From positions 1 through 64,000 of the forward strand of contig SWBL01000014.1 in assembly GCA_024195585.1 (NCBI GenBank): 64,000 nucleotides of DNA, written 5' to 3'. A model generated the notes under the pieces. The model was given only the letters and a program-made list of their open reading frames with translations. It had not been told where the DNA came from and made no database searches. Made by a program: the position numbers and the translations under genes. The DNA is from Aureobasidium sp. EXF-3400 (taxonomy: Eukaryota; Ascomycota; Dothideomycetes; Dothideales; Saccotheciaceae). Shown here piece by piece: positions 1 to 64,000 of this stretch (positions are counted from its first letter, which is position 1; the number at the start of each line of letters is the position of its first letter).

Positions 1-94
1 AGCATCCAGCATTCAGCATCCAGCATTCAGCATCCAGCATTCAGCATCCAGCATTCAGCATCCAGCATTCAGCATCCAGCATTCAGCATTCAGC
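1..94. repeat. 14-bp tandem repeat at window edge
   Basis: Six near-perfect copies of the 14-mer agcatccagcattc, followed by a shortened copy (agcattcagc). The array begins at the first base, so it probably extends to the left of the window. No gene overlaps it. It is a minisatellite-like tract with no visible function. Confidence 0.9.
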
Positions 95-1050
95 TCTGCA
101 TTTGGCGGCCAGCTCTCATCTTAGCAACTCCTTCTTGCAGACAAATATCTCTTCCAGCGATCGACTCTACTCTCATCGACAAGCTCTCTTCCTCAGCGAC
201 CGGCACTTCTTTAGCTGTGGACCTTTTTTGGGAGATACGCTCTTCTCTCAGCAATCAGTTCTTCTCTCGACGATCAGCTCTCTTTTGACAACGAGCTTCA
301 GATCCATCATTCAGCTTTCTTTCCTGCGACTGGCCGTTTTTTTTTCTTCCGGCATTTGGCTCTCTTTCCGGCAAGCACGTCTTTTCCTCTCATCAACCTC
401 TCAAATGGCCGACACCTTTCTTGCTTTTGGAAACTCGATTCATTTTTGTTTATTCGGCATCGTGGAGATTGGCTGCAATGGGAAGTAGCGAAAATACATT
501 TCTTCAAACTTGCATTGCAATCATAGAATATCACAATGCATCTTTATCCAGACCATATCAATCGTGTCAGTTTGTTGAGAGACCATACATATTCGCTGAT
601 ATCTTCCTGTGATCTTCTTCCTCCTGTTCTCCGTAGCCATTTTTGCTCACAGCTTCAACGTAGTGACTTGGCACGGAACTCGTTCAGTACTTGGAGAAGG
701 CAGAAGACCGATTGATAGAGACTCGAGCGTTGCAGAAACCTGGCCGTCTGGAATAACTTGAAAGCAAGACGTAGTCGAATCTATGGGTATCATGACCGGC
801 CTTTATGAGACAGATGGTATCCGGTATGGTTATCGTAGTCTGAAGGTAGGGGGTCTGCGATCTTGAACCTGATACTACGGGTTGAATAAGATCTTCTGTT
901 TCACCGTGTCGACTCTTGTGTCTTCCTGCCAAAGTACTGTCCACACTTCTCGTCCGGCCGAGAGTCGTCCTATAGTTTCTCAGCCCGTCCAAAGCCAACA
1001 CCTCTAACCCTTTCCAAAAGCAAAACCCATGGAATCCCCCACTCAATCAC
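95..1050. other. intergenic, no gene seen
   Basis: Pyrimidine-rich sequence on the plus strand up to about 450, then mixed sequence. The open frames here have low-complexity Ser/Phe-rich or unremarkable translations. I see no domain or convincing splice structure. Confidence 0.5.
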
Positions 1051-1344
1051 TCATCGAATCCACCCACCACCCATTGTCGTCTGTGCAACCTTGCCCCAAA
1101 ACCCCTTACCCTCACTCTGACTTTTATTCCACTCCATCTCTGCTTTCAGCGCTGGATTGACTCCTTTCGCTCTGAGTTCTTGCTTGGTCTTCTCGTCATA
1201 GAAGTTTTCCCAATCAACTGGTTTGCCTGTTTGCGGATCGATTGGTCGGCTTGATGTGGAGGGGTCGCTATTGGGTGTGATGCCCCATTTTGAGGCTGCG
1301 TTTGCATCGGCGGCATTTTGATTTGTTGGATGTTGTTGAGACAT
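1051..1344 (-). CDS. small conserved-looking hydrophilic protein (97 aa)
   Basis: A 97-residue single-exon frame starting at an ATG and ending GGGWIR. The N-terminus is Gln/Asn/Ala-rich, the middle reads SRPIDPQTGKPVDWENFYDEKTKQ, and a lysine/glutamate-rich segment precedes the Trp-containing C-terminus. There is no signal peptide or membrane segment. The composition (dense Trp, Pro, Asp and few Ser/Leu runs) looks like a real small protein, unlike the neighbouring shadow frames. I do not recognise the family and infer no function. A tataggcctata-like AT-rich stretch lies about 80 bases upstream of the ATG. Confidence 0.6.
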   Translation of the reverse strand: MSQQHPTNQNAADANAASKWGITPNSDPSTSSRPIDPQTGKPVDWENFYDEKTKQELRAKGVNPALKAEMEWNKSQSEGKGFWGKVAQTTMGGGWIR

Positions 1345-1868
1345 GCTGGGCTTGCGATTCTGATTTGTGCGGTATGTGGTTTGTTTAAATGGTGGATTGG
1401 GGGTTCTCCGCGTGGGGTGTAGTCGTGTTTATAGGCCTATACCAAGACTTGTGACGTCGATGTTTATTTCCGAAGGATTCAATCTTTCTATTTTCTAGAG
1501 ATGATCATCCAACTCTCATGACCAAATGATCCCTCGTTTGACTCGATCTATCATCCATTTCTTGGCTCTGCTGCGGTCGCTGTGAGGCAGTGTGAATGAA
1601 TTTGAAAACCGCGGAACTTCTTCCGCTGTGAGAATGGGGAAAGAGAGTATACCGAGGCTTACATTCGTGTAGACACTACCCTAGTATATCCATGCCCTTC
1701 GATAAAACCCGACAACCGAAGCTCTATCACAGTTGAGGCGACTTTGATTTGGAAAGAACGATACCTTGCAGCTTCGCGGTCGACTCGTGGATGTGCAAGC
1801 CTGAATCGTCGCTCGAACTCCAGCGTGCGTTCTATATATACAACATTATAGCACTTTCCGCCACACAA
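1345..1868. other. intergenic between 97-aa gene and tRNA-Thr
   Basis: Upstream region shared by the minus-strand 97-aa gene and the plus-strand tRNA. It contains tttataggcctata near 1428. No further gene is seen. Confidence 0.5.
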
Positions 1869-1941
1869 GCCTCTTTAGCTCAGTTGGTAGAGCGCGGCAC
1901 TAGTAATGCCGAGGTCACCGGTTCGACTCCGTTAGGAGGCA
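1869..1941 (+). tRNA. tRNA-Thr (anticodon AGT), no intron
   Basis: A 73-nt cloverleaf. The acceptor GCCTCTT pairs with AGGAGGC (one G-T wobble) and the discriminator is A. The D-stem is GCTC/GAGC. The anticodon stem CGGCA/TGCCG closes the loop CTAGTAA, giving anticodon AGT (threonine, read as IGU). The T-arm ACCGG-TTCGACT-CCGTT has one mismatched pair. The A box (TAGCTCAGTTGG) and B box (GGTTCGACTCC) are intact. A run of seven T follows 13 bases downstream as a Pol III terminator. Confidence 0.95.
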
Positions 1942-1954
1942 GTGCTTTCTGCTC

Positions 1955-1961
1955 TTTTTTT
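1955..1961 (+). terminator. Pol III terminator of tRNA-Thr
   Basis: Run of seven T residues 13 bases after the tRNA 3' end. Confidence 0.8.
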
Positions 1962-2633
1962 GCACTATGTCGAAGAGGTATCATGTTTTTATCGCTCTGA
2001 TCGGATGCTCTAGATGTGTTGGTGGTTATGGAGCGGAATACACGCGAAAAAGATGAAGCTCCTGGGCTGGCTGAACGCCGAAGCCAAGCGACCAAAGCTT
2101 CTAGCATTCAAACAACAATGTCCTCCTTTTGCTTCCTCCTTCTGTCCCACAACCTGTTGAGACAGTCAATGGCATCTTACAAAGCAAATGCATCTCTAGC
2201 ACTTCCATCGTATTCTCGTACAATCGTATTCCGGAATCCGAGCCTTCCGAATCGAGGCTGTGAATTTCAATGACAATGGATAAGCATGATGTCATCGCCA
2301 CGAGGGTGCGGCATCACGAAATCAATAAATCTAACTCCTTTGCGCTATTGAAAGAAATGTCAAAAGACTACACTGTTGTTACTTCGAACAATTCTTTGAC
2401 AATCAGTCGCATTCAAGACTTCTTCTTCTACACGACACAGGAATAATTTGAGCCTGGATTTCACAGTACAGAAGCGCATATACCACGACTCACTCTCCAC
2501 TACGGATCCTTGCGCCTGGGATCAAAGCATACTTAAGCGACACAACTCACGCGACACATTCAATTACATATCAATTGCATATAACCAATCACCTCACCTC
2601 GCCTCACATCTCGCAAAATCCACAACCACCACA
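1962..2633. other. intergenic
   Basis: No supported gene. The last 60 bases before 2634 are A/C-rich with repeated cacaacc, typical of a fungal 5' leader. Confidence 0.5.
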
Positions 2634-2813
2634 ATGCCATCAACAAGACCAAACCGCGATACCCGCACTTTCATGGAACGCCTCTCTGACGCTCTAGTCT
2701 ATGTCCTCGCCTTCCCCTTTATAGTCTTCGGCATTGCATTGAAAAATGCATTTACAAAGGGAGGTCAACATCGCTCTTACCGAAACAACTTGCCTGCGCA
2801 GAAGAGGATATAA
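2634..2813 (+). CDS. 59-aa small single-pass membrane protein
   Basis: The frame is open further upstream, but I chose the ATG at 2634 because the bases before it (ccacaaccaccaca) look like a fungal start context and the extension is unstructured. The peptide has a polar, Arg-rich N-terminus (about residues 1-15), one hydrophobic segment (LVYVLAFPFIVFGIALKNAF, about residues 19-38) and a basic tail. This is the layout of a small tail- or signal-anchored protein. I do not recognise the family. Confidence 0.5.
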   Translation: MPSTRPNRDTRTFMERLSDALVYVLAFPFIVFGIALKNAFTKGGQHRSYRNNLPAQKRI

Positions 2814-3410
2814 GAGTTTGGGTTTCGGGGGAGCTTTGTTAAAGTTGAATAATGAGGGGGATGGAAGATGGAGATGGAAATGAATGATGAAGGAGGAGAT
2901 GCAAGATGCATTGGTTGTACCCTGTTTGATTTTCTGGTGTTGAGGTTGGGGATTTCGGCAGGAAGAAGCCGGCTGGGATCTTTACACGTTCTGAGCAAGC
3001 TGGTTTTGTTTGTAGAACTTGATGGTATGGTTAATCATTAGGTGAAGTGTGCATATCTGCTACGGGAATACAGAGATACCGTCAATTGCATCGAGTCGTC
3101 ATTTATCTTACTCATCACTACAAGATCAGTCGTGTATTTTGACTCCACTGACTCTCCCTTCAAACCAGATTAGATGTTATCTGTTCGAGGAGGATTCTCT
3201 CTTGGGCATGTTCTTCGGGTCGAAGAATTCTCCAAACTTATTCACAAGTTCGCCCCGAAAAGACTCAGAATCGAAGCAGGAGTGGCCGTTGCTAGCGATC
3301 AAAGGATCACAGGAGGAACAGTCTCGAGTTGCACAACTCGTGGCGAGGGCTTCTCGTGAACCGATCAACTACGCAATGTCCCCGGGCAGACCAGGTCCTT
3401 GATGGACTGA
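2814..3410. other. intergenic
   Basis: Purine-rich 3' flank of the 59-aa gene, then mixed sequence. No supported gene. Confidence 0.45.
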
Positions 3411-4105
3411 TTAATCCTCGCGCTTGTCGTGTCCAGAGCTTGGAACATTTCTTGTCTGCTTTTTTGTCGAGCTATCCAGCTGTGTCTTGCGTGCCTTCAT
3501 TTCGGCCAGATTCTTAACGTCTTCGTAGCCCTCAGGCATGCACGAAGGGTAAGTCCTCGCAAAGCAGCTCTGACAGTCATACAAGGGTGGATCGGATGGT
3601 GTGTGACGTTGCCACCATAACATAGACCCATCTATCCTGTAGACGCCACAAGAAGCACAAATATGGCGGACCTTGTCTTGCGAGAAGATCGGGGTATGGG
3701 TCTTCCAAGGGAGTTGGCGCACTCAGGGGCGGGTATTCCAATTTCGTAAGTTCGTTTCCATCCTAGGCATGCCGAGTCTGCGAGCGGTCCCAAGACGAGT
3801 TCGCTCTCGATTTTTCTCCACCAACTCAGGATCTCGACTTATGCGTTTCCGATACCACTCACGACGGACGAAGGCCCTTTGATCACGCAGTGATAGGTCT
3901 TGGTATTCGCGTTCGAGCCTTTCCTTCTTATGACTTTGATGTTTCTTGTGTCGTTCGGGATCTTCCTTGAGGCGTTTGTACGTCTCCTTGTTACTGGCCG
4001 AACGGCGCTCTTTGAATTGCTCATATTTTTCAGGATCATTTTTGATGCGTTGAAGCCATGTTTTATCGTAGGCGGCCTTACGTGCTCTGGCTTCCTTTGC
4101 CTTGT
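3411..4105 (-). pseudogene. broken paralogue of the 27925-28596 zinc-ribbon-like family
   Basis: One minus-strand frame, read from about 4105 to 3411, carries a charged Lys/Arg/Glu-rich region (YEQFKERRSASNKETYKRLK and onward), then a TGA at 3723-3725. The same frame continues with LPWKTHTPIF, CASCG, CQSC and MPEGYE, ending KARKTQLD. The second part matches the intact 223-aa protein at 27925-28596 (LPWKTHRPIY, CQGCG, CPAC, MPAGYE, ARKKELD), with all four cysteines kept. A TAA closes the frame upstream at about 4106 with no clear ATG. I found no good intron that removes the TGA, so I call a pseudogene, though an intron-containing gene is possible. Confidence 0.5.
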
Positions 4106-4881
4106 CCGCCAGAGATTACTCCTCCACAGATTTGGCTGGACGACTGCCATCTGTGACTCGGACCAAAGAGGACGAGAACGCCCGTGTGGTTGATGGTTTC
4201 CAGAATGACAATGCCGACAGGGCTTTGCACAAGGCCAACGACATGATGGTTGATCGCGAATGTTATCACAATCCTGGCAAATGATTTGTCTGTCCTAGTT
4301 CTGTTTCGACGAGATGTGATTGCGATTCATAACGAGCACAGCTAACAAGATCGATCGCTTTCGAAGTCGATAGGATCGATCGCTTTGATGCTGATGGAAT
4401 TGGTGGTTGAGAGAGTGGATGGGTCGAATGTATTTGATAGATGGGAATGATTGGCTAGGCAGCGGAGATGGAAGGAGGAGTCGCGATGCCCTCAAGCCGG
4501 GAACTGCCGAGCCAGAGACGCGCCCAACCTCTCGACTTTCCTGAACCTCGAATGTGCATCATGATGCAAGACTGTTACAGTGGCATCTCTTTCAGCTTCG
4601 AGAAAAAGAGGACGGAAAGTACCATATATGAAGTGATGAGGGAAACCTAGCACCACGAACCATTGTCGGAAGAGAGGTTTGTCAAAAGTGTTTTCGGTTC
4701 GTTACGAGAGCACTGCCCTGTCTCTCTGCTACTATGCTACTATCATACATTCCCATACTCATCAAAAACGTAAATAAGAACAAACAAAAGATAGATCCCC
4801 TTTAGCACCTACGCTTACATCCATAATGAAAAACAGCAAAAAAACACAATATGATTTGATTCCAAAAAGAGAAGGATGTTA
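4106..4881. other. 3' flank of Ste11-type gene, no gene seen
   Basis: Mixed sequence with a short direct repeat of gatcgatcgcttt near 4350 and 4375. The last 150 bases (A/T-rich, many aaaa runs) are probably the 3' UTR of the minus-strand kinase. Confidence 0.45.
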
Positions 4882-7789
4882 TCAAGCAGATCCAGGCTCT
4901 TTAGGCGCGCAGAAAGCGTAACTCAACAACTCATCAGCCGAAGGTCTCTTTTCATGTTCAATCTCAAACGTGCGCTCGAGGAAGACCTTAGCGTTCTCAC
5001 TAGCTTGCTCAGGCATATCAGGACGAGCCTGCGCTGCACTGCTGCCAATCTTGAAAATAGCTTGCAGTTGAGTGCAGTTGGGATGTGGATGCACACCAGT
5101 AAACATTTCGACAATGAGACAGCCGAGAGACCAGATATCTGCTTTGCGGGTGTAGGCGGTTTGCTTGACGACTTCAGGTGCCATCCAGAAGACTGAGCCT
5201 TGGAGGGATACGCGAGGACCTGTGCGTTTGCCGGTAGAGGGAACGAGGAGACTGGAGGCTTCGACGCGTTTGCTGATACCGAAATCACTGATCTTGACAC
5301 TACCGTGATTGTCGACGAGGATATTGGCACCCTTGATGTCGCGATGGATGATGTCCTTGGAGTGGAGGTACGCCAGACCAGAGAGAATTTGTCGGACGAA
5401 ATTTGCAATCAGGGGCTCACCAAGAGAGCCGTAGTTGACGAGCATTGTAGCCACCGAACCACCAGCGACGTACTCGAGGAAAATATTGAGATGAGAGTCG
5501 TCCGAGTTGGATCCAAGGTACTGTACGATGTTTGGATGCTTAAGCTCGCGCAAAAGTCCTATCTCTCGCTTGAGAGCCTCGACCATGTTGTTCTTCTTGG
5601 CGTCGAGGTGTGTGCCAGAGGAGGAAGGCATCTCGACTTGCTTGCAAGCCATAAGCTCGCCAGTGATGGCATGTAGTGCAAGGTAGACAGTACCGAAAGA
5701 ACCTTGTCCGATCATGGCACCCTTCATGTACTTGAGGTTCTCCCAGCTATCGTTCTCCAGATGCTCCATCAGCTCATCGTCGGACTCTTCGCCGTCTTCA
5801 GCGATGACTTGACTGAGACGAGAGTTGAGAGATCCACCGTTCTCAGTGTTTGCAGGACTGGTGCTACCAGTGTCGTCAAAGTAGCTTTGCATGATAGTGT
5901 TTCCCTCCGGATCAGTTACATTAACATGATCAGATCCGCTGTCAGCGCCGAAAGAGACATAGGACTTGCGATTAGGCTCTAGGGGTGACTCCTCATCTAG
6001 AGGCTCAAGGACAGATGATGTGATGGAATCGCGATAGTTAGAGATGGGACGGCCAAGACGGACGACAGACAGGGGACGAAGAGGTTTTGGCTGGTTGGCA
6101 TTGTTCAACCAGCTGTCGGCGATTGTGGGGAGCGGAGGGGCGTCTTTCAGGCTCGAGGCGACGCTGAAGCTGCTTATGGTACTCAGACGGTTGGCAGCTC
6201 TGCTGAGTCTGCGCGAGCGACGAATTGACATGCGTACGGTCTTGTCCATCTCCTCCTTCTCGATATCTGGGAAGTACGAGGTGAGATCCTGAGTGATGAG
6301 CTCGGTGGGTGGACGAGCGCCATAGAACTCCTTGAGTTTGCGTGCTCTCGCACCAGCGGTATTGATAGTGGGCTGAGCAGCAAAGTATGAATTCCTCTCA
6401 CGCTCGAGCAACGAGGCAGGAGACATTGGATAGCTGACAGCAGCCAAAGGTTCACCGATAAGTTGCTCAATCTTGAGATGACTTTTCGACTTGTTGATCG
6501 GGTGTTGTACTTCGATCGCTGGAGGCGAGGGTGCTTCTTTTTCGGCAATCTTTGCAGCGATACGCAACTGCTCTCCTTCAGGCTCTCCGGCATGGATCTT
6601 GCGGAGCATGAGACGGCCTCTCTCGCCGCGCACGCGATCATTGCAGATGCGAAGCAGTTCTGTGTCACCCAAACGACGACAATACTTGGGGTCTGGATTG
6701 AAACCATCAAGAAGGTAGAAACAAAAGTTCTTGACGTGATTTTCGTTGAGAGCACCCTTCTTAAGGGTCTTGAGAACAATGTCGTCGACAGTCTCGCAGC
6801 CTTCAATGTTGATCATCGAAGAGCGGCCGCTATCGAAGATGACTCTGATCAGGGCCTTGTCGGCAGGCAGGGCGCTGCTGTAGGTGGCGAGGTTGTCGAC
6901 ACTGGGGCTTGAGCGTATGTGGCCGGCGACCGGACCTCCAAAACGTGGAGGGGTCTCGCCAGGGGTGAGCCTTTGAGATGGCTTGGGCAGATATGGTGTG
7001 CTACTGCTCTTTTGCATGGGGACACGAGAACGATTCTCTTGGTCTATCAAGGGCGAAGAAGGGCGAGAGTTTGCTTTGACAAGGTCTTGGCCATCGATGC
7101 GGCGGGAGAGGCGTTTGTCGCGGAGAGAGGTGGGAGGTTGTTGTAGGCGTGTGGTGGAGAGGATGGCACGCTCGCGCGGTGATGAGGGTAGAGGAGCATT
7201 TACTTGGGCGTTCCCGTCGAGAGTGGCCAGGGAGAGCTGTAAGGGCTAGTCAGCAGCTGGCCGAGTGTGTGATGGTACGTCGGAAGCTTACCCTGTTCAT
7301 ATTTCGTTTACTCGTCTTCTTGTAGACGGTGGTTCTGAAGGCTTTGGCCTGGGAGCCGATGCGGACTCGGTCGCCGATCTTGGTGACACCCATCTCTTTT
7401 AGTGTTGCAGGGTCCATGTCCATAAGATTCTCGCCAGTGATGTTGTTGGCTGTAAAAGTGTTAGACCTGTGTGACAGGATGGACGGGGGCGAGTAGAAGC
7501 TTACCCTTGAAGATGTCGACATATTGGCCGCAGTTGATGCTGATCAGCCATTCGCCGACGCGTTGTTCGTCCCAGTTTCTGCAGACACAAATCAGTGGCC
7601 GGACGCAAGTTGGGTGTTGATGTGTGCATACTTGACAGTGTCGGACATTCTGGAAGAGTCGGAGAATTCGGATTCGGTGGGACTGCCATAGACAGCGTTG
7701 TTATTATTGCGAAAGGCGGGCGAGGTGTTTTGATATGATTGGGGACCCATAGCGGAGGGAAACGAGGGTTTGGAAGCCAGCATGGCCAT
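4882..7789 (-). CDS. Ste11-type MAP kinase kinase kinase (SAM-RA-kinase, 914 aa)
   Basis: Four exons: 7789-7632, 7578-7505, 7449-7292 and 7236-4882. All phases fit and give 914 residues. A SAM domain lies at about 54-116 (NWDEQRVGEWL to KIGDRVRIG). A Ras-association-like domain follows at about 255-310 (IRVIFDSG to FCFYLLDG). The Ser/Thr kinase domain is at about 631-905 with IGQGSFG, catalytic-pocket Lys662, HRDIKGAN and DFG. This order is that of Ste11 (SteC/NRC-1 in other fungi), the MAPKKK acting above Ste7 and Fus3/Kss1-type kinases in mating, filamentation and osmostress signalling. The SAM domain normally binds Ste50. I chose the ATG at 7789 because an in-frame upstream start would be non-ATG. 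No key kinase residue is missing. Confidence 0.93.
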
Positions 7790-9969
7790 TGTTGTAGACA
7801 AAGGTCGAAGTGCGCAAGAGGCGTCGGCGGGCTATTGCTTCATTGTCTGCGTGGACAAGGCACTCGAGAGGATGATGTCGTGAGCTGGGTCGACTGGCGC
7901 AGTGTTGGAAAGTCGTGGGATGCTCGTTGGTGCTTGTAGCTGGTTGCTGGAGGGCGGCGTGACAGGTGCTGAGGGCAAAGTCGTTACGGGCGCGCGGGTT
8001 TATGGTGTGTCTTGTCGTTCGCGTTTCAAGATGCAGTTGTCGCCTCTGGTTTTGACGAGATAGCTGGCACACTACCAGCCGAGCAGTCGCAGTTGTCGAT
8101 GATTTGCAGAGGATGAAACGTCAGAGCGACTATCACTCGGTTACGTCGGGTTGTGCTGTCTCTTGCTGACACCCAAAGACAAGCAACAAGGCTTCGAACG
8201 AGAACGACGACGACTTCTCAAAGCGACTGCAACAAGGGGCCACACGACCGACTCACCGTCTGGTCAGAGCAGAATTAGCATGACCGCGTCCCAAAATACC
8301 TCTGGTCGGCCTTCTAAGCACAACCCTCGCATACCTAACAGAATCCCTGGTTAAAGTCGCACTAAGTGAACATGAAACGCCCGCCACATCTAGAGAGCTG
8401 CCCGCAACCACGCCCTTCCCAATAAGGAACTTCTCATCCCCCACCCCCAACGGCCACCTGCTTTTGTACGTCTTGATCAAGATTCCGCAGACCACTGACC
8501 GCTCCCCAGCCTCTGGACAACGATCGTCAATTGCCGTAGACTCAAGAGCGTGCGCAATCCCCAGAGTCTCAGCCGCGAATGCGCAGCTTTGATTGAGCAC
8601 GTCTTCAGATGTGAAGCTTAGACATGGCTGCTGTGCTAAAACTCCACATGCTTTTTGATACTTGCAAGTAGCTATCGTGCCTCTGCTGTTGCATTGTTCT
8701 GTCTGCAGCATGCAGCTTGCAGCGTTGCGGCAGCTCACCATCACCCTCATTCTTAGCGCGACGCTCCACTGCTCTCTACTTTGCTCCATGGAAATAAGAC
8801 TGTCTGCGCCTACACTCTCTCTGCTTTCGAGACTGCGAGTATATCATTTCCCTTCTACACATAGCAATCCTCAGCTTTTTCTTCCGAACACCCGCGCCAA
8901 TGTGGGACTCTGTGAGCTCGGCGTCTAGGCGCATGTGTCAAGACAGCTCGTCGGCCCGGCCTGCAGCAACCTCCAGCTTGCTAAGATTTTGATCTGCTCG
9001 ACGCTCGGCTTTGCGGCCGACATGTTTTTATTTCCCTTCCGTGCTGATGAACCATCATCCGACGATCAAGCTGATCGATGAACGCCTTGTGACGACTGGT
9101 CGCATGAGAAATATTGCAGCGTTCCTACTTGCTACATAGCGGTACGGAGGTTATTATCTGGTAGGTTTAGACCGGCCCGGCACCCGTTTGTTGATCTTTG
9201 GCGCATGTGTTCGGTAGACCTCAGCTTCCAACATGAAACGATGACGCCAAGTTCTGACCCTGACCCTATCTTCGTTCCTTTGTTGTCGCCGGGCCAAAGC
9301 AGCCTTCCAAGTCCTGAAGCCATGTCTGTATGTCTTGGTGTCGAAGCAGGTGGGTGTACGGCGACGTTTATACAAGCAGGTGGTGTCGCAAGTCAATCTC
9401 ATGGGATCGAAAAGATTGGCTTGTAGGATCAGCATCTGAAGCCTGCTCGTCTGACTGGTGCGCTTCGGTTGGTCTGCCTTATTGTTGTTATCACGATGCT
9501 CGATGATTGGCGTGGCGTATTCGTGTTTACAAACCTGCTAAGTCTCCATGTCAATGACGACGAGTGGCTATTCCAGGAAGCCCAAGAATTTGTGTCCGCC
9601 TTGTCGCGCTTCACGATCTAAGAAATCAAGTCATCGACCAAGGAGACTCGACAACCGAAACACAGAAATAAGGCACCTTCCTTCTCTTACGTGCGCGAGA
9701 TAAAGGCATTGACCAGGGCTCACTCCTTCCTTGTCGACTCTCTCCGTACTTCTGCGCTAGATCCCCGCAACAATCGCAGCAGCACGCGCATCGCATCGCA
9801 TCACATCGGCGTGTCTGCGCCTGATCCAAGGCTGACTCTTGTCGTTTCACTACCCTCCTTCAACACACGGAAATTCTGCTGCAACTCGACTTACTGCACA
9901 CTGAAACTCTATTAAACCATCGGCATCGAGTACACAGTACACAGTGACGAGCAAGCGACGCTACTCAGC
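7790..9969. other. 2.2-kb divergent intergenic region
   Basis: Lies between the head of the minus-strand MAPKKK and the plus-strand DUF7514-like gene, so it holds both promoters. A 178-codon minus frame at 8253-8789 has no recognisable domain and looks like chance. C/T-rich leader sequence precedes 9970. Confidence 0.5.
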
Positions 9970-11748
9970 ATGGCGTCTGGTGACGGCTACCGCTCATCGA
10001 ATGTGCAGTCTGTTGCTGACAGCTTCGATCTGCGTCGGGATGAGTACCTCCAGAAGCCCGAGTCTGACAACTATCGTCGCTCTAGGCCACGCGGCAACTC
10101 CAGCGCTGTCAGACCCAACAGCATATACCAGCAGGTCCCTCCGGTTGAAAGTGCCGTCAATCATGCTTTCGAACGCTCTGATGTAGCTGGCCAGCTGGAT
10201 CCAGCTCTTGTCGCTCAGATCACCGAGCAGGTCATGAACAACCTCAAGGCTTCTGGTATCGGTCAACAGCAGCAACAACCTCTTCCAACTCATACTAGGT
10301 CTACCCACTCGAGATCTCCAGCAGAATCAGCCGAATCAATAAACCGGCCATACACGCCTCCTTCTCCAACTAAAGACACTGGCAGTCAAAGATCGTCTCC
10401 AGAACCTCCCATGTTCCATGCAGATCCGTTCAACAACAGCTTTCCACCGCCTAATAGAACTAGTAGCGATGCGTCACCTGTCTATGCCGATGACAGTAAA
10501 CCAAGACCTGGATATGCTCGTGTGCCTTCAGCCTATGAAGAGACGGTATTGGAAAAGGCCTGGCAACCTCTGTTCGTGTCGGGTCAGCCTACTCCACGAC
10601 TGAGTCAGTTTCTCCGAGGTCTTGCCCTGCATATCGTTGATGACTACGAGCCAAAGCGTAGTCTCGTCATCTCTCCGGCAAAGATGGTTCAATTCTTCGA
10701 AGATGTCAAATTGCCCTCTGAGATATACCCCTGGCGGGATATCTTTGGAGGTCGCATCACTTGCGAGTCCATCTCGAGAATTTATCGTGACTTGCGCTGC
10801 CAACATCATTTCATACAGCTGAGCAGTCAATCTGTTCCAGATATTCCTGCCTTGACCCCGGATGGCTTCGATCAGTTTATGACTGTTCTTATTCAGGCTC
10901 ATCCAGAGATGGAGTATGCAAGACTCGCAAAGGCTGTCCTGGACATGCCCGTCAGTAATGCGGATAACCCGAAAGAACGGTTTCCAAAACAGCTGAGCCG
11001 TCGACTCATTCCCAAAGAGGAGGACATCACACAACAACAACGGTTGCATGCTGCTATGTCTGCCGATCGCAACATACAATTGCGCTCAAGCAATCCTATG
11101 CCCCCTCCGCCCCCTCAAACAAGACCAGCCCAATCACAACAGCCTCCAACTTCGATCCCTACCTCGACATCCTTTGCTGAGAGAGAACGTGCTCCATACG
11201 CCAACTATGCATCTGCAATTGACGAGGATGATTTACGCACTGCTCCTACCCCGATCGAGCGTGAGCGTCAGCCTTACACCGCAAAGGAGGGCTCCGGAAA
11301 GGTATACGAAGACGATCGTCGAACAGAGAACGTGACTCGTACTACACGGGCCAACTCTGCTGCTCCTCAGCCACAGTTTTCTCAAAGCAGACCCACCGAC
11401 ATACCTGCTACAGGACAAAGACACCATCGTCTTTCTGCGACTGGACAGCGACCCAACTTTGGTACCCCACCTACTTTGGGCTATCCCCCAAATCCGTACA
11501 CTCGTTCGGAGGGCACAAACATCAGCGACGTGCCATCCTCACACTATAGCTCCAACATGCACTCTGATGATCGGGATCGAACAAGATACTCCAGACGAGA
11601 TGACGAGTCTAGAGAGTCGAAGCGTGCTTCCTGGTACCCTTCTCGTGGCTACGACTATGATGGAGTCTACGACGATAAGCGAAGACCTGCAGGTGGCTCG
11701 GACGGATATGGAAGCTACAATGGTTACACCCCAAACCAGAAGTACTAA
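9970..11748 (+). CDS. DUF7514-like fungal protein (592 aa)
   Basis: A single-exon 592-residue protein. The N-terminal 180 residues are low-complexity (Ser/Pro/Gln-rich). A conserved-looking globular region at about 185-350 starts EKAWQPLFVSGQPTPRLSQF and includes HIVDDYEPKRSLVISPAKM, YPWRDIFGG and YRDLRCQHHFIQL. The C-terminus is Pro/Gln-rich, then Asp/Arg/Tyr-rich and disordered. I recall the central block as the fungal DUF7514 domain; this is from memory and unsearched. Its biochemical function is unknown to me. There is no signal peptide or TM segment. The ATG at 9970 is the first in the frame. Confidence 0.8.
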   Translation: MASGDGYRSSNVQSVADSFDLRRDEYLQKPESDNYRRSRPRGNSSAVRPNSIYQQVPPVESAVNHAFERSDVAGQLDPALVAQITEQVMNNLKASGIGQQQQQPLPTHTRSTHSRSPAESAESINRPYTPPSPTKDTGSQRSSPEPPMFHADPFNNSFPPPNRTSSDASPVYADDSKPRPGYARVPSAYEETVLEKAWQPLFVSGQPTPRLSQFLRGLALHIVDDYEPKRSLVISPAKMVQFFEDVKLPSEIYPWRDIFGGRITCESISRIYRDLRCQHHFIQLSSQSVPDIPALTPDGFDQFMTVLIQAHPEMEYARLAKAVLDMPVSNADNPKERFPKQLSRRLIPKEEDITQQQRLHAAMSADRNIQLRSSNPMPPPPPQTRPAQSQQPPTSIPTSTSFAERERAPYANYASAIDEDDLRTAPTPIERERQPYTAKEGSGKVYEDDRRTENVTRTTRANSAAPQPQFSQSRPTDIPATGQRHHRLSATGQRPNFGTPPTLGYPPNPYTRSEGTNISDVPSSHYSSNMHSDDRDRTRYSRRDDESRESKRASWYPSRGYDYDGVYDDKRRPAGGSDGYGSYNGYTPNQKY

Positions 11749-12490
11749 GCCTCACGTTGGCATTCGAGGGACAGACAATCACAATCACGAAATCCAATAC
11801 GACAATGCTCGACACTACACACGTCGAGCACTGAGATTTCCATTCTTGCATCCTTTCTGCCCTTCTCATCATTTTGTTTTCTCCTTTTATGTTTCTTATC
11901 GTTTGGTCTGTTTTGCTTTTCATTCTATACCCCATGCCAGCAATGATTTATGTATACTTTGAGCAGAACTCGGTGGATTACAGGCGCACAATGCAAGCCT
12001 CGAGACTTTCTTCTTTTGATCATATTCACCTTAGCGATAGTTAGCAATTCGAGCCTTGAACACGATGCAGCTTTCGAAGATTTTTTTTTGCCTTGCACGA
12101 ATTTCAAACGTCGCCTCCCTAGAGCACTGTATAACTCGGCACTCTATCCATACTCGAGCCGCTAGATAAAGCCTTAGAACACTCTCGCTATATTTTCGTG
12201 ATGTGAATCGAGTGCTTGCTGTAGAGCAACTCTAACCGAAACATGTTACGACCCTGATCCCGGGGAAACCACTGATGTCATCGAGCCAGCCTTGCTTGGT
12301 GTGTTGCGTATTGCGAAACAGGAACCTCATGATCTGCGAACGTAAGCAAGGCACTTTGTTGCAACTTCACTTTCCCCTCCTTCTTTTCTCACAATATTTT
12401 TCGCACGACATTATTCTACCAACCAAATAACATCAAGATAAACTGCAAAAGTCAGAAGAAAGAGATAAGCAGCGGAGACGAAAAGCAATC
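11749..12490. other. intergenic
   Basis: 3' flank of the DUF7514-like gene, then the promoter and leader of the 93-aa gene (A-rich before 12491). No other gene seen. Confidence 0.5.
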
Positions 12491-12884
12491 ATGTCGAACA
12501 ACAACCAAGATCCCAGCCATGATGAGAGTTTGAGCAACTTGCCTGCTGGAGGCACAGATGTTAGTTTGGGTGAAGGACAGAAAGGTAAACATTTCCTACA
12601 CCTCTCCTGCACCTCTCCTCCTTCCAGCTTTCCTCTCCACTCTCCCCATCTTCTCTTTCTATTTCCCTCTAGCCGCCTCTTCTAACATATAAACAGGTCT
12701 TCTAGCACCCCTAGGCGACCCCCTAGGAAACGCCCTCAACAAAGGACTTTCCCCCGTCGGCACAGCAATCGGTGGAATTACAAATGGAGGATATACTAAA
12801 AGCAAAGAGATGGATAAAGCTGCTGAGGAACAGCAGAGTATGGGTGGAAAGGAACAGAGTGGACAGAATCCTTTGGGTTTGTAG
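12491..12884 (+). CDS. 93-aa two-exon glycine-rich small protein
   Basis: Exons 12491-12584 and 12697-12884 flank a 112-nt intron (AAAG|GTAAAC ... AAACAG|GT). The join restores a Gly codon and gives 93 residues. The N-terminus is Asn/Asp/Ser-rich (SNNNQDPSHDESLSNLPAGG). The second exon encodes GLLAPLGDPLGNALNKGL, SPVGTAIGGITNGGYT and a polar Gln/Glu/Lys tail ending NPLGL. It has no signal peptide or true TM helix, although the Gly/Leu stretch is moderately hydrophobic. I do not recognise the family. The second exon has no long ATG-initiated frame of its own, so the gene is visible only after splicing. Confidence 0.65.
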
Positions 12885-15129
12885 AAGATAGCAAGAGAGA
12901 AGGGAGGGGAAGTGAGTGGGAGCGGCTGATAGGATATTTTAACGACTGTTCCGTGGCAATGGAAATGGAGTTTTTGTGTTTGATGTGTCCTTCTATAACT
13001 CTTGTCTCGAATGGTTCGATCGTGACTTGTCAGTAATCTTGCTCTACTAACGATGGTTTCGAGATGCATGGTATAAGAGTCATCTCTCAAGTTTGCATGC
13101 CTTTCTTATCGAGGCAGCATATGACAGAGGGTATTATTAGTCCAACATCTCTTGATGATGATCAAATACCAAGAACTGCTCAAATTCTGTTGCCTTTGCT
13201 GCCAAGAATACTTGCATGTACCTTTTTGAGTAATCGAGGGAAGCCGCTGATTGAGCTGGCATCTCCTGCCTCGTGAAGCAGCTTGACTCTCCAGTATCTC
13301 TTCCTTGCATGCATATCATGGTATCGATCTTCGTGAAGAAGCGTTCGTATGCCATGCACTGATCTCGCTGACGAGCGGCAACTTATCCTGCATGGTTTTT
13401 CCATTGGATCTGTGTCTTTGGAGAACGTCAGTGATGCTGTGCAGTATGTATCAGAGGTCTTTGGTGTGAGAACTTGATCTAGCCTTTATCGAGCAGAGCT
13501 ACTCATGAGAGGGAAGAGGTTCCAGTGAACATGAGTGTATGTGCACTCATTGATCACGGCCATGCAGATCTTGTAGAATGAGCAATGATTCGACAAACTT
13601 ATCCAGGGCTCTTTGGAGTTGCAATGTAGGAAGAGAGTAGTTGGGCACCGTTGATGAGATAGAGACGAGGGTAGGCATCAGGAATGCTGTGAATTTCGCC
13701 TGAAAGGTTTCGAGTCAAGAACGCGAAATAGTCAAACTCGAGGACATGAGGAGCATCAAGACAAGAGAGTCACAGGCAAAGAAGAAACAAAAATAGAAGA
13801 GAAGAGTGTTTTGTTTGAATGAGGTTGTGTTCCCAGCACTATCAGATTCTCCAAGATGTCCTCCCTATGTTTTCCAAAACTCCTTCCAAATATCCAAACA
13901 CAACAAAAACTGTCGAAGACTTTGACAGAAAAAAACCCATAACCTTGTCTTTGCCTGCCCTGAATTTGCCTGTTTCCCTTCAAAAGTGATGAAACCCTTC
14001 CAAGTTTTCCGAATACCGCACCCACCACTCAGTACGAACACCAAACTCCCCAACCACCCCCACCCCAGACCAAAATGCCTCAAGCAATATCAAAAAGCAA
14101 ACCAGCTGAGATAGACTTACATCCCAAACACTCTTTCTCCACAGCTTGTGCAACAGTGACCATATGCAGAAACCCCACCCCTTACTCCCCACTTCAGCCC
14201 TCAAAGCACCATCAAGCCAATGATTTCTGCCAGTAGCATACGTCAAAAGCGGATGTTTGCATTTTTCGTTTCCCAAAACAACTTTTCCTCTTCCACCAAC
14301 ATTTTCTCTGACAGATTTCCACACTGAGATTTCCCAAGGATGCAATGACTTTTCACTCCCAAACACGCCGATTTGTTGAACTGAATTTCTTTCGATAGCA
14401 GGCAAAAAAAGAGCTCATATGCAGTCGAATCATCTCAAATTTGCTTGTTTTTGGAGCTTTTCCCAAGTTTTCCATGTTTTGAGTGCAAAATGAGATGATG
14501 ACGCTGAGATTTTTTTGCCAATGCCAGAAAGAAACAAAAAAACAGTGATCGTATGCAGTGCTTGAAACAGAGCAAAAAGAGGCAATGCAATACCCCGTAC
14601 CGTCCCAAGTATTTCTTTTCCGCAGAGAAAAAAGCTGGTTTCTGTGTACTTTTTTGTGTTTTGGTTCTCGTACTTCTGCATGGAATGATGAAGCTGGTGT
14701 TGAGCAAGAGGCAGACCTTCGCTGGTGATGTTTGCTTTTTTGATGCTGAGAGAAATGCAGAGTGGCGGATTGCTGATCCCGTTTCAAGGCTGTAATTTGC
14801 GATCGATGTTTTTTTTGCTGTTTGAGACAGATGGCAAGAGCGTTGGTGGCAGAGAGCTGGCATCTTTCCTGAGCAGCAAATGTGAAAGACGAGAAAGACT
14901 CGAAAATGCTGAAAATGCCCAAGAAGATGCCTGCCCTGCCCCTGAATCTGAACCTTTTGTGCGTTAGTGGTTGATTTGGAAAAAAGTAGATGATGAGTAC
15001 ATGCCCTGATAGTGCTGAAACCTCGTTCTTTGTTGAAAAAGAAATGAGCTTGATGAAAATGAAAAACGAAAAAATGAATTATTGATGATTGAGATGTTTT
15101 TGGCGATGAGAAGTGGTTTTTAATGTGCG

Positions 15130-15215
15130 TTCTGTCGAGAGAGATGGTGTTTGATGTGCTTTTTGTCGAAAAAATGGTTGCTGAAGGTCGTGTTGTCGAA
15201 AAAGATTGTCGTGTG
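15130..15215. repeat. degenerate 30-bp tandem repeat
   Basis: About three copies spaced 30 bases apart share the core tgtcgaaaaaatgg (variants tgtcgagagagatgg and tgtcgaaaaagattg). It lies in the gene-poor region with no convincing coding context. Confidence 0.6.
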
Positions 15216-15727
15216 CAGCTTGTGCGATGAGATGAAGTGAAAAAAGAAGTAGAAAGGAAGAGAATGTGTAAAGTGTGCAGTTTGAAGTGGAAAAGTCGAG
15301 TGAAGGTAGCCCAGAATTGTTTTGCTGTTTCCTATAAGTAAACAAGTCAGAAAAAGTGAAAAAACTCACTTTTTGAAAAATTGTTGACGATGCGCAAACA
15401 AATTGCGTCTTGATGTGTGGCATGCAAAGAAGATCTTGCAGTGAAAGTGAAAAGGCCATAGCTGATAGGAAACTGACCAAAGTGCCTGCGCATGGCGTGA
15501 GAAAAGGTAAACAACTGGTAAACATGAGCAAAAGACTTACCATGATGTGATGTGAAAGATCTTTGAAAAGGGATCTTGATGTGGATGGTTTGTGATGAAG
15601 GTGGAAGATGGTTGACCGATGAAGAAGAAGAAGAAGAAGAAGACACTCGATGCCCAAGATGTGCGAGAGATGTTTGTTGATCATCAGACTCGATGCGCAG
15701 AGGCAAGAGACGCATTGAGAAGTTGTT

Positions 15728-15803
15728 GTGCGCATGGTAGAAAGGCGCTGCGCATGATGGACGATGAAGTGCGCATGATGGAAGATGAAGTGCGCATGAT
15801 GAG
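15728..15803. repeat. 21-bp tandem repeat
   Basis: Three to four copies of gtgcgcatgatggaagatgaa with a few substitutions. The purine-rich array lies next to an (aag)n tract at 15618-15645. Confidence 0.75.
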
Positions 15804-16173
15804 AGGCAGTTGTTGTTGATGATAAACAATGCCAATGATTGATGATGAAGATGGATGATGATGATGTATGATGAAGAAGGAAGATCAATGATGGATGGAA
15901 GAAGAGATGATCAAAAAGGATGAGATGATTCTTGAGAGATGGATTGAGAAGAAGGAGGGAGAGTTGTGGAAGTGGGAGAGATTACTGCTTTTATAGTCTA
16001 CCACCAAAATTGGACCGCGCCGGCTGCCAAACTTCACTTCGAACCCAGCCTCTGACATCCCACTCACTGGCGGAAAACGCTCCCAATTGGCCACCTGATA
16101 GTCATGTATATAGCAATAGAAGTGTGTTTCTACATCAATTCAATGTCTCCAGTGCCTAATTGATGCCCTCCGC

Positions 16174-17579
16174 TTGATTCCTGCTGTCTTCTGGTATAGA
16201 GTGTTCCAGGCGCAGAGAAGATGGCTGCGGCCAGACAACGAGAGCGGCTCGGACGGCAGGAGGAGCAACAACCATGTCACTACATACAGTCGACGACAAG
16301 AGCTACAGAAGACCACTATCTACGCGCTGGAAGGTCACCGCTGGTGGCCATCCGTCATCTTTGCGCCTACTTCAATGCCTCTGGTTGGGCTGTCTGGCCG
16401 GCCAGCACCATCTTCCGCTGTGCGCCAGCTACTTGCTTACCAAAATCTACACATACCACTTTTGAGCCAGAACGGCAAGCACCAAGGCAAGACCACGCCT
16501 ACTTGACATCGCGACGAGACACAAAACACTGACACTCATCCAGAGGCTACCCATCACCACCGCGGCCAGGGCAGAAGTGCCCACTTACGTGCCTACAAAG
16601 AGCCTCCGCGGCCGACATCCATCTCCAGACTGCCATCATACTTGCAGAGCATCCCAATCTGTCTACCAACCTTGCTTGCTTCGGGCAAGTTGATCAGACA
16701 AGACCGCCGCCGGCCGCCGGCCGCCATCCGCAGTCAATCTGTTCGGCTGGGGCGTATCGACACTATACCAGGCTGGATAAACACAGGCCAGCGAGCAGTT
16801 AAGACAAGACCACGCATCTAGCAGAGGACAACGAATAGACATCCACTCAAAAAACATCATCGACGAGAAGCATACACCGGCCCGAGACGAGCAGCCGAAC
16901 CTCGCCCGGCAATCCCAAGCTCTTCCAAGGCTCAAAGGCCGCAGCAGACAAGACAGAAAGAGAAGAGATGAAAAGAAGAACTCAGGAGTGTGTGCATTGT
17001 AGGAAACCAAACTTGCTGTCACCAAACATGTTTTCCAGGACCAGGGCCATGCTCAGCGAGAGCGAGAAGATGGTCTGGTTTTTTGGTACGATATGTCGGC
17101 TCAGCAGACAACACGCCTTCCCAAGGCCATCTGGATGCCTCTCTGGAAGCAGCTCGGTCGTAAGGCGACAGAGAGCCGAAGGCGAACAAGCTGGTTGTCA
17201 AGGACTCAGGCTATCCGCTGACATTTACGAACTTGCGAGAGATCCACGAGAACCATCGAGCAGAAAGAGGCTCCTTCCACCGTCCAGAGATTCGAGCAAC
17301 GAGCGTACTATTGGCACTGTCTCCACGACCTCGTCCAGGCCGTCGAGGGATCCCTGGACGACAGCATGCCACCTACCTCCCGGTTCATACAACAGCCATA
17401 CTCTAGGCCAAGCCACGCAAGACCTGACAGACCAAGCAGCACTGGCAAGAAACAGTTTTTACACCAGACGACCAGAGGAACGACTGGCGGAGCGCCTCAA
17501 GCATCAAGTAGCACGAGAGATCGAGAAACCAAAGTCGAGTACATAAACAAGAGAAAGAGGAAGAAGCAGAACAGGAGGT
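16174..17579 (+). other. GC-rich region with possible decayed coding sequence
   Basis: One plus frame is mostly open from 16174 to about 17415, interrupted by only a few stops (TGA 16504, TAG near 16819, TGA near 16968, TAA near 17160). It contains TIYALEGHRWWPSVIF, which resembles the first strands of a PWWP domain. Another frame near 17068 has EKMVWFFGT, which resembles a PWWP second half. The frames do not join into a plausible protein, and a GCC/GGC simple run sits near 16707. I treat this as a possible gene relic, not as a gene. Confidence 0.25.
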
Positions 17580-18274
17580 GATGTTGGGCTGGGCTGGGGT
17601 ATGAAGCTCGGCCCTTCGGCCCGAGTCCGAGGGCAGGCATTTCTCAAGCCCTCGAGCAAGGGAACACAGCATTAACAGGCATACGAACATTTTCAAAGCA
17701 GAACTTGGAGACACGGTGACTCGGTAGCTTTCTATTGTAGTGGGCTGTTCAGATGATAGAAAAGTGTTTGGTTTCAAATCAACTTCAGTTTACAAGTCAC
17801 ACGACCATTTCCTTTTGAGAGGCAGGATGACCTTGTGGCAACGTGTTAGCGCGAGCTCTTGAAAGAGGACTTTAAGGAACGGTTTGAACAAATGTCTATA
17901 TGATCGTATCGGAGGTATCTTTGCATCATGACAAGGCAAGAACAGCGCCACCGGAAAGCAATGCGCAAGCTGTCTTTCTGCACCACTCATGCCCTTTCCA
18001 TCACTCTCTGTAAAGGAAAGCAAAAGGCCAAGAAGGAACATCATTCTTGGGCCTTGGTCCACCAATTCATGCTTCGTCAGCGTCAAGTGTAAAAGAAAAG
18101 CGACCCATATGTGCGCTATTTTGACATGAACATCTCTCATCTTCATCTTATACCAGCCAGCCAGGGAGCTCGAGCGTGCGCGCATGTGACTACTGGAAAA
18201 AAGTGGTACATGTCGCTTTGGCAGCGCATCTGAGGTTGGGAGGGAGTTTATCGGCGTGGTTTGGTAGCAGCAGT
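17580..18274. other. 3' flank of Erv14 gene
   Basis: No supported gene. A long minus frame here is open by chance and partly overlaps the Erv14 exons in another phase. Confidence 0.5.
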
Positions 18275-18859
18275 TTAGTGCGACTCGTCGCGGATAAGGG
18301 CGACGATCATGCTGTAGAGGTAGAAGAAGAACATGACGAGGTGGAAGCCAAGCTTGATGAAGGATTCCTGAAGGTATTGTTAGCTGGCTGCAGGCCTGGT
18401 AGGAAGCGGCGCAAGAGCTTGCCTTCTTGTGGACGTTGAGCTTTCTAAAAATCTCGGTCGCGTCCAGGAGGTGTTGGTTCTCGAAGATCCTGTGTCTTGT
18501 CAGCATATGTGTCTGGGAGAACAGAGTGTGTAGAACTGACTTCTTTGCGTTCCATGCAAGCAGAGGCAGGTTGAGGATCAGGGCGATCCAGTACCCGTTG
18601 ACGAGGAACAGAATGGTGATGAAAGCGTGGACGGCAGCTTCGGGGACGATGTAGGTGTTGAGGCGGTTGCAGAGGTCAATAGGGTTGATGTAATCGCTGG
18701 AGGAAGAACAGGTCAGCACTGAGTCGGGCAAGGCGGTGAGGATGGGACTTTAGCATACCATTCGAGATCGCTGTACATGATGGTGAAGAAGACTTGAAGG
18801 AAGAGGTTGACGGCATTGATAAGCACTGCTATCAGGTAGAGCCACGCTTCTCCAGACAT
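18275..18859 (-). CDS. erv14: cornichon-family ER cargo receptor Erv14 (138 aa)
   Basis: Four exons (18859-18759, 18696-18541, 18489-18423, 18367-18275) give exactly 138 residues, the usual Erv14 length. Recognisable blocks are [65 protein letters not shown] and the final membrane segment ending RDESH. Erv14 is a small multi-pass ER membrane protein that recruits membrane cargo into COPII vesicles; EIFRKL matches the family's Sec24-binding cytosolic motif. The third intron (18422-18368) has a GC donor (AAG|GCAAGC) rather than GT. It is required to keep frame and conserved sequence, so the GC-AG intron call is firm. The Cys codon at exon 1/2 is split across the junction. Confidence 0.95.
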
Positions 18860-19391
18860 GATTGCGAGAGAGGATACGAGAACGCGTCGGTAGTTGTGGT
18901 TTCGGGGGTCGTCGGTGACGTGGCGCGTGAGTACAAACTTGTACGTATGAGTTTCGGTCGGGCAGACGAGAACTCGAGAGTAGATGCTGACAGATGCAGA
19001 GTTGTTGTATGCAAGAGGACGGCAAGTGTGAGAGAGGAAGATGCAAATTAGTTGGGACCTGCCGGCCAAAGCGCGCGACGCCCAGAGCCAGAAGCTCCTT
19101 CCTTCTGCCTCGAACCCATCAATCACAAAGTGTGGGGTGCCTTCCAACTTCCCACTCACACGTCAGTCCGATCCAGCCAACTTTTGATTGCACGCTTCAT
19201 CATCAAATCTAGTCTTGCTCTTCCTCTGGCCATACTATGGACTGGCCTCGAGAGATTTGTAAATACAGCTGTGCAGACATTGTGACAGCCTGAAGATGCC
19301 AGACCGTTGTTCGTAACTTCATCGGCTTGCCTCCGCAGCGTTTCTCTCCATGCTCTGGACCTCCGCCTTGTCTCAAGACATGGCTCGACCT
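18860..19391. other. intergenic
   Basis: Upstream region of Erv14 and 3' flank of the two-TM protein gene. No other gene seen. Confidence 0.5.
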
Positions 19392-19970
19392 TCATCCGTC
19401 TGCTCTAGAGCTCAATCCCATGCCTTCCCTACTCTCCACTCTGATGCTAAAATAGCCCTCCGGACTCGCACTTCCCGATGTCCTCGCCATTGTCCTGGTG
19501 ATCATTGGACTCTGTGTGCCAGTGCCTGTCCCTGTCCTTCTGTGTTTCCTCGTAGCCGCCGGTGAAGCAGGCAATTCAAGGTGTCGGTTCATATTCATCC
19601 ATACAGCTTCTTCCTCAGTACTCTCAGGGTACCTCCAGCCCCCTAGGCCCTCGAAATCCCTGTCTGTTCCGCTGCCAACCAAACTCGCGAACGAGGGGGT
19701 CTTGCGAAGTGCTGCTGAAGGTGTAGGCGGTGTTGCGTGCTTCTTGCGTCGGGTGGGTCTGGCACTCGGTGATGCGAGAGGCGTGGGAGGTGATGATGAA
19801 ATTATTGCGCCGTTCAAAACAGCGAGAAGCATGTCGAAGTATACGAAGAATGCCCGTAGGAGAAGGGTTCCCAGCGCCAGTGTGGTGGTGAACAAAGCGA
19901 ACAAGGCGAACGGAAGGCCGAGACAGAAGAGGAACGATAGGCCTACGAGCCTGGATATGCCAGATATCAT
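19392..19970 (-). CDS. fungal two-TM hypothetical protein (192 aa)
   Basis: The ATG at 19970 was chosen; the frame continues upstream only to a TTG. The N-terminal half has two hydrophobic segments (LVGLSFLFCLGLPFALFALF, and TTTLALGTLLLRAFFVYFDMLLAVLNG), about residues 7-60. It is followed by a long cytosolic-type Ser/Pro/Thr-rich tail with a conserved-looking FEGLGGWRYPES segment and a (GT)n-encoded TGTGTGT stretch. No catalytic motif is visible. I do not recognise a named family. Composition and codon use fit a real gene, and the antisense frame (19498-20028) is its shadow. Confidence 0.65.
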   Translation of the reverse strand: MISGISRLVGLSFLFCLGLPFALFALFTTTLALGTLLLRAFFVYFDMLLAVLNGAIISSSPPTPLASPSARPTRRKKHATPPTPSAALRKTPSFASLVGSGTDRDFEGLGGWRYPESTEEEAVWMNMNRHLELPASPAATRKHRRTGTGTGTQSPMITRTMARTSGSASPEGYFSIRVESREGMGLSSRADG

Positions 19971-20677
19971 GGCGTGTATGGTGTTTTTATGCTCATCCTT
20001 CCTTGCGACAACACTCAAGGTTGAGTAAAGAGTGTAAGCAGTTGAGGGAGCTGTTGCCGTTGTGAAGCGCGAGTGAGTGTGGGGAGGGCTCTTGGTCTTG
20101 GACTCTTGGTGCCATGCTTCGTTTCTTCATGTCTCCATTTCCTCTCTGCACATTTTACCTGTCAACGAAACTCTGCATTTGTACATGGGCTCTTTCAACA
20201 ACTCGCTATTGACCTCGACGGCTGATCATGGTCTTTGGACAACTGAGAATCAATGCTGAGAGTATCACCCTGACCTCGACTGCCAGCAGCTATACCACAT
20301 TCTGCATCTATTGTTTTCGGTAATTGAAAGCATCACAGGGATGGGTATCGTCCTGTTCAGTTCTCTGAATTTTCCCGCGGAAATAACAGTACGTAATCAA
20401 CCCGATGTCATCTTCCGATAGCGAAAGAATGTTTATCAACCTCAGTTTCCGCACCAAACACAAGCCCTGACAACCAAAGCTCGGATATTAGAAATACAGA
20501 GGGTATCAGAGCTAAGCACAAGACCGCACGAACAAGCTTACTCATTCCCTAGTCAAAGCCCCGGTGGACATACGTGTCTAACCATATGAGCATCTGACTG
20601 AAGCCAAGTACTCTTTGTAACATTATGCTTGTTCTCAAGATATTCATGGCATTCGTATCTTCTCTGACAATCGTTTC
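19971..20677. other. intergenic
   Basis: Promoter of the 192-aa gene and 3' flank of the 125-aa gene. Nothing else supported. Confidence 0.5.
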
Positions 20678-21173
20678 TTATGCACCAATGTCTCTGTCCA
20701 TATCCTTGTCACCACCGTATCCCGACTTTGCTCTCTCATTCTTGGCCTCCTCATCCACATCCTGTGCTTTTGAACCAGCGCTGCTGCTGTTTGCCTGTCC
20801 AAGACCAGTAGTCTGACCTCCCATTCCATTCTCGCTCAGCGATTGACCGTAACGGATCTTCTCTGCTGTCTTCTCGCCTTCTTCTGCTTTTTTGGCTGCT
20901 TCGACTTCGGGGACGGAATCGACAGAGGTTTCGGGGTCTGTGGGCGTTAGTCTGGTTGATCATTGGGGTGGAAGGACTGAGAAAGAAGCTCACTGCCGAA
21001 TTGTCCGCCTGACTTCTTGTGAGGTACTGTGACGGTGTTGATGGCTGTGTACTGCGAAGTGCTAGAGCAGAGTAATGTTAGCATACTCTCTCGAGATTAG
21101 GTCATGCCATTGATGTGACTTACGAGCCCTCGGTGTCACCACCAGGGTCGGTATCCATAAGATTTTGAGACAT
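20678..21173 (-). CDS. 125-aa three-exon hydrophilic protein
   Basis: Exons 21173-21124, 21061-20994 and 20937-20678 join in phase to 125 residues. Segments are MSQNLMDTDPGGDTEGS, then TSQYTAINTVTVPHKKSGGQFG, then an acidic Glu/Lys-rich region (EVEAAKKAEEGEKTAEKIRYGQ), a Gly/Ser/Gln patch, and an acidic end (DMDRDIGA). No signal peptide or TM segment is present and it is probably disordered. The first two exons are too short to stand out alone, but the junctions (TC|GTAAGT, CTCTAG|C, A|GTGAGC, CACAG|AC) are regular. I do not recognise the family. Confidence 0.65.
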
Positions 21174-22439
21174 GATTGCTTGTATGTGTGAATGTTGAGT
21201 GTAGAATGGTAAAGCTGTTGGTTTGGTGATGCAAGAAGAAGTGTCTCGGTCGATTTTTATGACGTAGTGCGGGGATCGTCCTGCCACCAGAAATCGTGTG
21301 TCACGGCGGCATCTGCAGTTGAGCTCAGCGACTTCACTGACAAGCTGGCAATCTGTGAACTCTGTGCTTCGTCTCATACGGACCGAAGAGGTGCATGAGG
21401 AATGATCGTCTGCTGACTATCTCGAATTCTACAGGGACTCTGCTCCGTTGACACCTTGAATATACTTGACTTGCCTGCCCAGGGCATCGTCCATGGTTAC
21501 TGTGCTCTGCGAGATCACGCTCAATGGATAAAGCCCCGTTGAAGAAGCCAGAGCCTAATTGAAGAGCAAAGAGCATGTAGCTCATTCAGCTGGCTCTGCT
21601 GCGTCTCCAAACGGCTCCAAACGAGGTGCCTACTGACCTCCAAAGTACACGCAAAATTTGGGAAACCTGTCTCTCTTCTCCACCGAGGTCCGACACCAGG
21701 AGAAACCTCACCTTTGCAAATGCGCAATGGCTGTGGACGAATCAAGCTGCCACATGAAACAGCTGGTTGTCATGCTCACCCTGAGCACAACCCTAACATG
21801 GAATGAATCATGCTTCTCCGCAGCCTCTTGATTTATACAGCTTGCCTTGGAGGAGAGCCTCTGTTCGAATTTCTCCTGACCCAGATTTCCCTATACATTA
21901 TACGTACTCTCACCAGAGTGGACGCAATGGATGTTGATACTGTACTTGAGCATCGGAAACGCACGGACTTCTCAGTCAGCCTGCACCATACCGTAGGTCA
22001 TGAGAAGAACATACAGCATGCTCGAAGGACCTACCGCAGTTGGTATCACGAAGTCGACATCAGAGATAGCTGACAGGTAAATGTGAAAAAAATTATGGCT
22101 GTGGTAAGTAGGTATATGAAGAAGAAGAAGAAGATGTCCCATGTTCTCGAAGATGCTCAACCAGCGAACCGACCTCGATAACCACACCCCTCCGTTGTTC
22201 CATCTCTAGGACGTCCGTCCTTTTTCATCTCCACTTATGGATTTTTTAAGACATGGCAGGACTTAGATACTTGAATGGACTCATGTTGGTTCAAGGAAAT
22301 ACGGTCTGCGTCCCCTTTGGCTGTCCAGAACGCCATTTTCACGAGTAAACCTCTAAGTACACCGGCACAAAATCTATCCTAAGCACTGCTACCATCTACG
22401 GGAGTGTAAGTACCTACGCGGTAGTTGTTGCAACAATTG
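21174..22439. other. intergenic, no gene seen
   Basis: Mixed sequence with a short (aag)n run near 22122. No supported coding region. Confidence 0.45.
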
Positions 22440-23434
22440 GTCTAAGTCAATAAGGCTCTTCGACAGGAAACTCCTCAGGATCCTCCTCGGGTACTGTTAC
22501 CAACGGTGATCAGCATGACGAGAGCTATGATACTCTCAGTCTGGCCTGCGACAGCTGATCAAGTGTCTTAAATGGTTTGTTTCCCTCGACCTGTGTTGAT
22601 GAATGTCATGGGGAACTCGAAGATCAGCGAAACTTTTTGTCGATCGGTTTGCTCTCCTTCCCTAATGAAACCTAAACGATCAAGGCTGTCGTTAGTGAGG
22701 AGCTCGAAATCGGCTCAATCGCCCACACTGCTGATCTCATCTGGGGAACTCACACTCCTGGAACAGTGGTTTCTCTACCAATGGGTGTGTCGCTACATCT
22801 GCTGGAGACACAAAGGTCAGCTCTACTCCTACTGTCGACTCAGGTGCCAGCAACACCCACCGACGTTGTTCCTACTCGCACATCAGGCTGATCCAGAAAC
22901 GGCACTCTCTACGGATCTTTGTGTGGAGCGGCTCCCTCCTCCACCATCGATGGATTGCTGGCATTGTCGCAGCTATATCTCACAGGAACGATAGAACCGC
23001 GAGGGTTCTTGACCGGTCTCTAGAGCCCTGATCGATCTTCCCGTTCCAACCTGTTCACCGCTGGCTTTTATCTCAGCGTCAATGCAAAGGCGGCGGCAGA
23101 AGTCAGCGCTGAGGACTAAATTCCCGTCGGAGTTGTTATGAAGAACTCCGACTTTGAAGCTAAGCTCGACCTGCTCGATGCCGCTGGCTCTACCAAGAGC
23201 AGCATTACTCGATTCACTCCCGATACCACAAGAAAGTTCGAGGCAAGCAGCGACATCGGTGCTCAGCTGACGCTGGGTTTGCCTATCGCCATACATGCAG
23301 GTGTTGAAATCCTGTGGATATGCACGATTAAAAGAATCAACTTCTCGCCTAAGAAGCGCGAAAATCTGAGCAGCTCTTTTATGTTGCTAGGGGAAGCTCC
23401 CTCTATCTTGCAGAGTATCCTCAACACGCTGTGA
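22440..23434 (+). pseudogene. decayed coding region resembling a secreted fungal protein
   Basis: One plus frame (codons in phase with 23138) gives protein-like sequence over about 900 bases but is broken by at least five stops. Segments include EELEIGSIAHTADLIWGTH, GTLYGSLCGAAPSSTIDGLL, NLFTAGFYLSVNAKAAAEVS, NSDFEAKLDLLDAAGSTKSS and DIGAQLTLGLPIAIHAGVEIL. The last three resemble beta-rich regions of large secreted fungal proteins of unknown function; that is memory-based and unsearched. Every stop could come from CAA, CAG or CGA by a single C-to-T change, which would fit RIP-like decay. I found no intact ORF or intron pattern that rescues it. Confidence 0.5.
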
Positions 23435-23573
23435 TAGCACAAACAAACCCCTATCATGTTGCTCTGAGCATAATGATCCCGCCCAAAAGAATTTAAACTC
23501 AGCACAAGCAAAAAACTAGGCAGCTTATTGGCTGCTAGGGAAAACTCCCTCTATCCTACAAAGTATTCTACCT
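23370..23573. repeat. imperfect direct repeat (about 55 bp, two copies)
   Basis: Copy 1 at about 23370-23427 and copy 2 at about 23519-23573 share gcagctt..., gctaggg, ctccctctat and aagtat-type blocks. Most differences between the copies are transitions. Confidence 0.6.
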
Positions 23574-24846
23574 TTGCAAGCACAGAGCGAAAGTTTCTGC
23601 TTATTATGAGGATCGAACTAACGACCTCTGCAGGAAACTCTCAGGAGTTTTATCGCAAAGAGGGTGGTCCTACCAATTGCGCCACACTAACACATTTGCT
23701 AAGGGAAAGGGAGATTGACAGTAACCTATGGTCTTAGAAGTGAAAGGCAGAGAAGGGTGTGAAGGATGTGTCTCTAATACCTTCTGAGGGTCCATATAGA
23801 TTAGTGAATGAGACTTAGCGGCACCTTCGTTTTGCATCTCCTTTTCGACACAATTGGTTTCTATGGATGTTATACAAAACGTCGCGTCCAGGTTGATAGA
23901 AATCGCAACACCTATGTTCATCTAAAGAAACAAAGGATCTGTCGAAGGAATCTCTCACGTGTTGTCTCCTATGCTTAGAGGACAAGAAATGATGATTACT
24001 TACCTTTAGCTATGTGAACAGTGTATATGTATTTTCCATTGCGCTTACAGCAATGCAACGAATGGAATGGCATGGAGATCTGCAAATTACCCGGGAGTAG
24101 ATTGATCACAAGAAGAGGGCAGATGACGATACAGTCGATAGCTCTTATCTTTAACAGCAAGAGTGGCTTTTTTGTCCATGAGTCTTAGAGATAAGGACAT
24201 CTTTAATCTCAGCTAAGGGCTTGTGATGAGGCAAAGGCAATAGCAGGAACATTCACACGAACAATCAAAGAAGATAGAGAATCCTGAGGAACTGGAGTTG
24301 AAGTTCACACAAGCCAACTGAATGACGAAAGGTTTATGAGATCAGTTAGCTGTTTTGCGAGAAGAAGACCGCACCACAGTTTCCATTGGGTGATAGAAAG
24401 AGGTACATCTTGCTCGTGGTAGCATATGCAACATTTTCCATATCTAAACTTTGGTAGTAAGACACTGTTGGGCATGAACAACAAGGCTGTCCCGAAGGAG
24501 AAGGGGCCAGCGATATCTACACGAAATCACCAAATTGATTCTGACGATAACCAAGAATTGAGATGGAAGCAAGCTAGAGGTCAAGGAAGGTGTTGGAGAG
24601 TCATCTGTTTCAGTGGGAGAAAACGACGGCACAGCCGATGGTCCTTGAGAGACTAGAAAATGTATGTTCTTATTCACGGCAGCAGATACGACTTTTCTCA
24701 CCTTTTGACTTTACAGAAAGACAGCGTCGAACTCGGACAAAGAGACTTACTAGAAAGAAAAGGCAGAGGAAACAACATCATTCCTACCACCCAAAGTCCG
24801 CTATCCTCTTACCTGTCAAGCTTTCCCAATCGTCCAACCTCAGCGG
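23435..24846. other. gene-poor region
   Basis: Contains the second direct-repeat copy and the tRNA-like element (separate entries). Otherwise no supported gene. Frames at 24444-24970 are low-complexity and inconsistent. Confidence 0.45.
23600..23692 (-). pseudogene. degenerate tRNA-like element
   Basis: The minus strand reads TGTGGCGCAATTGGTAG (A-box-like D-arm) and ends with GTTAGTTCGATCCTCAT (B-box-like T-arm). A perfect 5-bp stem, CCTCT/AGAGG, sits at the anticodon-arm position and encloses a loop with about 22 extra bases, as an intron-containing tRNA would have. The D-stem and acceptor pairing are poor, so a functional tRNA is unlikely. It is best read as a tRNA pseudogene or tRNA-derived repeat. 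Confidence 0.5.
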
Positions 24847-26055
24847 TCACACATCCGCATACCCATATTCCAAAGGCAGCATAACATCCTTACCCTTCCT
24901 CAACACGGCACTAGGGCCTGGACAACTTCCCGAGTACGGGAATTCAGAGCGGCCTTCGATTGCAAAATGAACAAGTGTTACTCTCCGCTCGTATATGTTG
25001 TTCAGATAAAACTGAGTGATGGCTGTGTTTGGTGCTGTTAGAATGTCGAGTATCGGGCGAAGAGAACCTCTCAGATGAATGTCTTCAAGATGGACTTGTT
25101 GTAGAGATGGTGTGGTCAACAGTTTTTGGAGGGTGCGTTGGGTGAGGTACAGGCCACGGAGGACTAGGTGTTTGAGCTTGTGGAATGCGACGGCGAGAGA
25201 GACTTGGTCGAACCAGTTTTTTTCTACAACTTCGGCGTCTGACTCTCTGAGAGCATAGTATTGTTTACCGTGCCAGTGCAGATTGAGTTCTTCGATGTTG
25301 GGGATGAGGGAGAAGAAGTCAACCAGCGCCTCAACTCGTTGAGTGCCAGCTGCACCGGATTCTCTAGGAGGATTGTCAACAGCAATGCCATCTGTATCGT
25401 CAAGTCCAACTTCTGCGCCGTATCTTGCATGATGGGTGAGACTAAGCGATAAGCAGCGTAAGGCAGACCAGTTGTAAGAAGGCTGGACTGATCCAAAGGG
25501 ACTTTTGAACATGCAACATGGTACACTACATTCCAATGAGTGGTACAGAAGATCGATCTTCTCGATAAGAATTTCACTGTCATTGGCTACACGCAACGTA
25601 GTTTTAACAGCCAAGTTGCTGGCAGCTGTTGATTGAGAGATGGCCTTTGACGAGGGGGTAGCCTCTTCAGTGACTCCAGCAGTCAGACGTCGTAAGAAGT
25701 ACTTTTGGTTTTGCTTATAGAGACTGCCGAGGCTTCGGAGTGCCGTAGAAAGGACATCGGCATCTCCGGATCTAAAGAAGTCGATGCCCTGGCTTCTCTC
25801 TGTTCCAGTCAGTTTGAGATTCTGTAAGAGACCAGCGACGTGACTGTCATATGTGGTGGCGGCAAATCTTGAGACGGCAATAGACTCCAGCTGTATGGTC
25901 CTGGTGATGAAGAATGACTCATAACGTGCTTGCGTAGAAGCGGCGATGGCACGACTGACGAGGCGAAGGTTCCAGAGATCTCGGTCCTCAAGTTGGCACA
26001 CTATCATCTCGACAATCTCAAATGGCAGGTCTGACAGTTGAGAAGGTGTTGTCAT
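24847..26055 (-). CDS. F-box protein (402 aa)
   Basis: I chose the ATG at 26055 because the F-box starts seven residues later; the open frame upstream is not domain-like. Residues about 5-50 (LSDLPFEIVEMIVCQLEDRD, then LWNLRLVSRAI) form a typical fungal F-box, which binds Skp1 in an SCF ubiquitin ligase. The remaining 350 residues have Leu-rich spaced segments (LVLRGLYLTQRTLQKLLTTP, LQQVHLEDIHLRGSLRPIL), like the degenerate leucine-rich substrate-binding regions of fungal F-box proteins. It is single-exon. The substrate cannot be inferred. Such genes form large, fast-evolving families in filamentous fungi. Confidence 0.85.
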   Translation of the reverse strand: MTTPSQLSDLPFEIVEMIVCQLEDRDLWNLRLVSRAIAASTQARYESFFITRTIQLESIAVSRFAATTYDSHVAGLLQNLKLTGTERSQGIDFFRSGDADVLSTALRSLGSLYKQNQKYFLRRLTAGVTEEATPSSKAISQSTAASNLAVKTTLRVANDSEILIEKIDLLYHSLECSVPCCMFKSPFGSVQPSYNWSALRCLSLSLTHHARYGAEVGLDDTDGIAVDNPPRESGAAGTQRVEALVDFFSLIPNIEELNLHWHGKQYYALRESDAEVVEKNWFDQVSLAVAFHKLKHLVLRGLYLTQRTLQKLLTTPSLQQVHLEDIHLRGSLRPILDILTAPNTAITQFYLNNIYERRVTLVHFAIEGRSEFPYSGSCPGPSAVLRKGKDVMLPLEYGYADV

Positions 26056-26500
26056 ATTGTTGCAGTGAGTGGGTTTCCAAGTAGATGACACACGCGACGA
26101 TGTTGGTCGTACGAAGGGTAGATGCAGCGTGAGGGTGCTTCGCAACCTACTCTCTTTACAAGTGCATTCGAGGGATAGCGTTGGTATTCAAGCGCCGCGA
26201 CGAGAGGGAGGTCGGTGAAGGTGAAAGAGATAGTTTCAAGATGATCAAGTTACCTTAGCAGAATGTAGGAAGGAAGAAGCTCGATTGACTACAGGAGGGG
26301 GAGAGAACTCCTTATATACCTGAGCAAGGTAGATTAACTGGCACATTCAGCACAAGTGTGGCTGAAAATTCAGGCAGCAGCGACCGGTTGGACATCACCT
26401 AGTTCAAAGGTGACCCTGACCCGGCGCACAAGCCCCAGCTTCTCACTTCTACCAACAGTGACGCAGCACTTCTGTCGCAAACACTCGCTCACACACAACA
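26056..26500. other. divergent promoter region
   Basis: Shared upstream region of the F-box gene (minus) and PRP17 (plus). No other gene seen. Confidence 0.5.
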
Positions 26501-27901
26501 ATGGCCGACCAACAACTAGAACTCGCCAAACGGACAAGCACAAAGGGCAAAGTGCCCACAGGCTACGCCGACGAAATCGTCATCTCCGAAACCGCCTTCC
26601 GTAACGCCCACCGCGCCGCAGAAGCAAACCACGAACCCCCCACCAAAAAGCGCAAGCGAGAAGGAAAAGGCGACAGTGCTGTCGTTTACGGTGCAAGCGC
26701 ATACAAAGGGCCATGGGCGCGTTATGAGGTCGAAAGACCCGATGACAGTTCAGGCAGTGAAGAGGAGGTCGAGGTCGAGTACGAGGAAGATGACATTGCG
26801 CCGCAGCCTGCTGCTCCCTCAAAGGCTGGAACTGCTTATGTCGAGTCGGATGGCTCGAAAGAGACGACTGAGTTTCATGGCAGCCAGCAATACGATTATC
26901 AGGGCAGGACGTACATGCATGTACCGCAGGATCTGGATATTGATCTACGAGGTGATTTGCCCGACGACTACAAAAATTATGCGCCGAAGAAGTTGCTGCA
27001 TACCTGGAAATCTCACACAAAGGCTATTACACAACTACGCTTCTTCCCTGATGCTGGACACTTGCTGCTCTCGGCTTCTGCGGATAGCAAGGTCAAGATT
27101 TGGGATGTCTACCATCAGAGAGAGTTGCTGCGTACCTACTCTGGTCACACAAAGTCTGTCTCGGATATCTGCTTCAATTACGACGGTTCTCGCTTCATGA
27201 CGGGCTCTTTCGACAGACAGATGAAGCTCTGGGACACCGAGACTGGCCAATGCATCAGTCGCTTCAGCACCGGTGCCACACCTCACGTCGTCCGCTTCCA
27301 ACCTGATCAAAACTCGGCTACTGAGTTCCTGGCTGGTATGAGCGACAAGAAAATTGTTCAATTCGACACGAGGACGCCTGGCGAGTCACCCATCCAAGAG
27401 TACGACCATCACTTGGGTCCAGTCAACACAATCACCTTTTGCGACGAGAACCGTCGGTTCATCACCACTTCAGACGACAAAAGTCTGCGTGCGTGGGAAT
27501 ACGGTATCCCTGTCCCCATCAAGTTTGTCGCTGAACCATACATGTTCCCCATGGTTCGCTCGAGTCCACACCCGTCTGGTAAATACGTCGCTTTCCAGAG
27601 CTCGGACAACCAAATCGTCGTCTACGCATCCACGGAAAGGTTTAGACAGAACAGAAAGAAGAGTTATCGTGGACACAACAATGCTGGATATGCTATTGAT
27701 GTTGCCATCAGTCCTGATGGCGGTATGGTCATGTCTGGCGACAGTGGCGGTTATGTGTGCTTCTACGATTGGAAGACGTGCAAGATGTGGCACAAGATCA
27801 AGGCGAGTGAGTCTGCGGTTGTTGCTGCACAGTGGCAGCCCAAGGAGACGTCCAAAGCTGTTACAGGTGCTTTGGATGGCTTGATCAAATACTGGGATTA
27901 G
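26501..27901 (+). CDS. prp17: pre-mRNA splicing factor Prp17/Cdc40 (466 aa)
   Basis: Single-exon WD40 protein. The N-terminus has basic KKRKREGK and acidic Glu/Asp runs. The diagnostic block YAPKKLLHTWKSHTKAITQL (about residues 160-180) opens the beta-propeller. WD repeats follow, with SADSKVKIWD, GSFDRQMKLWD, STGATPHVVRF and DDKSLRAWE; the final repeat ends LDGLIKYWD at the stop. Prp17/Cdc40 is a spliceosome component needed for the second catalytic step. The length is slightly under the usual 480-580, mostly from a short N-terminus. Its stop lies 23 bases from the stop of the convergent minus-strand gene, so the 3' UTRs must overlap. Confidence 0.93.
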   Translation: MADQQLELAKRTSTKGKVPTGYADEIVISETAFRNAHRAAEANHEPPTKKRKREGKGDSAVVYGASAYKGPWARYEVERPDDSSGSEEEVEVEYEEDDIAPQPAAPSKAGTAYVESDGSKETTEFHGSQQYDYQGRTYMHVPQDLDIDLRGDLPDDYKNYAPKKLLHTWKSHTKAITQLRFFPDAGHLLLSASADSKVKIWDVYHQRELLRTYSGHTKSVSDICFNYDGSRFMTGSFDRQMKLWDTETGQCISRFSTGATPHVVRFQPDQNSATEFLAGMSDKKIVQFDTRTPGESPIQEYDHHLGPVNTITFCDENRRFITTSDDKSLRAWEYGIPVPIKFVAEPYMFPMVRSSPHPSGKYVAFQSSDNQIVVYASTERFRQNRKKSYRGHNNAGYAIDVAISPDGGMVMSGDSGGYVCFYDWKTCKMWHKIKASESAVVAAQWQPKETSKAVTGALDGLIKYWD

Positions 27902-27924
27902 AGAGGGAGAGAAGAGATGATGAA

Positions 27925-28596
27925 TCAAGGCTTTGACTCGTTGCTTTGACGGACCCCGTCAAGTTCCTTTTTCCGAGCGGCCATGTCTTTCCATCTTGTG
28001 ATGCCCTCGTAACCCGCAGGCATTGATGCATCAATGTCCTTTACATAGCAAGCAGGACAGTAATATTGGTCATCTGATGCCAGGTCGAGGAACCACAATT
28101 TTAAACCTCCATGTTTTGCGTAGCCGCAACCTTGGCAAACGTGTTCAACCTTGGTGTCTTGATAAATTGGGCGATGTGTCTTCCAAGGTAGCGTTGACAT
28201 GATGTCAAAATGATAGCGGACCCAGTTGGACAGAAGGCGACGGTGCGATCTCAAGGGATCCTTGCTGTAATTTTCATGGTAATCTTTCAAGTTCATGGTC
28301 TTCCGTTTCTGAACATAGGCAGGATCTTGTTTATAGACTTCATTTTTGGCCCTTAGGAGCTGCAGATACCTGTCACGGTTTTCAACTTGCCAGGCTTTGG
28401 CCTGTGCCCGCATCCTTGCGCGAATGGCTGGATCGGTGTGGTAACGGAGCAAGGCATCTGCCCTTGGCTTTTGGGTAGTTCCAGCACCCTTGAGATCTAC
28501 ACCATTGACGCGAGAGGCTGAGAAGAAGCGTGCAATAAGCGGCGATGATACATGAGACGGTCGAAAGCCAAGTATGTTCCCGAGTCTCTCGAGCAT
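27925..28596 (-). CDS. 223-aa zinc-ribbon-like protein, family unknown
   Basis: Single exon. The N-terminus (GFRPSHVSSPLIARFFSASR) is Arg/Ser-rich without acidic residues, like a mitochondrial presequence. A charged helical middle (DRYLQLLRAKNEVYKQDPAY, then KDYHENYSKD) follows. The C-terminal third begins LPWKTHRPIY (136-145) and has two CxxC pairs, C154/C157 and C180/C183, then MPAGYEGITRWKDMAARKKE. The four cysteines suggest a structural zinc site. A second, broken copy lies at 3411-4105 and keeps the same cysteines and flanking motifs. I do not know a named family; mitochondrial location is inference. It is convergent with PRP17 and divergent from NMT. Confidence 0.75.
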   Translation of the reverse strand: MLERLGNILGFRPSHVSSPLIARFFSASRVNGVDLKGAGTTQKPRADALLRYHTDPAIRARMRAQAKAWQVENRDRYLQLLRAKNEVYKQDPAYVQKRKTMNLKDYHENYSKDPLRSHRRLLSNWVRYHFDIMSTLPWKTHRPIYQDTKVEHVCQGCGYAKHGGLKLWFLDLASDDQYYCPACYVKDIDASMPAGYEGITRWKDMAARKKELDGVRQSNESKP

Positions 28597-28910
28597 GTTG
28601 CAATAAAAAATCCAGCCTTGGTTCGAGAGAGCGGGCGAACAGAAGGCCGAGAGTTTTCTGCAAGAGTCCGAGGCGCCACTAGGGCAATATAGTATTGTAT
28701 TTTCAGAAGAAGAGCCAATGTTTGATGGAAACTCGAAGAAAGTGGATAGGTAGTATTATGTGATGGTGCAAGGTGTAATAGCAAAGTTGGCAGACAGGGC
28801 GGAAAGTGACGGCCTTCGGAGTGATTTCGAACAGCCCCGCCATCTGGAGCTTGCTTTGTTCGCGCGCATGCAGAAGCAACTTGTTTACTTGAATACAACC
28901 ACCACCAAAT
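28597..28910. promoter_or_regulatory. 314-bp divergent promoter
   Basis: Separates the ATGs of the 223-aa gene (minus) and N-myristoyltransferase (plus), so both transcription starts must fall within it. No specific element recognised. Confidence 0.6.
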
Positions 28911-30755
28911 ATGCCGCAAGAAGAATCCAAACCCATAGATGCCCCTGTCAATCAGGAAGCTCTGAACGATGCCGTCGACCACCTCAAGCTGTCCGAGGAA
29001 CAGTCCAAAGGAGACAAAGTGAAAGAGGCCGCAGAGTCGAGTGGAGACGACAACGACAATAACGACTCAACACAAGCTCCCGCCAAAAAGTCAAAGAAGA
29101 AGAAGATCAAGGATGCTGTCTCTGCCATTGCTTCGTCCTCGAAATCTCCCGCCGCGCCCACTTCCGCCGAAGATTCGCTGCCCGCCTCGACCCTCGACAA
29201 GCTGTCCGACTCGCAGATCAATTCTCTGGTGCAAAGCAACCCTGCCCTTGCCCAGGCCATGCTCAAGGGTGGCACATCCCTAGATGCCCGCAGTATGCGC
29301 GAACTCCTCAAGTCTGTCAGCGCCGCCGACCTCATGACGGGCATGAGCTCCGGAAAGAATGCAAAGGATATGGCAAACTACAAGTTCTGGTCCACCCAGC
29401 CCGTCCCTCGCTTTGATGAGAAGGCCGCTGCCGTCCAGAAGCCTGTCGTCGAGGGTCCCATTAAGGAAGTCGATCCCGCAAAGGTCTCTACAAACCCATC
29501 TCCCCTGGTCGCTGGCTTTGAGTGGTCAGAGATTGACCTGCTGGACGAGGCCGAGCTGAAGGAAGTCCAAGAGCTGCTCTGCAACCATTACGTTGAAGAC
29601 GACGAGGCAATGTTCCGCTTCAACTACCTCAATGAGACACTCAACTGGGCTCTCAAGGCCCCTGGCTGGCGCAAGTCATGGCACGTCGGTGTACGCGCTA
29701 CCAAGTCTCGCAAACTCGTCGCTTTCATCTCCGGTGTGCCAGTTCGTCTGAACGTCCGCGATCGCCTCGTCAACACAGCAGAAATCAACTTCCTCTGCGT
29801 CCACAAAAAGCTCCGCAGCAAGCGTCTCGCTCCCGTACTCATCATGGAAATCACCCGCCGCTGCAACCTCGAAGGCATCTACCAAGCCATCTACACAGCC
29901 GGTGTTGTTCTCCCAAAGCCAGTAGCCAGCTGCCGCTACTTCCACCGCGCTCTCGACTGGGAAAAACTCTACAATGTAGGCTTCAGCCCTCTGCCCCACG
30001 GCAGCACAAAAATGCGCCAGATCTCAAAGTACCGTTTGCCTGAACGCACCGTAACTCCCGGTTTACGACTCATGCGTGCCGAGGACGCCGATCAAGTCTG
30101 CGATTTGCTGTCTCGCTACATGAAGCGCGTAAAAATGGCACAAGAATTCATCAAAGAAGAAGTGTTGCACTGGTTCGTTGATAACGAGTCCGACCCCAAG
30201 AGCAACAAACGCGTTGTATGGACCTATGTGGTTGAGGACGCCAACAACAAGAACAAAATCACCGATTTCTTTAGCTTCTATTGCTTGGAGAGTTCGGTGA
30301 TTCATAATGCTACTCATAGTAGTACTATCAGAGCTGCATATCTGTTTTACTATGCCACTGAAGCTGCATTCGAGAAGCAAAATGAGGATGATGAGATGCT
30401 CAAGGCTAGGCTTAACTTGCTGGTTAAGGATGCTTTGATTCTTGCGAAACAGGTGAGTTTTGCACTTCCACCCTCTGGCATCTTACCCTCACCCTTTCAG
30501 ATCTCTCATCCTCCCCTTTTCTATAACCACAAAACTAATGATTCTCGAAAACAACAGGCCAAATTCGACGTCTTCAACGCCCTCACACTCCTCGACAACC
30601 CCCTCTTCCTCGTCGATCAGAAGTTCGGCCCTGGAGATGGTCAATTGCACTACTACCTCTTCAACTACCGTACCGCAGATATACCTTCTGGTGTTGATGC
30701 CAAGAATCAAGTCGATGCTAGACAGCGTGGTGGTGTGGGTGTTGTCATGCTGTAG
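28911..30755 (+). CDS. nmt1: glycylpeptide N-tetradecanoyltransferase (Nmt1, 579 aa spliced)
   Basis: Exons 28911-30452 and 30558-30755. Nmt transfers myristate from myristoyl-CoA to the N-terminal glycine of proteins such as Arf and G-alpha in the cytosol. Diagnostic blocks are YKFWSTQPVPRFDE, FNYLNETLNWALKAPGW, EINFLCVHKKLRSKRLAPVL, YFHRALDWEKLYNVGF and DGQLHYYLFNYRTADI. The protein ends in GVGVVML, keeping the C-terminal Leu whose carboxylate is the catalytic base in yeast Nmt1. The first ~150 residues are a charged, Lys-rich extension, as in other NMTs. The intron (30453-30557, 105 nt) has no stop and is a multiple of three; it splits the conserved LAKQ-AKFDVFNALT block, so the spliced form is the real one. 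Confidence 0.96.
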   Translation: MPQEESKPIDAPVNQEALNDAVDHLKLSEEQSKGDKVKEAAESSGDDNDNNDSTQAPAKKSKKKKIKDAVSAIASSSKSPAAPTSAEDSLPASTLDKLSDSQINSLVQSNPALAQAMLKGGTSLDARSMRELLKSVSAADLMTGMSSGKNAKDMANYKFWSTQPVPRFDEKAAAVQKPVVEGPIKEVDPAKVSTNPSPLVAGFEWSEIDLLDEAELKEVQELLCNHYVEDDEAMFRFNYLNETLNWALKAPGWRKSWHVGVRATKSRKLVAFISGVPVRLNVRDRLVNTAEINFLCVHKKLRSKRLAPVLIMEITRRCNLEGIYQAIYTAGVVLPKPVASCRYFHRALDWEKLYNVGFSPLPHGSTKMRQISKYRLPERTVTPGLRLMRAEDADQVCDLLSRYMKRVKMAQEFIKEEVLHWFVDNESDPKSNKRVVWTYVVEDANNKNKITDFFSFYCLESSVIHNATHSSTIRAAYLFYYATEAAFEKQNEDDEMLKARLNLLVKDALILAKQVSFALPPSGILPSPFQISHPPLFYNHKTNDSRKQQAKFDVFNALTLLDNPLFLVDQKFGPGDGQLHYYLFNYRTADIPSGVDAKNQVDARQRGGVGVVML

Positions 30756-33530
30756 AAGCTTTAGCAAGGAGATGTTGAAAGCTGTGAATTCTACTTCTAT
30801 TACTGCACTTTTTGCGTTCATGTGTATTCTTTTGCTTTTTTTTTCTCGCGTGTCTATTTCTCTTTCTTGTCCCCTCGGTGTCCTTTTTCCTTTTCGGATT
30901 CAATTCTCGAATACAGACAATTTGTGTCTTTTCCCCCTATCTGCTGAGCTGGAACTTTGTCTGCAATGTCGTACGATCGAGAGCAAGCAAGCGAGAAGAT
31001 GGCACAAGTCGGACGCGTCAAGCTTTGACGACATGTCGTTCCTTCCTTCCCATCACCTGCACCACTTTCCTTGCCTTTCGACAACACGACAAGTACTGCA
31101 GCAAGCAGGCAGGCGCTCTCCACATCTTGAATCCGAGCCAGAAAGAAGCCAAGCATTATATCAGTCATCAACACCCGCATACTTGCTCAACAGCCAACTG
31201 ACTTCCTCATCACCCATCACAAAAACAAGCACAAAAGCACTCATGACTCATTGTATCATAGAGAGTAAAGGAATATTCCATTCAACATATATGAAGAGTC
31301 TCCACCACCTCCAACTCCTCCCTTCCTCTCCTCCCAACACGGTACGTTCTCCATCCCATCACCAGCCCTCATCGTGCAGAAGTATTCAACCTAGAAAAGA
31401 AAAATGGGTGTTAGCCGAAGCTAACGTTATGGATGCATGGCTCAGAGTCGCCAAGTTTGTCATCACTCTGTCCGAAGACAGTGAGATTCAACACGAGTTT
31501 CATCATCACGGCCGATGGTACCCACCTTTGGTTGAAAACAGCAAATTGTAACAAGGAAAAGAGACCAATGATGACAACCATCCAAGCACCGACTGGTATT
31601 GACATGACTGACTTGATGTCGGCTCGTGTTCGGAACCGTGGTGTTGGTATTGATGCTGAGGTCAAGAATGTGGGCTGTGGGCTCAGGGACTGTGTTTGGA
31701 CGACAAGGTGACGAACGATGGCTGATGGATGATGCCTGAAGACTGCTCGATGGTGGTGATGATCATGAACGATGATGATGATGCATGGCGGACAGTGAGC
31801 CCTGTTGCCGATGCAGACAGGCTTCGATGAATGGTGGTGAGTATGTTCGTCTCCCGATGGCGGATGCCTGACGGACAATGGAGGATGCTTGATGCTTGGT
31901 GCATGATGGCCGACGGCGGGTCTGAGGCTTCGACGAGGTCAATATCGATGCTCCAGATGCAATGTACGCTGAAACATGATGAAAGGAGACGAGAGAATAC
32001 AAGATGCTGATGTGGCAGATGAGAGTGGTTGGTGAGGAGGATGGAGAGGTTTGTTCGGGTTGAAGAGAGCTTTATAAACAGGCATTTGATCATAGTCGTA
32101 TCGAGGGAAAGAAGTATCCTGCTGTTGGTGTTGCTGATATATCTCAGGCTTCCTCAAGGATCACACCTTCCCTCCGATACTCGACAACGCGTGGCTGTTC
32201 ATCTACAGGCCAACGACGGTTGATGACTGTGCCGACTCATCTATATATACCAATGGTATTGGGATCCCTCTTACCATCTTAGCGAGTATGTATGAGTTCA
32301 GAGCGAACTTGCCCATGAAAACGACACCATAGTCTCTTCTCGCCATCTATTACCCACCCATCGATCAATTATACAAAGCTGTCTTACCCCCATGCGAAAA
32401 TTCGTCCATATCATCGACAATGTCTCTACTGACTTCGTACTATTGTGGTTTGACTGTCCTATGAAAGCGGCGGAGGAAAGTGTAAAACTTCATCTGGAGA
32501 TATTTTTCATGCATCTAGGGTCATCAAGATGCTCTAACCTGTTTTTACGATGTCGAGACTAAAAGCTTTACATTCTATACAGCGCTAGGGATCTCTTGGA
32601 ATCCCGATGCCTAAGAAACGGACTTACATCTGCGTCTCGGGTGATCTGTTATCGCCAGATCCGCGAAGAATATCGCTTTTCTCAAAGGTTAGCACAGTGA
32701 GCTACGCACGTTGCAAGACTAGTGTTCTTCATTTGTGGCTTGCGGAGAAACAGATTACTGGTAGGATCACTTGTAAGATCAAACCCCTTTCTCTGCATCC
32801 ACTGCAACTATCCTCCAGTCCCAGCAAAAATTCAACCTCTTTCTATCAAATCAGCAAAAAACCAGAGCCAAGCTCTTTGGAAAAACTCCCGTTCTCTTCC
32901 CTTGATCTAAGCCACCAAATGTCGGTCGTTTGGCTATACCATGGATTAAGGCGTACACGGCGGGATTTGAACGGTGGTTTTATCACCGAATGAAGTAATC
33001 ATTGGCGTGAGTGTGAGCCGTTACACCACTCAGCCGATTACAAGTGAAAGGGGATCTGGCTTGGATGTATAGACTACATGGAAGGTATTAGGTTCCGTTC
33101 AATCCATTAGTCTCATTGGATGTTACTCTTTTTGCTATTGGAGCTGTGCATCTCTACGACTACACAACAATTGAAGACTGCACAAGGGAAAGATTTCAGG
33201 GGCAATTGGGAGCAATGCTTGTCATTCTTTGATCATGAGGTTTGTGTATACTCATTGCTATCCCCGAGTCTCTCCTGATTCTGAATCTGTGAACCTGCAT
33301 CGTTTCATGGCATTTGCTTCTTCGTTCCTTGTCGAGAGTCTTTTTGTTATTGTGATTGTATCATGCACCCGAGTTTCCAAGTTGGAGGTATCTCAGGCCT
33401 CTGTGTTGTTGTCTTGTCGTAACTATTCCTCTCATCAGCATACAATTATCCACGTCACAATCTTGCAACAACTCACCGTCTCTTGATCCGGTATCATTAC
33501 GCCTTAACGACCCGACCTTGATGCTTCACC
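30756..33530. other. 2.8-kb gene-poor region
   Basis: 3' flank of NMT, then C/T-rich sequence, then a low-complexity gatgatg/catgatgg tract at about 31730-31930. A degenerate tRNA-like element is listed separately near 32960. Open frames here translate to His/Ser/Thr-rich low complexity. No gene supported. Confidence 0.5.
32955..33045 (-). pseudogene. degenerate tRNA-like element
   Basis: The minus strand contains GGCTGAGTGGTGTAACGGCTCACAC, close to a tRNA-Glu-type D-arm/A box, and CGTTCAAATCCCGCC, a B-box-like T-arm, about 50 bases apart. The anticodon arm and T-stem do not pair properly, so I call a tRNA pseudogene or tRNA-derived repeat. It shares the internal word GATAAAAC with the element at 23600-23692. 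Confidence 0.4.
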
Positions 33531-33806
33531 TCACATCCCCTCAGTCTCCACAACAAACCTCACCCTGACCCCCCAAGCCCGATGAATAAACCAATAGACA
33601 CCAATAAAAACAGGGGCGGCGACCACAATGTTATCCTCACTGATGCCAGGAAACAGAGAGGCCATCAACATTCCGGTCAATATGCCGAAGATAGGAAGAC
33701 CGGGGAAGAGGCCGAAGGTGTCGAGGAGAAGGCAGAGGGTTTGATAAAATTGGAGGATCTGGTGGAGGCGGAAGAGGTTGAGCATGAGGTTGTTGATGGA
33801 GAACAT
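33531..33806 (-). CDS. 91-aa small membrane protein
   Basis: An ATG-initiated 91-residue frame. The N-terminus is amphipathic (NLMLNLFRLHQILQFYQTL). A hydrophobic stretch LLLDTFGLFPGLPIFGILTG runs on through MLMASLFPG, and a second segment is NIVVAAPVFIGVYWFIHRAW. The end is polar (VRFVVETEGM). Probably two TM helices. It is the first of four small membrane-protein frames on the minus strand between 33.5 and 36.8 kb. No family recognised; it may be lineage-specific. Confidence 0.55.
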   Translation of the reverse strand: MFSINNLMLNLFRLHQILQFYQTLCLLLDTFGLFPGLPIFGILTGMLMASLFPGISEDNIVVAAPVFIGVYWFIHRAWGVRVRFVVETEGM

Positions 33807-34354
33807 TGTTGTTTGGATGGTGTGTAGAGTGTGTGGGAGGGTAGATTTAGTTGATTGTGATGGTTGGAGTTTGTTATGAGGATCGTGTTATGGACAGTAT
33901 TGCGGACGTGGTTGTGATGTGGATGTAGACGTAGACGTAAGCTGAGAGTGCGTCTTATATGAGACGATGCCGAGAGTATATCGACTAGACGACGAGACGA
34001 CAAACAGAAAACACCGGAACAGATAAGGGGGAACTGGTAAACACTTGATGGAGAGCTCTGTCTGTTTGACTGCATACATTGTGTGTTGTGTATACCATTT
34101 CTAGCTTTGTTCTTTGATGATCGGTCTTTCAGTCTCAAGGTATTTTCTTATTGCTCTTGTTCTTCCTGTATACCAATTCAATTTCCTTGAGCCCACGCGT
34201 TCCCTATTCGCTTCTTCGGGAATGGATTGGCTATAATAACCTTTCTCTCATTCATTCTGCAGTGGAGGCAATCAGCAGAGGTCCCTTGTAGTGTGGTGAC
34301 TTGTCACACAAAAAAGCTTCTACTGTAGATCAGCTTTGTCTCTGTGAGTCAAGC
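33807..34354. other. intergenic within small membrane-protein cluster
   Basis: Upstream region of the 91-aa gene. No other gene seen. Confidence 0.45.
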
Positions 34355-34801
34355 TCACAATTCGCCGCTGGGCAACATTCTGATCAAACGTTTTTTGGCC
34401 TCGGGACTCATCTTTTGGGCATCTAGAAGATTCTGTTCCAGCTTTGAACGTTGCTGGTATGCCTCCTTGTCCTTTGTTTCAACCTCTCTGTTGAACCTTT
34501 CGATCCTTTCGATCGTCATCTGCCACAGCTCCTTCTTATCCAGATTGGGGTGATGAGTTGTGAGCAAACAGATGGGAATGACCAGGAAGAACCAAGCAGA
34601 GTACATGTTGTCCAGAATGAACGCTGAAAACATCAAGTACAGTGTGAAGAAAATGACAAAGAAGACGACGGAGGTTGCGATGGTGAGCCAGAGACCAACG
34701 AAGATTTTCTATATGATCAAACATGCCAGCAGTCCATTCAAATTCTCGGAGGGATTGTGAAACAGATCGTAGAGGCTGGCATACTTGATGCTGTTTGACA
34801 T
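34355..34801 (-). pseudogene. small membrane protein frame interrupted by TAG
   Basis: Read from the ATG at 34801, the frame gives MSNSIKYASLYDLFHNPSEN, a hydrophobic start (NLNGLLACLII), then TAG at 34711-34709. It continues in the same frame with KIFVGLWLTIATSVVFFVIF, MFSAFILDNMYSAWFFLVIP and a charged coiled tail (QMTIERIERFNREVETKDKE), ending RMLPSGEL. Without the TAG it would be 148 residues with about three TM helices, close in size and layout to the 151-aa protein at 35416-35871. The TAG falls inside a hydrophobic segment and could derive from CAG. A shorter 92-aa product could start at the ATG at 34633. I found no intron removing the stop. Confidence 0.5.
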
Positions 34802-35415
34802 GAACAGACGTTTGCCACAGAAGGTCGAGCGAAGACCGGAGGCGACATGATTTGAACAACCTGCCGTAGCGTAAGTCAGGGTCAGACACCTCTTTCAACC
34901 ATGATCCCTCCTTCTCCAGATTTACTTATGCGGACGGAAGATGATAAATCAATGCAGACTACACGTTCTGCGTGCAAGTTTGTTGATGGAGTGTGTAATA
35001 AGTGTGTGATAAGTGTTGATAAATTTGGTTGTAAATGTGATTTTGAATGTGAGTGCAACTGTTTGTGCTTCGTGTTCGATATTTCAACCATCATTTTGCG
35101 CTTGCTTAGCGAAAGAATGAGTTCCATAGGCCAAGGTTGATCAGTCTCAATGAACCTATTTTTCTTGCCCTTCTTAAACGCCATTTCAACCTACTTGAAA
35201 CAATATTTTCCCTCCCTGCTTCGTCTTTGGTGATGTGAACTGAGTAGGATAGTCTTGTTCCCGTTCCTTCTGCAGTGTAACCTATAGCAGAAGTCCTTTA
35301 CCAACATGGTGTAGTGGCTTATCTTACAAGAACTCTTCCAGATCAAAACTTGCTTCGTGATTCAAGTTGGCAGTTGTTCTTCTTTAGTATACGCAACCCC
35401 AACATCGAGAGCACG
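34802..35415. other. intergenic within small membrane-protein cluster
   Basis: A 100-codon minus frame (34882-35184) starts MAFKKGKKNRFIETDQPWPM but becomes low-complexity. It could hold a small exon, but I cannot support a gene. Confidence 0.4.
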
Positions 35416-35871
35416 TTACTCTGCTCTCTCCATCACGAGAAACTCTTCGTATCTCGCCCTTTTGGCTTGCAATCTCCTCTCCATCCATTCAATTTCTTCT
35501 CTAAACTGTTCAAGCATCACGTGCTGAAGGGTTTTGCCGCGATATTTGTGCTCAAGTTCACATCGGGCTACATGTGGCTCCATTTTTGTGGTGCAGTAGA
35601 CGGCTAAGACCGCGGTGATGAACCAGAAGTAATGACTTATGGCCAGAGAGGAGATATTGTAAGTCAGTTTAGCATAGAACTGTGCAAGCATGTCGAACGA
35701 GATGGGAGTTATAGTATCGAGAGCGAGCGCGAACCCGGCAATGATAGACCAGCAACTCCACAGGAAACCCAAGATGATGGCGAACGAGTGACCAAATGAA
35801 ACCAATATCCACAGACTCGCCAACCATCTGGCAAGATAATTGGGAAAGTTGTGAGAATGGGACGCCGGCAT
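35416..35871 (-). CDS. 151-aa three-TM membrane protein with charged C-terminal tail
   Basis: ATG at 35871. Hydrophobic segments run at about residues 15-50 (WLASLWILVSFGHSFAIILG, FLWSCWSIIAGFALAL) and 75-95 (ISSLAISHYFWFITAVLAVY). They are followed by a polar, charged tail (EQFREEIEWMERRLQAKRAR) ending MERAE, probably a short cytosolic helix. The layout and the AWFF/YFWF-type third segment resemble the interrupted frame at 34355-34801, suggesting paralogy. No known family is recognised. Confidence 0.6.
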   Translation of the reverse strand: MPASHSHNFPNYLARWLASLWILVSFGHSFAIILGFLWSCWSIIAGFALALDTITPISFDMLAQFYAKLTYNISSLAISHYFWFITAVLAVYCTTKMEPHVARCELEHKYRGKTLQHVMLEQFREEIEWMERRLQAKRARYEEFLVMERAE

Positions 35872-36533
35872 GTTCTAATTGATGCGTACTCGACACACAG
35901 GATTGTTGAAGAGTGAAGGTGAGATAGCTTAAGCAATCTACGGTATTGTATCAGTATGAGACAGCGATATCTTTTGGCATGGTTCTGCGGACCCACCTTC
36001 TCAACATTTGCTCGATTACGCAGGATATGGTAAACGGAAGTACACCACACCTTTTGTGCATAAGCGTGAGGATGTATCAAGATTGACGAAGTCAGACATG
36101 GAAGTGGATGTTTGTGCTTTGTATTCTGTGTAATCGTATGGTGTCTTGGCAGTTGGCTACTCCCTTGCATATGAACCACCCCTTCCTCGGTAAAAGCACG
36201 AACTTGCGGAGCCAAGCCCCTTCATGATTGCAATGACGACTCCTCTTTTTCTGACTTCTTCCAGTCCCAAAGAATGTGATAATTGAGCTCATGGCTCAAT
36301 GAATATAAACCATGCTCCATCCAGCTTCTGTTCGCGACTTGGATCCTTTCCTCGATATCCTGCTATCCTCCGTGCCTCTTGGGATCTTGCCATCACTCTC
36401 TTACTCAAACAAGTCGCTTGCCGCTTGTCATGTCCTTCTCCTTGCTTACCGAGTTCCTCTCCTCACAATCGAAGTGGATCTCCATCTCCGGCAAGAGTTT
36501 CTCGAAACTCTGCAGCAGAGGAAACGTGGTGCA
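35872..36533. other. intergenic within small membrane-protein cluster
   Basis: Promoter side of the 151-aa gene and 3' flank of the 92-aa gene. A plus-strand frame at 36312-36683 overlaps the 92-aa gene and is considered its antisense shadow. Confidence 0.4.
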
Positions 36534-36812
36534 TCAGCGCCTGTGGATGAGATGGTCGATGAGAAACAGTCTCGCGAGAACCCAGACGAGGAACGAAGAG
36601 GAGTATTTGACAGCCAGGCTCAACTCATTGAACAGGAAAACGAAGTTGAGGAGGACATTCAGGATATGGAAGCCGAGGTGTAGGGCGTGATCATTGGTTG
36701 CGAACCGTCTGTAAACGAAGTAGATCACCAAAGCACCCTGGAGACCCATGAGAAGGACTTCCTTCAATAGTTCTGGGGTCTCGAGGATCGCGACTAAGTA
36801 AGGGTTCGACAT
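36534..36812 (-). CDS. 92-aa small membrane protein
   Basis: I chose the ATG at 36812 because the long upstream extension is low-complexity Ser/Thr/Gln. The protein starts SNPYLVAILETPELLKEVLL, then has hydrophobic segments around MGLQGALVIYFVYRRF, HLGFHILNVLLNFVFLFNEL and SSSFLVWVLARLFLIDHL, and ends IHRR. Three TM helices are likely. It is the upstream-most of four small minus-strand membrane-protein frames. No family recognised. The overlapping plus frame gives a Glu/Gln-rich peptide typical of antisense to a hydrophobic gene. Confidence 0.5.
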   Translation of the reverse strand: MSNPYLVAILETPELLKEVLLMGLQGALVIYFVYRRFATNDHALHLGFHILNVLLNFVFLFNELSLAVKYSSSFLVWVLARLFLIDHLIHRR

Positions 36813-38505
36813 GGTTGATTTGTCGCTTGAACTGACTATTGAGTCGGAGGTTGAACGAGGGGTGTTTGCCGTGCGATGTTCGATAGTGCGTTGATGAGAG
36901 GCGCTTGCTGATGGTTTCCCGATAATGGAAAGTGACTGCTGCGATAGGACGCTGATGAACAATGTGCGATTGGTAACTTGGCTGACAGTCCAGCGAAGAG
37001 AAACTGCTGCGTTGATTGAAGCCTGGAGTGTGGATGCAACTTGAGTTTGATACAGCTTGTGAGATGTTTGGAAGGATGATGATGAGAGATGAAAGTTGTG
37101 TTTGGAAATTGATGACAAGTCTGTGTCTTATAAAGCTTCGAGATCGTTGAGTGGAGGGTGAGTCGACAGAGAAGGTGCGACTTCCGCGAAGACTTCATCA
37201 TGAGAAAGTGCACCGCGAATGGTTGAACAAGCTTGTCTATCGGCTTCAATGTCAATTCGGAAGGAGCGACGAAGCCAACACCGTCAGGTGAAAGAGTGAC
37301 GATGAGTGAATGTTCCCGCAGGCTTTATATACAAATCAAATCGTATAGGAGAAACAGGACGTTTAGCCCAAGCGGTAGATCGCCTTGTTGATATCGTTCG
37401 CGATAAGGCTACCGAGAACGCGAACAGTCGCTCCCGACGCCAGAGCCATCATAGCAACCTTCTCTTTTTGTTCGTCGGAGTAACAAGATAAGAGAAGGTG
37501 ATGTCGAGGTCTTTTGGTGTAGAAGGTTTGGGTCATATCAGGTATACTGGTCTGTCCTAAAGGACAGGATATGAGCGTCTCTGCCTTTGGCGTGATGGTC
37601 CAGGTGTCAGGAGTTCGCTTCATGGCTTGAGTAGCTACTCTTTCTGTGTTGCAAGGATGCCATCAGATATTCCAAGCAATCTCACTTTGTGAGTCATTTT
37701 TTAGTCTAATCACTGTTGGCCTCTCTACATTGATCAAATGCAAGTCTTGACATGTTTAGAGCAGAGAGGCTGGAAGGACCGTCCTGTTTTCTGCTCTCTC
37801 AGATGATGTTGTTTTGCTGAGCAGACGAGAGTATATGGCATCATAGGGCACTCATAAGCTTTGTGGTTATTCAAGCCTACGCTCTAAGTGTGATCACCAA
37901 GGCGGTATTTGTGATAACATTCTGCAAGTCCAGAACGGCACATCGACAATGCTCTACCCCATCAGCAAGGTACACCAAGACTGGTTCTTAGTCGGCGGTT
38001 ATCGAAGGCGGAGAGTTTTGTCATTGAGCACCAAATTCGGAAAAATTTAGCTTATTGAAGCCAGGATTCGGCCTACCAAGACAACGCCACTGGAGACTTT
38101 TGTCGACCATCCAACGAATTCATCGTGGCGTACAAAGCAGAATACACATCGAGGACAAAAACACTGGAGTCAGTACTCAACAGATGAGTCCAAGCCTTGT
38201 CTTGGACGCGAGTAATGTTGCCTTTCCAATTCCTCCATCGTGTTTCGAATGCGTCTTCTAAGGCGGCATCCTTTGAGATGTTATTGTCGATTCAATGAGT
38301 CGCACGAGGTCGAGGCTTGCTCTCGTCGAAAGCACACCACTGAGCATGGCTTATATGTGCTTCTTTGTCGAGTCTTATTGACATACTGTTGCAACGCTGA
38401 ACAGATCAGCTAGACACATAAAAGAGACCTTACCTTCATGCTCTGATCAACTACTCACCACCTGAGTATTTCTTACATCTCCCTTACCCAAAATCGAGAT
38501 TCGTT
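36813..38505. other. intergenic, no supported gene
   Basis: An 86-codon minus frame at 37363-37623 (ending ATVRVLGSLIANDINKAIYR) is possible but unsupported. The last 100 bases before 38506 are a C/T-rich leader for the repeat-peptide gene. Confidence 0.45.
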
Positions 38506-39168
38506 ATGAAGTTCACCACTGTCGCACTCGCCGGTCTGGCCACTGTCGCCATGGCCTCCCCTGCCGCCGAGGCCAACCCTGCTCCTGCTCCTCAGCCTGA
38601 GGCCGCCGCAGAGCCCGCTTTCTCCTCGTGGGGCAAGAAGTACAACCCTCACCTCTGGAACGGCTGGGGCGATGCTCCCGGCCAGGTCTACCGCCGTGAG
38701 GCCAACCCTGCCTTCAGCTCCTGGGGCAAGAAGTACAACCCCCATCTCTGGAATGGTTGGGGTGACGCCCCTGGTCAGGTCTACCGCCGCGAGGCTGACC
38801 CGGCCTTCAGCTCCTGGGGCAAGAAGTACAACCCTCACCTCTGGAATGGCTGGGGTGACGCTCCCGGTCAAGTTTACCGTCGTGAGGCCGATCCTGCTTT
38901 CTCGTCCTGGGGAAAGAAGTACAACCCTCACCTTTGGAACGGCTGGGGTGATGCTCCTGGACAGGTCTACCGTCGTGAGGCCACCGCCACTGGCACTGCC
39001 TCTACCACTGGAGCCGCCAAGCCCGCTGAGACTGGCATCACTGAGGAAGAGGAGAAGGAGAACCTCGCCGCTTTCGAGCGCCGCGACCCTGCCTTCAGCT
39101 CTTGGGGCAAGAAGTACAACCCTCACCTCTGGAACGGCTGGGGTGATGCTCCTGGTCAAGTCTACTAA
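38506..39168 (+). CDS. secreted repeat-peptide precursor, Kex2-type (alpha-pheromone-like), 220 aa
   Basis: Signal peptide at residues 1-17 (MKFTTVALAGLATVAMA), then an Ala/Pro pro-region. Five copies of PAFSSWG-KK-YNPHLWNGWGDAPGQVY start at residues 37, 68, 99, 130 and 195. Copies 1-4 are joined by RREAN or RREAD; after copy 4 an acidic spacer (156-193) precedes copy 5, which ends on Tyr at the stop codon. KK and RR are Kex2-type sites; EA after RR resembles the Ste13-trimmed spacer of yeast alpha-factor. Cleavage would release YNPHLWNGWGDAPGQVY (17 aa) and a short AFSSWG peptide. The end (WNGWGDAPGQVY) parallels yeast alpha-factor WHWLQLKPGQPMY, which also ends its precursor on Tyr. Alternatives are another KEP or a cyclic RiPP precursor, but no modifying enzyme is seen nearby. 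Confidence 0.85.
   Translation: MKFTTVALAGLATVAMASPAAEANPAPAPQPEAAAEPAFSSWGKKYNPHLWNGWGDAPGQVYRREANPAFSSWGKKYNPHLWNGWGDAPGQVYRREADPAFSSWGKKYNPHLWNGWGDAPGQVYRREADPAFSSWGKKYNPHLWNGWGDAPGQVYRREATATGTASTTGAAKPAETGITEEEEKENLAAFERRDPAFSSWGKKYNPHLWNGWGDAPGQVY
38614..39165 (+). repeat. five 78-bp coding repeats of the peptide precursor
   Basis: Copies at 38614-38691, 38707-38784, 38800-38877, 38893-38970 and 39088-39165. The first four have a 93-bp period. Amino-acid sequence is identical in all copies while synonymous codons differ (the SerSer pair is tcctcg, agctcc, agctcc, tcgtcc, agctct). Confidence 0.95.
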
Positions 39169-40160
39169 GTGTAGTCTCTCAAGCTAGAACATCGGTGGGC
39201 TCCTAGATCTAAAACATAAACCTGTTCATTTCTTCTTTCTTTCCATTTGCATCTTTCGCGTTGTCGGAGGCAGCATACTGCACCTCTGGCATGTTTTTTT
39301 TAGAACCAGAAATGAACAGAGATGTCACCTAGATATAGTCATCTCGCTGGTATGAAATTTCTCCTGTTCGTCTGTTGTATACTGTCGTGTTGTCTAGCAG
39401 CCTTTGAAGTCGTGACTATCCGGATAACTTCTTAGCAGCATCAAAACGCATTTGTAGCGAATGTTGACCTCGAAATAAATGTATTTTTGATGCTGTGAGC
39501 GACATTCTGGCAGCCAAGAACATGGAGCAAAGTCCGGAGATGACAAGGAGAAACATTACTTGAAGCATTCATGTGAGAGAATAGGCAATTTGGTGAAGTG
39601 GTCATATCTCTCAAAAACACTCTCACTTACCGAACGATATGACTGGACTTTGCATAACGGAGTCGGCCGCCAGTGACAGATGATGTTTGCGACACGGGTA
39701 CGAGCAGCCGGAGGTGTGAGCAATCTCCGCTCAGGCCGAAGCACACTGATACGGTCAGAGAAGAAGCAAAGAGAAAAACAGCGTGCAGTGCAGTAGACGC
39801 GGCTGGCAGTCCCAACACTGAGGCGATTCTGCGGTTGGTGATATAGCTCAGCAGATAGACATCACGTCAGAATGGTGATATGGGCAAGGGAGTGACAGTT
39901 TCATGTCGCGAGTGTCGTGACAAACAGGTGAAGCGACGCAGCATAGCAACAGCTCACTGATTTTCGGCCCGATCACGGCGGGTAGCAGTGTGGAAAGATG
40001 TCGAAACTAGAAAGATGAGTGAGTCGAAAGTCCGAGGTGGCCTGTGCCTCCTGGTTGGGAGCTGCCATGGAGGGGTTGAGAGCGTCGGAGCGATCAAAAT
40101 CTCCAGCTCACCACCACAATTCTCTCTCTCCTCTCTACATCCACATACCACAACACAAAT
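39169..40160. other. intergenic, enolase promoter side
   Basis: 3' flank of the peptide gene and promoter of enolase. A C/T-rich tract (ctctctctcctctctac) lies just before the inferred leader at about 40120-40160. No other gene seen. Confidence 0.5.
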
Positions 40161-40450
40161 GTAAGAACCACCATCCTCTACCTCCCCGGGAACTCTAGGA
40201 GCTTGACATGGTCGTCAATTGCGGGGCGTTTACGGGGTTCGCAAACCAAGAAGCCTGAGCTCTCCGTTTCTGCCCGAAAACAACACCCTCATGACAACCT
40301 TGCTTGACCCTGCTATAGCCGAGGACCCTGCTCTACCTCGCTGTTGAGCATTGAGCATCGTTCTCGAGCTGCTGCATTGTCTGCTCCTGGAGATCTTCAT
40401 ATATCCCCGCCATATCGTCCCAGACCTTCGACTGACACCCCCTCTTCCAG
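40161..40450 (+). other. probable 5' UTR intron of enolase
   Basis: Donor GTAAGA at 40161, branch-like ACTGAC at about 40430 and acceptor CTCTTCCAG ending at 40450, five bases before the ATG. The predicted intron is 290 nt and ends CAG|CACCATG. If it is retained, the leader would start with the minimal uORF ATG-TAA at 40159-40164, which overlaps the donor. Confidence 0.6.
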
Positions 40451-40454
40451 CACC

Positions 40455-41890
<1,436 letters not shown>

Positions 41891-42227
41891 ATTTCGCATT
41901 TGTTGACACAGAAGTGAAATGGAGCGGAGGACGGTCAGGTTTCTCTTATTGCACAAACGTTATATCCCCTTTCTTAAAAATTTGACGACGACAAGAATAA
42001 AACACAGTTCAAACCACTTACTTCTACTTGTTTGCTTGATATGTGACTGTGACTACTTTTCTGCTTGATAAATTGTGATTGCTGTGATTCTGTGGGAAGT
42101 ATGCATAAAGTTGTGAAGTTGGTTATACACCAAATTTTGGCTTGGCGATTGCGGCGGACTTTTGAAAGTCGATGGAGACCAGCGAGCAACGCGTATGGTA
42201 TAGAACATTCATTCGTCGCATTGCAAC
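41891..42227. other. intergenic, enolase 3' flank and mS29 promoter
   Basis: 337 bases between tandem plus-strand genes. No other feature seen. Confidence 0.5.
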
Positions 42228-43724
42228 ATGTCTGGATCAATCTGTCTGCGGTGCCTGGCCAGGCCAGCAGTAGGCACACTAGAACATCACTCACTACGAA
42301 TTGCCACACCCCAAGCAACAGCAGCCTTCTCGACCAGCGCCGCCCTAGAAGCCAACTCTGCCGTCAAAAAGAAGAGCGTCTCAGTCGTCAAGCCCGGCCG
42401 TGGAGCCAACGCCTCCTTCAGCAAAGCCCAAGGAAAAATCAACAAGGGAAAAGGAGGAGCAAGAACTGGCAAACCGCCTGCTGAAGGCGAGCGCAAGGCT
42501 ATGCGCAAGAGAGTTGTGCTGTCCAATACCAATGCCGTTGAAGTCCAAGGTCTTGATAACTTTTCGGCTGCCAATATCCACGATGCTGCTCTTGAGGGAC
42601 AGGTCATGGGTTTGAGCAATGAGGTTATTGATGCGCTGCGTGCGACTGAGGCTTTCAAAGCTACCCAAGGATGGAGTCTTTTCAGGAGACCGGCTACGCT
42701 GGTGCGCAAAGAGACGGCTGAGCTTGCGAAGTTGATGCAGGATATTCAGGCCAATAAGTCGGCTGTGCGTCGTGTTATATACGGAGAGCGCGGCTCAGGA
42801 AAGAGTGTTTTGGCTCTGCAGGCCAAGGCTATGGCTCTGCTCAAGGGCTGGATCGTTGTACACATTCCCGAAGGTAAGAAACATCCACACCGACAACATC
42901 CAGTTCAAGTTTACTGACTGCGTTCAAAAACAGCCAAAGAACTTATCCTCGGAAACTCCTCCTACACACCCTCCTCCGAACCAGGCCTCTACAACCAACC
43001 CCACTTCACAGCCTCTCTCCTCAGCCAAATCGCAAAAGCAAACTCCACCGTCCTCTCCAAAATGCGCCTGTCACAAGAGCACAACCTCTCAATCCCAGTC
43101 CAGTCAAACATCTCTCTCGACCGTTTCGCCCTCATGGGAGCCACAGACCCCGATCTCGCCCCAGAAATCTACAACGCACTTTGGAAAGAATTGACTGCTG
43201 AGTCCAAGAAAGGAGAAGGCATGGCTCGTCCTCCAGTGGTGTTTACCATCGATAGCATTGCTCATGTGATGAGGGATTCAGCCTACATGTCTCCCGATGT
43301 CACTCCCATCCACGCCCACGACTTGAGCATCGTAAACCACTTTTTCCGCTTGCTCTCTGGAAAAGCAACTTTGCCAAATGGTGGTATGGTGCTCGCTACA
43401 GACTCAAGCAGCAACAAACCCACAATTCCTGGTTTCGATCATGCAGTGGCTAGAAATGCTGCTGTTCAAAAGGGACTTCAAGCTCCTCAATGGGACCCTT
43501 GGGTCAAGGTTGATCAGAGAAGCATTGATGTGCTCAATGGCGTCGATGTCTGGCAGATCAAGGGGTTGAGCAGAGAAGAGGCTCGCAGTATTATGGAGTA
43601 CTATGCCAAGAGTGGTATGTTGCGCCAAACTGTCAATGACAACTTGGTTGCAGAGAAGTGGACGCTGAGCGGTGGTGGTATTATCGGTGAGCTTGAGAAG
43701 GGCACTGTCAAGACTCGCATCTAG
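42228..43724 (+). CDS. mitochondrial ribosomal protein mS29 / DAP3 (478 aa)
   Basis: Exons 42228-42873 and 42934-43724; the 60-nt intron splits an Ala codon after IPEG. The N-terminus (MSGSICLRCLARPAVGTLEH, with AAFSTSAAL at about 35) is a mitochondrial presequence, followed by a Lys/Gly-rich linker. The DAP3 core has a P-loop GERGSGKS (about residues 189-196), VVHIPEAKELILGNSSY, NQPHFTASLLSQIAKAN, PVVFTIDSIAHVMRDSAY and IHAHDLSIVNHFFRLLSG. It is a GTP-binding protein of the small mitoribosomal subunit head (yeast Rsm23). Length fits fungal members. The Walker A lysine is present. Confidence 0.93.
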
Positions 43725-44013
43725 AGATGACTATGGCTTTGTCATGGTCTGACATGTATTTCTGTATGTATTATTTTTGTACAATTTGAGCAAGACTTCG
43801 AATTCAAAACTCTTGGAGGGCAATCTTTGATCACGTATCTAAGCGAAATGGTTGTTCAATCGATCATTATTGAGGAACATTGTGTATTTGTAGAGTCGAG
43901 TCACATTCAGAGGGCACTTCACAATACTGAGGTTCAAAGACATAGGTTTTAGGTTGCTTTCTACAGGTTTTCTGACTCAACAGGCAGTTCAATACTCTCA
44001 ACCATCACAATAT
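43725..44013. other. convergent 3' flanks
   Basis: Short region between the convergent mS29 gene and the repeat-tail frame. A/T-rich. No gene. Confidence 0.45.
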
Positions 44014-44508
44014 TCACGATGAAACGTGCTGAACGTCTGGCTGTGCTTGAGCGTTTGTGACCTGTTCAGGTATCGGCTGAGCGGCCTGTGTCAGAGTCAC
44101 AGCGGATGCTTCATGTTTCTCAGGTTCCTTGGGCTGGGCGAGCTGGGCCTGAGCGACAACAGAAGCTTCAGGCTTTTCAACTGTCGTGCTTTGAGGGGCC
44201 TGTGTCTGTGTGTCGACAGAGTGCTCACGCTTCTCGCTTGGGACTGGCTGGATGGTCTGCGTCTGCGTCACAGCTGGTAGGTCAGGCTTTTCGGTCAAGG
44301 TGTGTTGAGAGGTTAGTGCCTGGGCTTCAGCAGCTCCTTGAGCTTTGTCAGATGGGATGTGTTGCGGTGTCGATTGAGTCTCGACAGGCTTTTCGGGTAA
44401 GACCTGCTGAACTGTCTGTGGCTGAATGACGGTCGCCTCTTCATGCTTCTCAGGCGACGTGTGTTGTGGGTTCTGCTTTTGAATATCGACAGGATGCTGG
44501 ATAGGTTT
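44014..44508 (-). pseudogene. in-frame continuation of the Gln/Glu-rich repeat tail after TAG
   Basis: Directly after the TAG at 44511-44509 the same frame stays open for 164 codons with the same kind of degenerate repeat of about 20 residues: EKHEEATVIQPQTVQQVLPE, EKPVETQSTPQHIPSDKAQG, EKPDLPAVTQTQTIQPVPSE and EKPEASVVAQAQLAQPKEPE, to a TAA after VQHVSS. The TAG therefore looks like a nonsense change or a readthrough site inside one long repeat domain. It has no upstream start of its own that makes sense. Confidence 0.6.
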
Positions 44509-45405
44509 CTAATGTTTCTCAGCTAGATCGTGCTGAGTCGTGTGACCTTGAGTGACAGCCGGACCAGGCTTGTCAGAAGAAGGATGCTGAAGGGCCTGTG
44601 TGTGTGTCGTGGAAGAATGCTGAGGGTTCTCAGATATGGTGTGCTGATGAAGCCTGGTCTGGTTCGTGGTAGTTTCTTCAAGGTCCTCCGAGGGGATGTG
44701 TAACGGGTTGCGAGGATTAGTGGAGTTCTCAGGTATCAGCAAATCCTTGCTGCCTACTCGGCTCAGCTCGCTCTTGCAATCCTCCCACCATGCCGTGCTT
44801 CGAGGTTCGACTTCGCTGCGACGTCTGTCCTCGTCAGATGTGCTTTGACTACGGCAGGTATCCTCATCATCGGAATCCTCGCTATCGACGCCTGAATTCT
44901 CAAGGTCAACTGTCTCGCCATTCCGCTCACGCTCAAGGTTTTGCTGATGCCTCTTCTGGTACTGGTGTGGCGTATCGACATCGCGATGGTTTACTCTGAC
45001 TTCGTAGTGTTCAGGCCACGCAGGCAGCTTGGCTAGTTCTTCAGCAACGGCTGTGCTGCGGTGACGACCTCTGACGCAGGCCACGGCTACCCTGACCTCA
45101 ACCATACGAACGGTGTGATCTTCGGCATTGATGATCAGCGCTCTTCTTTTCTGCTCAGCCTCGAAGATTCGTGGTTGGGCTTCAGCAAGTAGCTCGTGGA
45201 AGGCTGGATCTGCTCGTAGGTTCTTGCGGAGGCCTTCACAACGACCGTCGAAGGCTTTACGGAGCTCCGATGGTGGGTTGATGAGCCGACGGGCATTGAT
45301 GTGGACATCGGGTTCAAAGTCGAGTGGGGGACCCTTCAAAGCATAGCTAGTGATGTGGAGAATGGTACTCTTGGGTGCGGTGGTAGGGTTGGTGTTGGAG
45401 AGCAT
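44509..45405 (-). CDS. RapZ C-terminal-domain-like protein with repeat tail (298 aa)
   Basis: The ATG at 45405 was chosen; the open frame upstream begins at a TTG. Residues about 10-150 match the layout of the RapZ C-terminal domain: ITSYALKGPPLDFEPDVHIN, RRLINPPSELRKAF, and VRVAVACVRGRHRSTAVAEE, where GRHRS resembles the bacterial GGKHRS loop, then VNHRDVDTP. In bacteria this domain binds small RNAs or an amino sugar; the fungal role is unknown to me. The C-terminal part is acidic (DSEDSDDEDT), then a Gln/His/Ser/Pro-rich degenerate repeat ending at TAG after DLAEKH. The same repeat frame continues for 164 codons beyond that TAG (44014-44508). Confidence 0.8.
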   Translation of the reverse strand: MLSNTNPTTAPKSTILHITSYALKGPPLDFEPDVHINARRLINPPSELRKAFDGRCEGLRKNLRADPAFHELLAEAQPRIFEAEQKRRALIINAEDHTVRMVEVRVAVACVRGRHRSTAVAEELAKLPAWPEHYEVRVNHRDVDTPHQYQKRHQQNLERERNGETVDLENSGVDSEDSDDEDTCRSQSTSDEDRRRSEVEPRSTAWWEDCKSELSRVGSKDLLIPENSTNPRNPLHIPSEDLEETTTNQTRLHQHTISENPQHSSTTHTQALQHPSSDKPGPAVTQGHTTQHDLAEKH

Positions 45406-46694
45406 TGCAGATTGGCGTGTGAATAAATGAATGATGCTAAGTCTAGAAAAAGTTGATAAGGCTTGATGGTGCAATGGTGGATAGAGAGATCAAGATGTTG
45501 ACACAAATTGACTCGAGGCTGAAGAATAAATTGTGCGAATCGGAAAGTACAATGCTCGCCAGAACATACTTACACCTGCCTCTTGGTGGAAGCATCATTC
45601 GGCTGTCACCCCCGAGCTATGGAAAGAACATACGTACAATGTCAACTCGACAGTGTGTGAGATCTTTTGGAAAAACTCTGGAAGCACAGCAGATTCGTAC
45701 GACTGACATTCAAGTACTACTGACCTCGAATGTTGAGGTGCTGCTTGTGTGGATAAAGGAGGTTTCTTACTTCTCGATCTCGCTGTTGATCTTGTCCACA
45801 TGCCGAGGTTCTTCCTGCAACGTGCCTTCTCTTCAGCAAGAACACCGCGGCATCGTCAAGATTCCCTTCATCAGCGACAAACTGATTGCGCTCCGGTCAG
45901 AAAGTCGCTTCTTCGCGTTTGATCGCCGTGACATGCATGGATCTGTGATAAGCCGACAGGGTATAAGCGATTCGAGCTGTAAGCGCTTGAATTTCCGTGG
46001 CTGGTCACACGCGCCTGCTATTCGCTATCACCTCCGCTTCTTGCACAGCCGTCGTGACTGCAGACCATGCACCTCAGCGTGACTTGTCCTGCCATGGGCG
46101 CTTACACTCCAGCAAATTTCATGGCAAATTTGCCATTCCAAGAGTTTGACCATTCTTAAGCAGTGCTTTTCTACACTACGAGCAGGTCACAAATCTTCCT
46201 GCAATATGTTCTCTAACTAGCACATCTCCGATCGAATCACCTCTTGCTTTATACATGTTGTTGGTTAAAGTGTCAGCATTCTATTTACGAGTCTCCCCGC
46301 TGTATGGTAGATCAAATCCCAAGCGCCGATTTTAGAAACCTGCCCCCCTCGAGTCAACCCTGACCTATCAGCAGCACGAATCGTCATCCGTAAGAGGTCA
46401 GTTACCGCTCATCTTCCTTGTACTGTTGTCGCACATCTGTTGGCGCTACGAGCCCGCCTCCCAATCTGACTACCTCTCGTCCCTGGGCGTTTAAGGTGTC
46501 AAAAGGTTGGCATCTCCTGCACCGTTTCTTCCAGACTTCTCCCCCGTCGTATCCTGTATACCTCTACTATTCTCTATCCGCGTTCTTCTGTTATTATCAC
46601 AAGACAAGAGAGCACAGAGCTAGGCCCTCAAGTCGTGCTTCCCATTAGTCTGCTCTGAAATCATCTCACGTCAGCCACATTTTGCTTTGGAAGC
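45406..46694. other. 1.3-kb divergent intergenic region
   Basis: Promoters of the RapZ-like gene (minus) and the four-TM protein gene (plus). A 209-codon plus frame (45453-46082) has no domain and does not start at an ATG of convincing context. C/T-rich leader near 46550. Confidence 0.45.
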
Positions 46695-48280
46695 ATGAGT
46701 ACCAACAGCAGTCAAGTACCTACAGATAGCGACCCCACAAGGCCACGAGCTCAATCCACGAATTCATTCGCGTCGTCCTTCAAATCACCTCGAGCCGCTC
46801 GTTTCGCAGAAGCAACGACAGTCAACTCACCAATCGAACCACCTCGATCATCTTTCATAGCTGTACCAACAAATCACTTCCGACCGCAGCCTCAGCCATC
46901 TGACATTGGATTTGGATATATTGATGACAAGCACACTTCGCACGTAACCGTCGAGATGGAAGACACAGACAACAATCACCTACCTCGAGGCAGAAGCGAG
47001 GCACCCTTGAGTCCGCCTCTGAAGAGTGCAATGAAGACACCCGGAGTGGCTCCAAGAAACTTCGGCAATCTCATGAGTCCCACATTCAGAGAGGAACATG
47101 TCTTGGAAAAGAGAGAACTTGCTACGGAGAAGGAGCAGGCTAAAGACATTGTGGGTATTTCTCGAATACAATTAATCTACCTCATCACTAACATGTCATC
47201 CAGAAAATCAAAACTCGAGTTCGTGCGGCAAAGATGTTTTTGAGAAGCATCAACTTTGCATGCTCCCTCATCGTCTTGGCCATGCTTGGAACAACGTTTG
47301 CAATCTTCAATGCAACAAAACAACTGTCACCTCGAAGTAACCTTCCTCCATGGGCTGTCGGTACGAGTCCATGGCCGCAAATCCTTCTTCTTGTTATCGC
47401 TTGTGTATCTATGGTCTTCTGTATTGCCATTTTCTGGGGCTATTGCAGAGGCGGACACAAGCGAGCAGAGAAGGTCCAAACCTACTACACTGTTTTCGCT
47501 GTCGGATTCTTTGCCTTCAGTGTAGTGATGTGGGGTATTGGTGCCGGTGTTCTCAACACTACCAGGACGAACAGCAATGGACAAGACCTTTGGGGCTGGT
47601 CTTGCAAGGAGAACAAGCGAAAGGAACTCTTTTCTGACGCTGTCAATTACGCCCTTGTCTGCCGCTTGCAAAACTGGTCTCTGGTGTGTGCCGTCATCGA
47701 GATTGTGGTTGAGCTTTGCGCGATTGGATGTTATTCGTTCGTGTTCTACCGTATCTGGTCCAAGAGAAAGCTGCGCAAGTCTATGGCTGTCCGTGACCGC
47801 GCTCGCTCAGATCTGTACCTTGCTCAACTGCGTTCTCAATCTGCACCGAACACACCTGGGTTGAACGGACCACTGAGTCCAAGAGATGGTGGTTGGAGAC
47901 CGCCCGTCGACTACTACAAGGCTGGTCCTTCGGTGGAAGCTGGACTTGTAGAAGACGAGGGTACCAGATATGTTGATGCTTCCCGACAGCCCCCAGCTCC
48001 CAAGCCATTCGTACTACAACCGCCTCCCACCAAAGGTACGACACCAAAGATGCAACAGACTGGTTTCACTCCTATCAACTACACGTCGCCACCAGACTCC
48101 AGATCAGTTTCGCCGATACAAATGCAACCCACGGAACAACAGCAGAGACACTTCGCTGCAGCCCCTGGTGAGCAGATCTATGAGTCTGTGCCTATCCCCG
48201 GATCTTATGGTAGTCCCTTGAACTCGCCTACAGTCGCACCAAGACAGATGACTTTTCCCCAGCAGAGCAGGCAGCTGTAA
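46695..48280 (+). CDS. four-TM fungal membrane protein, MARVEL-like topology (510 aa)
   Basis: Exons 46695-47150 and 47204-48280; the 53-nt intron (ATT|GTGGGT ... CTAACATGTCATCCAG) is in phase 0. The N-terminal 150 residues are Ser/Pro/Thr-rich and cytosolic. Four hydrophobic segments follow: NFACSLIVLAMLGTTFAIF, WPQILLLVIACVSMVFCIAI, YTVFAVGFFAFSVVMWGIGA and SLVCAVIEIVVELCAIGCYS, a spacing like MARVEL-type proteins. A Cys-Lys-rich loop lies between TM3 and TM4. The C-terminal 170 residues are Pro/Gln/Ser-rich. No enzymatic motif is seen. Fungal proteins of this type are usually plasma-membrane; the function here is unknown. Confidence 0.8.
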
Positions 48281-49001
48281 TTTGTTACCATAGTTCTACT
48301 TTACTATTCTTCTCCTTTTCCTGACAGTGGAGTCTCAAACACTCATTTGTATCTAGAGTTATCGTTCGGTGTTAGGCAGAACTTGGCTCGGGCAGTCAGC
48401 AATCGAGTATCATGATGCACATCTCAAAATCCATCTCTCATTAGCACAACAAGCACCGAATTTCTCGTGCCCTGTGCAATGTCCCGTTTGGCACATCTCA
48501 AAGCCTTGGCGCTAGATGGATAGGCAACTGGCGGAAGCTTGTTTTTGCTTGTCTCCTCTTCCGGCTCCTCCGGATACCATTGAATGAGTATGGTAGGCAC
48601 GTAGAAGCAATGGATAACTCGTAGTGGATCATTGCGAAATGCTTCCAGCTCTTATTTAATGGGTGATATTGTATGTCTCTTATCTCCATAGTATTTAGGC
48701 CCGGACCAAGAAATCAAATGAATGTTTCTCCACGAAATCTCAAACACCAGTGACAGATTCAACCTTTTTGACGTCACTGTTCCGCGGTCCTTAAACTGCC
48801 CGAACAACTCAATTAATTGTGGCAGTGTTACACACAGGTAGCAGATCGAAATGGCATATCTCTCTTCACGCTTCTCACCTCCATCATCTTTTTGTGAACA
48901 CTTGCGTTCGCGGACCGGATCTACGCTTCCCTACACGTGCTCTCTCAACCCTGGTGAAACTTTCTAGAATACCGGTCAACGCGCCATAAGGATTGGTTCG
49001 G
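48281..49001. other. intergenic
   Basis: 3' flank of the four-TM gene and promoter of the PAF-acetylhydrolase-like gene. No other gene seen. Confidence 0.5.
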
Positions 49002-51070
49002 ATGTCTCTCCCACCATGGATCTCTGGAAGCAAGAGCAAAACATCTGCTCCTAGTCATGGTTTCCTCTCCGGTGGAGGCAAGGTCCGGAATCCGAAGAAG
49101 CCCAAGGCGCGTCCTCCCAAGTCTTTGCGAGAGACTGTGCTCCTGCCGGTGAGATCGTTGCCAGCATATTCCGGACCTTATTCTGTAGGAACCATGGAGA
49201 TTGAAGTGCCCGTCGAAGAACCTCGGACGTTTACCAATATCACGCGGAAAGGGAATCATGTACTGCAATTGAAGACTGTGCTGTTGACGATATACTATCC
49301 GGCTTCTCCGCCGCAGAAGAAACGTCCGTCTCGACAATTATGGCTGGGTCGACCTCGTTTCAGTATGGCGGCTGGTTATGGACAATTCTCGACAGTTGGG
49401 CCTTTGGGAATACCGGTCTTTTTGCCTACGATGTTTACAAAGCTTCCGGCATTCCGAAATGCTCCACTCTCGAATCAGTTTCCTCCAGACACAGACCATG
49501 GAGACGAGGATCAGAAATCTGGCGAGAGTACGGAGGAAGAGGAGAAAGATGAGACAGACAGATCTACGGACGCGCCACCGAAATTTCCTCTTATGATCTT
49601 TAGTCACGGATTAGGCGGTACCAAGACTGCTTACTCGAGTGTTTGCGGTGAGGTATGTTATCGATTGTTCTCCGCGAGGAGGCATCCTACTAATCTCTTA
49701 CAGTTTGCGAGTTACGGATTCGTTGTCATCGCCGTCGAACACCGAGACGGCAGTGGACCTCGAAGTTTCATCAATCAGCCTGGAAGTGGTGAGGTCGAAT
49801 TCGACAAGGCCGGTGAAAAGCGAGAACCAAAGAAATTTCACAAAAAGCATGGTGATACGCACTACGATGTGGTTGTAAGTGTCAATATGTAAGAGATCGT
49901 AACTTGCAACCCTGCTAACACATCAGCAGGACTATCTCTTTCCGAAAGGTTCGCTACGCTAGGCTCTAGATGTTTAGACACAAGTACTGACAGTAATAGA
50001 CAACCCTTGGGACACAAGTCCGAACAACGACAAAGGAGTTGATCAGGAACTCAGAGGAGGGCAGCTGGACCTGCGCGTAGCAGAGATCGAAGAAGCTTAC
50101 AAGCTCATTAACATCATCAACTCGGGCAAGGGTGAAGAGATCGCCGCGAAGAACATGCGACAGAAGGGCTACAAAGCCTCCAGTACTCATGGTCTTGAAG
50201 GAATCGACTGGACGACCTGGAAGGACAGAGTAGACACCGAATACGTCGTTGCTGCTGGACACTCCTTCGGCGCGGCTACTGTCGTGGATATGCTAAGGCA
50301 CGAGAAACGATTCAAGTGGGTAGCGCAAGGCATCATCTACGACATATGGGGGTAAGTCGAGCATATTTCCGGTCACTCTACCGACACTAACCTTTTCTCA
50401 CAGAAGTGGAACGCGGCCGACAGCCGATGAAGAAGAGAAAATCCAGGCTCCACTTCTCGCCATTAACTCGGAAGCTTTCACATACTGGCCATCTAATTTC
50501 GACCTCGTGTCAAATCTGGTAGACGAAGCCCATCCATGTCCAGCGTGGCTCATGACAGTCCGTGGCACGATACACGTCTCACAATCCGACTTTTCATTAT
50601 TATACCCCAACGTCTGCTCACTCTTCTTGAAAGCAAGCGCCAATCCCGAACGAGCTCTGGACATCAACGTCAATGCATCACTAGAGTTTCTACAGATGGT
50701 GATGCCGACAATACCCTACCGCATCAAAAAGGCATTTCCCAACGAAGAGTTGTTACAAACACAGACGCACCACCTTGAAGATATTCCCCAGATTGATATG
50801 CACAAACCAAAAGACGAAAAGTGGATGGCGGCAAGGTTACGCATCCCACACGAATTTACCTGGCGTGTAGCTCCTGGGTTGGCAAGAAAGTTGGCGCGGA
50901 AGAAGATTACTGAGGGAGGTGGCTCGCCAGATGACGAGATCTGGTTGCACTGCAAACCGGTGGAAGGGACGGTTGATAAGTACAACAGTACGGTGGACAG
51001 GAGGAAGGCAAAGGATCCCAAGGATTCCAAGGTAGCACCTGGATGTGTGGGTCCGAACAAAGATGCATAA
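49002..51070 (+). CDS. PAF-acetylhydrolase-family phospholipase (619 aa)
   Basis: Five exons: 49002-49652, 49704-49874, 49930-49948 (19 nt), 50000-50351 and 50404-51070; phases give 619 residues. The family hydrolyses sn-2 acetyl or oxidised acyl chains of phospholipids. Blocks are SGPYSVGTMEIEVP, FPLMIFSHGLGGTKTAYSS, FASYGFVVIAVEHRDGSGP, a micro-exon DYLFPK, DNPWD, and the nucleophile elbow AAGHSFGAATVVDML; later come SEAFTYWP and RGTIHVSQSDFSLLYPN, which holds the His of the triad. The N-terminus is basic (KVRNPKKPKARPPK) without a signal peptide, suggesting an intracellular enzyme. An acidic Glu/Asp insert sits before the first conserved block. An in-frame upstream start would be TTG, so the ATG at 49002 is used. 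The acceptor cagcag at 49924-49929 could add one Gln. Confidence 0.88.
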
Positions 51071-51322
51071 ATTGGTGTTCAAGGGATGGAGTAGTTGGTG
51101 TTGATGTCTAACGTACTTGATGATATTTTTGCTTGTCGGCGAGAAATGTATAGCCCACGTTTCTATTCATATCTTATGACCGTATTCCAGATCTTTAACA
51201 CGGTATTTGAGCAATTGTTTCGCCACACTTGCGACCAGAACACTGTTGATGCCCGCGTTGTCGTTTGTGACAACATGTGGATGGTATATATAAGATTCAA
51301 CTTCAATTTTGCCCATCACAAA
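51071..51322. other. 3' flank, upstream of initiator tRNA
   Basis: 252 bases with no gene. A tatataa-like tract (ggtatatataagattc, about 51283-51298) lies 25-40 bases before the tRNA, as is common upstream of fungal tRNA genes. Confidence 0.5.
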
Positions 51323-51447
51323 AGCTGAGTGGCGCAGCGGAAGGTTCGTAACATTCAAACACCTCTTCTCCTGAGCTCATAACTAACTCCCTACAGCGCG
51401 CCGGGCTCATAACCCGGAGGACCTCGGATCGAAACCGAGCTTAGCTA
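51323..51447 (+). tRNA. initiator tRNA-Met (CAT) split by a 53-nt insert in the D-arm
   Basis: Joining 51323-51343 to 51397-51447 gives a 72-nt cloverleaf. The acceptor is AGCTGAG/CTTAGCT (one wobble), the D-stem GCGC/GCGC, the anticodon stem CCGGG/CCCGG with loop CTCATAA (anticodon CAT), and the T-arm CTCGG-ATCGAAA-CCGAG. The A1-T72 pair, the GGG/CCC next to the anticodon loop and the A54/A60 T-loop mark a eukaryotic initiator tRNA, and it aligns base for base with yeast initiator tRNA outside the stems. The A and B boxes are intact. The insert falls between D-stem positions 22 and 23, not at the canonical 37/38 intron site, and starts GT and ends AG. T-runs follow directly. Confidence 0.9.
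51344..51396 (+). other. spliceosomal-intron-like insert in the initiator tRNA gene
   Basis: 53 nt in the context AAG|GTTCGT ... AACTAACTCCCTACAG|CGC, with a CTAAC branch-like site about ten bases from the CAG acceptor. Size and signals match the protein-gene introns in this window (the PAF-AH-like gene uses a GTTCGC donor). The boundary has a one-base ambiguity because a G flanks both sides. The insert holds the 9-mer gctcataac, also present in the anticodon arm. Confidence 0.7.
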
Positions 51448-51449
51448 TC

Positions 51450-51460
51450 TTTTTCTTTTT
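51450..51460 (+). terminator. Pol III terminator of initiator tRNA
   Basis: TTTTTCTTTTT beginning three bases after the discriminator A. Confidence 0.8.
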
Positions 51461-51536
51461 GTCCTTGTATAAGAGAGGCAGAGGAGTCACCTTTTTGTTC
51501 TATACACATAGAGCGCGTATGTAATTTACCAGACAA

Positions 51537-51585
51537 AACTCCAACAGTTTGAGGGTCATGGATCGAGTCCCAGCTAGCTCTTTTT
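51537..51585 (+). pseudogene. degenerate 3' fragment copy of the split initiator tRNA
   Basis: The sequence runs aactcc-aacag, then gggtcat, ggatcga, cc, agc, tagct and cttttt. The same words appear in the same order from the 3' end of the tRNA insert through the terminator at 51385-51454. It looks like a tandem duplicate with an internal deletion. Confidence 0.5.
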
Positions 51586-53444
51586 GCTAAGAGAGACTTG
51601 ACTCATCTTTTTTCAGATCTTGATGCTGAGATTTTTTTGTTGTGGATTTCCTCCTTGGGACAAGCGTCTAAACCGGAGTCATCTCCGTTCTACGCTTTGG
51701 CTTTTGATTGATGCTCCTCGTCCTTGTACTCTACACGTAACTAAGTATCGTTGTTTCGATCTGGAAAGTCCCAAACAACGTGAGAGAAGAGATTCTGAAT
51801 CGTAACTTGGGTTTTGGTAGTTCGATCTGGATAGGCTTGTGTTCGAACGACTCTGGTCCCGGTTGCATCATTCGAGCGCATACCTGTTCCTGTTTGGGAT
51901 CACTTCGTGTGCAGCTTATGGGAGCTTCAGACTAGGCTTAACAAACAGACAGATCTCTCAATAGATCTACCGAGTATGCGAACAGACTGGTGTAGCATCA
52001 CACTTGCCATGTTGTTTGGATATTTTGCCAGGACAGGGTCATACCTTAAGCCACACCTTCGAAGGTCAACATGGGCGATAGCAGCTTCAAAGCTCATCAA
52101 TGTCAATCAGTGCATTTTTCTGGACCTCCTGAGGTCGACTTTCCTTGCCTGTAGGATGATACATATCGAAAAAGTGCTCTTGACGCCATCGCATACGAAC
52201 AATATATTGACCGATGCGAAATGTGTAGCACCCACAACTCAATCACATCCTCAATAGCTCAGAGTTCTGCCATCGAAGTGCGTAATATCGTTAGACCCAC
52301 AAGATGTCTAGGAATACACCAAAGGTTCATTCATAGTGAGTGATTGATTGCCCGACTTCACCAGACCCAAGTAAGAATAAAGGGAATGAAGATCAAGATA
52401 CTAGCTCGGGGCATATTTGTAGGGCAACAAGGCAGTGAGACGAGCGAGAATGAACGTGCTGGAATGTTCGAGGCAGAAGCAAGTTTTGGAGAATCGAGCA
52501 AGATGCGATCCAGGTGAGAGGTGTGATCTCGCGTCGAGTTCCGTACCATTACTTTTCCAGCTCATACCTGAGATTGGGGAGGTCTAATGTAAAGGACAGT
52601 TTCACACTGTTGAGTACTGGCTCGCTTTCCAGATATGTACCAGTTATGACACTCCAGGCGAGTAAGTCTAGCGTTCCAATGACGAGGTCCAGGTCAACAG
52701 CCGACTTGGTACGAGTAGCAGAATGCCGTGAAATCCTCGAGCAAGTCTTGCAGAGACAAAGGAAGAGAGATCGTCGCGACTGTAGCGACGCATCCTACTC
52801 CTTGGAACAGGTGGCTGTTGTTTGTTCCGGCAGACTAAGAGTCTTGGTCGAAACCGCACAAGATGACCTCGTGAGCATTTCCCAAGTCTCCATTAGTCAA
52901 GGAAATGGCTAGGAAGGGCAAGTGCTGGCCGAGGCCCTACCTTCCACACGAAGGACCAAGGCGAGTGATCGACTAATGGATATCTATACCACGCCTGCTT
53001 CGGTCATCGTATATGTCACAACTCTATGAGTAAGAATGACCGACTTTCGAGAGTTGCAAGAAGGTAAGAAGCCTCGTCCGTAATCGCAGTGCTATTCAGA
53101 TCCGCAATCGGCGTCTGGCGCGGTAGAGCAGATAAACAGGTATTATGACAAACCGATTGGCCCCCGGATTTCGGATGCTCGTCTGCTCCTGCGCTTAGCG
53201 GTCACTTCCATCTTCAACTCCCCTAAGCACAGGTATAGCCGCAACCATTTTTCTTAGCTGGCGAACACGTTTCCCACTACAAATTCCTTCATTTCTCAGC
53301 CTTTCGACTCTTCTCCTTTCCTCATCTTTCCTAAAAACACAACTTTCCCGGCATCCTTTGCTGTATCTGTTCACGTTCTATATTCCTAAGACCCTGTCTG
53401 CCCCGCGATAACAACCCCACTATCAACAATTAATTTACCCAAAC
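51586..53444. other. 1.9-kb gene-poor region, OAT promoter side
   Basis: No supported gene. The C/T-rich leader of the OAT gene occupies about 53280-53444. Confidence 0.5.
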
Positions 53445-55180
53445 ATGGCACCCATCGCCATCCACAGTTCGCCAAAGGACTCGCTGAACGCCGAGGCTGA
53501 GTCGTTCAAGCCTGTCGGTAACAAGCAGGTTGATCCTTACCACTCGGCGACTTCTGCCACTGCTATCGCTGCGGAATCCGCATACGCTGCACACAACTAC
53601 CACCCTCTGCCGGTGGTCTTCTCGAGAGCACAGGGTGTAGACGTGTGGGACCCAGAAGGTATGTCTTATGCAAGCGATGAGGTGGGGATCACAATACTCC
53701 AATGCGTGGTCCTGGTTGGACTTTGTTCGAGTCCGCAAGAGTTGCCTGTACTGCGCTTCCTGCGAACTTGGGCCTCGTTCGACCAGATTGGTGCATTGCG
53801 AGACGAACCATCAGCTGAGAAAGTTACGCACAAGGAGAGATGCTAACAGCGCACAGGAAACCACTACCTCGATTTCCTCTCAGCATACAGCGCCGTGAAT
53901 CAAGGCCACTGCCACCCCGAACTCGTCAAGGCTCTAGTTGCCCAGGCCTCGAGACTGACGCTCAGCTCTCGCGCATTCTACAATGATGTCTTCCCTCGCT
54001 TTGCTGAGAAGGTCACTTCAATGTTGGGTTTCGAGATGGTCCTGCCCATGAACACTGGTGCTGAGGCTGTAGAGACCGCTGTCAAGATTGCGCGCAAGTG
54101 GGGATACAAGGTCAAGGGCATTCCTGAGAACAAGGCCTGGGTCTTCTCCGCACAGGAGAACTTCCACGGCAGAACAGTAAGCACACCACAGCAGCATACG
54201 GTCGTCCTTGTCTGCGGGCTAACCCACATCGCAGTTCGCTGCCATCACCATGTCCACCGACCCTGAGTCCAGAGACAACTACGGTCCTTACCTGCCCAAC
54301 ATTGGCTCCTCGAACCCTACCAATGACGAGCCTATCCGCTACAACAACGTAAGCGATCTCGAGAAGGTTCTTGAGGAGCACGGCGAGAACACTGCTGCTT
54401 TCTTGGTCGAGCCCATCCAGGGTGAAGCAGGTATTGTCGTACCAGACGAGGACTATCTCGTGAAGGTACGCGAGTTGTGTGACAAGCACAACGTCCTCCT
54501 GATCTGTGACGAGATCCAAACCGGCATTGCCCGTACTGGTAAGATGCTCTGCCACGAGTGGAGTGGCATCAAGCCCGACCTTGTCCTCCTCGGCAAGGCT
54601 ATCAGTGGTGGTATGTACCCTGTCTCTGCTGTTCTCGGCAAGAAGGAGATCATGATGACCATCGAGCCTGGTACTCACGGTAGTACTTACGGTGGTAACC
54701 CTCTTGGTTCCGCTATTGCTATCAGAGCGCTTGAGATTATTGAGGAGGAGAACATGGTTCAGCAGGCTCAAGTCCTTGGTGAGATGTTCAGACAAGGTCT
54801 TCGCGACATCCAGGCCAAGAACTCGATGATCTCGTTGATCCGTGGTAAGGGTTTGCTCAACGCCATCATCATTGACGAGAGCAAGACCAACGGCCACAGC
54901 GCATGGGATCTTTGCATGTTGATGAAGGAGAAGGGTCTCTTGGTAAGAAAAGCTTCGCCAACGTTGATGAAACTCAAGGCTAACGTTATTGCAGGCCAAG
55001 CCCACTCACCAGAACATCATCCGTCTGGCACCACCTCTCGTGATCTCCAAGGAGCAAATCGAGACTTCGCTCAAGATCATTGCAGAGGCAGTCGACGAGT
55101 TGCCCAACCTGAAGGGCGAAAAAGAGGAGAAGGTGCTGCCTCCCGGCGAGAAGAACGTGCATATTGGCGTCGACAACTGA
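53445..55180 (+). CDS. car2: ornithine aminotransferase (Car2-type, 475 aa)
   Basis: Exons 53445-53658, 53857-54176, 54235-54942 and 54995-55180 give 475 residues. OAT is a PLP enzyme that transfers the delta-amino group of ornithine to 2-oxoglutarate, the second step of arginine catabolism, cytosolic in fungi. Blocks are [115 protein letters not shown] (PLP lysine) and [15 protein letters not shown]. There is no presequence, which fits a cytosolic form. Intron 1 (198 nt) is unusually long for this window. The first exon's tail ([20 protein letters not shown]) is a family-variable region. Confidence 0.96.
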
Positions 55181-56693
55181 ACACGGCCGGGGTCAATTCA
55201 GTGACAGAAGAGTGCGTCGCACTTATTAACGTTTCCGCCATGATGGCATGACGCCAACCCCCAGGCATATTTTATCGATTTCTCTAGCGTTTTGAGTCAG
55301 GACTCTGCATGGATACCCCCGTTGAGACAGAGAGACTGCATGGGCGGTTGGTTTTTGATAGCACTTGCGTAGATATTGCATGAGGAGCTCAATGAAGCCT
55401 CATGCTCTTAAAATGCAGCGAATATTATCACAAGCAAGCGGAAATAAGAGTTGGAGAAACCAAAAACGTAGAATCAGGCGAAGTGAGACAGCCGTCAATC
55501 AGCATGCTTCTTGCGTGCCGACGAATCACAAGACGTGTGGCATATCCGCGACGGCCCAGAGCGGCGACAGAGCAGAGCAGAGGCTTAGAACAGCCTATCA
55601 GCAAGCATGTGAACGTCGCTTGGATTGTGCAGGCGATTGCGATAAAGCAGAGAGAGTCGGAACGGCCACGCCTCCACAACGTGTTGAAGCACTTCTGGCC
55701 CAGAGTTGAGAAGCGCCCAGCGTCGTCTTCGCCGCGCTAGTCTCCGCGTAGCTTCGAGTTTGGTCTTGGTCGTCTACCCCAGACTCGATTAGGCGGACCG
55801 ATTGAAGGATAAATTGATTGGAGGCTTATCGAAATGTACTGAAACCGAATCGTTCGATGTCAGGTCAAACGCGGCACACACAGGGATTTGGGAATTGTTG
55901 AGAGGGCCTTATCAAACTATGCTGAGGTGTTCATGAGTGATGTAGTTGGCAAGTGCATGCTCGGCCGTATTGGCCGTATTTATGAAGCCGTGTTTCTCAA
56001 GAGTCGGCGAGAGCGTCGGCGGCGAGGACTCCAGCCTGCGCGTTTTGCGGCGGAGGATGGGCCGTTAGGAAAGTGCGCAGATCTGATCAGGGGTAATTGG
56101 GGTCTGGGCTCAGCAGAGTCAGCACTCGACCACGGTGCTGAGTGCAGGACGGGACGAAAATCGAAGAACCGCAGACCGTCGGCCACGATAGCTGAACGCG
56201 GCTGTAAGACACGCACCCAGACCTGCAGTGTGTTCAGTAAAGCAATTGATAAAATCAAATTAGAGCGCTAGAGACAAACCATGTTAGCTTGGGAAAAAGA
56301 ACCTAGCGCGTGTGCGTATGAGATGCAAGTGCGGGCAAAGCCTTGGTGGTATCTAAACGACCGTGCAGCCCTCGTTCGTGCTCCCCCCGTTCCAACTTCC
56401 AACTCTCTTCTCGAACGACATCCCATTGTGACGCCTTTACCGTAGCGGCTTTTCTTGTCCACCTCTTATACCCTGCCGGCCCCTCGTGCACCTCTTTGAT
56501 TAGTTGCTTTTCCGGACCCATTGCCCGTCGACCATCATCCACTACAACGACGTAACAGCCGCTGCACCTCCGCCTTCCTCGTCAACCCCTGGACCTCTTT
56601 TTCCCAACGACATCCAACAACATCAAATTCTCCATCGCCAGTCGATATCAATATCCTTGACGACCATCAGCCAAACACACACATCCATCCACA
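55181..56693. other. 1.5-kb intergenic region
   Basis: No supported gene. From about 56370 to 56693 the sequence is C/T- and C/A-rich, typical of a long 5' leader for the downstream 214-aa gene. Confidence 0.5.
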
Positions 56694-57338
56694 ATGGGTG
56701 CCTCCAAGTACAACCACCTCGAAGATGAGGTCACCTTCGGTGCGACCGTCGACACACCCACCAAGACACAAAATCACCTCGCGCCCAATGTTTTCGACAC
56801 CCCTAAGTCGCTCAGCCCTGTCGTGACCGTCGACTCTCCATCAACACCCGAAGCAGAGCGTTTGACTCCCTTCTACGCCGCCCCTTCTGCCGAGATCTCT
56901 CGCCAAACACTCCCTCCCACTGCCCACGACGACGACCTCGAGGCTGCCCGCAAAGAAGGCTACTTCATCACATCAAACCCCATCGGTTCAGATCTCAACC
57001 TGCCGTCCGAGATGGCTACCGTGTCAGCCGTCCCCACTGGATCCAGATTGAGCTTCGATGGCCGCACCAAAGAATGCACAATGTGGCCGACCAAGCAGAC
57101 GCTTCGCAACCAAGATAAGGCCGAGAGAGCCAAGCGCAGAGCAGCCAGAGCCTGTGGCTGCAGCAGCATCAACGCCTGGTGGAGCAGCATCACCAAGAAG
57201 CAAAGACTATGGTTCAAGATCCTCATCGCTGCTTTCCTTGTTGCTATCGCCTGCGGTCTCGGCATCGGTATCAGCAAGGCCGTCGGTGCTGGCGTTTTCG
57301 CTGGCAAGGGTCAAACCAAGCCCATCGCCAACGCATAG
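56694..57338 (+). CDS. single-TM fungal protein (214 aa)
   Basis: Single exon, ATG in good context (ccacaATGGG). Residues 1-125 are polar and Thr/Pro/Asp-rich (NHLEDEVTFGATVDTPTKT; STPEAERLTPFYAAPS). There is a conserved-looking MWPTKQTLRNQDKAERAKRR basic block at about 130-150, then CGCSSINAWWSSITKKQRLW, and one strongly hydrophobic segment (FKILIAAFLVAIACGLGIGI, about 178-197) with a short Gly/Lys-rich tail. This is a single-pass membrane protein with a large N-terminal cytosolic part. The MWP and CGC motifs suggest a conserved fungal family, but I cannot name it. Confidence 0.7.
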   Translation: MGASKYNHLEDEVTFGATVDTPTKTQNHLAPNVFDTPKSLSPVVTVDSPSTPEAERLTPFYAAPSAEISRQTLPPTAHDDDLEAARKEGYFITSNPIGSDLNLPSEMATVSAVPTGSRLSFDGRTKECTMWPTKQTLRNQDKAERAKRRAARACGCSSINAWWSSITKKQRLWFKILIAAFLVAIACGLGIGISKAVGAGVFAGKGQTKPIANA

Positions 57339-57763
57339 AAGCTTAAGCCTCTCTTCTTCATTCTGTTGGGAGTTTTATTGCGGCTGGTTCTTAAGCGTTT
57401 CCTTTCTTTTCTTTTTCGTGCTGCTGAGCCGGGCGGCTATTCTTCTTCATGTTTTTCCTTTCTTTGTTGATTACATTATGTTGCACCTGAGGCAGTGATG
57501 CATTCATGAGGCGTTGGTGGTTGGAGCCTCGAGGGGCTATGGCATCGGAGTATGGGTCATGTACAGGGAGGGTTCCTTATCGAGTATCCTTGGGACCTGT
57601 TATCAGGGCAAGTGTTTGCCTAACATCAAGAATATGATTTTCTGTCCGCTTCGTTGCGGATCTCTTCACATCTTCTTTCCGTTCGTTGTTCGGTGAATTT
57701 GTATGCCATGGCGTCGTACCTAGATGTCTATATGTCTTGTCCACTAACGTAATGTTGTTATAC
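57339..57763. other. convergent 3' flanks
   Basis: Between the 214-aa gene and the convergent AIG1-type gene. T-rich after 57350 (probable 3' UTR). No gene. Confidence 0.5.
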
Positions 57764-58586
57764 TCACATAGGCTTGTTCTTGATATCCTGGACATGCACA
57801 TTGACGCGGTTGTACATCCACTTCAGGGAGAGAGTGCTGCAGGTCATGACGACAGCACTGCCAGCGAAGAGACCAATCCTGCCAGTGGTGCCCAACACAT
57901 CGAAGATTGGGTAAGGATACCAGCCGTTCTTACTATAGCACTGCTCAACCCAGAACCAGTAAGAGACAGCAATGCCACTACTGACACCTAGAGCCGGGAG
58001 AACAGAAACAGTGTAAGGTGGAGAGAAGAAGAGAAGATCCAAGATAAGTGCTATCGAAGGTGCGGCATGGAAAGAGAAGTCCGCGCCGAATGGAATCCTG
58101 GGTGCCCAGTCTGGGAGAACGAGAGTCTCGTCAATCTGTTCTGTTAGTGGACGTCGAAGAATACATGAAAGTGTTGTAACATACGCCTTTGAGACCCCAG
58201 TATAAGATGCTGATCAGAACCTCCATAGGTGCACTAGTGACAGAGAGAATGTTCTTGACCTGAAACAGTCGTGTAGACATGGTGATGTCCGCGAGTAGTC
58301 CAATCACAAAGGTCAAGGTAGCCAGACTCAGACCGAGAATGGTCAAGTGTTGGAAGTGTCGGCCATAAGAGTCATTGACAGGGTTTGGGTTTGCCTCCAG
58401 CCACCAGAAAGAGTATGCAAAACTAGCCAGACCGAGAAGCTGTGTTGCGTGTTAATCATCTTTCCCCTCTGTGGCCAGGTGTAAGAACAGTCATACATGA
58501 AGAGCAGCGCTTATGCCTCGAGAAGGAGACTCAAGCCTCTGCTGAGGGTGGCGTAACAGCAATTCCTGAGCAGTTTTTGTCGACAT
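57764..58586 (-). CDS. AIG1 / FAR-17a-type membrane protein (238 aa)
   Basis: Exons 58586-58497, 58439-58185 and 58135-57764 join to 238 residues. Six hydrophobic segments are visible, including LLGLASFAYSFWWLE, HLTILGLSLATLTFVIGLLA, APMEVLISILYWGLKG, APSIALILDLLFFSPPYTVS, IAVSYWFWVEQCYSKNGWYP and IGLFAGSAVVMTCSTLSL. The order and the SFHAAPSIALILDLLFF and NGWYPYPIFD motifs fit the FAR-17a/AIG1 family; human AIG1 and ADTRP are membrane threonine hydrolases of fatty-acid esters of hydroxy fatty acids. The His before APSIALILD matches the family's catalytic His region. The fungal substrate is unknown. Confidence 0.85.
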
Positions 58587-59373
58587 TGTTATGGATGCAC
58601 GTATATGCAGCAAGTCAAGTTTTGGACAGACATCACGCAAAAGAGAGGAACGAAAGACAAGTCTCTGCCAACATATGGGACAGTAGTGACGTTTATTAGT
58701 GAGCATATCCACTGGAGTTTACTAAAATCCGGCTTCCGGATGCTACAAAACCCGAAAAAAGAGGAAGGAAGGTTCTGTCATCTGTCGCTCGGAACAAAGA
58801 CCAACCGATGGATTATGGAGGTCAAGCAAGGAATTGCTTTTACCTATGCAAACCATCGTTCAGGTGGTCGGTGATGGTCACTGTGTGAAGACTATTCGGG
58901 TGCGTGCATGTGGTCTTTCTCGATGTCGATTGGTCAGGTAGGCAGGATTCTTAAAGTCGTTATGCAACATGCACTCACTCCTGCACCCGTCCTCTTTTCG
59001 ATGGAGAGTTCAAGATTCTTTAAGCGTTCTTCGAGTTCTTTACTCCTGTCGTACCTGGTTATGTACTCTAAGATCATGCACCAAGGGAAATCATGTTCGC
59101 ATTTGGGAAACCCTAGCCGTTGTCGTCTTATCTCGGGTTCGTCGGACCGTCGATAAGAAAGGCTGACCGAGGTGTATTTTCTCTCAGAGGCCAGCGCGTC
59201 GGTCGGTCTCTAGAATACTGTTCAATAACTCTTTTTGAAAACAACTCTTGACTCGTTGTGCCACACAACTGCTCCAGGACGCAAAGTTGGCGATGAATCC
59301 GGAGACCACTGACCCTGGAATGTATACAGGGTCTCACTGAAGAAAGCACGCCGAGCTCGCCCAACAGCCCAAC
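58587..59373. other. divergent promoter region
   Basis: Between the AIG1-type gene (minus) and the Zn2Cys6 gene (plus). No other gene seen. Confidence 0.5.
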
Positions 59374-61834
59374 ATGCCTCAGAGCAAAGCACAAACTTCT
59401 AGCAACGAGCCCAAAAAGCGGTCTCGTACAGGATGTCATGGTTGCAAAAACAGGAAGGTCAAATGTGACGAAGCAAAACCACGGTGTTCCAACTGTGTAA
59501 AACAGAATGAAGAATGCGACTACTCTTTGAAGCTTCAGTGGGGAGGCAGAAGTAAAAAAGAGCAGAATGCATTTTCGGCCATGGCGAATGCAACATCTGG
59601 ATTCTCTACCATCAACTTCATTACGCCCAGTGCACCGCCCACTGCAGCTGTATCTTCAACGGTTCAACCATCGTTCATACCTGAGAGCCAGGATCCTAGA
59701 CCAGAACCCGCACCGAGAGAAAGTAGCGGCGATGCTAGCACCGGGCCAATATCGCTAGACTACAATGCTGTGCTTGAGTCACGACCTAGCTCGTATGCAA
59801 GTCGTTCTCCAGCTCCGTATGAGCCTGCTACATCTTACTCCTCCTTGCCACAATTCGCCTTGCCAAATCCATATTCTTCAATGAACCCTCCGACAGGACA
59901 ATACTATCGAAGCTCAAGCCTTACGCGACCTTCTTCACCATACGAGTTCGGATGGTCTAATGAAGACAGGACTAAGAGAGCTAGACTGGACTCTGGTGAT
60001 GGTCCGCCACGCAGTCTCCCACCGCTATTTGCTCGACCTGGACTTCCTGATCCCACTGGCTCGTCCTTTTCGCCATATGATCAAGGCTCTCCAGGAGCAC
60101 CAACTTATCAGTCTACGCCTGCTTCCCTTACTCCTGGCTCATCTAGTGCCCAGGCGTCCCCTAGCTTGAGGAGACTCTCTGTGAACTATCTACTCTCAGG
60201 CCCGGTTGGAGACCATGCTAGCCCCATGTCCGCTTCCGAGCAATTTGGTCCTAGTCACAGGAGACTTGAAGACGGTTCTACGATCTACGGCTATGACTAT
60301 GGCTTACCTGATCTGGATATACCCAAAAACGACGACAACGGAGCTATCAATCCACAAACACCTGCAACATCCATGAGTTCGCCTGCCAGTTTGTTTGACG
60401 AGGTATGGTCACCTTCACGACTTTTCGACTCGCCTATTGAGAAGCCAGCGTTTGAACGAGGTGGCTATTATGCTCGACCCGTACCGATACGGATACCGCT
60501 AGACCTTGAACCGCTACCTGCACAACTTTCTGAAAGCCCGATGAATCTTATCTACTTCCACCACTTCTTGAATCATACAGCTCGTATACTAGTACCGCAC
60601 GATTGCCCTGATAATCCTATGAAGGGCACTCTGCCACGGAGTATGTACATTAGAAACGTTTGTTGAAGCCACTTGCTAACATGATGTCCCAGTCGCTGTA
60701 AGAAACGCAAATCTGCTGAATCTGCTTTTGGCATACTCTGCATCTCATCGAGCCCGTCTACTCTCCCATCCAGAACCAGCAAACCGCATCGCGACATGGC
60801 TTCGCGATGTGTTCCCAGATTTACGAAAGTCGCTCTCTTCAAACGAGCCCGTGTCCAATGCGACATTGACCACTGCAATCATGTTGGCTTCACGCGAATG
60901 TATAAATCCGGACAGCCTTGATGTGTCGATTCCATGGCAGACTCACCTTGAGATTGCACGACAGATCATCATTTCTCGCGGCGGACTCAAAGATAGAGGC
61001 AACGGCGGTGACCCCTTTGTCAACTTCCTCGCTAGATGGTTCGCCTACTTGGATGTCATTGGCTCTCTATCTGGTCATCGAAATCAAGCACCATTAGATG
61101 ACGAATACATGATCTTCGACTCTGATAATCACTCAGACGCCTATGGGTTCACTATTGACTGCTTCTTCGGCTTCACAAATTGCTGCATCAGTCTGTTAGC
61201 TCGAGTGGCAAGACTGGCTCGTCAATGCGGTGCCCAACGTATCGATGATCAAGGCAACCTAAATCCATCCTGGCAACCTTCATCCTCTATCCTCGAAGAA
61301 GCAGAAATCCTCAAATCAGAGCTGTCACATAGTAGACACCACATCCAAAGAGGATGCCGCCACAGCATCAACGAAGACGAAAGAAGCAGCGAACGAACAC
61401 GCCTCGAACTTCAAGAAATGGTATCTGTGAATGAAAGCTTCCATCTCGCTGGCTTGATACACTTGAACAGACGGGTGCTAGGAAAACCATCAACAGATCC
61501 AGAAGTACAGGATTCGGTCAAGCTTGTTTTGCAGGCGTTGAAGGGTGTTAGAAAGGCCAGTACAGCAGAGTCGTGTTTGCTGTTCCCGATGTTTACGGCG
61601 GGGTGTGATGCGCAGGATGCTGAGGATAGAGAGATGATAGTGGAGAGGCTGAAGTTGGTTGAGGGGTTGGGTATGACTTATGTGAGTACAAAACATGCGT
61701 GGATGATTTTTGCGATGATCACATGGAAGACTAACAAACACTTGCAGGTACGGAATGCCCGAAATCTTATGGAGAGATCGTGGGATACTGGCAAGTCATG
61801 GGAGGTTTTGGTCACGGGCGAGTTTTTGGGATAA
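59374..61834 (+). CDS. Zn2Cys6 transcription factor (780 aa)
   Basis: Exons 59374-60640, 60693-61681 and 61748-61834 give 780 residues. The zinc cluster is C21-x2-C24-x6-C31-x6-C38-x2-C41-x6-C48 with basic residues before and within it (KKRSRTGCHGCKNRKVKC). A Ser/Pro/Tyr-rich linker of about 330 residues follows, then a regulatory domain of the fungal-specific factor type (MNLIYFHHFLNHTARILVPH; NLLNLLLAYSASHRARL; WQTHLEIARQIIISRGG) to the C-terminus. The last intron (61682-61747, 66 nt) has no stop and is a multiple of three; splicing restores GMTY-VRNARNLMERSWDTG, a typical C-terminal motif. Target genes cannot be inferred. Confidence 0.92.
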
Positions 61835-62109
61835 GAGAGAGATTAGGATAATATGTTGGCAACGACAGCCTTTTTGTCTTGTTTACAAGATTATGGGAGA
61901 TCCAGGTCTCTGAAGAGTGTTTTTGACATGAAAGTGATTTTGAGGTTTAGGTGGACAAGACTTTTTTGTGTATACATGACATTGATGAGAAACCCTGGCG
62001 CAAACGACATTTTCGTACCACAATATCCGGAACCGTATAACGCCATCGCTGTGCAAATCCGAGGGAGGAAGAGAAAGAGGTTGGAGCAAAGTCGCAGAAG
62101 AGAATTCCC
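61835..62109. other. convergent 3' flanks
   Basis: Between the convergent Zn2Cys6 gene and RRS1. No gene. Confidence 0.45.
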
Positions 62110-62727
62110 TCATGACTTGTTTTGCTGGTTTCTGCGCTCGTTTGCGCGCTCCCTCCTCTCGTTGCGCTTGACACGCTCGACTCTCTCCTCTCTTCTCTCC
62201 TTTCTGGCATCATGCTCACCACCATCCTTTCTCGTCTTCTTCTCGTCAACCTCGACCAGCCAGTCGTTCTCGCCATCCTTGTTCTTGCCCTTGTAACCGT
62301 ACTTGGGCAGCCATTCGCCCTTCTCTTGATCGTAGACCAACTTGCCATCGCGCTTCTTGTCCTTGATACCCTTCTTCTTGGCGAACTCTTGCCACTTGGT
62401 CATGGGCTTTTCCTCGGGCACGCGCTTCTCGCGAGGCAGGTGGGTGGTGGGGGTGGGCAGACCCAGAGTGACGCTGGTGCTGTCGTCTGATTTTGTGATG
62501 GGGCATGTGGAGAGGAGTTGGTTGATGAGGGCTTGAGCGCAGTCGCGGGCAGCGTCCTTGATGTCGGTTTCTTGGAGCTGGCTGACGGTGGGGAGAGGGT
62601 TGGTGTCGTTGCAGAGGAGGTTGCCCAGGTCGAAGGTGTAGGGAATGGGCTTGTTGACGGTGACGGGAAGGCGAGGCTTGGAGCCTGCGGCGACCTCGGA
62701 GTCGATTTGCATTTCGTCGATGCTCAT
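62110..62727 (-). CDS. rrs1: ribosome biogenesis protein Rrs1 (205 aa)
   Basis: The ATG at 62727 was chosen because the conserved part begins soon after it and the length (205) matches yeast Rrs1 (203); the frame extends further upstream with unrelated Arg/Ser sequence. Blocks are VTVNKPIPYTFDLGNLLCND, NPLPTVSQLQETDIKDAARD, LPREKRVPEEKPMTKWQEFA, KKKGIKDKKRDGKLVYDQEK and GEWLPKYGYKGKNKDGENDW, then a long Arg/Lys/Glu-rich C-terminus. Rrs1 works with Rpf2 to load the 5S RNP into the pre-60S subunit in the nucleolus. Single exon. Confidence 0.95.
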   Translation of the reverse strand: MSIDEMQIDSEVAAGSKPRLPVTVNKPIPYTFDLGNLLCNDTNPLPTVSQLQETDIKDAARDCAQALINQLLSTCPITKSDDSTSVTLGLPTPTTHLPREKRVPEEKPMTKWQEFAKKKGIKDKKRDGKLVYDQEKGEWLPKYGYKGKNKDGENDWLVEVDEKKTRKDGGEHDARKERREERVERVKRNERRERANERRNQQNKS

Positions 62728-62949
62728 TTTGGTGTTCTGAAGGAGTATGTTGTGGTGATGGTATGAATTGCAATTCGAATTCTTCTTGCAGCACAAGTTT
62801 GCGGCGAGACTTTCTTTGCTGGAGCGGTGATTAGATCGACGCATTATCGTTATCTTATCAGATCTCGTCCCTCGGCGAAAAGTGGAGCCCAAATAAACAC
62901 ACCATGACTTTGAGACACAAGACTCTCTTCTCATCATCACACGCCAAAC
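62728..62949. promoter_or_regulatory. 222-bp divergent promoter of rrs1 and the edge gene
   Basis: The only sequence between the ATGs of rrs1 (minus) and the plus-strand gene at 62950. No specific element recognised. Confidence 0.6.
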
Positions 62950-64000
62950 ATGTCGTTCCTATCGGGATTCTATAATCGCCTGTCTGGCACCTTCAGCCGA
63001 CCAGATGAGGCTGAAGGTCAGATGGTCACTGTCGTAAAGGTGGCCCAGTCAGATTCGGCCAACTCAAACGATGCATCAAGCCGCACTCTATCTCCCGAGG
63101 ACGACAAGGGAGATGTCGATACTCCCGAGAAGGCTCCCGTATCTACGCGATCGCATATCCCTCCTACGCCGTCGTTCGCTCCTCCGGCTACACCCTTCGC
63201 TGGTCAAGCCTCGCCAGTAGTCAACCGGGCAGCCGCCGAACAACTCATGCGCGAGGCCGGCGCTTCTGCTCCCACTCCAGCCCTCAGGCCCACACCCTTC
63301 TTTGGCATCTTCGCTCCGCCGCAGACTCCCGCAGCCCGCAATATGTCGCCCGTGAGGAATCAGGCCGCCGAGGAGCAGCTGATGCGGGAGATGCTGGAGG
63401 ACGTACCTGAAACACCCGCCCCTGTTCAAGTCAAGGCTGGAGTCACTCCGATGACACTGTACAAGACACCCGCTGCATCACACATCACTCCAATCGAGCC
63501 GACAACAGAACAGTCTCTCGCGGCAGACGCATTTCAAACTCCTTCGATCATGCCTTCGAGGCTGCAACTTCAGGAGCAATCCCCAATCCAAGAAGAGTCG
63601 GAAATTGTCTTTGAGAATATCGAGCACGAACCTGAATCCTCTTCGACGGCCGCCATCGAGCAAGACGAGACAGATGCCGAAGACTCGGAAGTCTCAGCAA
63701 CATCATCTCCCCAAGCAGCTGTTGATATGGATTTGTCTGATGCAGAAGATAATGATACATCCACCACTTCGATCGAATCCAGCGACTCGGAAAAGCGTCG
63801 CACAATCGTCATCTCTACAAACAAAGGTCGCAAGAACCAACGACGCCCCAATCAGCGCATCACATACAGGAGCTACGACGATAGAAGGACAAGAGTGCAA
63901 AAGCCAACAAGACCAGGAGTAGGCAGAAGCGTCAGTGGAAGAGAGGAGCTATTGAACAGAGCACGCAGACGCTTCTACGATGGCAAAGCAACAGGCAACA
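62950..64000 (+). CDS. partial gene, disordered protein with internal repeats (5' part, 350 codons)
   Basis: An ATG at 62950 (acatgtcg) opens a frame with no stop to the window end, so the gene continues to the right. It begins MSFLSGFYNRLSGTFSRPDE. It holds two copies of a short repeat, VVNRAAAEQLMREAG and VRNQAAEEQLMREMLE, each preceded by Pro-rich sequence with PTPFFGIFAPP or ATPFAGQ-type words. An acidic Ser/Glu/Asp-rich part follows, then a basic segment (KRRTIVISTNKGRKNQRRPN; RARRRFYDGKATGN). No domain recognised; it is mostly disordered, with a nuclear-type basic region. It is divergent from rrs1. Confidence 0.8.
   Translation, partial: MSFLSGFYNRLSGTFSRPDEAEGQMVTVVKVAQSDSANSNDASSRTLSPEDDKGDVDTPEKAPVSTRSHIPPTPSFAPPATPFAGQASPVVNRAAAEQLMREAGASAPTPALRPTPFFGIFAPPQTPAARNMSPVRNQAAEEQLMREMLEDVPETPAPVQVKAGVTPMTLYKTPAASHITPIEPTTEQSLAADAFQTPSIMPSRLQLQEQSPIQEESEIVFENIEHEPESSSTAAIEQDETDAEDSEVSATSSPQAAVDMDLSDAEDNDTSTTSIESSDSEKRRTIVISTNKGRKNQRRPNQRITYRSYDDRRTRVQKPTRPGVGRSVSGREELLNRARRRFYDGKATGN

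Follow-up and report, generated by a model that had tools for sequence, protein, structure and literature searches.

Most initiator tRNA genes of a fungal genome carry a probable spliceosomal intron in the D-arm

The window, the 64,000-nucleotide stretch of DNA analyzed here, contains an initiator tRNA-Met gene whose D-arm is interrupted by 53 nt, and we consider it very probable that this insert is a U2-type spliceosomal (mRNA-type) intron within a functional gene. We favor a spliceosomal intron because its signals have been kept amid drift, its length and branch spacing are those of mRNA introns, it forms no bulge–helix–bulge, and the U6 genes of the same genome offer a parallel. The signals and their persistence within diverged surroundings are read from sequence, as are the family of ten genes to which the window gene belongs and the U6 parallel; from these we infer transcription, splicing, and the splicing machine. 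The parts of the gene and its surroundings are as follows.

51285 to 51293, forward strand: TATA element TATATATAA, starting 38 nt upstream of the gene.
51323 to 51343, forward strand: exon 1 of the initiator tRNA-Met (tRNA positions 1 to 22), with the A box; identical in 10 of 10 genes.
51344 to 51396, forward strand: putative intron of 53 nt, GTTCGTAAC...ACTAAC...CAG, assigned from sequence signals.
51344 to 51351, forward strand: putative 5′ splice site GTTCGTAA, unchanged among all eight copies; taken together with three bases of the exon, it can form 8 of 11 pairs with the 5′ end of U1.
51382 to 51387, forward strand: putative branch site, ACTAAC (all eight copies read ACTRAC here), whose branch A stands 10 nt from the end of the intron.
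51394 to 51396, forward strand: putative 3′ splice site CAG, present in 8 of 8 copies.
51397 to 51447, forward strand: exon 2 of the initiator tRNA-Met (tRNA positions 23 to 73), with anticodon CAT, a GGG/CCC anticodon stem, and an A54/A60 T-loop with the B box.
51450 to 51454, forward strand: run of five T, the likely Pol III terminator.

Joined, the exons give a 72-nt sequence that is identical at 72 of 72 positions (100%) to an uninterrupted gene in another part of the assembly (L009, on contig C233). Because of this identity, the flanks do make up a real initiator tRNA, as the first-pass annotation had proposed. The joined exons carry A1-U72, the GGG/CCC anticodon stem, A54, and A60, which we take to be the hallmarks of eukaryotic initiator tRNAs. 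Intact L009 scores 61.8 bits as a tRNA. The 53-nt insert, at 51344 to 51396, interrupts the tRNA between positions 22 and 23, where it had originally been placed. A repeated G at the junction makes 21/22 indistinguishable from 22/23 by sequence, and the latter is preferred since it fits an AG/GT...AG/ arrangement. About 100 nt downstream of the gene, a stretch at 51551 to 51580 resembles the 3′ third of an initiator tRNA followed by a T-run; we rejected it as a relic, its score of 25 falling below the 29 that marks the 99% level for random window stretches. Elsewhere in the window, an N-myristoyltransferase ORF shows 87% identity, at full coverage, to proteins of Aureobasidium melanogenum and Aureobasidium sp., and a further database entry matches 86% of the ORF with 92% identity.

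We searched the assembly (53.4 Mb in 717 contigs) with the joined tRNA and found ten initiator tRNA genes, two of them intact (L009 and L010) and eight interrupted (L011 to L018, the window gene being L013). The insert site is identical in all eight interrupted genes, and every insert starts with GTTCGTAA and ends with ACTRAC-N6-CAG; the recurrence of an insert at one place in 8 of 10 genes is far beyond chance. An exact search with the 5′-half pattern, by which diverged copies could be missed, returned 11 sites, namely the ten initiator genes and one unrelated sequence, and no further initiator gene was present among the 19 sites read of 77 with one mismatch to this pattern. A run of at least four T, a Pol III termination signal, begins 2 to 7 nt past the gene end in all ten genes. 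TATA followed by A or T occurs within 60 nt upstream in seven of them (L009, L012, and L018 are without it). The first-pass annotation had considered the case that the window gene is the only initiator gene, with splicing then essential; the count of ten genes, two of them intact, overturns this. All initiator tRNA could come from the two intact genes, so there is no ground for calling splicing essential, and it may be dispensable.

Comparison of flanks grouped the genes into homeolog pairs: L009/L010 (the intact genes), L012/L016, L013/L015, and L017/L018. The pairing of L011 with L014 is weak (72% over 207 bases), and L014 also has some flank in common with L016. The neighborhoods of the initiator genes and the searched parts of the window (49000 to 53800) are present twice, with 72 to 86% DNA identity, as would be expected of an Aureobasidium-like genome of hybrid or duplicated origin; alternatively, the assembly may mix two species. 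That three clear homeolog pairs are interrupted suggests that the interrupted state is older than the split of the two gene sets. The exons of the ten genes differ at one T-stem pair only, C51-G63 in four and T51-A63 in six, a compensatory change; L018 also differs by a second insert of 7 nt. The T-stem pair divides the genes almost by gene set, intact and interrupted alike, and this distribution suggests gene conversion among exons that spared the intron interiors. The second insert of L018 (contig C17, 78578 to 78637), CACAGTA in the anticodon loop, is readable as a canonical intron at 37/38, and its G three from the end can pair with C32, presumably in keeping with the rule for canonical introns. 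Either the tRNA from L018 would need two splicing machines or this copy can be read as decaying.

The introns themselves have drifted almost everywhere except at their signals. Interior identity is 0.88 for L011/L014 and 0.74, 0.67, and 0.67 for the other three interrupted homeolog pairs, with shuffled means of 0.77 (L011/L014), 0.72, 0.71, and 0.73; all four stay within their own 95% shuffle levels, and the pairing of L011 with L014 is itself weakly supported. Across all 28 intron pairs, one (L012/L014) lies clearly above the 95% shuffle level and one equals it. On these short stretches, the interiors are close to random. Three islands are kept in all eight copies: GTTCGTAA at +1 to +8, ACTRAC at −15 to −10, and the CAG end. 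The spacer between branch site and CAG is constant in length and variable in sequence, and all eight introns have their branch A 10 nt from the end. The branch site reads CTGAC in one copy and CTAAC in the rest. In shuffled sequences, CTRAC arises by chance at 7 to 14 nt from the end at a frequency of 0.027 to 0.044 for any single copy.

These features match those of mRNA-type introns in the same genome. As a reference, we used the pattern GTAAGT-N20-45-CTRAC-N3-10-CAG, which has 1721 genome matches. Because the reversed control gives 226, the majority of the 1721 should be real introns, and we took as a sample 93 of the first 100 matches listed in contig order. The tRNA introns measure 52 to 56 nt, compared with a median of 53 nt and a range of 39 to 67 nt (bounded by the pattern itself) in the sample. 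The branch A stands at 10 nt in all eight tRNA introns, and this distance is also the mode of the sample (30 of 93, within the 7 to 14 nt allowed by the pattern). Branch forms in the sample are CTGAC in 51 and CTAAC in 42, and the CTGAC variant among the tRNA introns is thus the other common form. The first-pass annotation had pointed to GT...CTAAC...CAG signals and an mRNA-intron size in the window gene, and both recur throughout the eight copies. Two compositional differences accompany these likenesses: interiors contain 3.9% G in the tRNA introns (from +12) versus 19.6% in the 93 (from +7; Mann–Whitney P = 2.5e-6), and TTTT occurs in 0 of 8 tRNA introns versus 22 of 93 mRNA-type introns. 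Low G and the lack of TTTT would suit a Pol III transcript that avoids early termination and misfolding, though the absence of TTTT may be due to chance with so few introns.

The weak point of the spliceosomal assignment is the 5′ splice site. GTTCGT with a proper branch site has 252 genome matches, the tRNA introns included, compared with 448 for a reversed pattern (a differently composed hexamer) and 216 for a scrambled branch site. Since this count is lower than the first control and little above the second, mRNA-type introns rarely begin with GTTCGT. A local hexamer test over 193,655 bases (43 sequences, too small a set) gave 11 GTTCGT matches, 10 of which were the tRNA genes themselves, some double-counted through overlapping loci. 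Against the 5′ end of U1, AAG/GTTCGTAA can form 8 of 11 pairs, as many as the U6 intron forms when G-U is counted. We rejected a variant U1 matching GTTCGTAA, since all six U1 loci found have the usual 5′ end, ATACTTACCTTG; each of these loci scores below the Rfam cut-off for U1. Conservation of the intron's 5′ end extends to +8 and beyond, more than a splice site should need. By eye, GGTTCGTAAC in the intron start resembles T-loop/B-box sequence, and the intron start GGTTCGTAACA (51343 to 51354 in the window; the same place in L011 to L018) has 8 of 11 letters in common with the gene's own GGATCGAAACC.

The initiator tRNA seems not to be the only Pol III RNA to be spliced in this genome. Both U6 genes found (L071 and L072, each at 1380 to 1720, from contigs C230 and C246, respectively) are interrupted after GGATG by an insert with GTGAGT...CTAAC...CAG. 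The U6 exon stretches that flank the intron are nearly identical between the copies, and the introns have diverged outside the signals and a B-box-like start. Rfam scores the two genes at 53.5 (L071) and 48.8 (L072) bits, with a cut-off of 44 and the intron not shown in the matches. Because both U6 genes have an mRNA-type intron, which is presumably spliced, a Pol III transcript of this kind would not be foreign to the cell. The U6 introns start with the B-box-like GAGTTCGA(T/A)CC. Schizosaccharomyces U6 introns reportedly contain a B-box match as well, to go by the title of a published work. To look for similar introns in other tRNAs, we searched for a CTAAC-type intron located 5′ of a B box of the form GGTTCRA, which covers neither CTGAC branch sites nor divergent B boxes. 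Of the 16 matches, 6 were tRNA-Glu genes lacking an interruption, and in the other 10 ARAGORN finds no tRNA. One match of that search (L075) looks by eye like an opposite-strand T-arm. Among 1936 tRNA candidates of the assembly, 63 scored hits were listed.

Taken together, the conservation in eight copies, the drift elsewhere, the branch spacing, and the U6 intron support the spliceosomal reading first proposed from the window gene, and the rarity of GTTCGT stands against it. Of the other explanations, the first is that the insert is never removed and forms a tolerated expansion of the D-loop, with an RNA of about 125 nt that works, or half-works, as a tRNA. The last base of the intron, a G, lets the D-stem pair across the insert; the interiors hold 3.9% G; and four of the eight unspliced precursors (those of L012, L015, L016, and L017 but not the window copy) are predicted to fold into a complete cloverleaf whose D-loop contains the insert. 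However, the other four precursors, including that of the window copy, are without a predicted D-stem, as are intact L009 and L010, so the prediction is a weak one. Moreover, the conserved islands coincide exactly with the positions of the splice sites and branch site and are spaced as in mRNA introns, and an unconstrained loop would have no use for ACTRAC set at a constant distance from its end. We judge retention to be very unlikely.

Excision by Sen, or by another tRNA-type enzyme, at this noncanonical site, in the manner of tRNAs from archaea, red algae, and nucleomorphs, seems very improbable. The insert is at 22/23 and not at the Sen-type position 37/38. The central helix of a bulge–helix–bulge would make 1 of 4 pairs, in either register and in all eight copies, which bears out the earlier view that the site is unsuited to Sen, and excision of this type would leave ACTRAC unexplained. 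In the cited part of PMC4090602, Sen54 is reported to bind the D-arm, which is interrupted here, yet the same source provides for noncanonical tRNA introns, position 22/23 in archaea among them. Three tRNA genes of this genome (L054, L066, and L067) have extra, differing anticodon-loop sequence (ARAGORN: tRNA-???) and look by eye like tRNA-Trp (CCA) with canonical-looking introns, which suggests that the ordinary Sen pathway is in use in this fungus.

It is just as improbable that the interrupted genes are pseudogenes and that the two intact genes do all the work. An intact gene elsewhere, which the first-pass annotation had named among the signs of a pseudogene, was indeed found (L009 and L010), and L018 carries its second insert; insertions in the D- or T-arm of eukaryotic tRNA genes are also supposed to mark pseudogenes in the cited part of PMC4090602. 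The exons of the eight copies nevertheless make that outcome unlikely: all exon bases are retained, bar the compensatory pair, together with the T-run, while introns and flanks have diverged, and random decay would strike exons too. Gene conversion from intact copies could maintain the likeness of the exons and perhaps reach the first bases of the intron. It could not maintain an internal branch site between diverged stretches and cannot account for the kept branch sites because the intact copies have none. A self-splicing intron was dismissed, 53 nt being too short for one.

With a spliceosomal intron as the preferred reading, maturation would proceed as follows. Pol III would transcribe the gene from its A and B boxes, helped in most copies by an upstream TATA element, to the T-run; the intron, G-poor and free of TTTT, should neither stop Pol III nor much disturb folding of the tRNA. 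U1 would then pair with AAG/GTTCGTA and U2 with the ACTRAC branch site, and the spliceosome would excise a lariat of 52 to 56 nt, so that G22 and C23 are joined and the D-stem is re-formed. Once its ends were processed and its bases modified, the RNA would be an initiator tRNA identical in sequence to the product of the intact copies; in L018, the second insert must also be removed. In a wider version, which we hold tentatively and rate as somewhat less than an even chance, spliceosomal splicing is a nuclear tRNA maturation route in this fungus: most initiator genes would pass through the spliceosome, tying the capacity for translation initiation to splicing; L018 would need both the spliceosome and Sen; and, to judge by the U6 introns, GTTCGTAA may have a second task, for example that of a promoter element resembling a B box.

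In the general view, the Sen/ligase pathway removes the introns of nuclear tRNAs, and spliceosomal introns are confined to transcripts of Pol II, apart from U6, the known Pol III exception. If the present assignment is correct, a tRNA that needs the spliceosome would join the Sen/ligase and spliceosomal pathways, the spliceosome would be capable of handling a Pol III transcript that is short, tightly folded, and without a cap, and the supply of the tRNA that starts translation would be linked to splicing capacity. Annotation also has a blind spot for such genes. ARAGORN recognizes 2 of the 10 initiator genes, as does Rfam with the gathering score as threshold, and in each case these are the two intact ones; the window copy reaches 22.7 bits with Rfam, for a cut-off of 29, and its 5′ part is misaligned into the insert. 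Since all eight interrupted genes escaped both of the finders tried, similar genes could sit unnoticed in other genomes. No precedent for a spliceosomal intron in a tRNA gene appeared among the matches listed in the open-licence literature, in agreement with the first-pass annotation, which knew of none. When relatives were sought in viral and prokaryote contigs, 0 of 18 stretches (1 and 17, respectively) had an initiator-like anticodon arm or T-arm within 200 bases.

Several known systems share part of this arrangement. Canonical eukaryotic Sen introns also lie within nuclear tRNA genes but at 37/38; here, the position is 22/23, there is no bulge–helix–bulge, and the signals are spliceosomal, and L018 may hold both kinds. 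Noncanonical tRNA introns are listed in the cited part of PMC4090602 for archaea (22/23 included), Cyanidioschyzon merolae, and nucleomorphs and resemble the present introns in their D-arm position. Unlike them, the archaeal and C. merolae introns are tied to bulge–helix–bulge motifs, in terms of which those of C. merolae are treated in the cited part of PMC3978253, and the tRNA introns of the Guillardia theta nucleomorph are 3 to 24 nt long, with a mode of splicing given as not known; none of the three groups is described as spliceosomal in the cited parts of these two papers. The U2-type mRNA introns of this genome agree with the tRNA introns in length, CTRAC branch site, branch-to-end distance, and CAG end and differ in that the latter have a tRNA host, a 5′ site (GTTCGTAA) that is rare elsewhere in the genome, and a G-poor interior. 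Finally, the U6 snRNA intron, in Schizosaccharomyces pombe as in L071 and L072, is likewise a short GT...CTAAC...AG intron in a structured RNA of Pol III type, with the signals kept and the remainder diverged, although U6 is no tRNA, the 5′ site is of a type typical of mRNA (GTGAGT), and a B-box-like stretch lies within the intron.
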